A stretch of 64,000 bases of DNA from Labilibaculum manganireducens (lineage in GTDB: Bacteria > Bacteroidota > Bacteroidia > Bacteroidales > Marinifilaceae). The notes beneath the pieces are model-generated. The model was not told the origin of the DNA. It was given only the letters and a program-made list of their open reading frames with translations, and did not search any database. Positions within the stretch are counted from its first letter, which is position 1, and each line of letters begins with the position of its first letter. Shown piece after piece: positions 1 to 64,000 of the stretch. Location: contig NZ_MVDE01000020.1 of the NCBI RefSeq assembly GCF_002843385.1, positions 1-64,000 on the forward strand. The letters run 5' to 3'. The translations under genes and the position numbers were made by a program.

Positions 1-153
1 TAGCTCCGGCGGCATTGTCCAACTATGTTTTATCCTTTATTTGGAACTATTCTGAGAAGTAAAAATCAGTGTTCTAAATAATGTTTTGTTAATTTTAAAA
101 AACGAAAGGATAAAACACTTTTACGTTAGCTGTGATTTAAAAAAAACGACACC
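1..153 (+). other. Upstream spacer of the first gene, attC-like end
   Basis: No gene is seen. The last 30 bases contain CGTTAGC (124-130) shortly before the first start codon. The same kind of CGTTAG(C/G) block precedes the genes at 2607, 3851 and 21512. This could be the right end of an integron-type attC site, but no inverted partner was identified, so the assignment is tentative. Confidence 0.25.
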
Positions 154-1251
154 GTGACAGATAAGAAATACATAGAATATTATCCGAACAGATTAGCAAA
201 ACTCAATGACTTTCCTAAACATCTTAAAGACAGGGAACGGTTTAATGACTATTGTAACGGAAAAAATGAATACTTCTATAAAGACGAAGGCAATTACGGT
301 TATAGACGCAATAACGAACATTTTACTTATGACCAAAGACTAGAAAGAGAATATTTATGGAATGACTTTGGTTTTTGGACAACTTGGCAAAAAACAGGTC
401 GAAATATTTTTGACTTTTCAGAAGGTCTTTTAGAAATGCTGAAAGATACAGACGTTTCAGATATAGACCTTGAACAAATTAAACTTCCTTATCCAAACTT
501 TTATCTTGATATTTCAAAGGCAAAAATTCCTTTTGCGGACGGTTTTATGCCATTGATTGAAGGAGTATATGTGTCGGAAGAAATTAACAAAGACATTGAC
601 GAAGATATTACGTATGAAAAAGTAATATCTTTTAATTTTACTGGAGACTATATCCAACACTTTAAACACATCAATGACAAGTTATACAATCACGTTAGGG
701 GTTTTCATTCTTATTCTCTATATCTGGACAGACCTTATAATTTGCTGAATGTTGGTGATGCCGTCAAAGATGCAAAAAGTATGTTTTTAGACGTTGACAC
801 TTGGGAAGACCATGATGATGACACGAAAATTGATTTATACAAAATCCATTCTGATTTCATTGAGCGAACAATAAAACTTGTTGTTAATTGTCTTCTTTAT
901 CTTTCTCTAAAAGATAAGGACGTAACGGAAAAATTCACATGTGATTTACCAATTCACCTTAAAACAAAACTTGAAAAAGCAAATACAAAAAGAAAGAAAG
1001 AAGTTGCGAATAATGAAATACGAAATTTTGGATTTAGTAAAATCAAGTTTGTCGGTCTTTATACTTTCCCTTCAAACAAATATGATAAAACAACAGGTCA
1101 AATTTCGCCACACTGGAGACGCGGACATTGGAGAAATCAAAAATTTGTAGAAAATCTTTCTCAGTCTAAATTGCTTTGGATTATGCCAACAATTGTCAAT
1201 AAAGATAAAGGTGAACCTTTAAAAGGGCACATATACTCTGTAGAAAATTAA
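154..1251 (+). CDS. Hypothetical protein, 365 aa
   Basis: I do not recognise this protein. It reads from a GTG codon; no in-frame ATG near the start fits better. It is soluble and charged, with no signal peptide or membrane segment, many aromatic and acidic residues, and a basic stretch (KTKLEKANTKRKKEV) near residue 275. The next gene starts 9 bases after its stop in the same direction, so the two were probably acquired and are expressed together. The position in a string of unrelated genes separated by structured spacers suggests a cargo gene. No function is proposed. Confidence 0.7.
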   Translation: MTDKKYIEYYPNRLAKLNDFPKHLKDRERFNDYCNGKNEYFYKDEGNYGYRRNNEHFTYDQRLEREYLWNDFGFWTTWQKTGRNIFDFSEGLLEMLKDTDVSDIDLEQIKLPYPNFYLDISKAKIPFADGFMPLIEGVYVSEEINKDIDEDITYEKVISFNFTGDYIQHFKHINDKLYNHVRGFHSYSLYLDRPYNLLNVGDAVKDAKSMFLDVDTWEDHDDDTKIDLYKIHSDFIERTIKLVVNCLLYLSLKDKDVTEKFTCDLPIHLKTKLEKANTKRKKEVANNEIRNFGFSKIKFVGLYTFPSNKYDKTTGQISPHWRRGHWRNQKFVENLSQSKLLWIMPTIVNKDKGEPLKGHIYSVEN

Positions 1252-1260
1252 AACTAAAAT

Positions 1261-1929
1261 ATGCTGCAAGGATATCCGACAAAAAATGGAACAGGAATTT
1301 CAATATTCGGAGACTATGGCGATTTAAATAGTCTTTACTCAACTGTTCATGAAATTGCTAACTCACTTGATGAATATAATGAGAGATTAAAAGCACAACA
1401 TCAATTACTTATGAATTTTGCTTATGAAATTCGTAAAGCATATTCAGGTCAACGTCTTACCGACAAACTAATATTTAACGGTGATGATAAAGAAATGCAT
1501 TATTATGGTTTTCAATGTGTTTGGACAGATATTCTAATCTTTATCTCTGCACTCAGACACAATGCTGGTTATGTGCAAACTGACAAACTTCAACAAGCAA
1601 ACATGTATATGCTTGAGTATGTTGTTGAAAGAGCTTTGTTTGAATATGACTCGGAAGGGGCAAATTCCATTCAACATTTTATTGGTCAACGTATAAATGT
1701 TACCAATAAATACGCTTTCATTATTTATCAAGCCTTACATATAAAATTTGTTTCAGACCGACAAGGAAAGAAAAGATTTAGAAATATACCAAAATTAATT
1801 GGTGACTACTTTTCAGAATGGAGACAAGAATATAAGGATTTGATAGCTTCTTTTGAAATTTCAGCAAAAGAGCAAAATTGTAAAATTACAGACCTTGAAT
1901 TTAATGATTTTCCAGAGATAAAATGGTAA
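1261..1929 (+). CDS. Hypothetical protein, possibly DUF6904-like
   Basis: A 222-residue soluble protein. The N-terminus (PTKNGTGISIFGDYGDLNSLY) resembles from memory the start of the DUF6904 family of uncharacterised proteins; this is a recollection, not a search. The rest is mostly helical with no catalytic motif that I can name. It follows the gene at 154 by 9 bases, suggesting one transcript. Twelve bases after its stop begins a 369-bp repeat that recurs at 3301, so the pair looks like a two-gene cassette whose 3' end has been invaded by a repeat. Confidence 0.65.
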   Translation: MLQGYPTKNGTGISIFGDYGDLNSLYSTVHEIANSLDEYNERLKAQHQLLMNFAYEIRKAYSGQRLTDKLIFNGDDKEMHYYGFQCVWTDILIFISALRHNAGYVQTDKLQQANMYMLEYVVERALFEYDSEGANSIQHFIGQRINVTNKYAFIIYQALHIKFVSDRQGKKRFRNIPKLIGDYFSEWRQEYKDLIASFEISAKEQNCKITDLEFNDFPEIKW

Positions 1930-1940
1930 GAAAAACCACA

Positions 1941-2309
1941 GCTAATCGAGTAGACAGGTGACGGTCTATTGACCGCCACTGTGCCTCTCACACCACCAGA
2001 TACTTCGCAAGCTCAGCATAAACCAAGCGGGTTTATTCACAAAATAATTTCACAATAAGGTATTCATTAAGGCTTCGCCGTACGTATACGGTCCCGAAAA
2101 ATCGGGATTAAGTTAAGGGGAACAAGGAATCACGTCTTACAGGCGTGATTTGTTTGTAAGTGTCGAGCATCGGTTCATAACCTCGCTTCCGCAACCTTTC
2201 AAGAGTAATGGTCGTTCTCAGAATTGGACTTACACCCTCTGGACTTTCTTTTATAAAACTTAACATTATAAAAGAACTTTTACTAAATTTACCATTCAAG
2301 GCACACACA
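1941..2309 (-). repeat. 369-bp repeat, copy 1; group II intron 3'-end-like
   Basis: This copy and 3301-3669 are nearly identical over 369 bp with an exact offset of 1360 bp. Read on the minus strand, the distal end forms a hairpin GTGGCGGTC-AATA-GACCGTCAC followed by CTGTCTACTCGAT, which resembles domain VI and the terminal AT of a group II intron. A domain V-like arm (CCGTATACGTACGG region) lies inside but is split by about 80 extra bases, so it cannot be a working intron. A 66-codon minus-strand open frame (2108-2308) is carried by both long copies. The intron identity is inference from the 3'-end signature. Confidence 0.55.
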
Positions 2310-2606
2310 ATATGTATAAAATATAGGCGGTTTTGTGCGGTTATTAATGTTTCTACTTTCTATTAAGTTTAGTGCAGTCGGATAAGGCATTAGTTTCTAT
2401 TCGCCTACATTTCATACATTTAACGTCAGTCTGTCTAATAACCTAAACTAACTTGCTTAGATTCTCCTATTTATTCATTTTTACAGACTACTACTTATAT
2501 AAATCACTGTCAAGCTTTGCTTTTTAGACAGTCTGCCGTTAGCGGTCATTGTAAAACGACATTGAAGAAACTGAACATTAATAACTAATTTAAAATACAG
2601 AACATT
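2310..2606 (+). other. Structured spacer, attC-like
   Basis: No gene is seen. The stretch ends with CGTTAGCGG (2537-2545) about 60 bases before the next start codon. Just upstream is a short inverted repeat ACTGTC (2506-2511) / GACAGT (2527-2532). The same CGTTAGCGGT(C/T)AT block recurs at 21486 before another single gene. I read this as a possible attC-like recombination site or its remnant. Secondary-structure folding of the bottom strand would decide. Confidence 0.3.
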
Positions 2607-3068
2607 ATGGCAGCAAATGGTGCAACTCAAGATAATGTATGGCCTTTACCAAAGTTTTACTTCAAAGTAAAACTAGGCTCACAAGACAATACCGTTTCTT
2701 TTCAAGAGATTTCCGGATTAGAAACGGAGACACAAGTAATTGAATATAGACACGGTGACAGCAAACAATTTTCGACCATTAAAATGCCGGGAATAGCTAA
2801 AACTGGCAACGTAACACTTAAAAAAGGCGTTTTTGTAAAAGACAATAATTTCTTTAAATGGTATGATGCCATTAAGATGAATACCATTAAAAGAGAAACC
2901 GTTACTATTCAGTTATTAGACGAAGGTGGAAAATCTACTATGACATGGACGTTAATTAACGCTTGGCCTACAAAAATTTCAAGCCTTGATTTAAAATCGG
3001 ATGCGAATGAAGTTGCAATTGAAACATTGGAGTTAGCTCATGAAGGAATAACCATAGCAAATGGTTAG
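2607..3068 (+). CDS. Contractile tail tube protein (T4 gp19 / Afp1 family), orphan
   Basis: A 153-residue protein with the hallmarks of the phage tail tube family (gp19-like; Afp1/Pvc1 in extracellular contractile injection systems). The sequence shows PLPKFYFKVKLG near the N-terminus, FQEISGLETETQVIEYRHGD around residues 32-50, the KRGVF-like turn (TLKKGVFVKDNNFFKWYD), and a C-terminal WPTKISSLDLKSDANEVAIETLELAHEG. Such proteins stack into the inner tube of a syringe-like particle. No sheath, baseplate or ATPase gene is nearby. The gene sits alone between two copies of a 369-bp repeat. It may complement a distant injection-system locus or be a stranded cargo gene. Confidence 0.85.
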   Translation: MAANGATQDNVWPLPKFYFKVKLGSQDNTVSFQEISGLETETQVIEYRHGDSKQFSTIKMPGIAKTGNVTLKKGVFVKDNNFFKWYDAIKMNTIKRETVTIQLLDEGGKSTMTWTLINAWPTKISSLDLKSDANEVAIETLELAHEGITIANG

Positions 3069-3110
3069 TATGTGAGTGAGATTGACACATAAGTATCCTT
3101 TTATTTCTAA

Positions 3111-3239
3111 ATGTCTTTTTCAGGTGTACCTAAAAAGGCCGGAGTTAATTATAAATAGGCACCTGGAATAACTATAGTAATAAGGATAGATGAAACACCT
3201 CAAGGTAATTCAACTCTGTTGGATTCTACCAAATCATAG
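3111..3239 (+). pseudogene. Possible remnant of a gene following the tail tube gene
   Basis: An ATG at 3111 opens a short frame (MSFSGVPKKAGVNYK) that is stopped at 3156-3158. The same frame then continues with protein-like residues (GITIVIRIDETPQGNSTLLD) to a second stop at 3237. The composition looks coding and it follows the tail tube gene, so it may be the start of a decayed neighbour. The family is not recognised. Confidence 0.25.
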
Positions 3240-3300
3240 GAAGAAATATTGATAAAATGTAAGCGAGAAATAAAACGTGAACTAAATAAAACAACGAACC

Positions 3301-3669
3301 GCTAATCGAGTAGACAGGTGACGGTCTATTGACCGCCACTGTGCCTCTCACACCACCAGATACTTCGCAAGCTCAGCATAAACCAAGCGGGTTTATTCAC
3401 AAAATAATTTCACAATAAGGTATTCATTAAGGCTTCGCCGTACGTATACGGTTCCGAGAAATCGGGATTAAGTTATGGGGAATAGTAAATCACGTCTTAC
3501 AGGCGTGATTTGTTTGTAAATGTCGAGCATAGATTCATAACCTCGCTTCCGCAACCTTTCACGAGTAATGGTCGTTCTCAGAATTGGACTTACACCCTCT
3601 GGACTTTCTTTTATAAAACTTAACATTATAAACGAACTTTTACTAAATTTACCATTCAAGGCACACACA
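3301..3669 (-). repeat. 369-bp repeat, copy 2; group II intron 3'-end-like
   Basis: Second copy of the repeat at 1941-2309, differing at a handful of positions. It has the same minus-strand domain VI-like hairpin ending in CTACTCGAT and the same split domain V-like arm. The minus-strand open frame (3468-3677) is conserved between copies but contains no reverse transcriptase motif I can see. The two copies flank the tail tube gene and are in direct orientation, so recombination between them would delete or circularise 1360 bp. Confidence 0.55.
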
Positions 3670-3850
3670 TTTTGCATATTCCATAAGGGGTTCAGTGGTA
3701 TGCTAGCGGCGGTTTTCCGCTCATTATCTCGTCCGTACCCGGACAGATAATCACACGTAAACCCTTACGTAACATGCAATTTTCCGTTAGGCAAAATTTC
3801 TAATTAACGCGTTTTTCTAACCATTACAGTATTGACAAATCAAGATTCGA
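3670..3850 (+). other. Imperfect inverted-repeat spacer, attC-like
   Basis: No gene is seen. Outer arms GCATATTCCATAAGGGGTT (from 3674) and AACCCTTACGTAACATGC (about 3760-3777) form an imperfect stem enclosing GC-rich sequence. CGTTAGGC, which matches the GTTRRRY core of integron attC sites, follows at 3784-3791. The segment TTCAG(T/C)GGTATGC recurs in the spacer at 21358-21495. This is the best attC-like candidate of the window, although a clean R'' box was not found. Confidence 0.4.
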
Positions 3851-4642
3851 ATGAAATTAAAAGAGTTACTATTTGACAAGACTAATAAGATTTTAAACTA
3901 TTTTAAAAATAATATTATAAATATATTGATTCAGTTTGTGGTTACTTTTAGTGGAGTTTACCTTTCGTTAGATTTGCTCGAAAAGCAGAATGCAGAAATT
4001 GAAAAGAGAGAAATAGAAAGTTTATATAGAGTAATTAAAGAGGATTTTAGACAGACTTATGCTTTGACAGCTAATAATATGGCTGATGAAAACATTCGAA
4101 TTAGAATGGAAAATAAAAGATTAGCCGTGCCAGAAAATAAATATATAGGTTCAGCTTATATTGTATTCCCTTCAACAGCAGAGCTATTATTAAAAGACAG
4201 GACTAACTTAAAATATTGCTCACAAGAATCATTGACATATTTCACTCATTTATTGCATAAACTGAGACTAACAAAAGATAAGTTGGATAATCGTGGTCAA
4301 TACAATAAGACAGCTAAAAATGAACAATTACTAACTGACTTCATGTTTTACAATACACTTTTGGCAATGGGATATAATATTTTAAAACAAGAATTAGAAT
4401 TTCAATCTGAAAGAATTAGTAAACAAAAATTAACTGAAACTCTTAAAAATATTGAATCAAAATGCGGAATATTATCAGAAAAATATTCATCTAGTTTTGA
4501 TGGGGAAATTTTTAACTTAACTATGGATTCTATTTTTATTCCTATTGAACAGGTTATTAATCATGGTGATAGTGTTTCTATATCATTATCTCATGTAGGA
4601 ATTTCATGGAGAGAATTCAAGAAAAGACATATGCTAAAATAA
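3851..4642 (+). CDS. Hypothetical membrane-anchored protein
   Basis: A 263-residue protein that I do not recognise. One hydrophobic segment lies near the N-terminus (about residues 19-42, IINILIQFVVTFSGVYLSLDL), followed by a charged helix and a long, mostly helical soluble part. This layout suggests an inner-membrane anchor with the remaining 210 residues on one side. It starts about 60 bases after the CGTTAGGC block and stops 8 bases before the third group-II-intron-like repeat, as expected for a single-gene cassette. No function is proposed. Confidence 0.65.
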   Translation: MKLKELLFDKTNKILNYFKNNIINILIQFVVTFSGVYLSLDLLEKQNAEIEKREIESLYRVIKEDFRQTYALTANNMADENIRIRMENKRLAVPENKYIGSAYIVFPSTAELLLKDRTNLKYCSQESLTYFTHLLHKLRLTKDKLDNRGQYNKTAKNEQLLTDFMFYNTLLAMGYNILKQELEFQSERISKQKLTETLKNIESKCGILSEKYSSSFDGEIFNLTMDSIFIPIEQVINHGDSVSISLSHVGISWREFKKRHMLK

Positions 4643-4650
4643 ACTTTGCC

Positions 4651-4863
4651 CAATCGAGTAGATGATCCCGACTAGAATAGCCGGGATACACCTCTCACAC
4701 CAGCGTACGGGTCTCGTATACGGTTCCGAGAAATCGGGATTAAGTTAAGGGGAATAAGGAATCACGTCTTGTAGGCGTGATTTGTTTGTAAATGTCGAGC
4801 ATAGATTCATAACCACGTTTCCGCAATCTTTCAAGGGTAATAGTCGTTCTCAGAATTGGACTT
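4651..4863 (-). repeat. Repeat copy 3, shorter and rearranged; domain V/VI-like
   Basis: Read on the minus strand it gives GAACCGTATACGAGACCCG followed by GTACGCTGGTGTGAGAGG, then a hairpin TCCCGGCTATTCTAGTCGGGA and CATCTACTCGAT. That is the order of group II intron domain V, domain VI with a branch-point-like A, and the 3' end. Here the domain V-like hairpin is uninterrupted, unlike copies 1 and 2. The block that splits domain V in those copies appears in diverged form at 4863-4910 on the other side, so the copies are rearranged relative to each other. The usual AGC triad of domain V is not intact. Confidence 0.5.
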
Positions 4864-5020
4864 TATTCACAAATATATTATTTCGGGCGTTCATGAAGAC
4901 TTCTCCGTAGAGCAATGACTCATAAAATCATTTATTTGCGACGAATGAAAGCTTTTTTACATCAACAAGACAATTGTACGGAATTTACCTGGAATAGTAA
5001 TGAATTCCTAAGTCTATTAG

Positions 5021-6073
5021 GTGAGGCAAGAAACCTGCAAGGCCGACTTGTTGGAAAATATGGAAACATTGGGTTTTGACTTAAGAAATGAGGCTTTACT
5101 TGATACATTGACACTTGATGTACTAAAATCATCAGAAATTGAAGGAGAAATTCTAAATCCCGACCAGGTTCGTTCATCAATTGCTCGTAGATTAGGAATG
5201 GAAATAGCTGGTTCGGTAGAATCTGATAGGAATGTAGAAGGCGTTGTTGAAATGATGCTTGATGCAACACAAAATTGCTTTAAACCATTAACTGCAGAGA
5301 GATTATTTGATTGGCATGCCGCCCTCTTTCCAACGGGTAGAAATGGAATGTACAAAATTACGGTTGCTGATTGGAGAAAGGATACAACAGGACCGATGCA
5401 AGTTGTATCAGGAGCAATGGGAAAAGAGAAAGTACATTATCAAGCGCCCAATTCAGGATTGCCAGAAAAAGAAATGACCCGATTTTTAGATTGGTTTAAT
5501 AGTAACGCCCCGATTGATTTGGTAATTAAGGCAGCGATAGCACATTTATGGTTCGTGACAATTCATCCTTTTGACGATGGAAACGGTAGGGTAACAAGAG
5601 CTTTAACGGATATGCTTCTGGCGCAATCAGACAAAAGTAATCAACGGTTTTACAGTATGTCGGCGCAGATTAGAATAGAGAGAAAACAGTATTACGAACT
5701 ACTGGAAAAGACGCAAAAAGGTAATTTAGATATAACAAATTGGATTGCGTGGTTTTTAAGTTGTTTGATTAATGCCCTTAAATCAACAGATATTGTTTTA
5801 ACAAAAGTGTTATTTAAAGCAGATTTTTGGCAAAAACACATTGATACTGTTATAAATGACCGGCAGAAAAAAATATTGAATAAGTTGATGGATGGATTTG
5901 ATGGAAAACTGACATCTTCAAAATGGGCGAAAATTGCAAAATGTTCCAAAGATTCGGCTGTTCGCGACATAAATGCCCTGATTGAAAAAGGAATATTACA
6001 AAGAGAAGCCGCGGGAGGAAGAAGTACTAATTACGAACTGACAGGAATGCCAGCGGCTAACAACAATGTATAA
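5021..6073 (+). CDS. Fic family protein with frameshifted N-terminus
   Basis: Fic enzymes transfer AMP or a related group from a nucleotide to hydroxyl side chains of target proteins. The active-site loop HPFDDGNGRVTR (His about 182) is complete. The inhibitory motif SSEIEGE lies near residue 37, the class II arrangement in which an N-terminal helix blocks the ATP site. The C-terminal 80 residues look like a winged helix. This frame uses GTG at 5021, but the real N-terminus is in the adjacent frame from ATG 4945 (FTWNSNEFLSLLGEARNLQG). One extra T at about 5059 separates the two. The core may still be made from ATG 5060, or the gene may be dead. Confidence 0.85.
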   Translation: MRQETCKADLLENMETLGFDLRNEALLDTLTLDVLKSSEIEGEILNPDQVRSSIARRLGMEIAGSVESDRNVEGVVEMMLDATQNCFKPLTAERLFDWHAALFPTGRNGMYKITVADWRKDTTGPMQVVSGAMGKEKVHYQAPNSGLPEKEMTRFLDWFNSNAPIDLVIKAAIAHLWFVTIHPFDDGNGRVTRALTDMLLAQSDKSNQRFYSMSAQIRIERKQYYELLEKTQKGNLDITNWIAWFLSCLINALKSTDIVLTKVLFKADFWQKHIDTVINDRQKKILNKLMDGFDGKLTSSKWAKIAKCSKDSAVRDINALIEKGILQREAAGGRSTNYELTGMPAANNNV

Positions 6074-6108
6074 AATAATAACAGGCAATGGCTTCATTTG
6101 CCATTGTT

Positions 6109-6291
6109 TCAGTCCTTTTTTGTCACAAATTTCAGTAGTTTTTTAAGATGATAGGCCGCAGCAGACATGTGCATTAGCTTGTTGGCCTGGCGAATGCCTA
6201 TGGTATTGATTTTCCGAAGATCCATATACTGGATTGGAACCCTATCTGCAAACAGTACAGCTATACTTTGTTGCTTCTGGAAAGTTAATTC
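6109..6291 (-). pseudogene. C-terminal stub of an IS1182/IS5-like transposase
   Basis: The minus strand encodes about 60 residues ending in RKINTIGIRQANKLMHMSAA and KKLLKF before a stop at 6109. This is the pattern of the last helix of DDE transposases of the IS1182/IS5 type in Bacteroidetes. Nothing of the catalytic domain remains and no terminal repeat was found. The fragment reaches into the last codons of the araC-type gene, so the insertion or deletion joint lies at the end of that gene. The exact IS family is uncertain. Confidence 0.6.
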
Positions 6292-7184
6292 AGATTCCGA
6301 TACTCACTGGGCGACATACCAACACTCTTCTTGAACATCCGGGTAAAATGCTGTGGATATTTAAATCCAAGTTCATATGCAATTTCACTAACAGGTTTTG
6401 AAATATCAAGGATTCTATCTTTTGCAATATTCATCACAGTTAATTGAATGTATTCCTGAGCCGTTTTTCCAGTCTCTTTTTTAACTAAATCGCCAAAATA
6501 GTTAGCCGATAGATGAAATGCATCTGCAAAATACGCTACCGAAGGTAAACCAAGTTCTTGTGGTTTAACTGACTTAAAATAGGTATTCAATTCGTTTTCG
6601 AATTTTTCAAGAATCCCTTTGTTTAAATACTCTCGTGTTATAAACTGACGGTCGTAAAACCTCATACAATAATCGAGAAACAATTGAATGTTATTAACAA
6701 TAAGTCTTCTGCTGTGTTTGTCTATGGGTTGACTAACTTCAAACTGAATTTTATCGAACAGTTCCAATATCATTTTTCGTTCCCGCTCCGAAATATGCAA
6801 AGCCTCGTTTATGTCATATGAAAAGAAGCTGTAATCTCTGATTTGTTTTCCAAGGTTGGTTCCTAATATCAAATCAGGATGAAACATCAATGCCCAGCCT
6901 TTTCTAACTTTAGAATTATTACGTACCAATTCAAGAATTTGTCCGGGAGAAACAAAAACCAAACTACCTTCTTCATAATCATAGGTATTTCTGCCATACT
7001 TAAGTTCCCCACAATTTACTTCCTTTAAAAAGATAGCGTACACACCATAATAAAAATGCGTGTGTTCGGAGTAGTTTATTACTGTCTGCGAAAAGTCGAC
7101 GATGCTAACCAGAGGATGAAATGTTTCCAGTCCATTTAGTTTATTGTAGTCTGCAACCGATTCAATTCTAAAAATATTTTTCAT
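6285..7184 (-). CDS. AraC family transcriptional regulator
   Basis: A 299-residue regulator. The first ~170 residues form a cupin-like sensor (SEHTHFYYGVYAIFLKEVNCGELKYG). The last ~100 contain two helix-turn-helix units, with the signature KPVSEIAYELGFKYPQHFTRMFKKSVGMSPSEYR. It is divergent from the four-gene redox operon starting at 7448 and separated from it by 263 bases holding two 38-bp direct repeats, so it very probably controls that operon, as AraC proteins beside such genes often do in response to electrophiles. Its stop codon abuts a transposase stub. Confidence 0.9.
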   Translation of the reverse strand: MKNIFRIESVADYNKLNGLETFHPLVSIVDFSQTVINYSEHTHFYYGVYAIFLKEVNCGELKYGRNTYDYEEGSLVFVSPGQILELVRNNSKVRKGWALMFHPDLILGTNLGKQIRDYSFFSYDINEALHISERERKMILELFDKIQFEVSQPIDKHSRRLIVNNIQLFLDYCMRFYDRQFITREYLNKGILEKFENELNTYFKSVKPQELGLPSVAYFADAFHLSANYFGDLVKKETGKTAQEYIQLTVMNIAKDRILDISKPVSEIAYELGFKYPQHFTRMFKKSVGMSPSEYRNLN

Positions 7185-7254
7185 CGCTGTAAATCTGAAA
7201 TTATATTACAAATATACATCAGTAATTGCTTATTTATAAATCCAATAGAGCAAA

Positions 7255-7383
7255 TCAGTAATAATGGTAGGTATATCCGTAATCGGTATAATTTAAGGCT
7301 TTAAATTGAAGTCAAAAACCAAAAATATAATACCTTAAAGTGTATTCAGTAATAATGGTAAGTCAATCCGTAATCTGTATAAT
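7255..7383. promoter_or_regulatory. Two 38-bp direct repeats, likely AraC-type operators
   Basis: TCAGTAATAATGGTA...ATCCGTAATC.GTATAAT occurs at 7255-7292 and again at 7346-7383, matching at 34 of 38 positions with a 91-base offset. A partial third copy (ATCAGTAATTG) lies near 7218. Direct repeats are the usual binding pattern of AraC proteins. The second copy lies about 65 bases before the flavodoxin start, next to where a promoter is expected; the first is nearer the araC-type gene. A loop or dual control of both genes is inferred. Confidence 0.6.
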
Positions 7384-7447
7384 AAAACTGCTTTTTTCTC
7401 TTTGGATATTTGTAATGTGAAATTTTGTATAACAAGAAGCTAACAAA

Positions 7448-7966
7448 ATGAAAAAAGGATTAATAGCATATTACTCAAGGAAAGGTCAGAATTATGTAGG
7501 TGGTAGTATTATAAATCTACCTATAGGTAATACAGAAGTGGTGGCTAAAAAAATACAAATACTAACCGGAAGTGATTTATTTTTTATCGATACCATGAAA
7601 GGGTACCCTATTGATTACATGGAAACAACTCGTGTTGCTCAAAGGGAATTAGATGATGATGCCCGACCGGAGCTTACAGATACCGTTGATAATATGGATG
7701 AATATGATGTAATATACCTGGGTTATCCCAATTGGTGGGGCACATTCCCAATGGCTGTATTCACATTCTTGGAATCCTACGATTTTTCAGGGAAGACCAT
7801 AATTACTTTTTGTACACATGAAGGCAGCGGATTAGGACATAGCCTTGCAGATATTAAAAAATATTGCCAGGGAGCAAATGTTTTGGATGGTATTGCAATT
7901 AAAGGGGGTTCAGTGCAAAATGCCGATTTTCAAATTGAAAAATGGCTAAATAGATTAAAAAAATAA
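7448..7966 (+). CDS. Flavodoxin
   Basis: A 172-residue FMN protein. The N-terminal strand and loop (GLIAYYSRKGQNY) form the phosphate-binding site. The flavin-stacking loops YLGYPNWWGTFPMAV and FCTHEGSGLGHS are typical of the long-loop flavodoxins that serve as quinone or nitro reductases in Bacteroidetes and Firmicutes. It is the first gene of a four-gene operon; the next gene begins 3 bases after its stop. It probably supplies or handles electrons for the aldo/keto reductase and alcohol dehydrogenase downstream. The start ATG follows the direct-repeat region. Confidence 0.9.
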   Translation: MKKGLIAYYSRKGQNYVGGSIINLPIGNTEVVAKKIQILTGSDLFFIDTMKGYPIDYMETTRVAQRELDDDARPELTDTVDNMDEYDVIYLGYPNWWGTFPMAVFTFLESYDFSGKTIITFCTHEGSGLGHSLADIKKYCQGANVLDGIAIKGGSVQNADFQIEKWLNRLKK

Positions 7967-8959
<993 letters not shown>

Positions 8960-8969
8960 AACCAAAATC

Positions 8970-9737
8970 ATGAAAAAAGAAAATATAAATCTGAGCGATG
9001 CCGCAGTAAAGAATCACGAAGAACTCTGGCCAAATTACAAATCGAAAGCAATACAAACAGACCCAGAACTAATCGCGATTTTCGACAACTGGGCGTTTGA
9101 TGAAGTAATAACCCAAAGCTCAATCGACACTAAAACTCGTGTAATGATGATTATGGGTTCGTGTATTGCACTGGGAGCTTTAACCGAATACAAAATGTTT
9201 GTAAATGCAGCTTTGAATATAGGGGTTACTCCAATTGAAATTAAAGAAATAATTTACCAATCGATTGCTTATGTGGGCGTGGCAAAAGTAATTGACTTTC
9301 TTTATGCTTCAAATACAATAATGCTCGAACATGGCATTGAACTTCCTTTAGAAAACCAATCGGCAACAACGCCTGAAAATCGTGAGGCTAAAGGATTAGA
9401 ACTGATGAAAACAACCTTTGGCGAGCGAATTGAAGAAATACGCTACAATGCACCGGAAGACCAAAAACACATTCAGTACAACCTTGCTGCAAATTGCTTT
9501 GGCGATTATTACACCCGCAAAGGTTTGGATATAAAAATCCGTGAACTGCTTACATTTAGTATGCTTATTAGCATGGGTGGAACCGATTCGCAAGTTCGGG
9601 GGCATATTCAAGGCAACCTGAATGTTGGAAACAATCGTGAAACGCTTATCGGAATTACCACGCAACTTTTGCCATACATTGGTTATCCCCGGACACTTAA
9701 CGCTTTAAGCACAATTAACGAAATAACAAAACAATAA
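8970..9737 (+). CDS. Carboxymuconolactone decarboxylase family protein, two domains
   Basis: A 255-residue protein with two CMD/AhpD-like helical repeats. One is around residues 45-110 (MIMGSCIALGALTEYKMFVNAALNIG) and the second around 175-245 (IRELLTFSMLISMGGTDSQVRGH). CMD-fold proteins are decarboxylases, peroxidase partners or unknowns. The redox CxxC of AhpD is missing: one Cys remains in the first domain. An AhpD-type peroxidase role is therefore unlikely, and a lyase or binding role is possible. It lies third in the AraC-linked operon. Confidence 0.88.
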   Translation: MKKENINLSDAAVKNHEELWPNYKSKAIQTDPELIAIFDNWAFDEVITQSSIDTKTRVMMIMGSCIALGALTEYKMFVNAALNIGVTPIEIKEIIYQSIAYVGVAKVIDFLYASNTIMLEHGIELPLENQSATTPENREAKGLELMKTTFGERIEEIRYNAPEDQKHIQYNLAANCFGDYYTRKGLDIKIRELLTFSMLISMGGTDSQVRGHIQGNLNVGNNRETLIGITTQLLPYIGYPRTLNALSTINEITKQ

Positions 9738-9755
9738 ATCAATAAAAAGTTAGAT

Positions 9756-10940
9756 ATGGAAAATTTTAGTTTTTATGTACCAACAACCATTCATTTTGGC
9801 AAAGGGCAAATTGAAAATCTATCAAGTTCAATAAAACAGTTTGGAGGCAGCAAAGTACTGCTTGCCTATGGCGGTGGAAGTATTAAAAAGAATGGTATTT
9901 ACGATGCTGTAACTAATGAATTAAAAAAAGCAGATATAGATTTTGTTGATTGCGATGGAATCAAACCAAATCCTCCGGTTAGCGATGTAAGGAAAGGCAT
10001 ACAAATCTATCGTGAAAATTCGTGCGATTTTATACTTGCCGTTGGTGGTGGTTCTACCATTGATGCTGCCAAAGCAATTGCTGCCGGAGTTTGCTATGAT
10101 GGCGATGTTATGGATTTGATGGCTGGCGGACATGGAGAAATCAATGCAGCGGCTCCCTTGGCATCGGTACTGACTATGGCCGGAACCGGTAGTGAATTGG
10201 ATATGGGTGGTGTAATTACAGGAGAAAAGAACCATAAGAAGCATACCATTATGCATCCGTTTCTTTATCCTAAATTCTCAATTTTGGATCCTACCTATAC
10301 ATTCTCTGTTCCTGAAAAGCACTCGATGGCTGGCTGTTTCGATGCGCTTGACCATTTATTAGAATGCTATTTTGTGGCTGGAAGCGAAACCACTGATGTG
10401 CAGAATATGATGAATGAGGGCGTTATGCGGTCTATCATTAAAAATGCACCAAAAGTTTTAGCTAATCCTGAAGATTACGATGCCCGTGCAAATATTATGT
10501 GGGCGAGTTCTATGGCATTGGCAGGTTTTCAATTTGTGGCTGGTAAAAAAGGTTCAAAGTGGCCTATGCATGGAATGGGTCACGAATTGTCGAGTTTATA
10601 TGATATGACCCATGGTGTTACATTGGCATTAATTGCACCTTCGTATTTGGCTTACACATTAGAAAAAGCTCCCCAATACACTTGGCTGTTTGCGAATTTT
10701 GCACGAAACGTTTTTGGAGTAAGTGAAGCTGATGATGCTACTGCTGCTAAATTGGGTATTGGTAAAGTAAAGGAATTTGCTGATCGTATTAACATGCCTA
10801 AAAACCTGAAGGAAGCCGGAGTTGAAGAAAGTAAACTGGAATATTTAGCAGAAAAAGCAACTGAATGGGGCAGCCTTACTGCTTTATGCGAAATCAATAA
10901 AGATGATACTCTTGAAATTTTCAGAAGGGCTTTTAATTAA
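9756..10940 (+). CDS. Iron-containing alcohol dehydrogenase (BDH/YqhD type)
   Basis: A 394-residue group III alcohol dehydrogenase. NAD(P) is bound through GGGS loops (AYGGGSIKKNGIYD, AVGGGSTIDAAKAI). The metal site shows GCFDALDHLLE (Asp, His) and WPMHGMGHELS followed by DMTHGVTLAL (two His). It reduces aldehydes to alcohols with NADPH, like YqhD or butanol dehydrogenases. It is the last gene of the four-gene operon and is followed by a strong hairpin terminator. Control by the divergent AraC-type regulator is inferred. Confidence 0.92.
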   Translation: MENFSFYVPTTIHFGKGQIENLSSSIKQFGGSKVLLAYGGGSIKKNGIYDAVTNELKKADIDFVDCDGIKPNPPVSDVRKGIQIYRENSCDFILAVGGGSTIDAAKAIAAGVCYDGDVMDLMAGGHGEINAAAPLASVLTMAGTGSELDMGGVITGEKNHKKHTIMHPFLYPKFSILDPTYTFSVPEKHSMAGCFDALDHLLECYFVAGSETTDVQNMMNEGVMRSIIKNAPKVLANPEDYDARANIMWASSMALAGFQFVAGKKGSKWPMHGMGHELSSLYDMTHGVTLALIAPSYLAYTLEKAPQYTWLFANFARNVFGVSEADDATAAKLGIGKVKEFADRINMPKNLKEAGVEESKLEYLAEKATEWGSLTALCEINKDDTLEIFRRAFN

Positions 10941-10948
10941 ATGTTTTT

Positions 10949-10985
10949 TCGGGATACTCTTCTGTTTTGAGTATCCCGATTTAAT
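10949..10985 (+). terminator. Rho-independent terminator of the redox operon
   Basis: An 11-bp perfect stem (TCGGGATACTC at 10949-10959, GAGTATCCCGA at 10969-10979) with a 9-base loop starts 8 bases after the alcohol dehydrogenase stop and is followed by TTTAATTTAAT. Confidence 0.8.
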
Positions 10986-11065
10986 TTAATACACTTTGTA
11001 TGTTCTTCTTATTTACCGTTTAGCCCCAAATTGCTCATTAAAAACAAACTGATACGGATGAATCG

Positions 11066-11443
11066 ATGACCAAACAGACTACAGATGAATCACAAATAAT
11101 AAACCTTATCCGGTTATTTATAAAGTTGATGATTGATAGAGATACATCCCGGATGAATGAAATTGTGGATGAGAATCTCTCATTAACCCATATTACCGGT
11201 TACGTTCAACCGAAAAAGGAATGGTTTGCTGAAATTGTATCCGAAAGCATGAAATATTCTTCAGCCCAGACGGTATTTTCTAAAGCAGATATCAAAGGAG
11301 ATAAAGCGAAATGGGTCGTACGACACTTATTAGATGCACGAATTTGGGGTTCACGTGACATCTGGCGTTTACAGCAGACTTTTCAACTAGAGAAACGTGA
11401 TGAAAAATGGTTAATTCGGGAATCTGTTGCAACGATTTTTTGA
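11066..11443 (+). CDS. Nuclear transport factor 2 (SnoaL/DUF4440-like) family protein
   Basis: A 125-residue protein with the NTF2-like cone fold pattern: an N-terminal helix (DESQIINLIRLFIKLMIDRD), then DENLSLTHITGYVQPKKEWF, and C-terminal strands with RLQQTFQLEKRDEKWLIRESVAT. Members are small enzymes or ligand-binding proteins, and no catalytic residue can be named here. It stands alone after the terminator of the redox operon; in Bacteroidetes such genes often follow aldo/keto reductase clusters. The DNA after it is non-coding for 520 bases. Confidence 0.75.
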   Translation: MTKQTTDESQIINLIRLFIKLMIDRDTSRMNEIVDENLSLTHITGYVQPKKEWFAEIVSESMKYSSAQTVFSKADIKGDKAKWVVRHLLDARIWGSRDIWRLQQTFQLEKRDEKWLIRESVATIF

Positions 11444-11965
11444 TAATAACATAAATTTTGGTTTTTTCCCCCCTTAAAAAACAAAATAAATTCGTGCTTC
11501 GCTGCAAGGTCAGAGCAGATGATAAAGTAAAAGTTTAAATTTGTAGAGAAACGTAACGGATTGACAGTGAATCACGAACACCAGAACATAATACTGAATA
11601 TACAAAATGGGCGAGATTGTACTAAATTCGAACGCTATAGCCCGCTATTAATTATTGCGGTTTGATAAGTTTGAAGCCTGCAATTGCCCACATTTAAAAT
11701 TGGCTGCAGTAATATGGACAATAATTACTCAAAAAGTGCCTTATCAGCCACCGGCATCTCATTTGTTTTTAGACCAGAAGAGAAAATTAAAGCTTGTTTC
11801 AAGAATAAAGAAAAATATTATTAAGTTTGACATAAAGCCATAAGATATTGGGTTTTGCAACTTTGAGTCCAGAATTTTGACCTTAGTCAGAATTAAAAAA
11901 AGACAACTGTAGTGCACAGGATAATTTATTGTAAATTTATGATCGAGTAATAAAAGCAGATATAA
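11444..11965. other. Non-coding stretch
   Basis: No gene is supported. A 62-codon open frame (11655-11843) has no family features and poor coding character. CGAACGCTATAGCCCGCTATTAA near 11628 is the only notable block; it resembles the GC-rich parts of the other spacers. No clear promoter for the gene at 11966 was found. Confidence 0.4.
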
Positions 11966-12481
11966 ATGAGAAATACATTTAAAATATTAGTTATAGCCCT
12001 GATTATTGGTTCCTGCAACGAAAAAGAAACTGATAAATACCCTGTTCGGCAAGCAGACTGGAAAAGCAAACAAGCTAATATTGAGAAATTTGATGAGTTT
12101 TTTCAAGGAAAAACATATCTTCCGGTCTACTCTCATATATACCATATTCATGAGCATCGTACATTTGACCTTACAAGTACTGTTAGTATTCGGAATATTT
12201 CACCAACCGATTCTGTTTATATTTTAAAGGCTGACTATTATAATACCATTGGAGAAAATATTCGACAGTATATTAAAAAGCCTATTTTTTTAAGACCATT
12301 AGAAACCTTGGAAATAATCATTGAAGAACAAGACATGGAGGGAGGTTCGGGAGCAAATTTCGTTTTTGACTGGGCAAAAAGAAATGATATAAATCCGCCG
12401 TTGTTTGAGGCTGTAATGATTTCAACATATGGCCAACAAGGATTATCATTTACTACAAGAGGACTACCTGTATTTGAATAA
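11966..12481 (+). CDS. DUF3124 lipoprotein
   Basis: A 171-residue lipoprotein. The N-terminus has a signal peptide ending in the lipobox IIGSC (Cys about 17), so it should be anchored to the outside of a membrane. The body matches the DUF3124 pattern: TYLPVYSHIYHIHEH, STVSIRNISPTDSVYI, ADYYNTIGENIRQYI, IIEEQDMEGGSGANFVFDW and a final VMISTYGQQGLSF. The function of DUF3124 is unknown. It is followed directly by an 89-bp repeat unit and marC. Confidence 0.88.
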   Translation: MRNTFKILVIALIIGSCNEKETDKYPVRQADWKSKQANIEKFDEFFQGKTYLPVYSHIYHIHEHRTFDLTSTVSIRNISPTDSVYILKADYYNTIGENIRQYIKKPIFLRPLETLEIIIEEQDMEGGSGANFVFDWAKRNDINPPLFEAVMISTYGQQGLSFTTRGLPVFE

Positions 12482-12482
12482 T

Positions 12483-12571
12483 ATGCAACGAGCCATGAGA
12501 AGACTTTTTTCGCACACGAGGATGGCTAAGCTGGCGAGTTCCATGTGGCAATAAAAAAACAAATTAGACAA
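12483..12571 (+). repeat. 89-bp repeat unit, copy upstream of marC
   Basis: A unit running from ATGCAAC (12483) to the ATGAAAG that is the marC start (12572), spacing 89 bp. It aligns by eye with the insert in the glyoxalase gene: CCATG, CACAC.GAG.GATG, GTTCCATGTGGCA and an A-rich tail. It contains a possible 23-codon open frame beginning MQRAMRRLFSHTR that stops inside the unit. This is a diverged member of the family also found at 14836, 51011 and 53795. Confidence 0.5.
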
Positions 12572-13180
12572 ATGAAAGAATTAATTAACACCATACTATT
12601 GTTAATTGCAGTGATAGACCCTTTGGGTTCGATTCCTGTTTATTTAGAAGCAACCAAGCATTTTGACAAAATACATAAGAGAAAAATTGCAATTAATGCT
12701 TCAATAACAGCTTTTTTAGTCCTTTTATTTTTTATTGTTGTTGGTCAGATTATACTTGAGGGCATGGATATTACCCTTGAAGCCTTTCAAATTTCGGGTG
12801 GCGTGATTCTATTTCTATTTGCTCTTACAATGATATTTGGTGAAGGAAAACCAGAATCTGAGAAACACTTAATAAAAGATTACAAACATGTAACCGTTTT
12901 TCCTGTTGCAGTTCCTTCAATAGCCTCACCTGGTGCTATAATGGCAGTTGTATTGCTAACTGATAATCATATTTATTCATTAAACCAACAAGTTACTACG
13001 ACATTAATGCTTTTGATTGTGGTTACAATTACATGTATTTTACTGCTTGCATCAAATTTCATTCACAAGAGAATAGGAGAATCCGGAATTATTGTGATTA
13101 GTAAAATTATGGGCTTGATTTTGGCATCATACGCAGCGCAAAGTATTTTGAGTGGAGTAAAAGAGTTTTTTATGAATTAA
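12572..13180 (+). CDS. MarC family integral membrane protein
   Basis: About 202 residues with six predicted membrane helices. The family signature IDPLGSIPVYLE lies near the N-terminus, and VPSIASPGAIMAVVLL and IMGLILASYAAQSILSGV follow. MarC/YhcE proteins are inner-membrane proteins of unknown transport role. The ATG at 12572 is preferred over a GTG nine codons upstream (12545), because family members start a few residues before the first helix and the upstream codons lie within an 89-bp repeat unit whose copies elsewhere also end at ATGAAA. Confidence 0.9.
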   Translation: MKELINTILLLIAVIDPLGSIPVYLEATKHFDKIHKRKIAINASITAFLVLLFFIVVGQIILEGMDITLEAFQISGGVILFLFALTMIFGEGKPESEKHLIKDYKHVTVFPVAVPSIASPGAIMAVVLLTDNHIYSLNQQVTTTLMLLIVVTITCILLLASNFIHKRIGESGIIVISKIMGLILASYAAQSILSGVKEFFMN

Positions 13181-13183
13181 GTA

Positions 13184-13345
13184 ATAAAAGCACACAACAA
13201 GCGGTTATTAGGCATGGCGGGGTTTTCCGGATGTAAATGTTGTTGCTCGCATTTAAAGTTGGTGTCCCTTGATAAGTAATCGCCCTGTAATCCGCCAATT
13301 TGTTTTTAGACAAACTAACGATAGCGCTCATTAGTGCAAAGCTGA
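13184..13345 (+). other. Structured spacer, attC-like
   Basis: No gene is seen. The segment opens with ACACAACAAGCGGTTATTAGGCA and closes with AACTAACGATAGCGCTCATTAG shortly before the next start. GC-rich blocks (GGCGGGGTTTTCC) in an AT-rich background and the position directly after a stop codon are shared with the spacers at 3670 and 21358. The next gene belongs to a family first described from integron cassettes. I infer an attC-like site with low certainty. Confidence 0.3.
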
Positions 13346-13352
13346 GAAAAGA

Positions 13353-13832
13353 ATGGTAGAGATAAAACAAAATATTCAGGTTTATGGACTTGTTACAGAA
13401 TTGACAAAATCTCAGACTGATAATTCTAAAATAATTCAGAAACATTGGAAAATATTTAATGAAGAATTGAATAGATTAAAACTTAATCAGAACGGTGGTA
13501 ATTGGACAAAATATGGAATAACATTTAAAACTGATGAAAGATATTTTTACTTGGCAGGAATCCCGTCAAATAAAAAAATGGTTCCTGATTACTTTATAAA
13601 TAAAGAAATACCAAAGGGTGAATACGAAATATTTACACATCAAGGAAAAATGGAAAATATAAAACGAACACTTCACGAGATTTATAAGGTAATTTTGCCA
13701 AAATCAGAATTAAAGATTGAAGACCAAAGAACGACGGGATTTTTTCATTTTGAAAAATATGATCATCGTTTTCAATGGAATAAACAAACTTCAATGCTTG
13801 ATATTTATCTGCCACTAAATACGAGAATGTAA
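13353..13832 (+). CDS. Effector-binding (Cass2/GyrI-like) domain protein
   Basis: A 159-residue stand-alone ligand-binding domain of the AraC-effector/GyrI-like fold. The sequence shows NIQVYGLVTELTKSQTDN at the start, GGNWTKYGITFKTDERYFYLAGIPS in the centre, and FFHFEKYDHRFQWN followed by LDIYLPL at the end, the typical finish of this fold. Cass2 proteins of this kind bind cationic drugs and were found in integron gene cassettes. No DNA-binding domain is attached. The DUF3781 gene follows 10 bases later. Placement in the family is by pattern recognition only. Confidence 0.75.
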   Translation: MVEIKQNIQVYGLVTELTKSQTDNSKIIQKHWKIFNEELNRLKLNQNGGNWTKYGITFKTDERYFYLAGIPSNKKMVPDYFINKEIPKGEYEIFTHQGKMENIKRTLHEIYKVILPKSELKIEDQRTTGFFHFEKYDHRFQWNKQTSMLDIYLPLNTRM

Positions 13833-13842
13833 ATGTGACAAT

Positions 13843-14109
13843 ATGAATAAGATTAATTATAAAAAAGAAATTTTAGAAAATATTTGTTACACAGACCTTG
13901 TTTATGGAAGAATTAACAAGAAACTAAACTTAGCGCTTTCAAAAGATCAAATTGAGAAAATGATTCTCACAATTATCAAAGAAACAGATGAGATAGAATT
14001 TCATAAAAAAGGAAAAAATATCTATATAAATAATATGGACAGAAATATTCGTTTGACAATTAATTCTTTTACGAATAGAATAATTACAGCAGCTAAAATA
14101 AATGGATAA
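13843..14109 (+). CDS. DUF3781 domain protein
   Basis: An 88-residue protein with the DUF3781 pattern: ILENICYTDLVYGRINKKLN at the N-terminus, KDQIEKMILTIIKET in the middle, then KGKNIYINNMDRNIRLTINS and RIITAAKI at the end. The function is unknown. The short length is normal for the family. It begins 10 bases after the effector-binding gene, and its stop codon overlaps the original ATG (14102) of the broken Crp-type gene by 8 bases, so the three formed an operon. Confidence 0.85.
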   Translation: MNKINYKKEILENICYTDLVYGRINKKLNLALSKDQIEKMILTIIKETDEIEFHKKGKNIYINNMDRNIRLTINSFTNRIITAAKING

Positions 14110-14663
14110 CCTTTTAAAATATATTCAATCGCAACAGTATTTTCTGATAAAAGTTGGGATTTACTTCAATTTGCATTAACGAAAAGAAAAATGAATTTCT
14201 ACTTCAACAAGGGCAAGTCTGTAATTCACTCTTTTATATTGATAAAGGTTTTTGTAAAAGCTTCTTCGAGATTGATGGTGCAATAAAAAATACAGCTTTC
14301 TATTTTGAGAATGAAATTGCCACAAATATTAAGAGTTTTGAAAGTGGACAAAGATCTGATTCTAATCTGATTGCATGTGAACCTTTAACTGTAATTATCT
14401 TTGATAAGGATAAATTATTTCAAATTGCTAAAGAGTCAATAGAAATAGAAACCTTAGGGCGTAATTGCATTCGTTCATTTGCGGCGAAACAAGAAGAATT
14501 CTCAAATCTGTATAAGCTTTACTCTCCGCAAGAACGTTTCGAATATTTAGAAAAAAATTATCCCAGCATTATACAAAGGGTATCGCTAACACAATTATCC
14601 TCGTTTCTTGGTATTTCAAGAGAAACATTAAGCAGAATAAGAAAACGCAGATTTCATAAGTGA
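14102..14663 (+). pseudogene. Crp/Fnr family regulator, frameshifted at the N-terminus
   Basis: The intact portion (from about 14190) encodes a cyclic-nucleotide-binding-like sensor (GQVCNSLFYIDKGFCKSFFE, ENEIATNIKSF) and a C-terminal helix-turn-helix (SLTQLSSFLGISRETLSRIRK). The real start appears to be ATG 14102 (MDNLLKYIQSQQYF). One base is missing at about 14143, after which the protein continues in another frame (SDKSWDLLQFALTKRK). A second indel in the A-rich run at 14181-14192 shifts it into the main frame. A TTG at 14154 only marks the open part. Two indels make a functional product unlikely. Confidence 0.75.
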
Positions 14664-14737
14664 TTTTGTGACAATTGATACAGTTAATACTAAAAGTAGA
14701 ATTAGATATTTGTATAAATAATTTAAATACAGAGTTT

Positions 14738-15243
14738 ATGCAAAATTTAAAGAAAATAGATTCGGAAACCAATATTTTAACTTGGTTTGAGATACCCGTT
14801 ACTAATACAGGGAGAGCAAAAACGTTTTATGAAACGTCCATGCCAAAGCGATTTTGACACACAGGGAGATGATTATATGGTAAGTTCCATATGACAAAAA
14901 CTTAAAATTATAATCATATGAAACAATTCTGGATATTAAAATGACTACCCGCATTTTTCCAGAGACTAATGAAGAACTGACTTTTTTTCCTTATAATCCA
15001 GATGTTATTCAGGCAACATCCGGAAGGGTTACAGGCGTTCTGACTAAATCAGATACAAATACACCTTCAAATTGTGGAGCACTTATTTATATCAATACAA
15101 GTCCAGAAATTCAACTCATATTGGATAAAGTTGAGAAAGCTGGAGGTAAAATACTGGAACCTAAGACTTCAATGCCTTTTGGATTTATTGCTGTAATTGT
15201 TGATTCTGAAGGAAACAGAATAGGACTTCATTCAGAGAAGTAA
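14738..15243 (+). pseudogene. Glyoxalase/VOC family protein split by an 89-bp insertion
   Basis: The first part (14738-14835) reads ILTWFEIPVTNTGRAKTFYE, the opening of a vicinal-oxygen-chelate domain. The second part (14925-15243) continues ILDIKMTTRIFPET through to IAVIVDSEGNRIGLHSEK. Removing bases 14836-14924 restores one uninterrupted frame of 138 residues across the joint (FYET-ILDIKM), so the gene was intact before the insertion. The insert is flanked by an 8-bp direct repeat TATGAAAC. The 3' part still has an ATG at 14941 but would lack the first metal-binding strand. VOC proteins are small metal enzymes or drug-binding proteins. Confidence 0.85.
14836..14924 (+). repeat. 89-bp mobile-like repeat inserted in the VOC gene
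   Basis: The insert begins GTCCATGCCAAAGCGATTTT and ends with the second TATGAAAC. It matches the minus strand of 51101-51196 closely: the first 20 bases are identical, and GACA.ACAGG.AGATGATTAT and AAGTTCCAT.TGAC follow. A small hairpin ATATGG-TAAGTT-CCATAT lies in it, as does a 9-bp inverted repeat ATGATTATA/TATAATCAT. From the preceding ATGAAAC there is a 21-codon open frame (MKRPCQSDFDTQGDDYMVSSI with a stop after it). Ends are not inverted repeats. Confidence 0.8.
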
Positions 15244-15424
15244 AAACACCGAACAACAGCTAATATAAGTAATCTGGGTTTTGGTAGTTAGGTATACAAA
15301 AAAGAAAATTAGTAACGGCTTGACAAAACAGTGGCTTCGAAACCCCACCCTACTCATATTGGCGAACCGTCAGACTATCTAGAAACCTTGATAAGTTGTT
15401 GACAAGTAATCACAATTTAAAGTT

Positions 15425-15639
15425 ATGGCAGAAAAAAGAAACTCAATTTTAGCAGGATCACATAATTTCAATGTTCAAAACCATGGAGAGAGTATAGACC
15501 TTAATCAAATCCAAATACCATAGGAATTATTTCGAATGGACTTATAATTAAAAAAAATGATGGGAAGACAGAAAAATTCGTTGTTATTGGCAGACGAATT
15601 TGGAAGGAAGAAATTGAGAAATTAAAATCTGACAGCTAA
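15425..15639 (+). pseudogene. Small hypothetical gene with one frameshift
   Basis: ATG 15425 opens MAEKRNSILAGSHNF and runs to a stop at 15521. The next frame continues naturally (IGIISNGLIIKKNDGKTEKF, then VVIGRRIWKEEIEKLKSDS) to a stop at 15639. One missing base in the ...CAAATACCATAGG... stretch near 15520 explains the break and gives a 71-residue protein. The family is not recognised. It is the type of small cargo gene found between the structured spacers. Confidence 0.4.
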
Positions 15640-15759
15640 AAAAACAGATGATAATCCTGAATAATATAAAAAAGCATAAACCGCCAACATTATGCATATG
15701 TAAGGCAGGGAAAGTGCTAAATATTAAGGTGTGTAATCCGCTCAAGCTATGCAGCAGTT

Positions 15760-15827
15760 TGTCAGTAAAGTATCAAGCAATCTGCCACTACTCGACCAAT
15801 CTTCCGTTGACTGCTACTTTACTGACA
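15760..15827. other. Long stem-loop, 13-bp perfect arms
   Basis: TGTCAGTAAAGTA (15760-15772) and TACTTTACTGACA (15815-15827) are perfect inverted repeats around a 42-base loop. It lies 17 bases beyond the stop of the minus-strand MDR gene. There is no U-rich tail on either side, so it is not a clean terminator. An attC-like fold or a transcript-stabilising 3' hairpin are alternatives. Confidence 0.5.
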
Positions 15828-15844
15828 CCGCTCCAAAAAACAAA

Positions 15845-16846
15845 CTACTTGACTTTGACAACAACCTTTCCTTTAGCACGACCACTTTCTACGTATGCTA
15901 AAGCATCGTTAGTTTGCTCAAATGGAAAAATCTTGTCTAAAACAGGCTTTAATGCTCCCGATTCGATAAGGCTTGAAATTTGACTTAATTGTGCTCCATC
16001 AGCTCTCATAAAAAGAAACGAATAATGGACTCCTAATTTTGAAGCTTTTTTACGAACTCCAGAACTAATAAGTGACAAGATAATTTTGACAAACCAAGGT
16101 GCGCCAATTGCTTTTGCAAAATCAGCGGTTGGAGGACCTGAAATAGAGATTAGTTTACCTCCATGTTTCAAAATTCGCAACGACTTTTCCAATGTTTTTG
16201 CATCCTGACTGTTCAATACCACATCATAGTCTTTCAAAATACTTTCAAAATCCTGGGATTTATAGTCAATTAAAACATCTGCTCCCAATTCTTTGAGCAT
16301 TGGGAAGCTTTTCTCGCTAGCTGTAGCAGCTACAGTAGCACCTAAATGTTTGGCTAACTGAATGGCAATGGTTCCAACACCACCCGATCCTGCCTGTATA
16401 AATACTTTTTGCCCTTTCTTTAGGTCTGCTTTTTCAATAAGAGCCTGCCAAACCGTTAGTGCAACCAATGGAATCGAAGCTGCTTGCTCCATGGTTAAGT
16501 TTTTAGGCTTAAGGGCTATATCTTTTTCATCTATGGCAATAAACTCTGCCAATGTCCCGATGCGAAAATCAGCAGGACGTGAATAGACTTCATCACCGAC
16601 TTTGAATTTTTTCACATTTTTCCCAACCTTGGCCACTACACCGGCAACATCGTGTCCTAAAACTAATGGAAGTTTATAAGGCAGAATCAGTTTAAACTCT
16701 CCTGTTTTTATTTTGGAGTCTAAAAGATTTAACCCTGATGCATGTATCTCTACTAAAACATCGTTGTCTTTCACTTCCAGCACAGGTACATCAGCAAGTT
16801 GTAACAGTTCTTTTTTGCTGTATTTTTGAATAGTATATGCTTTCAT
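15845..16846 (-). CDS. MDR-family NADP-dependent reductase (zinc-free, quinone reductase-like)
   Basis: A medium-chain dehydrogenase/reductase of about 333 residues. It has an N-terminal GroES-like domain (VPVLEVKDNDVLVEIHASGLN, LPLVLGHDVAGVVAKVG), the coenzyme loop AGSGGVGTIAIQLAKHLGA, and the C-terminal FPFEQTNDALAYVESGRAKG. Structural and catalytic zinc ligands are absent, as in zeta-crystallin-type NADPH:quinone or enone reductases. ATG 16846 (MKAYTIQKYSK) is preferred over 16861, because the same MKAYTI start survives as a stub at 20062. Last gene of the OYE-SDR-SDR-MDR minus-strand cluster. Confidence 0.9.
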   Translation of the reverse strand: MKAYTIQKYSKKELLQLADVPVLEVKDNDVLVEIHASGLNLLDSKIKTGEFKLILPYKLPLVLGHDVAGVVAKVGKNVKKFKVGDEVYSRPADFRIGTLAEFIAIDEKDIALKPKNLTMEQAASIPLVALTVWQALIEKADLKKGQKVFIQAGSGGVGTIAIQLAKHLGATVAATASEKSFPMLKELGADVLIDYKSQDFESILKDYDVVLNSQDAKTLEKSLRILKHGGKLISISGPPTADFAKAIGAPWFVKIILSLISSGVRKKASKLGVHYSFLFMRADGAQLSQISSLIESGALKPVLDKIFPFEQTNDALAYVESGRAKGKVVVKVK

Positions 16847-16860
16847 ATTTCTGTATATCA

Positions 16861-17628
16861 TTATGCTTTTAATACCAAGTCTGATTTCTTCGGATTAATC
16901 AATCCAAAAGTCAGTTTTGGAAAAATTCGGCTAAACATATAAATCAATTTTGAGTCTCCTACACGAATAGTGTACTGGTCTTTTTCCAGACCTCTTATCA
17001 ATTCTTTTACCAGTTTTTCGGGACTTATTTTTTTATCATCACGATCAGCTACCATATCTGTATCTACCAAAGGAGGTAATAATTCAAAAATTTTCACATT
17101 ACTGTTCAAAATTTTTAAATGACCTCTTAAAGATTTGGTGTAGAACGCCAAGGCCGATTTTGATGCTGAATAGGTAGCTTCAATCATTGAGGGTACAATG
17201 CTCAGAATAGAAGTGGTATTGATGATTGCACCTTCTTTTCTTGCTTTCAGCATTTCAATGAAAAAATTGTTCAACCTGATTACACCTAGGTAGTTAACCT
17301 CCATTTCATATACTGCACCTTCCAAATGTTTATCATTGGCAATACCTAAATTAGCAGGTGCCACACCGACACCTGCATTGTTGTACAAAATATCTATACC
17401 ACCCAATTCCTGGACTTTATTGAAAAGAGATCGGGCATCTGCTTCATTACCAGCATCACTCTTGATGGCTGTCAATTGAGGATACAGTTTTTTTACTGCA
17501 TCCAGCTTGGCCTGATTTCTCCCCGTAACGATAACTTTCGCCCCAATTTCCAAAAATTGCTTTGCTGCTTCCAGTCCTATGCCCGATCCGCCACCTGTTA
17601 TCAGAATTGCTTTTCCTTTTAAATTCAT
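16861..17628 (-). CDS. SDR family oxidoreductase
   Basis: A 255-residue short-chain dehydrogenase/reductase. It has the cofactor motif TGGGSGIG near residue 11, NNAG near 88, a catalytic Ser in NTTSILS, and the YSASK catalytic pair near 160. NADPH preference is suggested by TGRNQAK after the second strand. It is clearly paralogous to the SDR at 20075 (same length; NLGxxNxxHLEGAxYEM shared), and both are followed by an MDR start, so the pair arose by duplication of a module. The substrate is unknown; the neighbours suggest reduction of carbonyl or enone compounds. Confidence 0.9.
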   Translation of the reverse strand: MNLKGKAILITGGGSGIGLEAAKQFLEIGAKVIVTGRNQAKLDAVKKLYPQLTAIKSDAGNEADARSLFNKVQELGGIDILYNNAGVGVAPANLGIANDKHLEGAVYEMEVNYLGVIRLNNFFIEMLKARKEGAIINTTSILSIVPSMIEATYSASKSALAFYTKSLRGHLKILNSNVKIFELLPPLVDTDMVADRDDKKISPEKLVKELIRGLEKDQYTIRVGDSKLIYMFSRIFPKLTFGLINPKKSDLVLKA

Positions 17629-17655
17629 TTCAAGTTAGTTTTAAAATTATATTGA

Positions 17656-18381
17656 CTAATGAGGCACTTGTTCTGTAATAGGATTCAACAAAGCGTGTAT
17701 CTGTTTACTGTCACCAACCGGAACTTCAAACTGGTTTTTCTCTAAAGATACAAATAATTCATCTGCCACTTCTGATGGTGGAATACCATTGGCACCACCA
17801 ATCTCAGCTGAAAATTGCGTGTTTACCAAAGGTGGATATACTTCATATACTCCAAGTTTTTCATTTTCTGCAAAGGTATCTCTCAAGCCTTGCGTATAAC
17901 TATGAAGTGCCGCTTTACTGGCCGAATAAGTAGGCAGGTATTTGTTTGACCTAAACACCGCGATAGACGAAATATTGATAATTGCAGCCTCTTTTTGTTG
18001 CAAAAGCTGTTGCGTTAATAGTGATGTAAAATGGATAACACTAATGTAATTGGTGTTAATTTCCTGATAAGCTTTTTCAGCAGCATCATTACAATCAGCT
18101 AAATCATTCATAAAAGCTGCACCAGCATTATTTACGATGATATTCACGTTTGGGTACTTGGTTTTCAGTTCTTCCGCAATGTGAATTCTGTCTGCTTCAA
18201 TGGATAAATCTCCTTGTATAGCAACAGCATTATCCAGTTCTTTCAAAGCAGTTTGAAGACGCTCTTCGTTACGCCCATTGATAATAATTTTATTACCTGC
18301 TGCGCTTAACTTTTTAGCTATTGCTAATCCAATTCCTGCACTTCCACCACTGATGAAAACTGTGTTTCCTGATGTTTTCAT
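17656..18381 (-). CDS. SDR family oxidoreductase
   Basis: A 241-residue short-chain dehydrogenase with SGGSAGIG at the cofactor site, NNAGAAF, NISSIAVF and the YSASK active-site pair. It is more distant from the other two SDRs than they are from each other. Its stop is 27 bases before the next SDR start, and it lies 26 bases after the old yellow enzyme stop, so it is within one transcript. It probably acts on a small carbonyl substrate with NADPH; nothing specific can be said. Confidence 0.9.
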   Translation of the reverse strand: MKTSGNTVFISGGSAGIGLAIAKKLSAAGNKIIINGRNEERLQTALKELDNAVAIQGDLSIEADRIHIAEELKTKYPNVNIIVNNAGAAFMNDLADCNDAAEKAYQEINTNYISVIHFTSLLTQQLLQQKEAAIINISSIAVFRSNKYLPTYSASKAALHSYTQGLRDTFAENEKLGVYEVYPPLVNTQFSAEIGGANGIPPSEVADELFVSLEKNQFEVPVGDSKQIHALLNPITEQVPH

Positions 18382-18407
18382 TATTATTGAATATTTAATT
18401 TTAAAAT

Positions 18408-19505
18408 TTATTGATTATTTAGAGTTGGATAATCTGTATATCCTTTTTCGCCTGGAGTATAAAAGGTGTCTTGGTCTGGTGCACTAAGTAATGCATCGGT
18501 TTTGAATCTTTCAACCAAATCGGGATTTGCAATAAACGGAACTCCAAAAGAAACTAAATCGGCATCCCCCTCATTCAAGACTTTTTTTGCAGTTTCTTTA
18601 TTAAATCCTCTGTTGATAATAACAGTCCCTTTGTATATTTTTCGGAAATGCTTAGCCACTTCCTGAATTGCATCTGAAATACCAGAAACATCAGTAAATG
18701 GCTCAATTAAATGAATATAAGCCAGGTCGTAATCATTTAACCGGTTCACGATATAGTCATAAAGAGCGATGGTTTCATCATCTACTAAAATCCCCATAAT
18801 TCCATTTAATGAAGGATTTAGGCGAATTCCTACTTTTTTAATATCAACCACTTGTTTCAATTCATCTAAAATATCAAACAAAATTCTAGCACGATTTTCC
18901 ACAGAACCACCATATTCATCTTCACGAAAGTTTGTGTTTTTACTGAAGAATTGTTGCAGCAAATAACCATTAGCACCGTGAAGTTCTACACCATCAAAAC
19001 CTGCTGCGAAAGCATTGATTGCTCCCTGTTTAAAATCAGCAATGGTTCTTTTAATATCTTCAATAGTCATAGCTTGTGAAACTTCGGAAGGTTTAAAACC
19101 TGTTGCAGTAAAAACCTGCTGATTCGGATTAACAGCCGATGGAGCTAAAGGCTTTTTTCCATTGTGTAAATCAGGATGCGAGTAAGCTCCTGTATGCCAT
19201 AATTGAGCAACTATCTTTCCTCCTTTTTTATGAACTGCTTCGGTTGTTAGTTTCCAACCTTCGACTTGTGCTGCAGTATAAATTCCGGGAACGTTAACAA
19301 CACCTATAGCTTCTTCGCTTATAAAAGTACCTTCTGTAATAATTACGCCTGCAGAAGCTCTTTGTTCATAATACTTTGCAGTAAGTTCAGTTGCTACATT
19401 ACCTACATTATTAGATCGACTTCTAGTCATAGGAGCCATCACAATTCGGTTGTTTAGCTGTACTCCATTTAACTGATAAGAATCAAAAATTGATAAATTT
19501 TCCAT
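18408..19505 (-). CDS. Alkene reductase, old yellow enzyme family
   Basis: A 365-residue FMN-dependent ene-reductase (NemA/OYE type). Evidence includes NRIVMAPMTRSR near the N-terminus, QLWHTGAYSHPDL, FDGVELHGANGYLLQQFFS carrying the catalytic HxxN site, FREDEYGGSVENR, and VSFGVPFIANPDLVERF at the end. It reduces activated C=C bonds with NADPH. ATG 19505 (MENLSIFDSYQ) is chosen; upstream in-frame codons lie in the operator region. First gene of the reductase cluster, with HxlR-type palindromes at its promoter, divergent from a dead hxlR gene. Confidence 0.93.
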   Translation of the reverse strand: MENLSIFDSYQLNGVQLNNRIVMAPMTRSRSNNVGNVATELTAKYYEQRASAGVIITEGTFISEEAIGVVNVPGIYTAAQVEGWKLTTEAVHKKGGKIVAQLWHTGAYSHPDLHNGKKPLAPSAVNPNQQVFTATGFKPSEVSQAMTIEDIKRTIADFKQGAINAFAAGFDGVELHGANGYLLQQFFSKNTNFREDEYGGSVENRARILFDILDELKQVVDIKKVGIRLNPSLNGIMGILVDDETIALYDYIVNRLNDYDLAYIHLIEPFTDVSGISDAIQEVAKHFRKIYKGTVIINRGFNKETAKKVLNEGDADLVSFGVPFIANPDLVERFKTDALLSAPDQDTFYTPGEKGYTDYPTLNNQ

Positions 19506-19532
19506 TATGTTTATAAATAAATTTGTAAGTTT

Positions 19533-19585
19533 ACTTGCATATTGCAAGTGTAAATATACAAACAACTTTCAATATGCAAGTTGTT
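19533..19585 (-). promoter_or_regulatory. OYE promoter with two HxlR-type palindromes
   Basis: On the minus strand a -33 TTG (19577-19579) and a -7 TATATTTA (19551-19558) are 18 bases apart, close to the Bacteroidetes TTG-N18-TAnnTTTG consensus. One palindrome, ACTTGCATATTGCAAGT (19533-19549), lies just downstream of -7. Another, with arms AACAACT/AGTTGTT (19561-19585), covers -33. The same layout recurs at 20872-20920, so these are probably operators of the HxlR proteins and mediate repression. Confidence 0.65.
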
Positions 19586-19600
19586 TTTTAAAAATATTTT

Positions 19601-19989
19601 ATGAAACGAGTAAAAAAAGATCCAACAGCCCATTGAGTTGTTCACTTGACGTATTTGGCAACAAGTGGTAATTACTCAGTATCCGAGACTTGATGTTTTA
19701 TAAAAAAAACTCTAATGACTTTTTAAAGTCGGAAGAAGGTATCGCAACCAATATTTTAGTGTCAAGACTAAAAGTACTTGAAGAAAACGACATAATTGAA
19801 AAACTGGAGCACCCCGGCAGTAAGGCTAAAACATTGCACTGACTTACACAAAAAGGAATTGACTTGTTGCCAATAATTATGGAAGTTTACATTTGGTCAG
19901 ACAAATATTTTACAGCGCCAACCAACATAAAAGCAACAATTAAAGAAGTGAAAAAAGATAAATTTGTATCAAAACATCATTTTCTTTAA
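19601..19989 (+). pseudogene. Degenerate HxlR family regulator
   Basis: Translation in shifting frames recovers an HxlR protein parallel to the intact one at 20941: CSLDVFGNKW, RDLMFYKKNSNDFLKSEEG, IATNILVSRLKVLEEND, KLEHPGSKAKTL and LTQKGIDLLPIIMEVYIWSDK. There is a frameshift before the CSLD block, an in-frame stop after NKW, and a TGA within the wing (TLH-stop-LTQKG). The gene is divergent from the OYE cluster, where a local regulator would be expected, so the cluster has lost its own repressor and may now rely on the paralogue 1 kb away. Confidence 0.8.
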
Positions 19990-20035
19990 CAGTTGGGGCG
20001 GACAGCTCAACAAGTTGAAGTTTATCTTTTTTACT

Positions 20036-20062
20036 CTAACGATATATTGTATATGCTTTCAT
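20036..20062 (-). pseudogene. Eight-codon stub of an MDR reductase gene
   Basis: After the SDR at 20075 the minus strand reads ATG AAA GCA TAT ACA ATA TAT CGT TAG (20062 to 20036). The first six codons encode MKAYTI, exactly the start of the MDR protein that follows the paralogous SDR at 16861. The stub marks the break point where the duplicated SDR-MDR module was truncated against the tail of the dead hxlR gene. Confidence 0.6.
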
Positions 20063-20074
20063 ACTGTTGTGTTC

Positions 20075-20839
20075 TTATTTTAAATATTGCTCCGATTTCT
20101 TTGGATTAACCAATGCAAACGCCAATTTTGGGAACAAGCGATTAAGAAAATAAAAGGTTGAAGTATAGCCCATACGAATTGTGTATCGGTCTTTTTTCAA
20201 TCCTGCAATCAATCCTTTGATAAGTTTTTCGGTGCTCATTTTTTTTATCTTTCTATGAGCAATTAGTTCGGTTTCTACCGCAGGTGGCAATAGTTCGAAT
20301 ACTTTTACATGGCTGTTTGCAATTCGTAAATGCTCTCTCAACGATTTTGTGTAAAATGCCAGGGCAGTTTTGGTAGCCGAATAAGTTGCTTCAAGCAATG
20401 AAGGCACATAACTTAAAACGGATGTTGTGTTGATGATTGCACTTTCTTTTCTTGATTTCAGCATATCCAAAAAGAGATTATTTAAACGTATAACAGCCAA
20501 GTAATTGATATTCATTTCGTAGGCAGCTCCTTCTAAATGCCTGTTGTTGGTAACACCTAAATTTGACGGCATAACCCCAACACCTGCATTGTTGTAAAGA
20601 ATATCAATTCCGCCCAAATCTTTAACTTGATTGTAGAGCGAAATTGCATCTTCAGCTTTTGCTGCATCACTTTTTATAGCTATTAAATTCGGATACAGTT
20701 TTTTTGCGGCATCTAATTTTTCTTGATTCCGTCCGGTGATGATAACCTTTGAACCAATTTCTAAAAATTGTTTGGCAGCTTCAAATCCAATGCCAGCACT
20801 GCCTCCTGTAATTAAAATTGTCTTATTTCTTAAGTCCAT
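20075..20839 (-). CDS. SDR family oxidoreductase
   Basis: A 254-residue short-chain dehydrogenase, paralogue of the protein at 16861. It has TGGSAGIG at the NADP site, TGRNQEKLDAAKKLYPNL after the second strand, NNAGVGVMPSNLGVTNNRHL, NTTSVLSYVPS and the YSATK active-site pair. It is divergent from the intact hxlR gene, with a 101-base intergenic region holding a good promoter and two palindromes, so repression by that HxlR protein is expected. The following MDR gene is reduced to eight codons. Confidence 0.9.
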   Translation of the reverse strand: MDLRNKTILITGGSAGIGFEAAKQFLEIGSKVIITGRNQEKLDAAKKLYPNLIAIKSDAAKAEDAISLYNQVKDLGGIDILYNNAGVGVMPSNLGVTNNRHLEGAAYEMNINYLAVIRLNNLFLDMLKSRKESAIINTTSVLSYVPSLLEATYSATKTALAFYTKSLREHLRIANSHVKVFELLPPAVETELIAHRKIKKMSTEKLIKGLIAGLKKDRYTIRMGYTSTFYFLNRLFPKLAFALVNPKKSEQYLK

Positions 20840-20871
20840 ATTTCTCTCTATTTAAAAATTTACTATTTTTG

Positions 20872-20920
20872 CTTGCAAATTGCAAGTTCAAAGATAATCA
20901 TCCACTTGCGCTTTGCAAGT
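20872..20920 (-). promoter_or_regulatory. SDR promoter with two HxlR operators
   Basis: On the minus strand a -33 TTG (20916-20918) is followed after 19 bases by a -7 TATCTTTG (20889-20896), a match to the Bacteroidetes consensus. The palindrome ACTTGCGCTTTGCAAGT (20904-20920) covers -33, and CTTGCAAATTGCAAG (20872-20886) lies directly downstream of -7. The arrangement matches that before the OYE gene. Binding by the adjacent HxlR protein would block transcription. Confidence 0.7.
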
Positions 20921-20940
20921 TGTTTGTAAAATATTTTTTT

Positions 20941-21354
20941 ATGAAAGAGAAAAAAAAAAGGTCGAATTGTCCCGTTAGCTGTTCGCTTGATATTTGGGGC
21001 GACAAATGGTCGTTGCTTATTGTTCGAGATTTAATGTTTTCAAAACAATGTACTTATGGCGACTTTCTGAAATCAGAAGAGAAAATTGCAACCAATATAT
21101 TGGCTTCACGTCTGCAAACACTTGAAGAAAACAGAATCATTACTAAATCTGACCACCCTGACAGTAAAGCAAAGGTTTTATACAAGCTTACCCAAAAAGG
21201 AATTGATTTGCTGCCCATAATGATTGAAATAAATTTGTGGGCAGAAAAGTATTTTACGATACCAGCCGACCAGAAAGCAATTTTAAAAGAAGTGAAGAAA
21301 GACAAAGAAACATTTATTAAAACAGCGAAAAATGATTTGAAGAAAATGATTTGA
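20941..21354 (+). CDS. HxlR family transcriptional regulator
   Basis: A 137-residue winged-helix regulator. The start at 20941 gives the family beginning NCPVSCSLDIWGDKWSLLIV, with the conserved Cys near residue 10 that in some HxlR proteins senses electrophiles or oxidants. The recognition helix region is EEKIATNILASRLQTLEENR, followed by the wing KAKVLYKLTQKGIDLLPIM. An in-frame ATG at 20818 lies in the divergent SDR and is not used. It likely represses the adjacent SDR and perhaps the OYE cluster, whose own hxlR gene is dead. Confidence 0.92.
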   Translation: MKEKKKRSNCPVSCSLDIWGDKWSLLIVRDLMFSKQCTYGDFLKSEEKIATNILASRLQTLEENRIITKSDHPDSKAKVLYKLTQKGIDLLPIMIEINLWAEKYFTIPADQKAILKEVKKDKETFIKTAKNDLKKMI

Positions 21355-21357
21355 CAA

Positions 21358-21495
21358 AAAAGTGGCCACCAACACACCATATAAATAAGAGTTTCAGCGG
21401 TATGCAAAGTGTTGTAGTCCGCTTCAAATTTTCGTGCCACTTGACAGGAAATCGGTTGCAATCGCTTACTGACCATATTATAAAACGTTAGCGGT
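21358..21495 (+). other. Structured spacer, attC-like
   Basis: No gene is seen. After GTGGCCACCAACACACC come TTTCAGCGGTATGC (shared in form with the spacer at 3670), a GC-rich centre, and CGTTAGCGGTTATT (from 21486) shortly before the next start. The final block is nearly the same as CGTTAGCGGTCATT at 2537. These paired features at both ends of single genes suggest cassette-type recombination sites. Confidence 0.35.
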
Positions 21496-21511
21496 TATTA
21501 TAAAGAAACGA

Positions 21512-22267
21512 ATGAAGAAACAATATCATATACTAAACGGGGATTCGTTAAAACATCAGTTACCTGAAGCTATTCAAGGCGAGTTCATTGTAGCTCGGGA
21601 ATGTTTGGTAGATGGAAATGTAGAAGGAAACAATCTGACTGAACTTATTCATACAAGAGCCACCTTCATAAGTCTAAATTATGAAGGTTACAATGAGCAG
21701 AATTATTATGAAAAAACAGTTCCCGAGTTTCTGAAAATGCAAGGTATTCCTGATAATGTTGATATTAATTTTTGGTTTGAAGATGACTTATTTTGTCAAG
21801 TAAATTTTTGGTTTGTACTTAACTTGATTTACGAAAATTATAAAAATCAATCTATTTTCTTAATTCGACCCAAATTTAAAAGTGAATATAGTTTTGGTGG
21901 AATGAATGAAAAAGAGTTAATCACAGCATTTCAGACAAAAATAAAAATTGAATTATCTGAGATTATTGAATTAAGTAAATTATGGAAACTCTATCAACAG
22001 AATGATTGTAATAAAATGCTAAAAATAGCGAAGAAATTAGAAATTCAATTTCCTTTTCTTTATCCTGCCATTATAGCACAAAGAGACCGGTTTCCACAAA
22101 AAGGAAATTTAGGAAAACCAACACAATCACTTATTCAAATAATGGACGAACTTAATACTATTGAATTCGAGCCCGTCTTTAGTGAATTTAGTAAACGAGA
22201 AGGAATATATGGATTTGGTGATTTACAAGTGAAACGACTGATTAACAAAATAACAAACAACCGATAA
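21512..22267 (+). CDS. DUF1835 domain protein
   Basis: A 251-residue protein that starts with the DUF1835 pattern YHILNGDSLKHQLPEAIQGE, followed by FIVARECLVDGNVEG and a charged middle region including the INFWFEDDLFCQVNFWFVL block. The C-terminal half is helical and ends VKRLINKIT. DUF1835 proteins are uncharacterised and often occur as single mobile genes. It is preceded by an attC-like spacer, consistent with cargo status. No catalytic residues are recognised. Confidence 0.8.
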   Translation: MKKQYHILNGDSLKHQLPEAIQGEFIVARECLVDGNVEGNNLTELIHTRATFISLNYEGYNEQNYYEKTVPEFLKMQGIPDNVDINFWFEDDLFCQVNFWFVLNLIYENYKNQSIFLIRPKFKSEYSFGGMNEKELITAFQTKIKIELSEIIELSKLWKLYQQNDCNKMLKIAKKLEIQFPFLYPAIIAQRDRFPQKGNLGKPTQSLIQIMDELNTIEFEPVFSEFSKREGIYGFGDLQVKRLINKITNNR

Positions 22268-22794
22268 TCCAAGGGGCTAAAAAAACCTCCTGAAATGAGC
22301 AATACAGCATTTATCCTGTTTTCTTGAATTGATGTTACCCCAAATAAGAACCTCAATTCTATTTACAAATAAAAGCTTTTCAATTTTGATGCATTCTTAA
22401 AATAGCTATATTCAATTTAGTCCCTAAAACGACTGGAGTAAAATTTCACATTTAAAACAGTTAAATTTAGGACATGAAAAGACGTTGAAACGCTCCTGAA
22501 ACCAACTCTTCCGGCCTGTTGGCAACAATAATACACCTTCTGGTGCAGAAGAATTAATTGAAAGTAAGGATAAAAATGAACCAATATCAAATACTGCGAT
22601 TATTCCGGCAATGCCCGAACTACTTTAATATGTTTCTTTAACACGTACTAAAAAGATCATTATATTTGCTGGATCCAGAAAAGCTCTTGGAATAGCGGTC
22701 AGGAATATTGATAACCGCTCCAGAAAACAATGTTGAAAACGATTATTCAAGAATAACTTAAACAAGAACAATGTAGTTCAAACTATATAACAAT
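22268..22794. other. Non-coding stretch with possible gene remnant
   Basis: No complete gene. From 22500 to 22628 there are 42 open plus-strand codons (FRPVGNNNTPSGAEELIESK, ending MPELL) with protein-like composition but no start and no recognised family. This may be the tail of a lost gene. No structured attC-like block was found here, and the accessory region appears to end in this stretch. Confidence 0.35.
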
Positions 22795-25700
22795 ATGGCG
22801 CATCAATTTGGTAAAACATGGTGGGGAGAACACTTTTTACAAGCATTAACAGATATTGACTATTCCAATAGGTTACCCCGTGGAAGAAGTTATGCCCGTA
22901 ATGGTTATGTAAGGGAAATTAATACAGCAAACAATAGGATTGATGCTAAGGTTAAAGGAAGTCGGCGTACTCCTTATAAGGTTGAGATCACTCTTCCAAT
23001 ATTTACAAAGGCAGAAAAAACAAAGTTGGTAAAAGCTATAACTGATGACCCATTGGTTCTTTCTCATTTACTAAATCGCGAATTACCTCATGAGCTGAAT
23101 GAAATTGCGCAGAAGAATAAAATAGCCGTTTTTCCAAATACATGGTCTGATTTTGATATGGAATGTTCTTGTCCTGACTGGGCAGTACCATGTAAACATC
23201 TGGCCTCAGTAATATATATGCTTTCGGCAGAAATTGATCGAAACCCATTTTTAATTTTTCAATTACATGGACTGGATATTCTAAAGGAGCTGGCAAAAGC
23301 AGCGATGATACTTAATAAAGAAATGAGTATCCCAGATTTTGAACAACTATTCCTTGATGAAGCACTTGTTGTATCTGATGAGAATAATGATAATGACAGT
23401 AATTTTGACCTTTCGAAAGTGATACCACAAACGGATAACTTGTTATCGCTACTAGAGACAAAAACGGTTTTTTACGACAAGCCATTTGTTCCCATATTAC
23501 GCAAAAACTACAAAGCTGTAAGTCGTCATTCTAAAGCATTGCTGAATCAGGATGTTGTAGAATTTGAGTCTAAGGTTTTTGAAAGCATGGAAAAGTTGGA
23601 GTTATTTATAAATGATGACACCTCTTTTCATAAAGTCATATTTCATTCCGACAAAGGAGATTTGACTTTTGAAGCTTCTGATGATGGTTTTGATTCATTG
23701 ATTAACTTTTTGACCCGTTTACCAAAAAAATACGAACAGCGTCTCTCTAATGACTTAAGGGTTTTATACAGAGCATATCATTTAAGTCTAAAACTGGCTG
23801 ACTGTGGAGCTTTTATTCCTCAACTACTCGAATTGAAGAAAAAACAGAATGTTATCCGATGGATTCCGCCTGTTATTAATGAGGAAGTAAATGAGTTATT
23901 TAACACACTACAGAAAGATGTATCTCAAGAATTGATGCAAGTACAAATCAATGCAAGGAAGAGAAAATACCTATCCCCTCGTGAGCAAACCATAACTATT
24001 ATCTCTCTTTTCTTAACTCACTTCATAAAGGCGGCAGCACCTGCTTCTAATATTTTATATAAGGATACTGAATCTAAAATCGAACAATTATTCTTCAATA
24101 ATCACAAGCATTCATTTACAGAGCTTAGTGAAAACCAAATTCCCGAAGCCATACATCAATATCTTCAACGGTTTTACCTAAGCGATAAAACTTATGTGCC
24201 ACTGATTAAAATAGAAGATAATGCAGAGGAGAATACCTTTAACCTACAATTGTGGGTTGAAAACCGTAAAGATTCTATGCAGAAACTATTAACACTCCAT
24301 AATTTCATTGAGGATAAAGCATATAATAAGTTCAAAGCCTCATTGTTTCAATCACTGGCAAGCTTATCGAGGGATTTTCCTGCTATAAAACCACTGATTT
24401 CTTCTTCAGGTGCAGAACAATTAATATTTGATGCAGATAGTTTTGCTGAAGTATTATTGAAAATCTTACCCTCAGTTAAGTTGTTGGGCATCCGCATTTT
24501 ATTACCTAATACACTAAAAAGCCTTGCTCGCCCTAAAGCATCATTAAAATTAGATAGTAAGCAATCTGATTCTACAGGCAAGAGTTACTTGAATCTTGAT
24601 GAAATGCTTCAATTTGAATGGCAGATAGCTATAGGAGATAAAACCATCCCGATTAGCGAATTTAAGAAATTGGTTAGGAACATATCCGGAGTGGTTAATA
24701 TCAAAGGTGAATATGTGTTGATTGACCAAAAAGAGATTCAAACACTGCTTAATAATCTGGATGAAAACAAGGATCTTTCACGTGTTGACCTGCTTCAATC
24801 TGCTCTGTCAGAAGAATATCATGAAGCCAAAATTACGCTGTCAACAACTGCTCGAAAGATTATAAACGAGCTGTTGAAAGGGGAACAAAAAGCCATCCCT
24901 AAGAATTTAAATGCCACCTTACGACCTTATCAGGAGCGGGGATATCAATGGTTGTATAAAAACAGTAAGGTCGGGTTTGGAAGTATTATTGCCGATGATA
25001 TGGGACTTGGAAAAACACTGCAGGTCATCAGTTTATTACTGCAATTTAAGCATGAAGGCCGTTTCGATACAAGAAAGGCTCTAATTGTTGTACCTACCAC
25101 CTTAATTACGAATTGGCAAAAAGAAATAGAACGGTTTGCCCCAGAGTTGATTCCACATATTTATCATGGCGCAAAACGTGAATTTAAAACAGATGCATGT
25201 GACTTAGTAATTACCTCCTATGGCATGTTACGCAGCGATGCATCAAAATTTCAAAAATTTAAATGGGAAGTACTTGCTATTGACGAAGCGCAAAACATTA
25301 AAAATCCTGGAACAGAGCAAACAAAAATAGTAAAGAAATTAAAAGCTGGGGTAAAAATTGCTATTAGTGGAACACCCGTTGAAAATCGGTTGAGTGAATA
25401 CTGGAGTTTATTCGACTTTGTTAACAAAGGATATCTTGGGTCGGCTAAGTATTTTAAAAAAACTTTTGCTTCTTCTATCGAAAATGATAACAATAAACTG
25501 CAGCTTGAACGTTTCAAAAAAATAACCGGTCCCTTTATTCTTCGGCGGTTAAAAACGGATAAGTCAATTATAAATGATTTGCCTGAAAAAATTGAACATG
25601 ACTGTTTTATTCAGCTCACAAAAGAACAAACTGCACTTTATCAGAGTGTGGTTGACAGCATGCTTAAATCGCTGAATAATACCGAGGCAAATTCGATAGA

Positions 25701-26322
25701 AAGGAAAGGATTAGTGCTTAAAATGATGACAGCCTTAAAACAGATCTGTAATCACCCATCTCAGTTTCTTAAGAAAGAAGACGATCGGGTTGATTTGTCA
25801 GGCAAAACGGAGATGCTGTTGGAACTGCTTCATTCGATCTGCGAGAACAATGAAAAGGTATTGATTTTCACGCAATACAAAGAAATGGGTCAGATACTTG
25901 CACGTATTCTGGAGGATGCTTTTGATACCAGACCGCTATTTTTGCATGGTGGTGTTGCCCGCCAAAAAAGAGATGATATGGTTGAAGAATTTCAGAACAA
26001 GAAGCATGTTAAAATCTTTATTCTATCTATAAAAGCGGGTGGTACAGGATTAAACTTAACGGCAGCCAACCATGTTATTCATTACGATTTATGGTGGAAT
26101 CCGGCTGTTGAAGCTCAGGCCACAGATAGGGCTTTCCGAATTGGACAGAAAAAGAATGTGCTGGTACACCGTATCATTTCAAAAGGAACCTTTGAAGAAA
26201 AAATTAATCAAATGTTACAGGATAAGAAACATTTGGCAGATTTAACTGTTGCAACCGGTGAAAAATGGATTGGTGATTTATCGGATAACGAACTGCAGGA
26301 ATTAGTTCAAATTAAAGCTTAA
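22795..26322 (+). CDS. SWIM zinc finger / SNF2 family DEAD-box helicase
   Basis: A 1175-residue Swi2/Snf2 ATPase that would translocate on double-stranded DNA and remodel protein-DNA complexes. The N-terminus carries a SWIM zinc finger (ECSCPDWAVPCKHLASV, residues 123-139). The middle is a long helical region. The ATPase core has motif I DDMGLGKT (Lys about 740), motif II DEAQ (about 830), motif III SGTPVENRLSEYWSLFDF, and C-terminal motifs LILSIKAGGTGLNL-like and ATDRAFRIGQKK. Bacterial SWIM-SNF2 proteins are common but poorly characterised; defence or chromosome-maintenance roles are proposed. It stands alone with no nuclease neighbour. Confidence 0.93.
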   Translation: MAHQFGKTWWGEHFLQALTDIDYSNRLPRGRSYARNGYVREINTANNRIDAKVKGSRRTPYKVEITLPIFTKAEKTKLVKAITDDPLVLSHLLNRELPHELNEIAQKNKIAVFPNTWSDFDMECSCPDWAVPCKHLASVIYMLSAEIDRNPFLIFQLHGLDILKELAKAAMILNKEMSIPDFEQLFLDEALVVSDENNDNDSNFDLSKVIPQTDNLLSLLETKTVFYDKPFVPILRKNYKAVSRHSKALLNQDVVEFESKVFESMEKLELFINDDTSFHKVIFHSDKGDLTFEASDDGFDSLINFLTRLPKKYEQRLSNDLRVLYRAYHLSLKLADCGAFIPQLLELKKKQNVIRWIPPVINEEVNELFNTLQKDVSQELMQVQINARKRKYLSPREQTITIISLFLTHFIKAAAPASNILYKDTESKIEQLFFNNHKHSFTELSENQIPEAIHQYLQRFYLSDKTYVPLIKIEDNAEENTFNLQLWVENRKDSMQKLLTLHNFIEDKAYNKFKASLFQSLASLSRDFPAIKPLISSSGAEQLIFDADSFAEVLLKILPSVKLLGIRILLPNTLKSLARPKASLKLDSKQSDSTGKSYLNLDEMLQFEWQIAIGDKTIPISEFKKLVRNISGVVNIKGEYVLIDQKEIQTLLNNLDENKDLSRVDLLQSALSEEYHEAKITLSTTARKIINELLKGEQKAIPKNLNATLRPYQERGYQWLYKNSKVGFGSIIADDMGLGKTLQVISLLLQFKHEGRFDTRKALIVVPTTLITNWQKEIERFAPELIPHIYHGAKREFKTDACDLVITSYGMLRSDASKFQKFKWEVLAIDEAQNIKNPGTEQTKIVKKLKAGVKIAISGTPVENRLSEYWSLFDFVNKGYLGSAKYFKKTFASSIENDNNKLQLERFKKITGPFILRRLKTDKSIINDLPEKIEHDCFIQLTKEQTALYQSVVDSMLKSLNNTEANSIERKGLVLKMMTALKQICNHPSQFLKKEDDRVDLSGKTEMLLELLHSICENNEKVLIFTQYKEMGQILARILEDAFDTRPLFLHGGVARQKRDDMVEEFQNKKHVKIFILSIKAGGTGLNLTAANHVIHYDLWWNPAVEAQATDRAFRIGQKKNVLVHRIISKGTFEEKINQMLQDKKHLADLTVATGEKWIGDLSDNELQELVQIKA

Positions 26323-26432
26323 TACCATTTTGAAATTAAAACAAGTCGGTAGAATGCCGTCCCGAATACATCGGGACAAGAATAACAATAAAATTGAACT
26401 CTCCAGGTTCCCCGCAACATAAGAAACAAAAA

Positions 26433-26453
26433 AGGGGCGAATCCCACGCCCCT
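26433..26453 (-). terminator. Rho-independent terminator of the LUD gene
   Basis: Arms AGGGGCG and CGCCCCT (7 bp, 7-base loop) are followed on the minus strand by a run of T. It starts 22 bases after the LUD stop codon. Confidence 0.75.
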
Positions 26454-26474
26454 CTATAATTATCGATAAAATTT

Positions 26475-26990
26475 CTAGATATCTTCGAGGACATAAACCA
26501 TTGTACGTAATACTTTCGATGAAAACCGGTGTCCTTTATCGGAAGAAGAAACTGAAATACTTGCTATTCCACCACCGAGTTCAATGGCACGCTTTCCTTT
26601 TAGTAATTCAAAATCGTCCATTGAATGAAGAATTTTGCTTGCCGGTATCACAACATGAAGTACTTCTGCCAGAAAAACGGTTAATAAAACATCCTGATCC
26701 TGAGTATCGATAATCAGCATTCCTGAATCTGCCAAAGCATAATCAGCTTCGAGTAACGCATTTTGAGCATTACTAATATCAAATGATGTTTTATCCAGAT
26801 TAAAACTTTTCAAACGAATAAATTCAAACTGAACGTTTTTCTTATTCGCAGCTTCAATAAAAAGTTTATAATCCACTTTTAACGGTTCGTGACCTAATTC
26901 ATTTGAACCCGATAAAAATGATTCCAAAAGGTTCCTTTTATTACTCCTAAAATTGATCTTTTTAATTTGTGTATCAGTCCTTACTTCCAT
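26475..26990 (-). CDS. LUD (LutC/YkgG-like) domain protein
   Basis: A 171-residue protein with the LUD fold signature NALLEADYALADSGMLIIDT in the centre and the downstream HVVIPASKILHSMDDFELL. The end (GKRAIELGGGIASISVSSSDKG) resembles the LutC C-terminus. LutC takes part in lactate oxidation with the iron-sulfur proteins LutA and LutB, which are not present here, so the role is open. The promoter is unusual: a -24/-12 element 40 bases upstream and a long palindrome 141 bases upstream suggest activation by the NtrC-type regulator encoded next door. Confidence 0.8.
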   Translation of the reverse strand: MEVRTDTQIKKINFRSNKRNLLESFLSGSNELGHEPLKVDYKLFIEAANKKNVQFEFIRLKSFNLDKTSFDISNAQNALLEADYALADSGMLIIDTQDQDVLLTVFLAEVLHVVIPASKILHSMDDFELLKGKRAIELGGGIASISVSSSDKGHRFSSKVLRTMVYVLEDI

Positions 26991-27027
26991 ACCCTTTAGA
27001 TTTTAAATGAAACATCAGCCATTTAAG

Positions 27028-27043
27028 CGCAAAAGGAATGCCA
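27028..27043 (-). promoter_or_regulatory. Sigma-54 (-24/-12) promoter of the LUD gene
   Basis: The minus strand reads TGGCATTCCTTTTGC, matching TGGCAC-N5-TTGC with GG and GC separated by exactly 10 bases. The expected start of transcription is near 27017, about 27 bases before the LUD ATG. The neighbouring response regulator has the GAFTGA loop that contacts sigma-54, which supports the call. Confidence 0.65.
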
Positions 27044-27130
27044 AAAAACTGTAAAATAGAGATCACATAAGCACAAACACACAACATGCTAACAACAAGG
27101 AACTTAATAAATATCTGAAGAATTGATAAA

Positions 27131-27168
27131 TGCACTAATAATGTTCAATTTTGAACATTATTAGTGCA
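27131..27168. promoter_or_regulatory. 18-bp perfect inverted repeat, likely activator site (UAS)
   Basis: TGCACTAATAATGTTCAA (27131-27148) and TTGAACATTATTAGTGCA (27151-27168) are perfect inverted arms around TT. It lies about 90 bases upstream of the -24/-12 element of the LUD gene, the usual distance for an enhancer-binding protein site. The arms are not followed by a T run on either strand, so a terminator is less likely. Confidence 0.65.
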
Positions 27169-27332
27169 ATCTGTTTCAAAAACGAACAAGCGTCTCATTT
27201 CAAACACTTATAATCATCAAAAGAGATGTGAAAAAAATACACATATGGGGAAAATAATCACACCCACGATGTAATTATTACGACCTATTTTAGGGAAAGA
27301 AAATCCCTGATAAATTCGAACCTCAACTGTAC

Positions 27333-28778
27333 TTATAATTTATTCATTCTGCTGCGAAGAGCACTTCTGGTGATCCCCAGATATTCTGCTGTTTTTGATT
27401 TATTATCATCAAACTTTTTTAATGCTTTCCTAACAATCTCCAGCTCTAACTGCTCAATTCTTAATTCATCATCGGGTAAAACAATGCGCCCCAAAACAAT
27501 TGGCTGTTCTTTGGGCTCAAGCTCATTGTCATCGGCCTGCAAAAACCTCAGATGTTCGGGTTTTAATTCTAAATCATTATAAAGCAAAGTTGCCCTCTCA
27601 ATTGTATTTTTCAGTTCCCTGATATTACCTGGCCATGCATAATCCTGCATCATTTTTTTGGCATCCTTACTTATGAATCGAAACTTTCGGTTCCTCTTCT
27701 TCGAATACTGATCTAAAAAAATTTGAGAAAAAGATAAGATTGCTTCTTTTCTTTCCCGCAAAGGAGGAATATACAATCGTCCGGTATTTAAACGATAATA
27801 CAAATCACTTCTGAATGTTTTTTCGGCCACCATTTCTTTTAAATTCCTGTTGGTGGCAAAAATTACTCTAACATCCAATTCAATAGGTTTGCTTCCACCA
27901 ACCCGATACATTTCTCTCTGTTGCAGTACGCGCAGCAATTTAGGCTGCATATCCAATGGCATTTCACCAATTTCATCTAAAAACAAAGTTCCTCCCTGTG
28001 CCAACTCCAGTTTGCCGGGCTTTCCCTCTTTACGAGCGCCTGTAAAAGCTCCTTCGTCGTACCCAAACAATTCACTTTCAAATAGTGCAGGTGAAATTGC
28101 CGAACAATTGATCGAAATAAATGGCTTTGTAACATCGCTCGATTTTCCGAAGTGAACCAAACGCGCAACAACCTCTTTTCCTGTTCCTGTTTCTCCTTCA
28201 ATTAAAACCGGCACCGAACGATCTTCATGAAATTGCTCTGCCATATGCACCACTCCCCGCATAACATCCGAAAAAACACCAATTTTACCAACGCTTGTAA
28301 TCTCACGAATGGTAGTTTCGTAATATTGAATTCGCTCGGCTTCCTCTCTCCTCACGTGAGAGATTGTTTGCTTTATATTTTCTTTAAGATCCCTGTTCTC
28401 GCCTTTCAATTGAATTTTCTCGGCAACCCGCTCAATTAAAATAGCTAATTCTTCAATATTAACCGGTTTCAACAGATAATCATATGCTCCGCCTCGTAAT
28501 GCTTCAATGGAACTTTCCATATCACCAAAACCAGTCATAATTACTACCTCAATCTCATCCCCTTTGGGTAAAAGCTTTATTTTTTTCAGCAAATCCAAAC
28601 CTGAAATTCCAGGCATTCTCAGATCTGAAATAACCATCTGAAAATCCTCATTCTTCAAAGAATTATATGCCTCTTCGCCATTATGACACAGATGAATAGA
28701 ATAAGCCAATTGCTCCTCAATAAATTCAGCAACGGCCGTTCCACTCGATATGTCATCATCAACAATAAGAATTTTCAT
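27333..28778 (-). CDS. Sigma-54-dependent response regulator (NtrC family)
   Basis: About 481 residues in three parts. The receiver domain has MKILIVDDD at the start and phosphorylation site Asp52 in SDLRMPG. The AAA+ domain has Walker A EGETGTGKE, sigma-54 contact loop EGAFTGARK and Walker B GGTLFLDEIGEMP. A Fis-type helix-turn-helix ends the protein (NKSKTAEYLGITRSALRSRM). ATG 28778 is chosen; the longer frame starts at a TTG and adds 15 residues before the receiver fold. It follows its sensor kinase by 65 bases. The likely target is the LUD gene just downstream, which has a matching promoter. Confidence 0.92.
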   Translation of the reverse strand: MKILIVDDDISSGTAVAEFIEEQLAYSIHLCHNGEEAYNSLKNEDFQMVISDLRMPGISGLDLLKKIKLLPKGDEIEVVIMTGFGDMESSIEALRGGAYDYLLKPVNIEELAILIERVAEKIQLKGENRDLKENIKQTISHVRREEAERIQYYETTIREITSVGKIGVFSDVMRGVVHMAEQFHEDRSVPVLIEGETGTGKEVVARLVHFGKSSDVTKPFISINCSAISPALFESELFGYDEGAFTGARKEGKPGKLELAQGGTLFLDEIGEMPLDMQPKLLRVLQQREMYRVGGSKPIELDVRVIFATNRNLKEMVAEKTFRSDLYYRLNTGRLYIPPLRERKEAILSFSQIFLDQYSKKRNRKFRFISKDAKKMMQDYAWPGNIRELKNTIERATLLYNDLELKPEHLRFLQADDNELEPKEQPIVLGRIVLPDDELRIEQLELEIVRKALKKFDDNKSKTAEYLGITRSALRSRMNKL

Positions 28779-28843
28779 TTTCTTTCTGATTTTATTTTTT
28801 ACAGTACTCTCCTCTTTCGCCAATCTATCTTCACTCTACTGCT

Positions 28844-31243
28844 TTAACTATTTTCCTTCAATTTAAAACGTAAAATAAAACTTGCCCCGCCATCTTCATT
28901 ATTGTAATCTGATATTTCTCCCTGAAACCGATCAATAAATGTTTTTACGATCGCCATCCCTAAGCCACTGCCGCTTTCATTTCCTTTGGTTGTAAACAAC
29001 GGATCGTATATTTTCTCCCGAATGCTTGATTCAATACCTGTTCCATTATCATGAATCTCCAAAACTCCATGCTTGGAATCCTGATAAACATTCAATTTAA
29101 TTTTTTTATTCTCCTTCTGAACTTTATCCAAAGAGTGAATTGAATTCACAATCAGGTTGACTACAATCTGTTCAAACTGAATGTAATTTGCGTACACATT
29201 TACTGCATTCTTTGGCAGATTATCGATTAATTCGATGCTATGATCCGACACCTGCCTTTTTACCAAGGATAAAGACCGGTTTACACCTTCCACCATATCA
29301 ACAATCTCTTCCTCTGATATGTGAGGCTTCTCCCAAAAAGTCCTCATGTGCTTAATAATGGAATCAATTCTTGATGTTCCTTCAGAAATAGTTTGAATTT
29401 TTCTTGTAAACATCTCAGGCAGCTGTCCCGGATTTCTTTTTTGCCAAAACAATACACTGTCCGCAGTTATTTTAATTGCATTTAAGGGCTGATTAATTTC
29501 ATGTGTTATTCCCGCAGCCATTACCCCAATGGAAGCCAGTCGCGATGACTGCTCCAGCATTCTTAAAGCTTCGACATTCTTTTGTTCTGCCTCAATTCTA
29601 TCAATCATTAAAGAATTTCGTTCCCAGGCATTAGCAATCATATTTACAGTCGAAAAAAAGATACTAATCTCGTCCCGAGTCCAGCCATGTGCTTTATTTT
29701 GAGCAAATCCCATTAAACCTACCACTTCATTTTCTACCATTACAGGCAGCAAAACAACCGCTCCAATATTTCTTCTGCTATAATATTCCTGTTCTTTCTG
29801 TGTTAAATTCGACAAATCGCGGGATACAATACTTTTATTCATTTTAACCCGTGAAATAATTTCATCAATTTCGGAAAAATAAAACTGATTAACATCCTTT
29901 ATATTTTTCCCTTTTAAAGAGATCCTGCTTTTAATCTTAATCCCGGTATTGGTTGAGTCCTTTAATGAATATAGACTTATCCTTGCCACATTCAATTCAT
30001 CAGTCATCAACTTCAAAACATCATCCAATACGCTCTTAAAATCTTCGGATGCATTCAATAAACGTCCTATTAAACCAATTAAACGCTCATGCTTTACGGA
30101 TATTTTCAAGCGGTTTTTCTCTATAATTAAATCTTTTTCAGCCCTAATCCGTCTTAAAATCGCTCTTGATAAAACCAAAATAATAAGTGTGGCCAGAAAT
30201 GTAATTCCTCCAATTAATTGAATCCACTCTTTATTTTCGCTGTAAAAAGATTGCGGTGCATTTACTAAAAAGGTATTATCAGGAAGTACATTCTGATCAA
30301 TATTAAATCGCTTAATTTCATTGTAATCAACCACAAATTGATCCAATGGCTTTCGGTAAATTGGTATCGATTCTATTGGTGTTCCATTCATTACTTTTTC
30401 CACCATTCGAGCAGCTATTTTTCCATGCAAACTTCCACTCACGACCTTACCACCAATCACTCCATTATTTATATAAAATGCCCACGCAATATATATCGGC
30501 ACTTTGCTTTGGGGAATAAGCAAATCTAAATTGTCCTGAAAACTTATAAATTTACCATATTTATCTTTGTTAAATGTTAATAAAAGAATTGCTGTATCTC
30601 CTTGAATTTTTTGAATTTTCCCAATCAATTCATCCATACCCTCATCTTCATAATAGATAAATTCAAGTTTATCTTTAAATTGCTGCTCCTGCTCAAGAAT
30701 CGATAATTTATTCAACTTCGCAGTAGTTGTTTTATCATCATTTATAACAACTAAGCTCTTTGTTTCTGGTCTTGTTTTAATAATTAGATTAATAACACCA
30801 TGCCAATCAACCTCTTCGGCAACACCTGTAATGTTATTTAATCCCTCAATCATTTCGTCTTTAAAATGATTAATGCCACAAAATACAATAGGGGTATTTT
30901 TGAAGAACTTTTCTCTGTTTTCTTTCACAAAAGACAACGCATTATTATCTGAAACGATAATTGCATCATACTTTTCGCGCTGTAATTTTAAATCGTAAAG
31001 TTCAGTTATTTTATCGAGATACTCTTTGGAAGAATTCCTTTTGGTATCCATGTATTCATAGTCCAGTTCAAACTTATTTCCTAACGAATCCATCACCTCC
31101 CGGATTCCAATATTAACATTTTCAGTCCATTTTAAGCCTTGATGATAAGAATGCAAAACAAGAATTTTCTTTCGTCCAATCGAATAAGCATTAATCGATG
31201 CAAACAAAAACAATGAAAAGAAGATGTACTTAAAATACTTCAT
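28844..31243 (-). CDS. Sensor histidine kinase with ABC-substrate-binding-like sensor and GAF domain
   Basis: About 799 residues. A signal peptide ([21 protein letters not shown]) leads into a periplasmic domain like the ABC sugar/amino-acid binding fold ([41 protein letters not shown]). A membrane helix lies near residue 360 ([20 protein letters not shown]), then come a GAF domain, a HisKA domain with His581 in [11 protein letters not shown], and an ATPase domain ([28 protein letters not shown]). ATG 31243 is chosen because the signal peptide begins there. It should phosphorylate the NtrC-type regulator that follows. The sensed ligand is unknown. Confidence 0.9.
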
Positions 31244-31344
31244 ACAAGAATCTTTACTAAGAGAATAAGAAAGCCCTAAAGTATAACAATGCAACTCAAA
31301 TAAAGAATACAAACAGATGTTACGTGAAATGTTTTAAGAGGTTA

Positions 31345-32532
31345 TTATAAAGAAGATAAAGATACAGGAAGAGAAAACTTAAAAGAACTGCCTTTCCCCG
31401 GTTCGCTTTCTACCCAAATGTTCCCATTGTGCAGTTCAATAAATTCTTTGCACAATATCAGCCCCAATCCTGTTCCTGTTTCATTTTCAGTACCCGATTT
31501 CATCAACTGTTCATCAATTCGAAATAGTTTTTTCTTTCCCTCAGAATTAATTCCAATACCTGTATCAGTCACCCAAATCTCAACCTGATTATGCGTAACA
31601 TGTGATGAAACGGTGATACTGCCACCCCTTGGAGTAAATTTAATGGCATTGGATACCAAGTTACGAACAACGGTATTTATCATGTTAGGATCAGCCAAAA
31701 TCCTTAAATCCTCATCAATTACTGCTTCTATATTGATCTCCTTATTTTCTGCGCTTCCGGTATGCAAAATCACAACCTCGTTCACCAAATCCCATAAATC
31801 TATTTCTTTCGGTTTCCATGCGATGACACCAGTCTGCATTCTCGACCATGTTAATAAATTCTCTAATAACCGAAAAGCCTGACGGGCAGACTGGTTGATA
31901 ATTCCAGAGAAAGTTTTTACTTGTTCCTGAGACAATTCATCAGCATTTTCAACCAGTAAATCTGAAGCTCCAATTAGTGAAGCAAATGGATTTTTTAGGT
32001 CATGCGCAATAATGGAGAAAAATTTGTCTTTGGTAGCATTCAAACTCTCCAATTCTTTCCGTTGTTTTTCGATGGTCGCCTTTTGTTGAGTTAATTCTTC
32101 CTCAAGAAGATCTTTTACCACCATTCTTTTCCGAATGTTCCGGAGTGGATTAAGGATGGCATCAATTATACGAACATCAAATTCTTCTTCAAGCAACTGA
32201 ATATGATCGTCAGTAATCCGCAGAAGTACAGAATCGCTTTTGGCACTTGCAGAAGCTGAACGAGTTTCTGTTTTTATCAGCGCATACTCACCAAAACTTT
32301 TCCCTTCCTTCAGCTCAATAAAAATATGCCCTTCGTCATGAATCTGAATACAGCCTTTTGCAATAATAAATACAGCTCCACCCAAATCCCCTTTTGAAAA
32401 TATCGTTTCCCCTTTCGCAAAATTAACTTCATCTGCAATGCCAGCTAAAAACTGGAAGGATGCAATATCCTGTTCCACAAGGAAATCCAGTACTTTTAGA
32501 AGGTCTAATTTTTTTTCGGGACTTAGTAACAT
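31345..32532 (-). CDS. Histidine kinase with cyclic-nucleotide-binding domain
   Basis: About 395 residues. The N-terminal third is a cNMP-binding domain (ADEVNFAKGETIFSKGDLGGAVFI, GKSFGEYALIKTETRSASA). A coiled coil (LEEELTQQKATIEKQRKELESL) links it to a HisKA domain with the phospho-acceptor in FSIIAHDLKNPFASL and an ATPase domain (NLVSNAIKFTPRGG, DTGIGI, GTGLGLILCKEF). There is no membrane segment, so it is cytoplasmic. It may be ligand-controlled by cyclic nucleotides; a class III cyclase is encoded at 47159. ATG 32532 is chosen. No partner regulator is adjacent. Confidence 0.88.
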   Translation of the reverse strand: MLLSPEKKLDLLKVLDFLVEQDIASFQFLAGIADEVNFAKGETIFSKGDLGGAVFIIAKGCIQIHDEGHIFIELKEGKSFGEYALIKTETRSASASAKSDSVLLRITDDHIQLLEEEFDVRIIDAILNPLRNIRKRMVVKDLLEEELTQQKATIEKQRKELESLNATKDKFFSIIAHDLKNPFASLIGASDLLVENADELSQEQVKTFSGIINQSARQAFRLLENLLTWSRMQTGVIAWKPKEIDLWDLVNEVVILHTGSAENKEINIEAVIDEDLRILADPNMINTVVRNLVSNAIKFTPRGGSITVSSHVTHNQVEIWVTDTGIGINSEGKKKLFRIDEQLMKSGTENETGTGLGLILCKEFIELHNGNIWVESEPGKGSSFKFSLPVSLSSL

Positions 32533-32604
32533 GACTGAAATTTGTTTTAAACGAAGATTAGAAGAAACGTAAATATAGCAATTACAAAAAATATTCATCG
32601 AAAA

Positions 32605-32634
32605 AAAAACTGCTGATCGAAATCAGCAGTTTTT
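32605..32634 (-). terminator. Terminator after the outer-membrane barrel gene
   Basis: AAACTGCTGAT and ATCAGCAGTTT form an 11-bp stem with a 4-base loop (CGAA), followed by a T run on the minus strand. It starts about 20 bases after the barrel gene stop. Confidence 0.8.
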
Positions 32635-32654
32635 AATATCATTGAAAAAGCAAT

Positions 32655-33236
32655 TTAGAAGATTTTAAATCCTAAAGTTACATTTACCATATTTTGCTTT
32701 AGGTCATTCGCAACATCAGAAAGACCAACTTCATAATCAACATCCAATGTCAATTTCCAAACATCAACACCAGCGCCAAATTTTGCATTCCAAACAGCAC
32801 CTTTAAAATCTCCATCTAATTTTCCTTCTACGCTACTTTTAAGACTATCGTCAATTTTAAAAGAAGCAACCGGTCCTGCAAATGCTCTTAATTTGAATGC
32901 CGGCAATTTTACAATTTTGTAACCCAATAACATCGGTATATCCAAACTCTTCGTTTTAATATCATACGATTCCCCAAGAATATCAAGTTGAGATTTTCTG
33001 GACACATAATTCAACTCTGGCTGTACATACCATTTATTCAAATTAATTCGTAAAAAGGCTCCAAGCATCATTCCGTTATCGGCTTTTTCTTTAATTCCTG
33101 CCAACCCTCCCATATCAGTATCAGCTTTGGTGCTAACCAATCCTGCGTGTAAACCAAAATTTATCGGCGAAGATAATTGTGCGAACAATGCGCTTGAAAA
33201 CATACAGATTACTGCAGCTAAAAAAATCTTTTTCAT
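32655..33236 (-). CDS. Outer membrane beta-barrel protein (porin-like, PF13568 type)
   Basis: About 193 residues. A signal peptide (MKKIFLAAVICMFSSALFAQ) is followed by alternating polar and hydrophobic strands typical of an eight-stranded barrel: INFGLHAGLVSTKAD, GMMLGAFLRINLNKWYVQPELNYVSRKS, LDIPMLLGYKIVKLPAFKLRAFAGP, VDYEVGLSDVAND and the C-terminal aromatic VNVTLGFKIF. Such proteins are common in Bacteroidetes outer membranes and mostly uncharacterised. ATG 33236 is chosen over 33257 because the signal peptide starts there. It is monocistronic with its own terminator. Confidence 0.85.
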   Translation of the reverse strand: MKKIFLAAVICMFSSALFAQLSSPINFGLHAGLVSTKADTDMGGLAGIKEKADNGMMLGAFLRINLNKWYVQPELNYVSRKSQLDILGESYDIKTKSLDIPMLLGYKIVKLPAFKLRAFAGPVASFKIDDSLKSSVEGKLDGDFKGAVWNAKFGAGVDVWKLTLDVDYEVGLSDVANDLKQNMVNVTLGFKIF

Positions 33237-33378
33237 AATTAATATCTTTACATTCAAGTTATTATAAATCCCGTTAAACGTGGATTTTTATTTCATTTAT
33301 CAGTAATAAACAGCCACTAAGATAAAGAATATTAGCATTCATATAAAACAAATTGTCTACAAAGATGTAAAAAACAAA

Positions 33379-33402
33379 AACCCCGACCAATTGGCCGGGG
33401 TT
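33379..33402 (-). terminator. Terminator of the C1 peptidase gene
   Basis: AACCCCG and CGGGGTT, plus inner CCAATTGG, form a near-perfect 24-base palindrome followed by a T run on the minus strand. It starts 23 bases after the peptidase stop. Confidence 0.8.
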
Positions 33403-33425
33403 CAAATATTATAAGTATTAGGCAA

Positions 33426-34640
33426 TTACAAGCCCAATTTCTTTTTCATTTCTTTCGACAATGCATCTTTATGAATCATAAAAGACATTGATTTATACGC
33501 AACAAACGGATAAGAAGCATAAAAATACCCATCGTAAGGATTATTATCAGTACCCCATGAGTTCTTCACAATGAAATATTTGTTGTCTTTTTGATCTTTG
33601 GCAATTCCAACAATATGCATTCCATGATCATCAGTAGTGTTGTAATTATCGAACGCTTCCTGACGCATTTCCTGAGTAATTACTTTTTCAGTACCAGGCT
33701 CGTCAAAATCAAATAATTTATCATCTTTTTCTTTTTCCGAAAGATTTTCCCATTTAGAAATCTCCGAATCAGTCATGTTCTTTGTATCAACTCCCGGAAC
33801 AATCGCAACACCTTTTCGGTAAGCAAAACCTTTTTCACTTACATCAGAAGCCCAACCAATTGTGTAACCTTTCATGATTGCACCTTCCATAATTTCCATC
33901 ATCTCATTCATTGGTACATTGTATACCTCATTCCACAACCAGTTATCAGGCACCTCAATAATAAATTTCTCATAAAAAGGATGGTGAGTATAAGAGGTTA
34001 TTTCAATATAATCATCAGGATTCACACCAACAAAGTCCTTCGCAAATGATTTTGGAGTATATTCCTTTCCTTCATAATCGAACTTGGTAGGAAGTTCTCC
34101 TAAATACGCATCCAATATTCCGTCAAATCCGTTGTGCCAAACCGGCGTAAGTTTTTTGTTTTTATTTTTAATCACCGCCTCAACATAATCATTCAAAACA
34201 ACATCCAATTCTCCATGTGTGTGTCCTTCTTCTCCATAGTTTAAGCCTTGGTAAACACTTTCTGGAACAATACCATAATTTTTCATCACATAAGTTACAT
34301 CGTGAAATGCACCTCCGCCACCAAAGTTAAATTTGCCGTTTAATCTTACATGCTTAATCGATTTATCTGAATAACAGTTATAAACCACAAACATTTCCGA
34401 CAAGTCAGTTTCTGGTTTTCCCATTCTAATCATTTCTGATTCGATAAATGATAATCCTGAAAATGACCAGCAGGTACCAGATCTGTGTTGATTTTTTACA
34501 GAAGTAGCAGGTAATCTTTTAACATCAGTAAAAACATAACCTTCTTTCTTCTCCTCTTTTTCTTTTTTCTCTGCTTTAACTGCGGTAGACAGTAACATGC
34601 CTGCAGCTAAAAGCAATACGCTAAGGAATTTAATTTTCAT
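33426..34640 (-). CDS. Secreted C1 family cysteine peptidase (bleomycin hydrolase/PepC-like)
   Basis: About 404 residues. A signal peptide (MKIKFLSVLLLAAGMLLSTAVKA) and a highly charged KEKEEKKEG stretch are followed by a papain-fold peptidase. The catalytic Cys is in NQHRSGTCWSFS, the His in DDHGMHIVGIA and the Asn in FIVKNSWG. Insertions relative to papain are of the PepC/bleomycin hydrolase kind. It is exported to the periplasm or beyond, unlike cytoplasmic PepC. ATG 34640 is used. A clear promoter lies 37 bases upstream. Confidence 0.9.
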   Translation of the reverse strand: MKIKFLSVLLLAAGMLLSTAVKAEKKEKEEKKEGYVFTDVKRLPATSVKNQHRSGTCWSFSGLSFIESEMIRMGKPETDLSEMFVVYNCYSDKSIKHVRLNGKFNFGGGGAFHDVTYVMKNYGIVPESVYQGLNYGEEGHTHGELDVVLNDYVEAVIKNKNKKLTPVWHNGFDGILDAYLGELPTKFDYEGKEYTPKSFAKDFVGVNPDDYIEITSYTHHPFYEKFIIEVPDNWLWNEVYNVPMNEMMEIMEGAIMKGYTIGWASDVSEKGFAYRKGVAIVPGVDTKNMTDSEISKWENLSEKEKDDKLFDFDEPGTEKVITQEMRQEAFDNYNTTDDHGMHIVGIAKDQKDNKYFIVKNSWGTDNNPYDGYFYASYPFVAYKSMSFMIHKDALSKEMKKKLGL

Positions 34641-34676
34641 CATATTTTGCTTTAATATTCTCTTTTCAAACGGTTG

Positions 34677-34706
34677 CAAAAGTAATAAAATCACGATTAC
34701 AAGCAA
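34677..34706 (-). promoter_or_regulatory. Promoter of the C1 peptidase gene
   Basis: Minus strand: -33 TTG (34704-34706), 19 bases, -7 TACTTTTG (34677-34684). This fits the Bacteroidetes consensus and places transcription start about 30 bases before ATG 34640. It also shows that the longer reading frame starting at 34706 cannot be the gene start. Confidence 0.65.
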
Positions 34707-34846
34707 GTCAACAGCCTGTTTTCATTCATTTTTTCGATGAAATACTATCAATACAAGTTGTATTAATTATAAATTAAAAATATAACGCATAAAAAAGAGA
34801 AATCAACCTAAAGTTAATTTCTCCAAAAAATTACATTATTCCGTTT

Positions 34847-35557
34847 TTATCTCATTACGATGTGTTTGCCAAGCACTCCTTTCATCTCCATCATATGAAT
34901 ACTCGCTTCGGCAATCATCTCATCTGATAAATTTTTCGAGTTATAAATCACATCAAAAACAGTATTGGAAAGAGGTTCTTTATTAAAATAGTTTCTTAAA
35001 ATCTCTCTTTTCTTATCAATCTCTTTTGCGTAAGACAACATTTCGTTGGTACTCAACTTGTAAATTTCCTGCAATTGTGCAGCTCTCCATTCCAATGGAG
35101 CATGTAGCTTAATATGAAACGACCGTTCAATATTCTGTGTAAGAACGACTCCCCCTCTACCAATTATAATGCAGTTCCCTTTGGATGCAAATGCCCGAAC
35201 AACATCCGAAATAGTCTTTTTAATCTTACGGTCACTTTGATAATATTTACTCGACAAAGCGGCTAAAATTTCATCCCAGGTTGATTTCTCCTTCGAATTA
35301 AAAACATATTCAATTTTCTCAGGCGCTAAATTCAATTCTTTTGCAGATTGTTCAAGAATTTCCTTGGTTAAGCAAGTCCACTTATTCCCTGTTTTTAGGG
35401 TAAGCTTTTCCGCCATCATATTTGCAATATTTATTGCAGTACAGCCACACTCCCGTGAAATAGTAACTACCGGTCCTTCACAAAAAACACCTCTTCGGGG
35501 ATCAATTATTTTGGATTGAAACCGACTCTCCATGTACTTTAACAGAATATTATTCAT
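34847..35557 (-). CDS. Cytidylate kinase-like family protein
   Basis: A 236-residue P-loop protein of the cytidylate-kinase-like family (PF13189). It shows GPVVTISRECGCTAINIANMMAEKL near residue 28, GNCIIIGRGGVVLTQN in the middle, HIKLHAPLEWRAAQL and DKKREILRNYFN. The canonical P-loop Lys is replaced (SRECGCTA). This is usual for the family and leaves true kinase activity doubtful. A monocistronic housekeeping-like gene with no operon partner. The biological role is unknown. Confidence 0.85.
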   Translation of the reverse strand: MNNILLKYMESRFQSKIIDPRRGVFCEGPVVTISRECGCTAINIANMMAEKLTLKTGNKWTCLTKEILEQSAKELNLAPEKIEYVFNSKEKSTWDEILAALSSKYYQSDRKIKKTISDVVRAFASKGNCIIIGRGGVVLTQNIERSFHIKLHAPLEWRAAQLQEIYKLSTNEMLSYAKEIDKKREILRNYFNKEPLSNTVFDVIYNSKNLSDEMIAEASIHMMEMKGVLGKHIVMR

Positions 35558-35727
35558 TTCAACCTCCTGTAATTAGTTTAAGCTCTATTCTTAATTTAAG
35601 GCTTTTTAAGAAAAAACGGAAATCATTTGGCGTGTTTTTTGTTATATAGAGTGATTATTTAAAAGAAGGAGTATATTATTTCTTAAATTTGTAATCCGGA
35701 TAACTTTTACTCATAAAAACATATAGA

Positions 35728-37704
35728 ATGCCCAGAATAACCCTTTTGATTCTCTTCCTATTCAGTTTAACCTCTTTTGAGCTTAGCGCACAATTAAACA
35801 CCGAAAATATATTCGATAAAGGTAGAAGTGCTATTCAGTTTGATGATTATACCGAAGCAATCACAAAGTTTAATGATATTATTCGGGTTAAGCCATACCT
35901 TCCCGAGCCGTTTTTTTTCAGAGGACTGGCAAAATCACAGCTCGAAGATTTTAACGGTGCAATTGTTGACTACACAAAAGCTCTGGAATTAAATCCAAAT
36001 TACACTTTTGCTTATCTCTATCGGGGCATCGCCCAATATCAGTTAAAAAACTATCAGGGAGCTTTAAAAGATTTTGAAAAAGCTTTGGAATTCAAACCTA
36101 ACAATGCGAATATCTATTTCAGTAAAGCGAACAGTTTAGCTGCTCTTGAAAAATTCAACGAAGCCAATGCCAATTATTCAAAAGCCATTCAAATAGATCC
36201 TGAGTTAATGGGTGCCTATCTTAACAGATCAATTGTCCGCGATAATCTTGGAGATACTGATGGGGCAATCCAGGATTGCAGTAAAGCCATTCAACTGAAC
36301 GAATTTTCGGCAGATGCATTTGGAAACAGAGGCTATTTAAAATTCAAGAAAAAAGAATACGATGAAGCCATTAAAGATTACGACCGAGCTCTTAAAATAG
36401 AACCGGAAAACACACGGGTAATTATGAGTAGAGGAATTGCCAATTATGCAAATAAAAATCCCAAAGGAGCTCTTGAAGATTACAATACGGTTCTGGAGTT
36501 GGATCCAAACAATGCACACTGTTATTACAACAGAGCTTTACTAAAATCTGAAATTGGTGACTACAATTCGGCCATTGAGGATTTTAACAATGTTTTGGAA
36601 ATGAATCCTGATAACATGCTTATTTATTTTAACCGGGGATTTGTTAAAATGGACATTGGAGATTTTAAGGGTGCTATTGCAGATTACACAACAGCCATTA
36701 AAATTTATCCTGATTTTGCAAAAGCATATTTGGCAAGATCTTCGGCAAAACGACAATTGAATAATATTGATGGTTCCATTCAGGATAGAAATCAGGCTTT
36801 GCTCATTATCGAGCGCTATAAAAAAATGAAAAATGAAGGCGCCATGTCGGCCTTTGTTGATACAACTGAGAATTTCCAAAAACTGATCGACTTAAATTCA
36901 AGGGAATCCTTTACCGAGGACATCATTAAAGGCCGTGTTCAGGATAAATATGTTACCATACAGTTAGAAGATAATTTTCACATTACTCACTTGGATTTTG
37001 ATATTTTACGAGCCGGTAAGGTTCAATATTACGACCAGGCAATAATGAATTACAATCAAAAACAAAATTACAATCCGGCATTTACAATTAATAACAGACA
37101 TTTTAAATACCCCAAGAAAATAATTGACGAACAAATTGCGAATGCCAATTCTAAGATTGAAGCAAAGAATGCCGATGGCTACTTTCAACGTGGAACTTAC
37201 TATTTGTTAGACAAGAAATTTAATAAGGCAATTGAGGATTTTAGTATCGCAATTGAGAATAAAAACGATTTTTGCTTTGCTTATTTCAATCGTGCGAATG
37301 CATCTGCTGCTATGACCGATTACATTCAATCCATTGGTGAAGCAGGAGAATCGTTACTTAATCTTGATCCGGAACAAAAGAAAAAGAAAAACGAGACAAT
37401 TGTGGATTACAGCAGTGCTATTGCCGATTACACAAAGGCAATACAACTCGATCCATCCTTCTTGTTTTCCATATACAACCGAGGTAACGCATATGCCAAA
37501 TCGAAACAATTTAAAAAGGCTATTGCCGATTACGATTGGGTGATTCAACTGGATCCTAATTTTACTGAGGCATACTATAACCGAGGTTTAGTCTATCTAT
37601 TTCTTGATCAGAAGGATCTGGCTTACGAAGATTTAAGTAAGGCCGGCGAATTGGGCTTAATTGATGCTTACAACGTAATTAAAAGATACTGCAATAAAGA
37701 CTAA
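35728..37704 (+). CDS. Tetratricopeptide repeat protein, secreted
   Basis: A 658-residue protein with a signal peptide (MPRITLLILFLFSLTSFELSAQ). The first block has about ten TPR units (residues ~26-350) with the pattern AIxDYxKALELxPNxxxAYxxRG. A linker of about 120 residues is rich in Asp and Asn, and a second block (~480-650) has three or more units (AIADYTKAIQLDP, AIADYDWVIQLDPNF). TPR arrays bind other proteins. Its place is probably the periplasm or outer-membrane inner face. The -7-like TAAATTTG at 35684 is the only promoter hint. rarA follows 30 bases later and may be cotranscribed. Confidence 0.9.
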   Translation: MPRITLLILFLFSLTSFELSAQLNTENIFDKGRSAIQFDDYTEAITKFNDIIRVKPYLPEPFFFRGLAKSQLEDFNGAIVDYTKALELNPNYTFAYLYRGIAQYQLKNYQGALKDFEKALEFKPNNANIYFSKANSLAALEKFNEANANYSKAIQIDPELMGAYLNRSIVRDNLGDTDGAIQDCSKAIQLNEFSADAFGNRGYLKFKKKEYDEAIKDYDRALKIEPENTRVIMSRGIANYANKNPKGALEDYNTVLELDPNNAHCYYNRALLKSEIGDYNSAIEDFNNVLEMNPDNMLIYFNRGFVKMDIGDFKGAIADYTTAIKIYPDFAKAYLARSSAKRQLNNIDGSIQDRNQALLIIERYKKMKNEGAMSAFVDTTENFQKLIDLNSRESFTEDIIKGRVQDKYVTIQLEDNFHITHLDFDILRAGKVQYYDQAIMNYNQKQNYNPAFTINNRHFKYPKKIIDEQIANANSKIEAKNADGYFQRGTYYLLDKKFNKAIEDFSIAIENKNDFCFAYFNRANASAAMTDYIQSIGEAGESLLNLDPEQKKKKNETIVDYSSAIADYTKAIQLDPSFLFSIYNRGNAYAKSKQFKKAIADYDWVIQLDPNFTEAYYNRGLVYLFLDQKDLAYEDLSKAGELGLIDAYNVIKRYCNKD

Positions 37705-37734
37705 ATCAAGCATAACAAACAGAATACAAAATAC

Positions 37735-39009
37735 ATGACTCCCAATCAACCCTTAGCTGAACGATTACGCCCCACTGATCTGAAAAATTATCTAGGTCAG
37801 AAACATTTGGTCGGGGAAAACGCCGTTTTACGTAAAATGATTGAATCAGGCAATGTGTCCTCATTCATTTTATGGGGACCTCCCGGTGTTGGTAAAACAA
37901 CTTTGGCCAAAATCATCGCCAAACAACTCAACCGGCCATTCTATACTCTTTCGGCTGTAAATTCGGGAGTAAAAGATGTACGGGAAGTAATTTCCAAAGC
38001 TGAAAAACAAAAATTCTTCAATACTCCAAATCCCATTTTATTTATTGATGAAATCCATCGATTCAGTAAATCGCAGCAGGATTCATTATTGGGAGCTGTT
38101 GAAAATGGAACCGTAACTTTGATTGGAGCAACAACAGAAAATCCATCCTTCGAAGTAATATCTCCCTTGCTTTCAAGATGCCAGGTTTATGTGCTAAAGG
38201 CTCAGGAGAAAGCAGATTTGGAAGCCCTGATTGATTATGCTGTTGCCAACGACAGCTACCTAAAAGAAAAAGAAATTCTTACTCCTGAAAAAGATGCACT
38301 GCTAAAATTTTCAGGTGGAGATGCCCGAAAACTTTTAAACATTCTGGAATTGGTTGTGAATTCTCAAAATACCACATCAATAAGCATTACCAACGAGATG
38401 GTGACCAGAGAGTTGCAGGAAAACCCCTCGATGTATGATAAGGATGGAGAACAGCATTTTGACATTGCTTCTGCTCTAATAAAATCAATTCGTGGCGGAG
38501 ATCCTGATGCTGCTGTGTATTGGCTGGCCCGAATGATTGAAGGTGGAGAACAACCAAAATTTATTGCCCGAAGACTGGTAATATCGGCGAGTGAAGATAT
38601 TGGACTGGCAAATCCGAATGCCCTTTTGCTTGCAAATGCCTGTTTTCAATCGGTTAATTTGGTTGGAATGCCGGAATCACGCATTATTTTATCCGAAACA
38701 GCCATTTATCTGGCAACTTCGCCCAAAAGTAATGCTGCTTACATGGCAATTGGCAGAGCTCAGGCATTGGTTAGAGAAACTGGAAATTTACCTGTGCCTC
38801 TTCATTTACGAAATGCTCCAACCAAACTAATGAAAGATCTGGGGTACAAAAAGGACTATTTATACTCCCATGATTATCCGGGTAATTTTGTAGATCAGCA
38901 ATACCTTCCGGATCAAATAAAAACTCAAAGATTGTACATACCACAGCAAAATGCTCAGGAATTAAAAATTTGGGAAAGATTAAGAAGCTGGTGGAAGAAC
39001 AGGTTTTAA
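37735..39009 (+). CDS. rarA: Replication-associated recombination protein A (RarA/MgsA)
   Basis: A 424-residue AAA+ ATPase of the clamp-loader group. Visible are the N-terminal PLAERLRPTDLKNYLGQKHLVG, Walker A WGPPGVGKTTLAK, Walker B LFIDEIHRFSKSQQD, sensor 1 LIGATTENPSFEV and the C-terminal tetramer domain with LVISASEDIGLANPNAL and GRAQALVRETGNLPVPLHLRNAPTKLMK. It acts at stalled replication forks with SSB. The length is normal. It is the second gene after the TPR gene. Confidence 0.96.
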   Translation: MTPNQPLAERLRPTDLKNYLGQKHLVGENAVLRKMIESGNVSSFILWGPPGVGKTTLAKIIAKQLNRPFYTLSAVNSGVKDVREVISKAEKQKFFNTPNPILFIDEIHRFSKSQQDSLLGAVENGTVTLIGATTENPSFEVISPLLSRCQVYVLKAQEKADLEALIDYAVANDSYLKEKEILTPEKDALLKFSGGDARKLLNILELVVNSQNTTSISITNEMVTRELQENPSMYDKDGEQHFDIASALIKSIRGGDPDAAVYWLARMIEGGEQPKFIARRLVISASEDIGLANPNALLLANACFQSVNLVGMPESRIILSETAIYLATSPKSNAAYMAIGRAQALVRETGNLPVPLHLRNAPTKLMKDLGYKKDYLYSHDYPGNFVDQQYLPDQIKTQRLYIPQQNAQELKIWERLRSWWKNRF

Positions 39010-39048
39010 TTTCTGCTTAAACAAGCAAAAATTGTTACTTTTGCCCTA

Positions 39049-39210
39049 AGAAACTGTTTAAAGATTTATATTTTCGCTTTTTTATAAGTCAAAAACCTCA
39101 TAATTGCGTTAAATTATCTTTAAATAGAACCACTATTCGCATCAAATTTGCCTTATTCTGAGTTTTTTTTCTTCGATAAAAATTTCTAAAAATAAATTTA
39201 AACAGCTTCT
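39049..39210. repeat. 162-bp segment with 14-bp terminal inverted repeats upstream of kdsA
   Basis: AGAAACTGTTTAAA (39049-39062) and TTTAAACAGCTTCT (39197-39210) are inverted copies matching at 13 of 14 positions. A TACTTTTG -7-like element (39036-39043) lies just before the left arm, so the whole segment would be in the kdsA leader. It could be a MITE-like insertion or a long-range RNA pairing. No convincing target duplication was found. Confidence 0.4.
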
Positions 39211-39227
39211 AAATAAATTAGAACATC

Positions 39228-40046
39228 ATGATAGAAAATATTCCAAATATAAAACATACAGATAGTGGTAACTTCTTTCTTTTGGCCGGTCCTTGTGCCA
39301 TTGAAGGTGAAGAAATTGCCATGAAAATTGCTGAGCGAATTGTTCAGATTACCGATAAGCTTGAAATCCCTTTCATTTTTAAGGGATCATACCGAAAAGC
39401 AAACCGATCCAGATTAGATTCTTTTGCAGGTATTGGTGATGAAAAAGCTTTAAAAATCTTGAAAAAGGTAAGCGATACTTTTGGCGTACCTACTGTTACA
39501 GATATTCACACTGCTGAAGAGGCAGCAATGGCTGCAGCTTATGTTGATGTCTTGCAGATTCCTGCTTTTTTATGTCGCCAAACTGATTTATTGGTTGCTG
39601 CAGCAGAAACAGGAAAAGTTGTTAATATTAAAAAAGGCCAGTTTCTTTCTGCTGAATCGATGAAATTTGCTGTAAATAAAGTGCGCGAATCAGGAAATAA
39701 CCAAGTGATCTTAACAGATCGAGGAAATATGTTCGGGTATCAGGATATGATTATAGATTACAGAGGAATTCCTGTGATGCAAGAGAATAATTGTCCTGTG
39801 GTTTTGGACATTACTCACTCGTTGCAACAACCAAACCAAACAAGCGGAGTTACCGGTGGTCGCCCTGAATTAATCGAAACTGTTGCCAAAGCAGGTATTG
39901 CTGTTGGTGTGGATGGAATCTTCATCGAAACTCATCCTGATCCGGCAAACGCAAAATCGGATGGAGCCAACATGCTTCACCTGGATTATTTAGAAGATTT
40001 ATTGACTAAACTGGTTGCTATTCGAAAAGTGATCAATCAATTTTAA
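39228..40046 (+). CDS. kdsA: 3-deoxy-8-phosphooctulonate synthase (KdsA)
   Basis: A 272-residue class I aldolase-fold enzyme that joins phosphoenolpyruvate and arabinose 5-phosphate to give KDO 8-phosphate for lipopolysaccharide. Motifs: LLAGPCAIEGEE, FKGSYRKANRSR, TDIHTAEEAAMAA, DVLQIPAFLCRQTDLL, NIKKGQFLSAES, LTDRGNMFGYQ, DITHSLQQPN and ETHPDPANAKSDGANML. The length is normal. It is monocistronic with a terminator 10 bases after its stop. The 218-base leader contains the inverted-repeat segment described separately. Confidence 0.96.
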   Translation: MIENIPNIKHTDSGNFFLLAGPCAIEGEEIAMKIAERIVQITDKLEIPFIFKGSYRKANRSRLDSFAGIGDEKALKILKKVSDTFGVPTVTDIHTAEEAAMAAAYVDVLQIPAFLCRQTDLLVAAAETGKVVNIKKGQFLSAESMKFAVNKVRESGNNQVILTDRGNMFGYQDMIIDYRGIPVMQENNCPVVLDITHSLQQPNQTSGVTGGRPELIETVAKAGIAVGVDGIFIETHPDPANAKSDGANMLHLDYLEDLLTKLVAIRKVINQF

Positions 40047-40056
40047 ATACAAACAA

Positions 40057-40087
40057 AAGATCCGGCCACAAAACCGGATCTTTTTTT
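40057..40087 (+). terminator. Terminator of kdsA
   Basis: AAAGATCCGG and CCGGATCTTT (10-bp stem, loop CCACAAAA-like) are followed by a T7 run. Confidence 0.85.
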
Positions 40088-40124
40088 ACTTACCAATAAC
40101 CACTCATTAGTCTTTAATTAAACA

Positions 40125-41915
40125 CTAATACTGTTCCCTCTTCACGTAAGAAGTATGAAGAAGTTTATGTGATTTATGACTTAGAGGCTCATCCAAAAAC
40201 TCCTTATAAATCTGAACAATTTCAGGATTTTCATGAGATTTTCGAATTGGAAGATTTCTATCCTCTTCGTAAAGAGCATTCATCCTCTGTAATCGAATTT
40301 CATTATCAACAGGGAATGGCTGACCACCACCGCCCAAACATCCGCCCGGACAAGCCATTATCTCAATAAAATGATAGAATTTATCGCCTCTCTTAATTGC
40401 TTCCAGCAATTTATGAGCATTCTCGAGACCATTGGTTATTGCGCATTTTAATTCGGCTCCTTCCAGAAAATTCCACGCTTCAACAGTTCCCTCAATTTTA
40501 ACAGTTGCCTCTTTTACTCCTTCCAAGCCACGAACCGGAATAATCTCCAAATTATCAAATGGAACTTCGCGACCTGTAACTATCTCGTAAGCCGTTCTCA
40601 ATGCAGCTTCCATAACGCCGCCAGTAGCACCAAAAATAGCTCCTGCACCAGAACCGACACCCATAATTGAATCAAAAATTTCATCATTTAATTTTTCGAA
40701 TTCGATACCTGCTTGTTTTATCATTACGGCCAATTCTCTGGTAGTCAATACATAATCAACATCCTTATAACCGCTGTCTTTCATTTCAGGACGATTTGCC
40801 TCAAATTTCTTAGCCGTACAAGGCATAATAGAAACAGATACGATATTCTCCGGCGCAACATTTACATTTTTAGCGTAATACGTCTTAGCCAAAGCGCCAA
40901 ACATTTGTTGCGGTGATTTACAAGTAGAAAGATTAGGCAGATACTCAGGATACTTATGCTCTATGTATTTTACCCAACCCGGCGAACAAGAAGTAGCCAT
41001 TGGCAAGGCAACATCAGGATCATCATCCACAAGTGCCCGCTTTAATCGGGTTAGCAGTTCTGTTCCTTCCTCCATAATGGTTAAATCAGCGGTAAAATTG
41101 GTATCCAGAACGGAATCAAAACCCAATCTTTTTAAAGCAGAAACCATTTTGCCTGTAACTCGGGTTCCCAGTCCTAAACCCAATTCCTCTCCCAATCCAA
41201 CACGAACGGCCGGAGCTGTTTGTACAATAACGTGTGTATCCGGATCGGCGAGCGCATCCCATACTTTCTCTACATATGATTTTTCGGTTAATGCGCCCGT
41301 GGGACAATGAACAATACACTGACCGCAATTGGTACAAACAACTTCGTCAAGCGATCGATCAAAAAATGTAGAAATCTTCATCTCAGATCCTTTATGAGCA
41401 ACTGCAATAGCACCAACACTCTGTATTTCAGCACATGTACGAACACATCTCTGACAACGGATACACTTGCTGTCATCCTTCTCAATTGCGGGAGAAAGCC
41501 TGTCAACGGTATAATTTTTATCCGGTACCAAATCAATAAAATCCTGATTTGTGATTTGATATTCTGCAGATAATGCCTGCAATTCGCAATGCCCGTTACG
41601 ATAGCATTTTGTACACTCTTCTCTATGCTCTGTGAGTAAAAGCTCAATAATATGCTTGCGGCAATTTCTTACCTTTAAAGTGTTTGTATTGATCTCCATC
41701 CCCTCTGCAACAGGAGTGGCACAGGATGCTACTAATTTATGATTACCCACTTGTTCGACAACGCAAACTCTGCAGTTTCCTGCTACACAAAGGTCTTTGT
41801 GATAACAAAGCGTTGGTATTTTTATATGGAGATGTTTTGCTGCCTCGAGTATGGTCTTATTTTCCTCAACACTAACAGCAATTCCATTAATTGTTAAATT
41901 CACCATGTTTGACAT
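40125..41915 (-). CDS. hydA: [FeFe] hydrogenase catalytic subunit of NADH-linked complex
   Basis: A 596-residue hydrogenase. N-terminus: a [2Fe-2S] domain (CYHKDLCVAGNCRVCVVE), then a His-Cys [4Fe-4S] motif (HREECTKCYRNGHCELQ) and two [4Fe-4S] clusters (CIRCQRCVRTC, CTNCGQCIVHCPTGAL). The H-cluster domain has L1 TSCSPGW, L2 MPCTAKKFEANRPE and L3 ACPGGCLGGGGQP. It makes or oxidises H2 with electrons exchanged with NADH through HydB and HydC encoded just upstream (48 and 95 bases apart). Maturases HydE, HydF and HydG are not in the window. Confidence 0.95.
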   Translation of the reverse strand: MSNMVNLTINGIAVSVEENKTILEAAKHLHIKIPTLCYHKDLCVAGNCRVCVVEQVGNHKLVASCATPVAEGMEINTNTLKVRNCRKHIIELLLTEHREECTKCYRNGHCELQALSAEYQITNQDFIDLVPDKNYTVDRLSPAIEKDDSKCIRCQRCVRTCAEIQSVGAIAVAHKGSEMKISTFFDRSLDEVVCTNCGQCIVHCPTGALTEKSYVEKVWDALADPDTHVIVQTAPAVRVGLGEELGLGLGTRVTGKMVSALKRLGFDSVLDTNFTADLTIMEEGTELLTRLKRALVDDDPDVALPMATSCSPGWVKYIEHKYPEYLPNLSTCKSPQQMFGALAKTYYAKNVNVAPENIVSVSIMPCTAKKFEANRPEMKDSGYKDVDYVLTTRELAVMIKQAGIEFEKLNDEIFDSIMGVGSGAGAIFGATGGVMEAALRTAYEIVTGREVPFDNLEIIPVRGLEGVKEATVKIEGTVEAWNFLEGAELKCAITNGLENAHKLLEAIKRGDKFYHFIEIMACPGGCLGGGGQPFPVDNEIRLQRMNALYEEDRNLPIRKSHENPEIVQIYKEFLDEPLSHKSHKLLHTSYVKREQY

Positions 41916-41963
41916 ATCAATTTCAGTTTAAATTGTTCAAAATTCAGATTGGTTATTTTCTCC

Positions 41964-43157
41964 CTAATAAATCATCTCCTCGCGGAAGTTTTCTACAATA
42001 GACGAAAACGAATTCGCCACTGACTGACCCAATCCACATTTAGCTGTCAACTTCATGGTTTCAGTTAATTTAAGTAGTTGATCGAGATAAGAGGTTGGTT
42101 TTTCGCCACGTTTAACCGCTTTAATTCCTTTTAAAAGCTGCTGACATCCAACCCGGCAAGGAGTGCACTGTCCGCAAGATTCTTCCTCAAAGAATTCCAG
42201 ATAATTATTAAGAACATTATACATGGATCGTGAACTATTAAAGATCATCATGGATCCTCCGGTAGGCAAGGATATACCAGTTAATTTCCCTTCATAACCA
42301 ATAGTCGTTTTTCCAAATCGCTTACGCGGAACCAAAAAACCTGATGCACCGCCAACCTGAACTGCCTTGCAATCGCCATCGCCAAAATCATCAACAAAGT
42401 CTTGAACTGTCATGCCTAATTCCAACTCATAAATACCCGGTATCGGAGTATCTCCGGATACGGAAAACACCTTAGACCCACGAGAATCCTTAACTCCAAG
42501 ATCTCTAAACTTTTTGGCTCCAAATTTTAATATTGTGTATGAATGTGCCAGGGTTTCCACATTATTAACTACTGTAGGTTTTCCTTTAAAACCATTCACA
42601 CTAGGAAATGGGGGTTTATTTCTAGGTTCCCCTCTTTTGCCTTCCATGGATTCAATCAGAGCACTCTCTTCACCACAAATATATGCTCCGCTTCCTAAAA
42701 AAATTTCAACCCGGAAATCCAATCCCAACTCATCCAATATATCATGAAATTTTCTTAGCTCTTTCTTTAAATCAGGAACTAAGAATTTATATTCTCCTCT
42801 TAAATAAATATAGCCTTTTTGTGCTCCGATTATTTTGGCACACATAGCCATACCCGAAAGAACCTTATGAGGTACTCTGGTTAATATTTCCCTGTCTTTA
42901 AACGTTCCAGGTTCTCCTTCATCTGCATTACAGATTACATATTTTTCTTTTTCTTTAGATTCAGCAGTCAGTTTCCATTTTAATCCTGTAGGGAAACCTG
43001 CCCCGCCTCTGCCTTTAAGACCAGAATTCACCATTTCATTGACAATCTCCTGGTCAGATCTTGACAATGCATTTCGAAGAATCTCTTTACAATCATCATC
43101 ATTATTAAAGATTAAATCGATTCTATGAAGTTGTTTTTTAGTTGCTGTTGTTGTCAT
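41964..43157 (-). CDS. hydB: NADH-binding hydrogenase subunit (NuoF-like)
   Basis: A 397-residue flavoprotein with FMN and NADH sites (GLKGRGGAGFPTGLKW, NADEGEPGTFKDR, GAYICGEESALIESMEGKRG) and one C-terminal [4Fe-4S] motif (SCGQCTPCRVGCQQL). It is shorter than the HydB of electron-bifurcating hydrogenases from Thermotoga or Acetobacterium: the N-terminal thioredoxin-like and C-terminal 2[4Fe-4S] domains are missing. The enzyme may therefore be a plain NADH-dependent hydrogenase or bifurcate by another arrangement. It passes electrons to HydA and binds HydC. Confidence 0.92.
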   Translation of the reverse strand: MTTTATKKQLHRIDLIFNNDDDCKEILRNALSRSDQEIVNEMVNSGLKGRGGAGFPTGLKWKLTAESKEKEKYVICNADEGEPGTFKDREILTRVPHKVLSGMAMCAKIIGAQKGYIYLRGEYKFLVPDLKKELRKFHDILDELGLDFRVEIFLGSGAYICGEESALIESMEGKRGEPRNKPPFPSVNGFKGKPTVVNNVETLAHSYTILKFGAKKFRDLGVKDSRGSKVFSVSGDTPIPGIYELELGMTVQDFVDDFGDGDCKAVQVGGASGFLVPRKRFGKTTIGYEGKLTGISLPTGGSMMIFNSSRSMYNVLNNYLEFFEEESCGQCTPCRVGCQQLLKGIKAVKRGEKPTSYLDQLLKLTETMKLTAKCGLGQSVANSFSSIVENFREEMIY

Positions 43158-43204
43158 ACCTAAGGGTATTTAGATGTTAGTTTTGCTTTGTTAGGTTTTG
43201 ATGT

Positions 43205-43672
43205 TTAATTTTTCTCCTTGTACTCACGCAGAATATCCACAACTTTCTCCGGACTTAGCTCTGTATATACCTCATCGTTTATTAACATGGCAGGAGCCTT
43301 GTGGCACCACCCCAAACAGTTTGTTTGAAGAATGGTAAATTTTTTATCGATTGTAGTTTCACCAACTTTAATTTTCAAAAAATTCTCTAATGCGAGAACA
43401 ATTTGATTTTTCCCCTTCATTGCACACGTGATGGTTTTACATACACGAATTACATACTTCCCTCGTGGTTCAATATCCAGAAAAGAGTAAAAACTTGCAG
43501 TTCCATAAACATCTGCAGCTGGAATACTCATTTCCTTCGAAATTTTTAGAATTGCTTCCTCAGAAAGAAATCGCTCCTGATCAATCACTCCCTGTAAAAT
43601 TGGAAGCAGATTTTCCCGGTCTTTCCCATGTTTGGAAACCAAATCCTGCACTAATTTTTCTTGAAAATCCAT
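43205..43672 (-). CDS. hydC: [2Fe-2S] hydrogenase subunit (NuoE-like)
   Basis: A 155-residue thioredoxin-fold protein of the NuoE/HndA family. The four Cys that bind [2Fe-2S] are in VCKTITCAMKG and QTNCLGWCHKAPAM. The N-terminal helical part (LPILQGVIDQERFLSEEAIL) and DVYGTASFYSFLD are typical. It is the first gene of the hydC-hydB-hydA operon on the minus strand and contacts HydB. The length is normal. No clear promoter was identified in the AT-rich DNA upstream. Confidence 0.93.
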   Translation of the reverse strand: MDFQEKLVQDLVSKHGKDRENLLPILQGVIDQERFLSEEAILKISKEMSIPAADVYGTASFYSFLDIEPRGKYVIRVCKTITCAMKGKNQIVLALENFLKIKVGETTIDKKFTILQTNCLGWCHKAPAMLINDEVYTELSPEKVVDILREYKEKN

Positions 43673-43966
43673 AAAGTAATGGTTTAAGAGTTAATATTAA
43701 TAGAGTTTCTCTTTGAAGATAAAAAAAATAAAGAAATTTTTCTCTATTTAATTTTACCAACTCTAATACAACACATTAAACGTTTTACTAAAAAAATCAA
43801 CATCACATAATATATCAAAATCAACAAACACCCTATAAAATATAATATCTTACTAAATAAATTTGCATAATAATTTTTCTTTATATTCAACAGGTGATGC
43901 TGTAAAACATAGCTAATTTGAATTTAGACTTCTTTTAAACTGCAATTTTTCACATACAACACAAAA
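43673..43966. other. AT-rich intergenic stretch
   Basis: No gene is seen between hydC and the buk terminator. The sequence is strongly AT-rich without clear repeats or a full-consensus promoter. It must contain the hydC promoter (minus strand). Confidence 0.5.
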
Positions 43967-43995
43967 AAAGCCTTCGGTGCATTACCGAAGGCTTT
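43967..43995 (-). terminator. Terminator of buk
   Basis: AAAGCCTTCGGT (43967-43978) and ACCGAAGGCTTT (43984-43995) form a 12-bp perfect stem with a 5-base loop and a T run on the minus strand. It starts 21 bases after the buk stop. Confidence 0.85.
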
Positions 43996-44016
43996 CTTTA
44001 TTAGACTGTTATATTA

Positions 44017-45093
44017 TTAACAATATTCCCGGGGCTGAATTTCACCACGCAGAACCATATATCCATTCATTGCCAGTGCTTTCATTTCATCTTCTCCGGG
44101 ATATACAACCACAGGAGCAATAAAGGAAACCATTTCTTTTATATAATTTACCAAATCCGGATTATGAGCAATTCCACCTGTCAGCAGAATTCCATCCACC
44201 TTACCTTTTAAAACTGCTGCCATTTCTCCAATAGATTTCCCAACCTGATATGACATAGCATCCTGAATCAATTTTGCATTTGCATCACCGGCTTTGGCTT
44301 TTAACTCAACATCATAAGCATCATTTGTTCCTAAATGAGCAACCAAACCTCCTTCGCCTTTGATCATTTTTTTTACATCTTCAAGGGTATAGTCTCCGCT
44401 AAAACAAAGTTTTGCCAATGCTCCGGCAGGAAGCGTACCCGATCTCTCAGGAGAAAACGGTCCTTCACCATCTAAAGCATTGTTTACATCAATTACTCGT
44501 CCTTTACAGTGAGCACCTACAGAAATTCCGCCCCCTAAGTGAGCAACAATCACATTAATTTCCTCATACTTTTTATCAACCGACTGCGCAAAAGCCCGGC
44601 CAATTGCTTTCTGATTCAGAGCATGAAAAATAGACACTCTTTGAAATTCCGGATGCCCTGATATTCTGGCAACATCAATCATTTCATCAACAACAACCGG
44701 ATCTGCAATATAAGCTTTCGCTCTTGGTAATGCCTGAGCAATATTATCGGCTATTAAACCACCTAAATTACTCGCATGCTCTCCAAGAACACCAATTCTT
44801 AAATCTTCTTTCAAGCGCTCGTTTACTGAGTAAATTCCAGATTCAATTGGTTTAACCAATCCTCCTCTTCCGACAACTGCTTCGATTAAATCTATTTGAA
44901 TTTCTGCATCTACCAGCTCTTTCATAATAATATTCTTACGAAATTCGAACTGTTCAGAAATTTTACCAAACTGAGCCAATTCTTCGTTCGAATGTTTTAT
45001 ATTTTTCAAAAAGACGGATTTATCTCCCTGAAATACAGCGATCTTAGTAGATGTGGAGCCAGGATTAATAGCTAAGATTCTACGAGTTTCCAT
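44017..45093 (-). CDS. buk: Butyrate kinase
   Basis: A 358-residue acetokinase-family enzyme. It has the N-terminal phosphate loop INPGSTSTKIAVF, AVVGRGGLVKPIESG, SIFHALNQKAIGRAFA, VAHLGGGISVGAHCKGRVIDVNNAL, GEGPFSPERSGTLP and GILLTGGIAHNPDLV. It converts butyryl phosphate and ADP to butyrate and ATP, or the reverse; branched-chain acyl phosphates are also possible substrates. The usual partner phosphotransbutyrylase (ptb) is not adjacent. It is monocistronic, with a good promoter, a palindrome at -33 and a strong terminator. Vicinity to the hydrogenase fits a fermentative lifestyle. Confidence 0.95.
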   Translation of the reverse strand: METRRILAINPGSTSTKIAVFQGDKSVFLKNIKHSNEELAQFGKISEQFEFRKNIIMKELVDAEIQIDLIEAVVGRGGLVKPIESGIYSVNERLKEDLRIGVLGEHASNLGGLIADNIAQALPRAKAYIADPVVVDEMIDVARISGHPEFQRVSIFHALNQKAIGRAFAQSVDKKYEEINVIVAHLGGGISVGAHCKGRVIDVNNALDGEGPFSPERSGTLPAGALAKLCFSGDYTLEDVKKMIKGEGGLVAHLGTNDAYDVELKAKAGDANAKLIQDAMSYQVGKSIGEMAAVLKGKVDGILLTGGIAHNPDLVNYIKEMVSFIAPVVVYPGEDEMKALAMNGYMVLRGEIQPREYC

Positions 45094-45134
45094 TTGTTAA
45101 GTATGTTTGTGTTTGTGTATTATTCAATTTGAAT

Positions 45135-45180
45135 GCAAAAATACCAAACTTGATTAGAATTCAATATCATTTAATGATAT
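45135..45180 (-). promoter_or_regulatory. buk promoter with palindromic operator
   Basis: Minus strand: -33 TTG (45161-45163), 18 bases, -7 TATTTTTG (45135-45142). A 19-base palindrome AATATCATT-T-AATGATATT (45162-45180) overlaps the -33 element. The start of transcription would be near 45128, 35 bases before the ATG. The palindrome is a candidate repressor or activator site. The rest of 45181-45432 has no gene or recognised signal. Confidence 0.6.
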
Positions 45181-45432
45181 TTTACTTCAATTTATCTAAT
45201 TAGTTTGATTTTTAGTAATAAATTATCACAAAACCCATCACTTTATCGGAAATACAAAGAAAGGATCTAATTTATTTGAGTAATCACCTAAATCGCATAA
45301 GTAAACCACATTGCACAAATAACAACGAAACCTTTCAATGAACAATTAAAAGACACGACGAATACTCAAATGAAATTTGGGAGCAATCAAAAACTAAATT
45401 TACTCTGAAAAAGAGACGCAGAAAAATTAGAT
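45181..45432. other. Intergenic stretch, nothing recognised
   Basis: AT-rich DNA between the buk promoter and the 3' end of the serine hydrolase gene. No gene, strong hairpin or repeat was seen, and no clear terminator for the serine hydrolase gene. Confidence 0.4.
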
Positions 45433-46773
45433 TTAGCTCCAATCTTGATAGGACGGCAATTTATCAAGAGCAATTACCTCTTGGCGGGCTTCAAAATGAT
45501 TAAAAAGATCATGATCCGGCCATTCCTTTACCGACCTTAAAAATTGAGTCATCAGCGCGCTTAAATCCTTAGTAAAATCGGAGCCGCGCCAAGTAGAACT
45601 ATTTGTAATGATTACATAGCTTACGCCATTTTTATTGTGCTTTAACAAAGCAGAACTTCCTGCTAAAGTACCGGTTCTCCACCATGTACCATCACCTCGG
45701 GTTCCTTTCCAGCCAATTGGACTATGCCCAAGCTTATTGGGCGTGGTCATATATTTTATGCTTTTTCTGGAAAGAATGTCTGGAAGAGTATCATCACCAT
45801 CAATGGCCATCATAAATTTAATCAGTTCAGCGCCTGATGCAATCCAACCACCTGCACCACCAAGAACTTCTAAATTATTTCCACCATTGCTTCTAAAAAC
45901 AGTTTTTCCAGATCCGTCAAACGAAGAAATCTTAATCGCATCAGACTGCTCGTAATAATTTACCTCATTAGGGAAGTGATCCTTTTGAAGGCTTTTCCCT
46001 AAATGCATATCAAAAATTCCTGAAGGATTTAAAATATGAGCTTGAACATATTCTTCATAGGGTTCTTCAGCCAGTTTCTCAATTACTTTCTCGAGAATAA
46101 CGTAACCCAGGTTAGAATAACTCCCTCTGGTTCCGGGCGTAAAGCTTAATCTTCTTGATAAGGCAAACTGAATCGTAGTTTGAGCATCGATTGGTGGTTC
46201 AACATTCATTTTTTTTGCTATTGCCAAAGGCAAAAACATTGGATCTCCGTATTTGCTTGAAAATCCAGATGAATGACGCAGTAAATGCTCCACAGTAATT
46301 CTTTTGGTTCGCTTATCCTTAATGTTGCTGTATGTCTCATCATTCAGAATACCATGTTCCCCAAAAACGTAATCATCTAAATGTAATTTACCTTCCTCCT
46401 GCAATTTCATAATTGCCGTTGCAGTAACCAATTTAGAAACGCTCGCAATTCGAAACAAACTGGATGGCACAACCTCTTTCTCTTTATCCACATCAGAATA
46501 ACCATAGCCTTTCGCAAAAACCAATTTACCATCTTTAACAACAGCAATGGTTGCGCCTGCAACTTCCCACTTCCTTAAAAAGCGATTTAGTATTTTATCT
46601 GCCCTTTTAGTTTGGTCGCAATCAGATAATTTATTTGAAATTCTATGAGACACTGCTTCGATACTGTTATTGATCGGCACAGCGGGAGCTTCCTGTGTAG
46701 AGAAACTTAAGGTCTGGTCAAGAATAACCAGAACGACAACGATAATTATTGATACTAATCTTCTTACAATCAT
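45433..46773 (-). CDS. Beta-lactamase-fold serine hydrolase, exported
   Basis: A 446-residue class C beta-lactamase-like protein. The N-terminal hydrophobic segment (LVSIIIVVVLVILDQTLSFS) is a signal peptide or anchor. The catalytic SxxK is SVSK in LFRIASVSKLVTA, the YxN is in GSYSNLGYVILE, and the third motif is RTG in WWRTGTLAG instead of H/KTG. Such proteins act as D-aminopeptidases, esterases or peptidoglycan hydrolases; the substrate is not predictable. It acts in the periplasm. A stand-alone gene. Confidence 0.9.
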   Translation of the reverse strand: MIVRRLVSIIIVVVLVILDQTLSFSTQEAPAVPINNSIEAVSHRISNKLSDCDQTKRADKILNRFLRKWEVAGATIAVVKDGKLVFAKGYGYSDVDKEKEVVPSSLFRIASVSKLVTATAIMKLQEEGKLHLDDYVFGEHGILNDETYSNIKDKRTKRITVEHLLRHSSGFSSKYGDPMFLPLAIAKKMNVEPPIDAQTTIQFALSRRLSFTPGTRGSYSNLGYVILEKVIEKLAEEPYEEYVQAHILNPSGIFDMHLGKSLQKDHFPNEVNYYEQSDAIKISSFDGSGKTVFRSNGGNNLEVLGGAGGWIASGAELIKFMMAIDGDDTLPDILSRKSIKYMTTPNKLGHSPIGWKGTRGDGTWWRTGTLAGSSALLKHNKNGVSYVIITNSSTWRGSDFTKDLSALMTQFLRSVKEWPDHDLFNHFEARQEVIALDKLPSYQDWS

Positions 46774-47158
46774 TAAATGTAATTTGATTCAACTTGTTAT
46801 ATTTCAACATCACAACTCATCCCAGCAACAAGCCAGTACATTCTTTTTACTATTAAGACTACAAAAATGTTTATATTTTTTCGTAATACCATTCTAAATT
46901 AGCCTCTATTTATAAATATTAAAAATAGGGATTTTTATCACAAATATAATTTATTTAATCACCAAAACAAGTCAATTTAACAAAATCAAGCTCAATATAT
47001 AAGGTGTAGGATCATCTGCTTTAAAGCAATCAGAAAAGCATAATTATGAATAAAATGGTATTTAAAATGAAAAAAACGCAGAACAGAAGCTGTTTAATAC
47101 GAGAGCATAAAAACAAAACTGAAGTTACTTGATGCCAGGAATGCTGGTTTTTAATGAA
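46774..47158. other. Non-coding stretch
   Basis: No gene is seen. AGAAGCTGTTTAA (near 47087) repeats the core of the inverted repeats around 39049-39210. A small hairpin CCAG-GAATG-CTGG followed by T5 points in the plus direction, where no gene ends, so it is not called as a terminator. The upstream region of the serine hydrolase gene is AT-rich without a full-consensus promoter. Confidence 0.4.
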
Positions 47159-48445
47159 TTATACCACCTGAAACAATTCAATTTTTTCATCAATTCCTTT
47201 CATCTTAATTTTTCCAAGATTAATTAAAATATTACGATTGCCATTTAATTGATCGGCGACTGCCCTGCTCACTAAAAATTGTGAATCGAATTGCTTATTC
47301 AACTGTTCTATTCGGGAAGCTATTATTACATTTTTGCCCGCAATGGAAAATTGTTTTCGGATTTCATTCCCTATATTCCCCGTAATTACTTCGCCACAAT
47401 GAAGACCTATGCCAACACGGGTTTTATCGCCGTTTATCTCATTCCTGCAATGATTAATAACTTCGACTATTTGAACACCCGCACAATAAGCATCAAACAC
47501 ATGATTTGGATTTTCAACTGCAACACCAAAAGAAGCCATGAATCCATCCCCCAATATTTGGTGAATAATTCCATTATTCTTCTCGATAATCCGGATAAGA
47601 GGATCAAAAATTGCATTTTGAAATTCGATAGTTTCTTCAGGACTCTGCTGATCGGCCATTGATGTGAAATTACGAATATCCATGAACATAATAGATCCTG
47701 TCATTTTTTGCCCTACCTTATCATTTTTATGCAAAATCAATTCTTTCGCTATATGTGTTGATAACTGCTGACCAAGAAGAGATTCCATTTCATTTTGATC
47801 ATCTTTTGCTTTCAGCAGATTATTCACTCTCTTTCGTATTTCTGCAGCTACCACACCTGCAATTATTCCTGCTGACAACAAACCCATACTCCTCATCAAA
47901 TAAATTTCAATCATTTGCTCAACATCTCCAGCAGGTTTCAAAAATTGTATTCCCCAGTAAGAAACGCCCCAATATCCAATGCAAGCCAATATACCGGCAC
48001 CCAGAGAGATCTTAAAATCAAGATGCATTGCCGACAGCATCAAAAGCAAAAAATAAAAAGTAAGCCCATCGTATTCCAACAGCAAAAGTGAGTTGTCATA
48101 TTTTATTGCATTAAGTAGAATAACGGCTGGTAATCCAAACTCCATAATTAAATTGGGAATCAAAATTTTTTTAGAAATGGAGCGCTTGTTTCTAATGAGC
48201 CAATTCATCCGGATAAACACAAAAATTTCGAACAGGAAAAAAATCATCCACCAAAAGAACATCGAATCAACAAACTTTTTGTTATTCAAAGAGGCTCTCA
48301 GTAAATTAGGACTTAAATGATGCAGCACTGGAATTAAAACGGAGCTGATTAGGAAAAGAACTAAAATGATGCCAACCCGCTTCCTTTCAATTTTAAGAAA
48401 CTCCAGATGTAATGGCTCATGAAATTTATAATGTTCTGCAAACAT
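47159..48445 (-). CDS. Membrane-bound class III adenylate/guanylate cyclase
   Basis: A 428-residue protein. The first ~215 residues contain about six membrane helices (VGIILVLFLISSVLIPVL, MFFWWMIFFLFEIFVFI, LLSAGIIAGVVAAEI). The C-terminal half is a class III cyclase domain with metal Asp residues in GSIMFMDIRNFTSMADQ and HQILGDGFMASFG, and GIGLHCGEVITGNIG with the transition-state Asn/Arg region following. It should make cAMP or cGMP in the cytoplasm. The kinase at 31345 carries a cyclic-nucleotide domain and is a possible responder; that link is inference. Monocistronic. Confidence 0.9.
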   Translation of the reverse strand: MFAEHYKFHEPLHLEFLKIERKRVGIILVLFLISSVLIPVLHHLSPNLLRASLNNKKFVDSMFFWWMIFFLFEIFVFIRMNWLIRNKRSISKKILIPNLIMEFGLPAVILLNAIKYDNSLLLLEYDGLTFYFLLLMLSAMHLDFKISLGAGILACIGYWGVSYWGIQFLKPAGDVEQMIEIYLMRSMGLLSAGIIAGVVAAEIRKRVNNLLKAKDDQNEMESLLGQQLSTHIAKELILHKNDKVGQKMTGSIMFMDIRNFTSMADQQSPEETIEFQNAIFDPLIRIIEKNNGIIHQILGDGFMASFGVAVENPNHVFDAYCAGVQIVEVINHCRNEINGDKTRVGIGLHCGEVITGNIGNEIRKQFSIAGKNVIIASRIEQLNKQFDSQFLVSRAVADQLNGNRNILINLGKIKMKGIDEKIELFQVV

Positions 48446-48643
48446 GATGGAAGATTTAAATAGATCTCAAAATAAAATTATATTGACAAAACATGAAATT
48501 AGAAATAGGTTAACGTCACATTATTATCGGTAAATAATCCCCTGTTTCAATAAATTCAACATTCAACTTCAGTAAAAGTAGAGTGATCAGTTAACTCATC
48601 CTATTTACAAGCAGACTTTATTGAATAAAGTCTAAATATTATT
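48446..48643. other. Intergenic stretch with repeated GACTTTA motifs
   Basis: No gene is seen. GACTTTA-TTGAA-TAAAGTC (48613-48631) is a short inverted repeat whose arms recur in the larger hairpin that follows. The region upstream of the cyclase gene has no clear promoter. Confidence 0.35.
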
Positions 48644-48686
48644 TTACAAAGTCTTGACTTCATAAAATAAAGTCAAGACTTTGTAA
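48644..48686 (-). terminator. 17-bp perfect stem-loop after the efflux operon
   Basis: TTACAAAGTCTTGACTT (48644-48660) and AAGTCAAGACTTTGTAA (48670-48686) enclose a 9-base loop. It lies 58 bases beyond the stop of the last permease gene of the minus-strand operon. The downstream T tract is weak, so it may be a 3' end stabiliser or terminator. Confidence 0.55.
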
Positions 48687-48744
48687 GCGTAAGTATTCTT
48701 TACACTTGCAAGCTTCCTTTAGAATCAGACAAAAATTAAAGTTG

Positions 48745-49863
48745 TTAAGCAACTTTTCGATACCGATTTACGGCAATCCCCAGTATTGCAACAGCGTACA
48801 CTCCCAGAATACTCAACTCCTTTGCAACATCCATAAATCCGGATCCCTTCAGCATAATCATTCTAATTATTTTAATGAAATAAGCGACAGGATTTAAATA
48901 ATTCAGTTTTTGTCCCCACATGGGCATACTATCGGTGGGCGTAAACAACCCACTCATCATGATAAAAATAATCATGAAAAACCAGGCAATAAACATGGCT
49001 TGTTGCTGCGTATCGGTTTGGGTTGATATTAATAAGCCAATTCCTAAAATAGTAAGCAGATAAACAAATGCAACTAAATAAATTAACCAAACCGAACCTA
49101 AAATTGGAATTTTGAACACAAATGCAGCTAGCAGCAAACCAACTCCCAGTTCAAAAAAACCAATCACCAAAAACGGGATTAGCTTTCCAATAAGGAATTG
49201 ATATTTTTTAATTGGTGTCACGTTAATTTGTTCGATAGTCCCAATTTCCTTTTCGCGCACCACATTCATTGCAGATAAAAACAGGCCAATTACAGTTACC
49301 AATAAAACCAGAATTCCCGGCAGCATATAGGGAATGTATTTCATTTCAGGATTAAACAAAAAGGAATATGTATTTTGAACCAAATGAATTCCGTTGTCTT
49401 TTCCTACAATCTGAAGTTTAGCTTTGAGCTGCAAATTATATTCCTGTATTACCGATAAAATGTAGGCATTGTATAATCCGGCAGCACTGGCATCTATTGC
49501 ATTTACCAACACCTGAACCTCTGCAGGCTCTTTTTTATCCACCAACTTTCCAAAGCCATTTTCAAAAACCAGAATCGCATCAACATCGTCCTTTAACAAC
49601 TCATCTTCAGCGTTATTAATCGAAAAATCGATATCCTTAACCGTAAAAAAAGGAGAACCGTTAAATTTGGAAATCAGTTCACGGGAATGGCTGGAAAGAT
49701 CTTTATCAACAACAAATAAATTGGTATTTTTCATTTCGTAAGTTGCTGCAAATACCAATACACAAAGCTGAATAATTGGCATAACAAAAATTACAGGCAA
49801 CATACTTTTGTTTCTAAAAATCTGAAGAAACTCTTTTTGTAATATGAATTTTATAGTGCGCAT
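48745..49863 (-). CDS. ABC-2 type transporter permease (YhhJ-like)
   Basis: A 372-residue permease with one N-terminal helix (MLPVIFVMPIIQLCVLVFAAT), a large periplasmic domain of about 150 residues, and five C-terminal helices with the ABC-2 motif VVREKEIGTIEQINVTPIKKYQFLIGK. It is paralogous to the next permease. Together with the two ATPases, the HlyD protein and TolC it should form a drug or lipid exporter of the YbhFSR/YhhJ kind. Last gene of the operon, 47 bases after the previous permease. Confidence 0.92.
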   Translation of the reverse strand: MRTIKFILQKEFLQIFRNKSMLPVIFVMPIIQLCVLVFAATYEMKNTNLFVVDKDLSSHSRELISKFNGSPFFTVKDIDFSINNAEDELLKDDVDAILVFENGFGKLVDKKEPAEVQVLVNAIDASAAGLYNAYILSVIQEYNLQLKAKLQIVGKDNGIHLVQNTYSFLFNPEMKYIPYMLPGILVLLVTVIGLFLSAMNVVREKEIGTIEQINVTPIKKYQFLIGKLIPFLVIGFFELGVGLLLAAFVFKIPILGSVWLIYLVAFVYLLTILGIGLLISTQTDTQQQAMFIAWFFMIIFIMMSGLFTPTDSMPMWGQKLNYLNPVAYFIKIIRMIMLKGSGFMDVAKELSILGVYAVAILGIAVNRYRKVA

Positions 49864-49910
49864 CTTTTATTTACATTGCAGTTAAAAATAAATTTAAATC
49901 TCGATGGGTA

Positions 49911-51017
49911 TTACTCCAATCTGATTTTAAACTTTTTGACGCTAAGACCAATAAATCCAGCAGTCATTCCAATAAGAATTAAGGTTTCTTTCCAAACAAA
50001 TTCAAATCCGGCTCCCTTTAACATGATATTTTTGATGATTACAATGAACCATCGTGGTGGAATAATATGACTGATTATTTGCAGAGGTACAGGCATATTC
50101 CGTAAAGGGAAAATGAAACCTGAAAGCAAAATTGTTGGCAGCATTAATGCAAACATAGAAAGCATCATAGCAACCTGCTGACTGTCCGAAACGGTTGAAA
50201 TAAAGATTCCTAAAGAAAGAGCCATCAAAATAAACAAAAGACTCTCTGCCATAAGTAAGGCGAAACTACCCAAAACCGGAACTCCAAATACAAAATAGCC
50301 CATTCCGACAATTACCAAAGCATTAATAAACGACAAAAACAGATAAGGAGTAACTTTCCCTAAGATGATTTGCAAAGGACGCAATGGCGAAACCAGCAAA
50401 ATCTCCATGGTTCCCATTTCCTTTTCACGTGCAATAGATATAGAAGTCATCATGGCAGAAACCAACATTAAAATTGTGGCCATAATTCCCGGAACAAACA
50501 TGTAAACACTCTCCATGTTGGGATTAAAATACATTCTTGTCTGGGGTGTGATTTGACTGGGAACTATCTTTCCTCTATTAATTTCCAGATTGTAATTTTG
50601 AAGAATTCCCTGAAGATAATTCACCTCTAAACTTGCCATATTCGGTTCCGAAGCATCAGTCAATATTTGCACCGAAGCTTTTGATCCTTTAATCAGATTT
50701 TGTCCAAAATCAGGCTCAAACACCAAAACCAGCTTCGTTTCTCCTTTTCGGAAAAGCTCATCTACCTGTGCAATGCCATCCAGATTCTTAACAAGTTTAA
50801 AATAGCCCGAAGAGGTTATCTTATTAATGATTTCAGATGTATATTCATCTTTAGAATGATCAACAACAGCCATTTTAACATCTTTAAGGTCGTTGGTGAT
50901 AACAAAACCAAAAAGCAGCAACTGCACAATGGGCATTCCAAATAATATCAGCATCGATCTTTTATCGCGAAAAATGTGATAGAATTCTTTTTTCAGGAAA
51001 CCAATAAATCGTTTCAT
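49911..51017 (-). CDS. ABC-2 type transporter permease (YbhS/YbhR-like)
   Basis: A 368-residue permease with the same plan: N-terminal helix (MLILFGMPIVQLLLFGFVI), a periplasmic domain to about residue 170, and five C-terminal helices containing IAREKEMGTMEILLVSPLRPLQIILGK. It starts with ATGAAAC at 51017, which is also the border of a tandem array of 90-96 bp repeat units that fills the space to the ATPase gene. Being inside the operon, it should be cotranscribed with the ATPases, but the 220-base repeat-filled gap may affect its expression. Confidence 0.92.
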   Translation of the reverse strand: MKRFIGFLKKEFYHIFRDKRSMLILFGMPIVQLLLFGFVITNDLKDVKMAVVDHSKDEYTSEIINKITSSGYFKLVKNLDGIAQVDELFRKGETKLVLVFEPDFGQNLIKGSKASVQILTDASEPNMASLEVNYLQGILQNYNLEINRGKIVPSQITPQTRMYFNPNMESVYMFVPGIMATILMLVSAMMTSISIAREKEMGTMEILLVSPLRPLQIILGKVTPYLFLSFINALVIVGMGYFVFGVPVLGSFALLMAESLLFILMALSLGIFISTVSDSQQVAMMLSMFALMLPTILLSGFIFPLRNMPVPLQIISHIIPPRWFIVIIKNIMLKGAGFEFVWKETLILIGMTAGFIGLSVKKFKIRLE

Positions 51018-51217
51018 GTGTTTATAATTTGATTTTTATTTGTCACATGGAACACCCAAATTGCAACCATATCCCTCTGTGTAAAGCCTTTTAAATGGGT
51101 GTTTCATCTCTTTATATTTTTTATTTTATGGTCAGATGGAACTTTCCATACTGGAATAATCATCTTCCTGTTTGTCAAAATCGCTTTGGCATGGACGTTT
51201 CATCTCTTTATATTTTT
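51011..51217 (-). repeat. Tandem array of 90- and 96-bp repeat units before the permease gene
   Basis: GTTTCAT (ATGAAAC on the minus strand) occurs at 51011, 51101 and 51197, giving one unit of 90 bp, one of 96 bp and a partial third of 21 bp identical to the start of the second. The 96-bp unit is the closest relative of the insert at 14836-14924. Both units share GTTCCAT.TGAC and an A-rich tail before the next ATGAAAC. Each holds a 23-codon open frame (MKRPCQSDFDKQEDDYSS..., MKHPFKRLYTEGYGCNLG...). The last border is the permease start codon. Confidence 0.75.
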
Positions 51218-51236
51218 AGTAAATCTGTTCAGATTC

Positions 51237-51983
51237 TTACTCTTTGTAATTGCTTTTTCTTGCCAAACGAAGAAAAACCTCATCCATATCTTTGGCTTCG
51301 AATTTATTTTTTAGTCCTTCCGGTGTATCCAAGGCTTCAATTCTTCCATCAACCATTATTGAAACCCGGTTGCAATATTCTGCCTCATCCATGTAGTGAG
51401 TGGTAACAAAAACGGTAATTCCATTTCGGGAAGCTTCGTAAATCAGATCCCAAAACTGCCTTCGGGTAACCGGATCAACCCCTCCGGTTGGTTCATCTAA
51501 AAACACGATTTCCGGATTGTGAAAAATAGCAACCGAAAAAGCCAGTTTCTGCTTCCAACCAAGTGGCAGTTCGCCAATTCTTTTATTTCGGGCATGAACT
51601 AAATCCAGTTTTTTCAGCAAATCATCCGATTTCAACTTAATATCCTTCAAGGACATTCCATAAATACCGGCATAGAAACGAATATTCTCAAATACCGTTA
51701 AATCCTCGTACAATGAAAACTTCTGACTCATGTAACCAATATTTCTTTTCAGTTCCTCCCTTTGTTTGTAAACATCTAAGCCGGCAACCATTATCTCTCC
51801 CGATGTAGGATAAGAAAGTCCGCACAAAATTTTCATTGCCGTTGTCTTTCCCGCTCCGTTTGCACCCAAAAAGCCGAAAATCTCCCCCTGATATACATCA
51901 AATGACAAATCATCATTTGCTGTAAACGAGCCAAACTTTTTAGTCAAATTCCTTACTGATATTACTTTTTTATCCGAATTCAT
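51237..51983 (-). CDS. ABC transporter ATP-binding protein
   Basis: About 248 residues. Walker A is FLGANGAGKTTAMK, Q-loop MSQKFSLYEDL, ABC signature variant LPLGWKQKLAFSVAI, Walker B EIVFLDEPTGGVDP and H-loop FVTTHYMDEAEYC. The signature is degenerate (usually LSGG). This is common in the second half of fused YbhF proteins. ATG 51983 overlaps the stop of the preceding ATPase gene (ATGA), so the two are translationally coupled and correspond to the two halves of YbhF, here as separate proteins. Confidence 0.92.
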   Translation of the reverse strand: MNSDKKVISVRNLTKKFGSFTANDDLSFDVYQGEIFGFLGANGAGKTTAMKILCGLSYPTSGEIMVAGLDVYKQREELKRNIGYMSQKFSLYEDLTVFENIRFYAGIYGMSLKDIKLKSDDLLKKLDLVHARNKRIGELPLGWKQKLAFSVAIFHNPEIVFLDEPTGGVDPVTRRQFWDLIYEASRNGITVFVTTHYMDEAEYCNRVSIMVDGRIEALDTPEGLKNKFEAKDMDEVFLRLARKSNYKE

Positions 51984-52906
51984 TTCTGAACAGTATTTTG
52001 TTGACTCAAAGCCATAAAACAATCCTCTATACCTGCCGCAATTTGTTTGATTTCAACATGATCCTGCCCTTTCGATTTCAAATAATCTTTCAAATCTGAA
52101 AGGACAACAACATCCCGAACATCTGTATAATGAACACTTTGGCCAAATAAAAAAACAGAATTAACAAATGGATAAGCGCGTAAATTCAACAAAAGCTGAT
52201 AGGTATCTTTTGCCTCAAAAGAGTATAAATCTTTTTCGAAACTGGCAATTATACCAGATGGACTATCCAGACTTAGAATTTCGCCTGATTGCATAAGCGC
52301 AACACGCCCGCACAAATTTGCCTCATCCATATAAGGAGTGGCCACTACTATGGTGATTCCTTTTGTTTTTAAACCTTTCAGCATTTGCCAAAACTCACTT
52401 CTCGAAACAGCATCAACACCGGTTGTAGGTTCATCTAAAAGCAATATTTTTGGCTGATGAATCAGCGCACAGCAAAGAGCCAGTTTTTGCTTCATTCCAC
52501 CGGATAATTTGCCAGCCGGTCTGTCCTTAAATGGTTCAATCTGCACCCAAATATCCCGAATCATATCCATATTGTCTTCAATTCGGGTATTGAAAACTGT
52601 GGCGAAGAAGTTAAGATTTTCCAGGACCGTTAAATCCTGATAAAGAGAAAATTTACCCGGCATATAGCCCAGTATATTTCGAATGTGCCTGTACTTCTTT
52701 ACCATATCGAAACCGCACAATGCTGCTGAGCCGGAATCGGGAAGCAAGAGAGTCGCAAGCAGGCGAAACAATGTTGTTTTACCTGCCCCATCCGGTCCTA
52801 TTAATCCGAATAATTCTCCCGATTTAATATTCAGATTAATTTCTTTAAGAGCTGAAACGTCACCGTAAGATTTCGATAAATTATTTATGCTAATAGTGGA
52901 GTTCAT
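51980..52906 (-). CDS. ABC transporter ATP-binding protein
   Basis: A 308-residue ATPase with Walker A GLIGPDGAGKTTLFR, signature KLSGGMKQKLALCC, Walker B KILLLDEPTTGVDAVSR and H-loop VVATPYMDEANLC, where His is replaced by Pro-Tyr context (TPYMDE). This is seen in the first half of YbhF-type proteins and suggests a degenerate catalytic site paired with the second ATPase. The C-terminal 80 residues form a DUF4162-like extension. It starts 3 bases after the HlyD stop and overlaps the next ATPase start by 4 bases. Confidence 0.92.
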   Translation of the reverse strand: MNSTISINNLSKSYGDVSALKEINLNIKSGELFGLIGPDGAGKTTLFRLLATLLLPDSGSAALCGFDMVKKYRHIRNILGYMPGKFSLYQDLTVLENLNFFATVFNTRIEDNMDMIRDIWVQIEPFKDRPAGKLSGGMKQKLALCCALIHQPKILLLDEPTTGVDAVSRSEFWQMLKGLKTKGITIVVATPYMDEANLCGRVALMQSGEILSLDSPSGIIASFEKDLYSFEAKDTYQLLLNLRAYPFVNSVFLFGQSVHYTDVRDVVVLSDLKDYLKSKGQDHVEIKQIAAGIEDCFMALSQQNTVQK

Positions 52907-52909
52907 ATG

Positions 52910-53794
52910 CTATTTTAATCTAATTTCACCCGGCATTCCAATCTTCAAACGTCCGTCATTTACCACCTTAACCTTTACAGCATAAACCAATTTCACACGC
53001 TCTTTTTTTGTTTGGATAATTTTGGGTGTAAATTCAGATTGGGAAGAAATCCAGATTACTTTCCCCTGAAGTATTTCATTCTCCTCTTTATTTTTATCAA
53101 TCAACACCTTCACTTCTTGACCGATTTTAACCTCTGAAAGCTGATCGCCACTAATATAAACCCGTAAATCCAGCGTACTTAAATCGGCTAGTTTAAATAG
53201 TGGTGTTCCTGCGTTCACCATTTCATAAGCTTCATGATATTTTTCCAAAACCGTAGCGGTCTCTGGCACATATATCTTACTTTTCTCAATTAAATCGTTT
53301 AAGGATTCAATTCTCCGATCGAAACTTTCCAGCTCTCCCAAAACCTTGGCATTCTCCGTTTTAACCGCTTGTATTTGCTTCTGAGCAAGCAAAACTCCAC
53401 CATTAACATCATCAACATCTTTGCTGGTTGCTGCGCCGTCTGCAAACATTTTATCAATTCTCGATTTATCTTTTTCAAGGATAGAAATCTGTTCCTGATA
53501 AACCGCGATACGAGAAAGGATATTCTTCACGCCTGATGCCACAGCTGACTTTTGCGCTTTTAACTGCTCTCTTTGCAGATACAACTGAGTGGTATCAATA
53601 ATTCCAACTTGTTTTGCCTCTGAGAAAACATCTCCCTCATTTACATCAAGAGCAAGTATCTTACCGCTGTTTTCAGCTGAAATCATATACTCTGTAGCCT
53701 CAAAATTTCCAAAAGCATCCGAATCGGCTTCATTTTGATTGCAGCCAAAAGCAAAGAAAAGAATGGCTGCTCCTATAATTGTTGTTAATTTCAT
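52910..53794 (-). CDS. HlyD family membrane fusion protein (YbhG-like)
   Basis: A 294-residue periplasmic adaptor. The lipobox is in LFFAFGCNQN (Cys about 18), so it is a lipoprotein on the inner membrane. A lipoyl half (NSGKILALDVNEGDVFS) leads into a long coiled-coil hairpin (residues ~70-170), the second lipoyl half (KIYVPETATVLEKYHEAYEMVNAGTP), then a beta-barrel. It bridges the ABC permeases and TolC. Immediately upstream lies a degenerate member of the 90-bp repeat family ending at its ATGAAA start. Confidence 0.93.
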   Translation of the reverse strand: MKLTTIIGAAILFFAFGCNQNEADSDAFGNFEATEYMISAENSGKILALDVNEGDVFSEAKQVGIIDTTQLYLQREQLKAQKSAVASGVKNILSRIAVYQEQISILEKDKSRIDKMFADGAATSKDVDDVNGGVLLAQKQIQAVKTENAKVLGELESFDRRIESLNDLIEKSKIYVPETATVLEKYHEAYEMVNAGTPLFKLADLSTLDLRVYISGDQLSEVKIGQEVKVLIDKNKEENEILQGKVIWISSQSEFTPKIIQTKKERVKLVYAVKVKVVNDGRLKIGMPGEIRLK

Positions 53795-53884
53795 CTGTTT
53801 TATAATTTGTTTTTTAACTGCTATATGGAACTTGCTGTGAATAAATAATCACTTTTGTATGTGAGCTAATAATTATTTAATCAT
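53795..53884 (-). repeat. Degenerate 90-bp repeat unit before the HlyD gene
   Basis: On the minus strand the unit runs from ATGATTA (53884) to the HlyD start ATGAAAT (53794), spacing 90 bp. The half nearest the gene matches the other units: AAGTTCCATATAGCA, an A-rich run and AAATTATAAAACAG, compared with AAATTATAAACAC before the permease start. The distal half is weakly similar and its open frame stops after three codons. Confidence 0.45.
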
Positions 53885-53901
53885 GCAAATTTTATTGATA
53901 T

Positions 53902-55185
53902 TTAAATTCCTTTGATTCGTTTGAACTCAGCCAATGATTGCTGCAATTGAATTGTATGGTATTCTTTATTTAATTTCGCTTGAATCTCCTTATTTAAATC
54001 CTCTAAATAATCACTTGAGGTAATCACGCCATTATCCAACTGCGAGGCTGAACTTCTGCTAATATCCTCCTGCAATTCGATGATGGCATCATCCTTTTCC
54101 AGTAGAATTTCGAATTTCCTGATCTCACTGCTTTCTTTCCCCAAATTAATGCGCTGATTTTGCGTAAAACTTAACTCCTGGGTTCCCAGTAAATCTTTTT
54201 GAATTCCAATTACTTTTTGCTTTCTGCGATTTGATTTCCAATCGAAAATATTCCAGGAAATTTTTGCTCCCAACATGTAATAAGTATCAAATTCATCCTT
54301 TAATTGATTGTAACCCGGATTTCCATATCCCATCTGACCGAAAGCTGACACCACCGGATACCGGTCTTTCTTCAATAACTCTTTTTGAGCATCCAACAAT
54401 GATTGCCGGCTTAAGTACCATTTATATTCAGGCCTATCCTTAGATTCCAAACCATTTACTGACAGTTGATCATATTCTGTTTTTTCGAGTTTTGTGTTCA
54501 CACTTAAACTGCGTCCCATTAGCTGAGAAAGCACATTAAATGAGGATTCCTCACGAGCATTTAGCTCTAACACCTGCTGTTCTATTAAAAGCAATTCAGA
54601 TTCCATAATTTTCAAATTAGCAGGAAGTACCATTCCATTCTCCACAGCAGATTTCAATTGCTGTAAGCGTTTAACAATGGTATTTTGTTTATCAAGTATT
54701 ACCAATTTACTTTTTCGAACCAACAGAATTCCAAAATAGGCCATATTAACGCGTTCTCGAAGTTGATACATCTGAATCTCCAGATTTTTAATTTCAACCT
54801 CCGAAGATTTCTTCTCCACCTCAACCCTGTCATGAGTTTTTCCGCCATCAAATATCAACTGTTCAACATCTACGTTTAGCGAGTATCTATCCTTTGGCGC
54901 TTTGGGCGTATTCATTCCGGGAAATGAAATACCTGTTACATCGGACTGATAACTGAGGTTTCCATTGGCATAAATCTTTGGTAAATAGGCAAGTTTCAAA
55001 TTCTCTGTATTCAAATCCGAAGATTTACTCAAAAGTTCCTTTCCTTTCATTAATGGGAAAAATTCCTGAACTTCTTTTTGACACTGATTCAAACTAAGAA
55101 CCTCTTCCTGAGACCATCCTATCTGAATCTTAAAAAAGATAATCAGCAAAAGAATGTATTTGCTTTTTCTACAAATTGATATCAT
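53902..55185 (-). CDS. TolC family outer membrane efflux protein
   Basis: A 427-residue protein with a signal peptide (ILLLIIFFKIQIGWSQ) and two repeats of long helices and barrel strands: LSLNQCQKEVQEFFPLMKGKE, LPKIYANGNLSYQSDVTG, LNVDVEQLIFDGGKTHDRVE, YPVVSAFGQMGYGNPGYNQ and AKISWNIFDWKSNRRKQ. It trimerises into an outer-membrane channel and periplasmic tunnel for the ABC exporter encoded downstream. It begins 10 bases after the TetR gene stop, so the regulator and pump share one transcript. Confidence 0.92.
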   Translation of the reverse strand: MISICRKSKYILLLIIFFKIQIGWSQEEVLSLNQCQKEVQEFFPLMKGKELLSKSSDLNTENLKLAYLPKIYANGNLSYQSDVTGISFPGMNTPKAPKDRYSLNVDVEQLIFDGGKTHDRVEVEKKSSEVEIKNLEIQMYQLRERVNMAYFGILLVRKSKLVILDKQNTIVKRLQQLKSAVENGMVLPANLKIMESELLLIEQQVLELNAREESSFNVLSQLMGRSLSVNTKLEKTEYDQLSVNGLESKDRPEYKWYLSRQSLLDAQKELLKKDRYPVVSAFGQMGYGNPGYNQLKDEFDTYYMLGAKISWNIFDWKSNRRKQKVIGIQKDLLGTQELSFTQNQRINLGKESSEIRKFEILLEKDDAIIELQEDISRSSASQLDNGVITSSDYLEDLNKEIQAKLNKEYHTIQLQQSLAEFKRIKGI

Positions 55186-55195
55186 TTCAAAAGAA

Positions 55196-55804
55196 TTAAA
55201 TTTTTATTGATTGAATTATGAAATCAGAAACACGATCGGCCCGCTCTTTCAGTATCTCATATATATTTTCATTTTTATATAAAATCTCCTTAATTACAGG
55301 TCGGCCTGCGAACGGAAAAATAGACAAACTAATGATATTTAGAATTAACTCTCTTGGATCAATCGGTCTTATCATTCCTGACTTAACAGCTTCGTTAATT
55401 TGAATTATTGTCTTTTCTCTTCCCTCCAAAAACCCTTCAGCATCAAACAATTTAAGTATTCGTGTCGGATCCGAATTAATTTCATTAATTACAAAATTAG
55501 GAAGGAACGGATACTCAACTAACACTTCATGATAGTGCCTGCAAATATTTCTGATCTTTTGAAACAAATCAGAATCATCTGCTAAAAACGCAGCTATGGG
55601 GCGAAGCATTTTTTTTAGTGCTTCATCAAAAACCTGTTCAAATAATTTTTCTTTGTTCCGATAGTAATAATGGAGCAAAGCTTTATTTATTCCTGCACGA
55701 TCTGCAATCTCCTGCATTCTGGCTCCGGCTAATCCTTTTTGTGCAAAAATAGTTCTTGCTGCAATTAGAATATTCTCTTGGGTCTCGACTGATTTATTTT
55801 CCAT
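55196..55804 (-). CDS. TetR/AcrR family regulator of the efflux operon
   Basis: About 202 residues. The N-terminal helix-turn-helix is ILIAARTIFAQKGLAGARMQ followed by EIADRAGINKALLHYYYRNKEKLF. The rest is a helical ligand-binding domain. ATG 55804 (MENKSVETQ) is chosen, because the longer frame would begin at a TTG within an operator-like sequence. As first gene of the operon it probably represses its own promoter, which lies between two perfect palindromes, and is released by the exported compound. Confidence 0.92.
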   Translation of the reverse strand: MENKSVETQENILIAARTIFAQKGLAGARMQEIADRAGINKALLHYYYRNKEKLFEQVFDEALKKMLRPIAAFLADDSDLFQKIRNICRHYHEVLVEYPFLPNFVINEINSDPTRILKLFDAEGFLEGREKTIIQINEAVKSGMIRPIDPRELILNIISLSIFPFAGRPVIKEILYKNENIYEILKERADRVSDFIIQSIKI

Positions 55805-55857
55805 TTTTATTTTCTTAACCAATTGTTTAATTGATATTCAAAAAATTAACCATTCGG

Positions 55858-55940
55858 ATTAACCGTTTGGTTAATGCAAATATATTGCTTTTTTTTGTCC
55901 CTCCAAATAAATTTGCTACTTTTTAACCATTTGGTTAAAA
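55858..55940 (-). promoter_or_regulatory. Efflux operon promoter with two TetR-type operators
   Basis: Minus strand: -33 TTG (55904-55906), 19 bases, -7 TATATTTG (55877-55884). Palindromes ATTAACC-GTTT-GGTTAAT (55858-55875, at the transcription start) and TTTTAACC-ATTT-GGTTAAAA (55921-55940, just upstream of -33) frame it. Half sites TTAACC also occur at 55815 and 55847. The spacing of 63 bases between palindrome starts is six helical turns. Confidence 0.75.
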
Positions 55941-56011
55941 AATATACAACAAAAAACTCCCGCCAATTCCTGATGAGAGCTTTCTTAACGTGTATTAAAA
56001 CTTACAAAAAA

Positions 56012-58435
56012 CTATTCGTATTTTAAGGATTCTATTGGATTTGCTCTTGCAACCTTTAACGAATGTCCACTCACAGTAACTAAAGTAAGAATAATTGACA
56101 TCAATAAAGCGAATGGAAAATAATACCATGGAAAATTGATTCTGTAAACAAAATTCGATAACCAGTGCTGCATCACAAAATAAGTTAATGGCCATGCAGC
56201 AATATTTGCAATTACTACATTCAAACAAAGACTGCGACTTAAAATCACCATCAATCCAAATTCCGAACTACCCAGTACTTTACGAATTCCGATCTCTTTT
56301 ACTCTTTGCTGCATTTCAAAAGAAACCAATCCCAATAAACCAAGAAGTGCAATAAAAAAGGCCAAAATAGTAAAAGAACTAAGGATATTTGCAACCCTTT
56401 CTTCTCCCTTAAACAGGTTATTAAAATCACTATCCAAAAAGAAATATTCGAAAGGCTCCCCATCAGTCATTTTTGACCAGTACTTTTTTACCATCTTTAC
56501 TCCATCCATTACATTATCCGGCTGTAACTTAACCAACATATAACGCTTAAAAAGTTTCGGGTCAGATACCAATAACATAGGAAGTATTTTATCGCGCATC
56601 GATTCAAAATGAAAATCTTCAATTACACCAATAATCTCAATAGCCTTCCGACCATTTTGATTAAAATCCGGTTTGTAAATATTTCGTCCCACAGGATTAT
56701 CGGCATATCCCAATGCTGCAATCGCAGCTTCGTTAGCTATAAAAACAGAAGAATCCGACAACCTGTTTTTATCAAATTTCCTTCCATCAATTATTTTCAG
56801 TCCCAGCAAATCAATAAAGTTTTCATCAACATGCATCAATCGAAAATTGATCATATCTTCATTGTTTGCTCCTTCACGATACATCGACCATCCATTTGTA
56901 CCCCGGCCGGGAACCATTCCTGAAAATGATACGTCTTCAATTCCCGAATACTCCTTTAGCTTTTCTTTAATGGATATTCTCTCTTCATCTTCTAATGAAT
57001 TTGCCCTATCAACCACCAATACACGTTCCTTATCAAATCCGAGCTTTTTTTCCTGCATAAAATTAACCTGTTCTTTAATAATAAATGCAGATATCAAAAT
57101 ACCAATGGCAACCACAAATTGAAAAATAACAAGACCAGCTCTTATTCGTTTCCCCAGCCGTCCTTTTTGCACTTCACCTTTCAGTACACTCATCACCTTA
57201 AAACCCGATAAAGAAATGGCTGTATAACTCCCGGCAAACAATACAACAAATGCAATTACGCCTCCCATAAATAAAAGATACTCCTCCTGCCATAATAAAG
57301 GTGACATCAAATTTTTCCGGGTAATTTCATTAAAATAAGGCAAGGTCAACTCAACCAGGAAGAAAGAAATAACAGTCGCCAATAAAGTCATTAAGAAAGT
57401 TTCTGCATAAAATTGAATCATAAGCATATTCCGATTACTTCCAAACACTTTTCTTACTCCCACCTCACGAGCCCGGGTATACGATCTGGCTGTCGTTAGA
57501 TTTAAGAAATTAACACATGCCAGTAATAGAATGAAAAAAGCAATCGCCGAAAATATATAAATGTATTTTATATCACTAACAGGCTCTATCTGACCTTCAG
57601 TAGTAGTCTTAAGATAAATCGACTCTAATGGCTCTAAATAATACTTAAATTCATTTCCGTTTTTTTCCCATGCTACAATATCAATCCCAAGAACTTCAAT
57701 CAATTTAGGTCCCATATGTCTGATCGTGAAATCACGAAATTTAGCTTCTAAATCCTTGTAGTTCGTTCCTGGCTGCAGCAAAAAATAAGCCTGCATATAG
57801 TCACTAAACCAAGCATCTTCCTCTTCTGCACTTAAATTTAACAAGCCAACTAAATCATAATGAAAATGAGAATTTTCAGGTACATCTTCAACCACTCCAC
57901 TTATAGTAAAGAGCTTATCCTCACTCATCTTCAAAATTTTCCCAACAGGATTTGCATCGCCAAAATATTTTTGAGATGTACTTTGAGTCAATACAATATT
58001 ATTCTTCTCCTTTAAAGCTGTCCTTGAATCACCAAACACAAAAGGACGAGAGAAGACTTCGAAGAAAGTAGAATCTGTGCGTAAGAATTTGTCTTCCACA
58101 AATTGCTTGTCCTCATATTTAAACAACACATTGTTCCAGAAATTTATTCGGACAGCATATTTTACCTCAGGAAAATCAGCAACTGCGTTTGGAGAAAAAG
58201 GTGCACAAATGGTATTGCCATCCATTTTTCGCTCTCCCATTTTTACTTTAGTTGCTACACGATAAATATCTTTAGATTTGGGATAAAATTTATCGTAACT
58301 CAACTCATCCTGAACAAACAGATAAATAAGAAATACACAAGCCAGTCCCACAGCTAAACCAACAATATTAATAAAAGTGTAACCTTTGTATTTTCTCATA
58401 TTCCGAAAGGCAACCTTAAAAAAGTTCAGTATCAT
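56012..58435 (-). CDS. ABC transporter permease, MacB/FtsX-like
   Basis: An 807-residue permease with two MacB-type halves. The N-terminal helix (GYTFINIVGLAVGLACVFLIYLFV) and periplasmic domain are followed by three helices near residues 285-400, with the signature ARSYTRAREVGVRKVFGSNRNMLM. A second periplasmic domain and final helices carry EMQQRVKEIGIRKVLGSSEFGLM. These are the duplicated FtsX-like units common in Bacteroidetes; such proteins work with a LolD-like ATPase, which is not adjacent. It is separate from the TetR operon by 190 bases holding the operators. Substrate unknown. Confidence 0.93.
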   Translation of the reverse strand: MILNFFKVAFRNMRKYKGYTFINIVGLAVGLACVFLIYLFVQDELSYDKFYPKSKDIYRVATKVKMGERKMDGNTICAPFSPNAVADFPEVKYAVRINFWNNVLFKYEDKQFVEDKFLRTDSTFFEVFSRPFVFGDSRTALKEKNNIVLTQSTSQKYFGDANPVGKILKMSEDKLFTISGVVEDVPENSHFHYDLVGLLNLSAEEEDAWFSDYMQAYFLLQPGTNYKDLEAKFRDFTIRHMGPKLIEVLGIDIVAWEKNGNEFKYYLEPLESIYLKTTTEGQIEPVSDIKYIYIFSAIAFFILLLACVNFLNLTTARSYTRAREVGVRKVFGSNRNMLMIQFYAETFLMTLLATVISFFLVELTLPYFNEITRKNLMSPLLWQEEYLLFMGGVIAFVVLFAGSYTAISLSGFKVMSVLKGEVQKGRLGKRIRAGLVIFQFVVAIGILISAFIIKEQVNFMQEKKLGFDKERVLVVDRANSLEDEERISIKEKLKEYSGIEDVSFSGMVPGRGTNGWSMYREGANNEDMINFRLMHVDENFIDLLGLKIIDGRKFDKNRLSDSSVFIANEAAIAALGYADNPVGRNIYKPDFNQNGRKAIEIIGVIEDFHFESMRDKILPMLLVSDPKLFKRYMLVKLQPDNVMDGVKMVKKYWSKMTDGEPFEYFFLDSDFNNLFKGEERVANILSSFTILAFFIALLGLLGLVSFEMQQRVKEIGIRKVLGSSEFGLMVILSRSLCLNVVIANIAAWPLTYFVMQHWLSNFVYRINFPWYYFPFALLMSIILTLVTVSGHSLKVARANPIESLKYE

Positions 58436-58577
58436 AGTTTAGGGATTAGATTTACAGCCTTTATATATCAATCCATATGCCACCACACATAAAAACCTAT
58501 ATATCTGACAACTACAAAAAGTCATGCGGAACAAAATCTGTTCGAATAAGCACGTATATGTACGTTTTCGCACAAAA

Positions 58578-58606
58578 AAAGGATGCCAATTGGCATCCTT
58601 TCATAT
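58578..58606 (-). terminator. Terminator of the serine operon
   Basis: A 24-base perfect palindrome (AAAGGATGCCAA/TTGGCATCCTTT, 58578-58601) is followed by a T run on the minus strand, 18 bases after the DUF1015 gene stop. Confidence 0.85.
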
Positions 58607-58623
58607 TTCTTATATAAACTTGC

Positions 58624-59874
58624 TTAATCCAACTTGTGAATTAACAAACCTGAACGAAGTTTCGGTTCAAACCAAGTTGTTTTAGGAGGCATAATATTTC
58701 CTGTATCAGCAATATCAATTAACTGCTGCATCGACACCGCATACAAAGCAAATGCAACTTTCATATCACCACCATCAACACGTTTTTTCAACTCTCCTAA
58801 TCCGCGAATTCCACCCACAAACTCAACACGAGTTGTAGTACGAAGATCTTCAACACCTAAAAGATTATCCAATACATGACTTGATAAAATAGTTACATCC
58901 AAAACTCCAATAGGATCCTTATCATCGTAAGTTCCTTCTTTCGCATTTAGTTTGTACCATTTATTATCCAAATACATTGAGAATTCATGCAATTTAGCAG
59001 GCTTGTAAATCTCCTCACCCATGCACTCAACTTCAAATGTTTGTTCCAACTTTGCCAAAAACTCAGTTTCAGTCATTCCGTTTAAGTCCTTAACAACACG
59101 ATTGTAATCAATTATTGCCAATTGATTATCTGGAAAATGGACAGCCATAAAATAATTGTACTCCTCATCACCTGTGTGGTTAGGATTCTTAGCAGCAAAT
59201 TCATCCCCAATACGAGCTGCGGCCGCAGTACGATGATGACCGTCAGCAACATATGTAGCAGGAACTTTTGTTGCGAACAACTCTTCCAACTCTTTATTTG
59301 TTGCTGGATTATTTACCGGCCAAAAATGATGACCAAATCCGTCTTCAGCAACAAAATCATACTCAGCTTCTTCGTTCTTTATTATATCTGCAACAATTGC
59401 ATCAATTTCAGGAACAGCTTTGTACGAAAAGAATACCGGTTCAAGATTAGCTTCGGTATAACGAGTTAAAATCATACGATCTTCCTCTTTATCCGGACGG
59501 GTTAATTCATGTTTCTTAATTACTCCATTCTTGTAATCTTCGCAAGCTGCATTTGCAACAATACCATACTGAGTTCTGCCATCCATGGTTTGAGCATAGA
59601 TATAAAACTTAGCTTCTTCGTCCTGAACCAACCATCCCTTATTCTGGAACATTTTTAAATTGGATACAGATTTTTTATACACCTCTTCTGAGTGAACGTC
59701 TGTTCCGGCAGGGCAATCGATTTCGGCACGAGTGATATGAAGCAAAGACACTTCCTTTCCTTCAGCCATTTGAGCGGCTTCCTCTGAATTCATTACATCA
59801 TATGGCAAACAAGCCAAATCTTTTGAAATCTCTTTTGGTGGGCGCAAGCCCTTAAATGGTTTTAAAATAGCCAT
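58624..59874 (-). CDS. DUF1015 family protein
   Basis: A 416-residue cytoplasmic protein of the DUF1015 (HTH_42-unrelated, SpoIID-free) group. It shows IKPFKGLRPPKE-like LKPFKGLRPPKEIS at the N-terminus, SLLHITRAEIDCP, IYAQTMDGRTQYGIVA, KKHELTRPDKEEDR, YVADGHHRTAAAARIGDE and a C-terminal PPKTTWFEPKLRSGLLIHKL. The function is unknown. It follows serC and serA in the same direction here and in other Bacteroidetes, as far as I recall. A link to serine or phosphoserine metabolism, perhaps as a kinase or regulator, is inferred from that context. Confidence 0.9.
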   Translation of the reverse strand: MAILKPFKGLRPPKEISKDLACLPYDVMNSEEAAQMAEGKEVSLLHITRAEIDCPAGTDVHSEEVYKKSVSNLKMFQNKGWLVQDEEAKFYIYAQTMDGRTQYGIVANAACEDYKNGVIKKHELTRPDKEEDRMILTRYTEANLEPVFFSYKAVPEIDAIVADIIKNEEAEYDFVAEDGFGHHFWPVNNPATNKELEELFATKVPATYVADGHHRTAAAARIGDEFAAKNPNHTGDEEYNYFMAVHFPDNQLAIIDYNRVVKDLNGMTETEFLAKLEQTFEVECMGEEIYKPAKLHEFSMYLDNKWYKLNAKEGTYDDKDPIGVLDVTILSSHVLDNLLGVEDLRTTTRVEFVGGIRGLGELKKRVDGGDMKVAFALYAVSMQQLIDIADTGNIMPPKTTWFEPKLRSGLLIHKLD

Positions 59875-59989
59875 CGCGTTTTATGTTTTTGTTGTGTTTG
59901 TTTGTTTTAATCTATCTGAATGCTAATTGCGTTCAAATATATAAGGTAGAAAACAAGAAGAAAATGACTTTCCTCTTGTTTTCCAAATA

Positions 59990-60913
59990 CTATTTATTTA
60001 CTCTGAATGTTTCGTCTCCGTTTTTAATGTAGTTCACAATTTGATTTGCTCCGGCAATACCAGCATTGATATTTGCCTCAGCAGTTTGTGCTCCCATTTT
60101 CTTTGGAGTGAAGAAGAATCTGCCTTGAAATTTATCCTCAATTTCTTCTTTACAGTCAGGAGCAATATCCGAAATGTATGCAAAATCTTTACGGGCATCC
60201 ATTAATTGAATCAAACCTTCTTCATCAATCACCTCTTTACGAGCTGTATTTACAAGCACACCACCTTTAGGCATCTTGTTCAACAAATCGAAGTTGATTG
60301 ATTTTTTTGTTTTTTCATTTGCCGGAATATGCAGAGAAACATAGTTGCAGGTGCTATACAATTCCTCAACAGAGTCAACTACCTTTACACCGTCAGCTTC
60401 AATTGTTTCCTTAGCCACAAATGGATCGAAAGCATATACTTCCATTCCAAAGCCTTTAGCTATTTCACCAACATAACGCCCCACATTACCATATGCATGA
60501 ATTCCGATTTTCTTTCCTCGTACCTCAACACCAGCACTTCCGTTAAACCCATTTCTTGCCAAAAATACCATCATTCCAAAAACCAACTCAGCAACAGCAT
60601 TTGAATTCTGTCCCGGAGTATTCATGGCAACAACGCCTTTCTCAGTACAAGCCTCAAGATCGATATTATCGTATCCTGCACCTGCACGAACAATTACTTT
60701 AAGGTTTTTAGCAGCTTCAATTACTTCGCGTGTTGCTTTATCGCTGCGAATAATCATGGCGTCCACATCGGCAACTGCAGCTAATAAATCTGCTTTATCA
60801 GTATAAGATTCCAATAAAACCAATTCGTAACCAGCACCTTCCACAACAGTCCTGATACTATCAACAGCGGCAGGAGCAAAAGGCTTATCGGTTGCAATTA
60901 ATACTTTTGTCAT
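59990..60913 (-). CDS. serA: D-3-phosphoglycerate dehydrogenase
   Basis: About 307 residues of the D-2-hydroxyacid dehydrogenase fold, without ACT domain (the short type). It catalyses the first step of serine synthesis with NAD. Evidence: the VRAGAGYDNIDLEACTEKGV loop, the nucleotide fold KIGIHAYGNVGRYVGEIAKGFGM, VNTARKEVIDEEGL with the catalytic Arg/Glu area, and FTPKKMGAQTAEANINAG. The usual catalytic His motif (PHLGAST) is replaced by KKMGAQT with Lys, as in the Entamoeba and Bacteroides type of enzyme. ATG 60913 is chosen. It lies between serC and the DUF1015 gene. Confidence 0.93.
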   Translation of the reverse strand: MTKVLIATDKPFAPAAVDSIRTVVEGAGYELVLLESYTDKADLLAAVADVDAMIIRSDKATREVIEAAKNLKVIVRAGAGYDNIDLEACTEKGVVAMNTPGQNSNAVAELVFGMMVFLARNGFNGSAGVEVRGKKIGIHAYGNVGRYVGEIAKGFGMEVYAFDPFVAKETIEADGVKVVDSVEELYSTCNYVSLHIPANEKTKKSINFDLLNKMPKGGVLVNTARKEVIDEEGLIQLMDARKDFAYISDIAPDCKEEIEDKFQGRFFFTPKKMGAQTAEANINAGIAGANQIVNYIKNGDETFRVNK

Positions 60914-61015
60914 TTTATTTGATATTTGAATTATGAAAAAATAAAATGTCATCGCCAGCCAAATCGAAGTAATGAGTACATTACTTTAGTCGTTCCTCGT
61001 GCACTGAATGACAAA

Positions 61016-61045
61016 CAAGCAGGAGATGGATTTCTCCATTCCTGC
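61016..61045 (-). terminator. Hairpin between serC and serA
   Basis: GCAGGAGATGGA and TCCATTCCTGC pair with one bulge around a short loop, 17 bases after the serC stop. There is no strong T tract, so it may be a partial terminator or processing signal that sets serA expression below serC. Confidence 0.5.
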
Positions 61046-61061
61046 TCATTTCCTATTATAA

Positions 61062-62138
61062 TTATTTTACGTGAATGTTTTTGAATTCCTGCATACAATC
61101 TACTAATGCCTGTACGCTTGATTTTGGCAGAGCATTGTAAGTAGAAGCACGGAACCCTCCAACTGAACGGTGTCCTTTAATTCCAGACATTCCTTTCGCG
61201 CTTGCAAATTCGTAGAAGTCTTTTTCCAATTCTTTATACTCGTCATTCATCACAAAACAGATATTCATTAATGAACGATCTTCTTTATTAATAACAGTTC
61301 CTTTAAACATTGGATTGCTGTCAATCTCATTGTAAAGCACTGCTGCTTTATCTTCATTTCGTTTCTGCATTGCAGATACGCCACCTTGTTCTTTGATCCA
61401 CTGCAAAGTTTGAAGAGCTGCAAAAACAGGAACAACCGGAGGAGTATTGAACATTGACTCTCCATCGATGTGTGTTTGGTAGTTCAACATGGTTGGAATC
61501 TGACGATCTACCTTACCAAGAATTTCATCTTTTACAATCACAAAAGTAACACCTGCCGGTGCAAGGTTCTTTTGAGCACCGCCATAAATTAATGCATACT
61601 TTGAAACATCAACCGGGCGGGAGAAAATATCAGATGACATATCAGCTACTAAAGGAACATTAATATCTAAATCTTCTTTAATCTCTGTACCGTAGATAGT
61701 GTTGTTCGTAGTAATGTGAAAATAATCTACATCAGAAGGAATTTTATATCCTTTAGGAATGTAGTTGTAAACAGTATCTTTCGAAGATGCTACTTCTACT
61801 ACTTCACCAAATAGTTTTGCTTCTTTCAAAGCTTTGTTTGCCCAAGCTCCTGTATTCAGATAAGCTGCTTTTTTTCCTAACAAATTGTAAGGAATCATGC
61901 AAAACTGAGTTGAGGCACCACCACCAAGAAACAAAACCGAATAACCTTCAGGAATACTTAATAATTCCTTAAACAAAGCGATAGCCTCATCCATTACTGC
62001 AACAAATTCTTTGCTGCGGTGAGACACTTCCATCAAAGAAAGACTTGTTCCGGCAAAATTTTTAATTGCTTCAGCTGTTTTTTCAACTGTAAAATCAGGA
62101 AGAATTGAAGGCCCTGCAGAAAAGTTGTGTACTTTCAT
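61062..62138 (-). CDS. serC: 3-phosphoserine aminotransferase
   Basis: A 358-residue class V aminotransferase that converts 3-phosphohydroxypyruvate and glutamate to phosphoserine. The start is [20 protein letters not shown]. Other signs are [38 protein letters not shown], the PLP Lys in [32 protein letters not shown] and [19 protein letters not shown]. It is the first gene of the serC-serA-DUF1015 set. The length and motifs are normal. Confidence 0.96.
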
Positions 62139-62518
62139 TTTTTCAAACGTTTTAAATTTTTGTATTATTCCATATCCTGAGGCAAAATTGCAAATAAAAA
62201 TTTATTTTAAGACGCTTTTACTTGTTAAAATGTATGTTTTATAACAAATAATTTATCCTCTTATCCCCCTTCGTATAGATTAATATTTACGTTCTGAAAA
62301 ACAGAAACTTAACCTGCAGAATTTTTTACTTATATTCATTCACGCGATGGTGTTTTTTCCTGAAAATCCAAATATTTGGATTGTTCGGAGCAATCTTTGT
62401 GAATTTAGATGGTAACAAGAAAAATTAAATTCTATTTTCAGAATTAATTGCCCTTAAAAAACCATTCCAAATATAAGAATTTATGTTTGAAAAGCCCCAA
62501 CTGCTATGATTAAAAACA
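62139..62518. other. Non-coding stretch upstream of serC
   Basis: No gene is seen. It contains the serC leader and promoter (minus strand) and the 3' flank of gcvT. AT-rich, with a short palindrome CCAAATATTTGG at about 62368. No riboswitch fold was recognised. Confidence 0.4.
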
Positions 62519-62553
62519 AAAAAAGACAGCTACATCACGGGTAACTGTCTTTT
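62519..62553 (-). terminator. Terminator of gcvT
   Basis: AAAAGACAG and CTGTCTTTT with inner TAC/GTA pair around a 6-base loop. It is followed by a run of T on the minus strand, 23 bases after the gcvT stop. Confidence 0.75.
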
Positions 62554-62575
62554 GTTATTTCAATAAAAATTCGAT

Positions 62576-63679
62576 TTACGCTTTGTAAAAAGGAATTTTT
62601 GTGATTTTAGCTTTTACCGCTTTATTTCGAACACGAATAAAAATCTCAGTATCCAGTTTATAAAATCCTTCCTTAACATATCCTAAACCAATTGATTTTC
62701 CTACCATTGGAGCCATTGTTCCCGAAGTTACTTCGCCAATTTCGTTTCCTTCAGCATCTTCAATTTTATAGCCATGACGAGCAATTCCTCTATCAATCAA
62801 TTCAAAACCTTTTAATCTGCGTTTTGGTTTCTCCTCTTGTTGCTTTTCGAAAAATTCACGATCGATAAAATCGTTTCCTTCCACAAACTTGGTGATCCAA
62901 CCTAAACCTGCTTCAATCGGTGAATGATCATCATCAATATCGTTACCGTATAAACAGAAACCAACTTCTAAGCGCAGTGTATCACGGGCAGCCAAACCAA
63001 TTGGCTGGATTCCAAATTCTTTTCCTGCTTCCATTACAGCATTCCAAAGCTTCGCTCCATCTTCGTTTGAAACATAAATTTCACATCCGCCCGAACCAGT
63101 ATAACCGGTAGTCGAAAAAATAGCATTTTCGATTCCTGCAATGGTTACTTTTTGAAATGTGTAATACTCCATATCTTCAATCGGACGATCCACAATTTTC
63201 TGCATCGCTTTCAATGCCAAAGGACCTTGTACTGCTAACTGACATATTTCATCGGAAGCATTATAAAGTTCAGTTCCAACTTCCAATCCCATTTCCTCAG
63301 CATTTTTACAACACCAATTCCAATCTTTCTCAATATTAGCTGCATTTACAACCAATAGATACGTCTCGCTATCAATTTGATATACTAATAAATCATCAAC
63401 GATTCCGCCTTTCCCATTTGGGAAGCAACTATACTGAACTTTTCCATTGGAAAGTGCAGCTACATCATTTGTAGTCAATTTTTGTACAAAACTAAAAGCT
63501 TTTGGACCTTTCACCCAAAACTCACCCATGTGAGATACATCAAAAACCCCTAATTTTTCACGAACACATTTGTGCTCACCGTTAATTCCGGTATACTCAA
63601 TAGGCATGTTATACCCGGCAAATGGCGCCATTTTTGCACCTAATTCTTCATGAAAGCTAGTGAATGCTGTTCTTTTCAT
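62576..63679 (-). CDS. gcvT: Glycine cleavage system aminomethyltransferase (T protein)
   Basis: About 367 residues. It transfers the methylene group from the aminomethyl-lipoyl H protein to tetrahydrofolate, releasing ammonia. Signature blocks: MAPFAGYNMPIEYTGINGEH, VFDVSHMGEFWVKGP, LTTNDVAALSNGKVQYSCF, NAANIEKDWNW, STTGYTGSGGCEIYV, GLAARDTLRLEVGFCLYGND and VTSGTMAPMVGKSIGLGYV. ATG 63679 is chosen; ten further residues upstream are unlike the family. Other glycine cleavage genes are not in the window. A -7-like TACATTTG lies at 63791-63798 on the minus strand. Confidence 0.95.
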   Translation of the reverse strand: MKRTAFTSFHEELGAKMAPFAGYNMPIEYTGINGEHKCVREKLGVFDVSHMGEFWVKGPKAFSFVQKLTTNDVAALSNGKVQYSCFPNGKGGIVDDLLVYQIDSETYLLVVNAANIEKDWNWCCKNAEEMGLEVGTELYNASDEICQLAVQGPLALKAMQKIVDRPIEDMEYYTFQKVTIAGIENAIFSTTGYTGSGGCEIYVSNEDGAKLWNAVMEAGKEFGIQPIGLAARDTLRLEVGFCLYGNDIDDDHSPIEAGLGWITKFVEGNDFIDREFFEKQQEEKPKRRLKGFELIDRGIARHGYKIEDAEGNEIGEVTSGTMAPMVGKSIGLGYVKEGFYKLDTEIFIRVRNKAVKAKITKIPFYKA

Positions 63680-63790
63680 TTGTTTACGTATTTTGGGCAA
63701 GATCTTCAAGTAATCATAAAAAAGTCAAGCTTTTTTACTGAAGATTTACCTGAGAAAAAAGTTATTAAATCGTGTTTGTGTTATCTTTTG

Positions 63791-63798
63791 CAAATGTA
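63791..63798 (-). promoter_or_regulatory. Possible -7 element of the gcvT promoter
   Basis: Minus strand TACATTTG matches TAnnTTTG about 110 bases upstream of the gcvT ATG. No TTG at the right distance upstream was found, so this is tentative. Confidence 0.3.
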
Positions 63799-63832
63799 AA
63801 AATTTTTCTCAGATATCGTTTGTGCCAATACA

Positions 63833-64000
63833 CTAGTTTGCCTCAAAAGGTCTTCTTGCAATACCTAATCGATAACCTCCTTTAAACAAAACAACAAAAG
63901 CATCCTTCACTCCACAGGCATCCCTATATTTGGTAGCCTCCTTAAATGTTAAAAATCCTCCGATAGTATATTTATGCCAGTTTTCTACAAACAAATGATC
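63833..64000 (-). CDS. SPOR domain protein, C-terminal part (runs off the window)
   Basis: The last 55 codons of a minus-strand gene reach a TAG stop at 63833. The residues HKYTIGGFLTFKEATKYRD, KDAFVVLFKGGYRLGIARR are the second half of a SPOR domain, which binds denuded peptidoglycan glycan strands, usually at the division septum. The start lies beyond position 64000, so total length and N-terminal domains are unknown. Confidence 0.75.
   Translation of the reverse strand, partial: DHLFVENWHKYTIGGFLTFKEATKYRDACGVKDAFVVLFKGGYRLGIARRPFEAN

Follow-up and report, generated by a model that had tools for sequence, protein, structure and literature searches.

Integron attC sites and gene-less cassettes combine an imperfect hairpin between inverted boxes (RYYYAAC ... 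GTTRRRY) with tandem units and direct-repeat borders, and IS200/IS605 elements favour one strand at the replication fork. According to the accessible portion of one account of the IS200/IS605 family, guides located 5′ of each palindrome select the cleavage sites by complementarity; the same portion calls the spread of REP-like sequences unresolved (PMC8266576). The transmission of TAACTGA heptamer repeats is likewise given as unexplained in the part of their description available to us (PMC4679880). Here we compare these systems with a family of repeat units found in the window, by which we mean the whole 64 kb stretch of DNA that was analysed, and in related genomes.

Five repeat units had been reported in an earlier sequence-only reading, and all of them were found, three in the reverse direction. 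A sequence-only model built from 31 units (alignment A1, which holds 31 of 32 units, one identical row being omitted) gave exactly five unit matches in the window at E ≤ 1, with E-values of 3.7e-26 to 7.4e-9: 12483-12576 (+), 14829-14922 (+), 51103-51198 (−), 51013-51101 (−) and 53790-53891 (−). Four of the five units were already in the model's alignment, and the match at 53790 is the only independent one. The units have a direction, which had previously been missed: those at 12483 and 14829 read on the plus strand, the tandem pair and the copy at 53795 on the minus strand. The units had also been located correctly, although in mixed registers, and the proposed heptamer boundary has to be replaced by a common core of five bases, ATGAA. 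Elements are measured here from the start of the left ATGAAAC through the base preceding the right ATGAA. The ends are direct repeats, as described; an inner inverted copy, GTTCCATnTG, had been overlooked, and it can pair with both the left heptamer and the right CAnATGAA. The arrangement of two units in tandem was borne out at 51203-51018 (−). The features of the window are:

51108-51203, minus strand: unit A, upstream member of the tandem pair, 96 nt, model match, left ATGAAAC at 51203-51197
51133-51142, minus strand: inner inverted copy of unit A, GTTCCATCTG
51018-51107, minus strand: unit B, 90 nt, the other member of the tandem pair, model match, left ATGAAAC at 51107-51101
51044-51053, minus strand: inner inverted copy of unit B, GTTCCATGTG
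51013-51017, minus strand: right ATGAA closing the tandem pair, at which a 368-codon gene starts (MKRFIGFLKKEFYHIF...), which we take to encode an ABC-type permease
12483-12571, plus strand: unit of 89 nt, model match, left ATGCAAC, inner copy GTTCCATGTG at 12538-12547
12572-12576, plus strand: right ATGAA of this unit, start codon of a 202-codon membrane protein gene, presumably MarC-like
14829-14917, plus strand: unit of 89 nt within a VOC-like gene starting at 14738, inner copy GTTCCATATG at 14884-14893
14918-14922, plus strand: right ATGAA of this unit, with a frame of only 8 codons
53795-53891, minus strand: decayed unit, model match, left ATGAAAC lost, inner copy GTTCCATATA at 53822-53831
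53790-53794, minus strand: right ATGAA of the decayed unit, start codon of a 294-codon gene, assumed to be HlyD-like

The copy at 14829 is not at a start codon and, judging from the reading frames, probably breaks the VOC-like gene. Among the matches listed for nine genomes of the genus, none extends over the VOC part beyond the unit, and none is an orthologous locus. The copy at 53795 is a decayed one, since units at the same site in two relatives (G006 and G007) have an intact left end.

Units share a fixed order: ATGAAAC, a stem-loop with a variable interior, GTTCCATnTG, a tail rich in A (about 20-25 bases), and CAnATGAA, in which the ATG as a rule starts the following gene. Their length is about 88-98 nt, with a long subtype of about 110-122 nt. 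The inner GTTCCAT, an inverted copy of both ends, is exact in 100 of 116 rows. The base n of CATnTG is complementary to the n of CAnATG in 95 of 115 units, against 45.1 expected if the two were independent; the pairs are A-T (54), C-G (29) and G-C (12), the first two of which turn up repeatedly in different species. For the named structure the covariation score is 0.105, compared with 0.050 ± 0.004 for shuffled and 0.007-0.049 for slid controls, a measure that overstates independence because its cells count sequences rather than events and the units are related. In the inner stem 78% of cells are paired, and both-side changes occur at four of six pairs. When the left ATGAAAC is paired with the inner GTTCCAT, one A-C mismatch remains on the gene strand; on the opposite strand this is a G-T pair. 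For both strands the folding energies lie only a little below those of shuffles (mean z of −1.4 and −1.2 as RNA, −0.3 and −0.7 as DNA), and Rfam at gathering score gave no match across the whole window. We rejected a small conserved peptide starting at the left ATG (MKRPC..., open in some subtypes), as stops and frames vary between subtypes and species.

Two variants were observed. The long subtype carries an extra hairpin, CTCCCGAAACAAGTTCGGGA or TTCCGAAAGCTTTCGGAA, within the inner GTTCCAT and has spread with the unit in many copies (loci L012, L013, L014, L018, L024, L025 and others; for example L046, 624-741). In Alkalitalea saponilacus a far shorter unit (L072, 5075-5175) of the form ATGAAACGAGTCC-loop-GGGACGAGTTCCATTTG consists of stem, inner copy, tail and right end only.

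With the kind of sequence model that the sequence-only reading had called for, further copies were found in abundance: the own genome holds at least 149 matches, a lower bound because these come from only 150 scored candidates (E ≤ 0.001). The 186-base tandem pair is present in at least 45 places of this genome, and a strict right-end pattern matches 59 times, against two for the reversed control pattern. Copies in relatives, also anticipated, were recovered with stricter filters by model matches in 27 of the 59 genomes of the kinship set (own genome included), and the tandem pair as a plain DNA query was found in 29 of the 59. A pattern scan of named genomes returned 23 stretches, all titled Bacteroidota and including Labilibaculum and Alkalitalea. 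Two stretches of IMG/VR match the unit; plasmid and phage records gave no unit match. In genomes of this type ATGAAA is commonly preceded by A-rich leaders, and the short inner motif GTTCCATNTGNCAA, two mismatches being allowed, shows no enrichment in the window (10 occurrences, 8.5 expected), so that the motif alone would have missed the family. Both observations could suggest a chance likeness among A-rich leaders preceding ATGAAA genes. This explanation is already refuted, and we give it practically no credence, by the at least 149 model matches, the spread over 27 of 59 genomes, and the filled and empty orthologous sites described below. The unit family is far beyond chance.

After omission of seven of the 149 matches, which stop short of the right end, the remaining 142 form 114 arrays, comprising 89 single, 22 double and three triple ones. 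Ten of the arrays are without sequence. Among the 104 that were read, ATGAA terminates 102; 87 run into at least 100 codons or are still open where the examined sequence ends, three run into 60-99 codons and 14 into fewer, the VOC copy of the window being one of these. In the 74 testable arrays (13 of the 87 were dropped as their left end was not recognised), at most 30 in-frame open codons lie upstream in 70, with a median of six and at least 60 in one. These short upstream frames indicate that the testable insertion points are gene starts and not in-frame insertions within genes. ATGAA occurs 315 times on both strands of the window, 24 times at starts, 39 times in intergenic sequence and 252 times inside genes. 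Excluding within-gene sites, the excess at starts remains large (87/104 vs 24/63, p about 2e-21), relative to a null from one window only with genes called as long open frames. Part of the bias is explained by selection against insertions within genes. The genes that apparently lie downstream vary widely in kind. Landing at start codons in this way, the unit keeps the gene intact and supplies its own A-rich leader. In our reading the A-rich tail, which ends before the ATG, acts as a working leader, so that insertions at start codons are tolerated.

Evidence for mobility comes from the comparison of 16 sites, namely 14 own-genome sites and the window sites at 12483 and 53795. The 14 were set against the orthologous gene starts of G002, G006 and G007 where these were found, with G004 added for two; L020 was compared with G007 only. 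Empty sites with a single end motif, as expected for small mobile units, were found at nine of the 16 orthologous sites in at least one genome of the same genus. In a filled site two copies of ATGAA enclose the unit, and an empty site has one. The empty sites, with the genomes in which they are empty, are:

L015: G002, G006, G007
L020: G007
L021: G004, G007
L022: G002, G006, G007
L031: G002
L034: G002, G006
L039: G007
window 51011-51203: G004, G006
window 12483: G007

At L015 the empty sequence is AAAATATGAATATTTG and the filled one AAAATATGAAAC...AAACATATGAATATTTG; at window 12483 the empty site of G007 is GAATAATATGAAAGAATT. At six of the 16 sites the relatives examined carry one or more units. 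L035 was not judged empty, its upstream flank being unalignable, G002 was counted neither way at the tandem site of the window, and the 53795 site had no alignable counterpart from G002 and G004.

The number of units at a site also varies. The tandem site of the window holds two units in the own genome, one in G007 and none in G006 or G004. None of the outcomes that the sequence-only reading had named as refuting was observed. Unit A is absent from G006, G004 and G007; the subtype of unit B is present at this site in G007 and missing from G006 and G004. At L013 and L037 one to three units are found per site across genomes, in steps of whole units. Genome-wide copies, relatives and empty sites together support the proposal of small mobile units, and the boundaries fit insertion beside a five-base ATGAA target; recombination of the units at the heptamer, as first suggested, is a conjecture. 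Neither a circle nor an excision event was observed. That the unit is mobile and uses ATGAA as its target is, taken jointly, a claim we hold with very high confidence. By eye, the contig start just upstream of the double unit at L015 (positions 1-160, G000:C63) resembles the terminal part of a group II intron reverse transcriptase.

Placement at start codons, a start codon within the right hairpin and conserved pairing could also mark the unit chiefly as a cis-regulatory leader, once mobile and then kept because its two hairpins would control downstream translation. Copies common to several species, such as L010 in G002, G006 and G007, are in line with this. The same genes, however, have empty sites in close relatives, Rfam gives no match, the apparent downstream genes are diverse, and the pairing base adjoins the insertion edge, which a transposition model explains as well. 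We consider such a primarily regulatory role rather improbable.

We propose instead that these are non-autonomous units inserting directly before ATGAA, mainly at the start codons of genes, and moved in trans by a candidate Y1 enzyme, a reading to which we give an even chance. A Y1 HUH-type enzyme would act in trans on the strand opposite the downstream gene, where the order is TTCAT / nTG - tail - CAnATGGAAC - hairpin - GTTTCAT / (slashes mark the ends of the unit). A single ATGGAA guide, directly 5′ of the hairpin, would pair with the target TTCAT and with the unit's own TTTCAT. One cutting rule would thus serve both ends; the unit would leave as single-stranded DNA and enter 3′ of another TTCAT, a position immediately ahead of ATGAA when read on the gene strand. 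A single guide acting at both ends would account for the five bases that target and unit end have in common. Drawn by analogy with IS200/IS605, the guide mechanism may be right or wrong with roughly equal probability.

Two other routes of movement have to be weighed. Through a tyrosine-type, integron-like recombinase, a possibly folded circle carrying an ATGAAAC core would recombine with a chromosomal ATGAA. Direct repeats on both sides, an imperfect hairpin with a conserved mismatch and units gained and lost at one site are compatible with such a process, and repeated integration would yield tandem arrays like the 22 double and three triple ones among the 114. Against it, the attC boxes are matched at AAC/GTT only, and 89 of the 114 arrays are single and scattered rather than collected in one array; we regard the recombinase as unlikely. 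Similarly doubtful is an enzyme of another kind, either a DDE transposase needing no end repeats or RNA-based copying, with ATGAA as a fixed-sequence target duplication. ATGAA does stand on both sides, and the enzyme is only at the candidate stage, but terminal inverted repeats are absent, the target sequence is fixed, and DDE_Tnp_1 tracks the unit less well than Y1 does.

This last comparison rests on co-occurrence. Y1 genes are present in 25 of 27 unit carriers and 14 of 32 non-carriers (within the family, 18/20 vs 2/15), and the DDE_Tnp_1 control in 21 of 27 and 18 of 32 (16/20 vs 6/15). Co-occurrence with the unit is thus higher for Y1 than for DDE_Tnp_1, in figures on which genome size acts as a confounder (Spearman 0.61 between copy number and size) and which come from relatives that are not independent. 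Two genomes, G022 and G032, have two and one unit matches, respectively, without Y1. The unit was found in two of 48 Y1 loci, 0.4-0.9 kb from the gene, no more than its estimated general density. Linkage of Y1 genes to the unit as its carriers is unsupported, and we keep them as candidates acting in trans. No Y1 group spans all 11 sampled carrier genomes, in each of which part of the Y1 genes was sampled. TnpB was found in none of nine genomes of the genus, and no gene-bearing copy was seen among 13 odd or partial copies with 160 bases read upstream. Replication-fork bias was absent among the arrays listed, 25 of 56 and 34 of 75 being co-oriented with the terminus assumed opposite dnaA.

The Y1 loci and the DDE genes have features of their own. 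The 40 Y1 loci L089-L128, from G000 and relatives, lie amid short repeats, a different set for each gene; in 22 of these 40 loci, and in none of 23 window tiles of 2.7 kb, a 14-mer occurs at least three times. By eye the Y1 genes are mostly of the Y---Q--HH type, which corresponds to subclass 1.2 in the available portion of PMC6006769, where this subclass is given without REPs. G007, a complete genome of the same genus, has 14 copies of a single DDE transposase with equal scores (E 1.1e-15 each), a recent IS expansion; G008 has a single DDE_Tnp_1 match.

Our search found no earlier description of the unit family in the open-access literature, with subscription papers outside its scope. Taken as a whole, the picture would be that of a minimal transposon homing to start codons: gene-less, with one guide reading both its own end and the target ATGAA, mobilised in trans by a single-strand enzyme that the host encodes, spread through an order of Bacteroidota, and the source of a fresh translation leader for dozens to a hundred genes in each genome. 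This full picture is tentative, and we rate it somewhat below an even chance. If true, units that land on start codons and spare the gene would continually supply new 5′ leaders and changes in expression. A single guide with a covarying base would also offer a simple, testable model of how REP-like sequences spread, and the question can be tested directly in close relatives, whose sites may be empty, single or double.

Among known systems, TAACTGA heptamer repeats also lie just upstream of the start codons of unrelated genes, in some Bacteroidetes as well; as far as the accessible text of their description goes, they consist of tandem heptamers only, without a 90-nt unit or hairpin order, and unlike for our unit, empty sites are not among the reported features (PMC4679880). 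On the evidence of that text, they are the closest report of start-codon repeats and otherwise different (PMC4679880). MITEs share with the unit a short, gene-less and dispersed form with a short repeat on both sides. The side repeat of the unit, in contrast, is always the same five bases, and MITE identity was rejected because terminal inverted repeats are absent: the left end reads ACGTCC..., the right ...AAACAnATGAA, with direct repeats. Integron attC sites and gene-less cassettes resemble the unit in having an imperfect hairpin between inverted boxes and tandem units with direct-repeat borders, whereas unit copies are scattered singly and their target is a start codon. As ATGAAAC and GTTCCAT (the latter in 100 of 116 rows) fit the boxes at AAC and GTT only, attC identity was rejected too.

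REP and REPIN sequences with their RAYT / TnpAREP enzymes are, in the sections of the sources available to us, short gene-less hairpins, many per genome and mostly intergenic, sometimes in tandem, and E. coli REPs have a conserved stem mismatch as the unit does (PMC3116915; PMC3733652; PMC8266576). The unit differs in being directional and bound to ATGAA start codons. We rejected REP/REPIN identity, since the unit alignments show ATGAAAC...GTTCCATnTG with neither a GTAG-type foot nor an inverted doublet, and in the 48 Y1 loci the units do not flank a RAYT gene, other short repeats being found there.

Finally, IS200/IS605 elements, in what could be consulted of two descriptions, have a guide-like sequence 5′ of a hairpin and complementary to both end sites, as well as a fixed short target beside one end, and no classical inverted ends (PMC8266576; PMC6006769). 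The unit likewise has a fixed short target and no classical inverted ends, and on the strand opposite the gene its layout, with base covariation in 95 of 115 units, would fit such a guide. Insertion beside a fixed short target is evident here from ATGAA at 102 of 104 arrays and its single copy in empty sites. Unlike these elements, the unit has no transposase gene, would use a single hairpin and a single guide at both ends, has a target copy on both sides, shows no fork bias and occurs in a genus with no TnpB in nine genomes. We do not file it in IS200/IS605, because no relative carrying a transposase turned up among the copies and loci examined and a preference at the fork was lacking among the arrays listed. 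By analogy, the unit appears to work most like a minimal IS200/IS605-type element.
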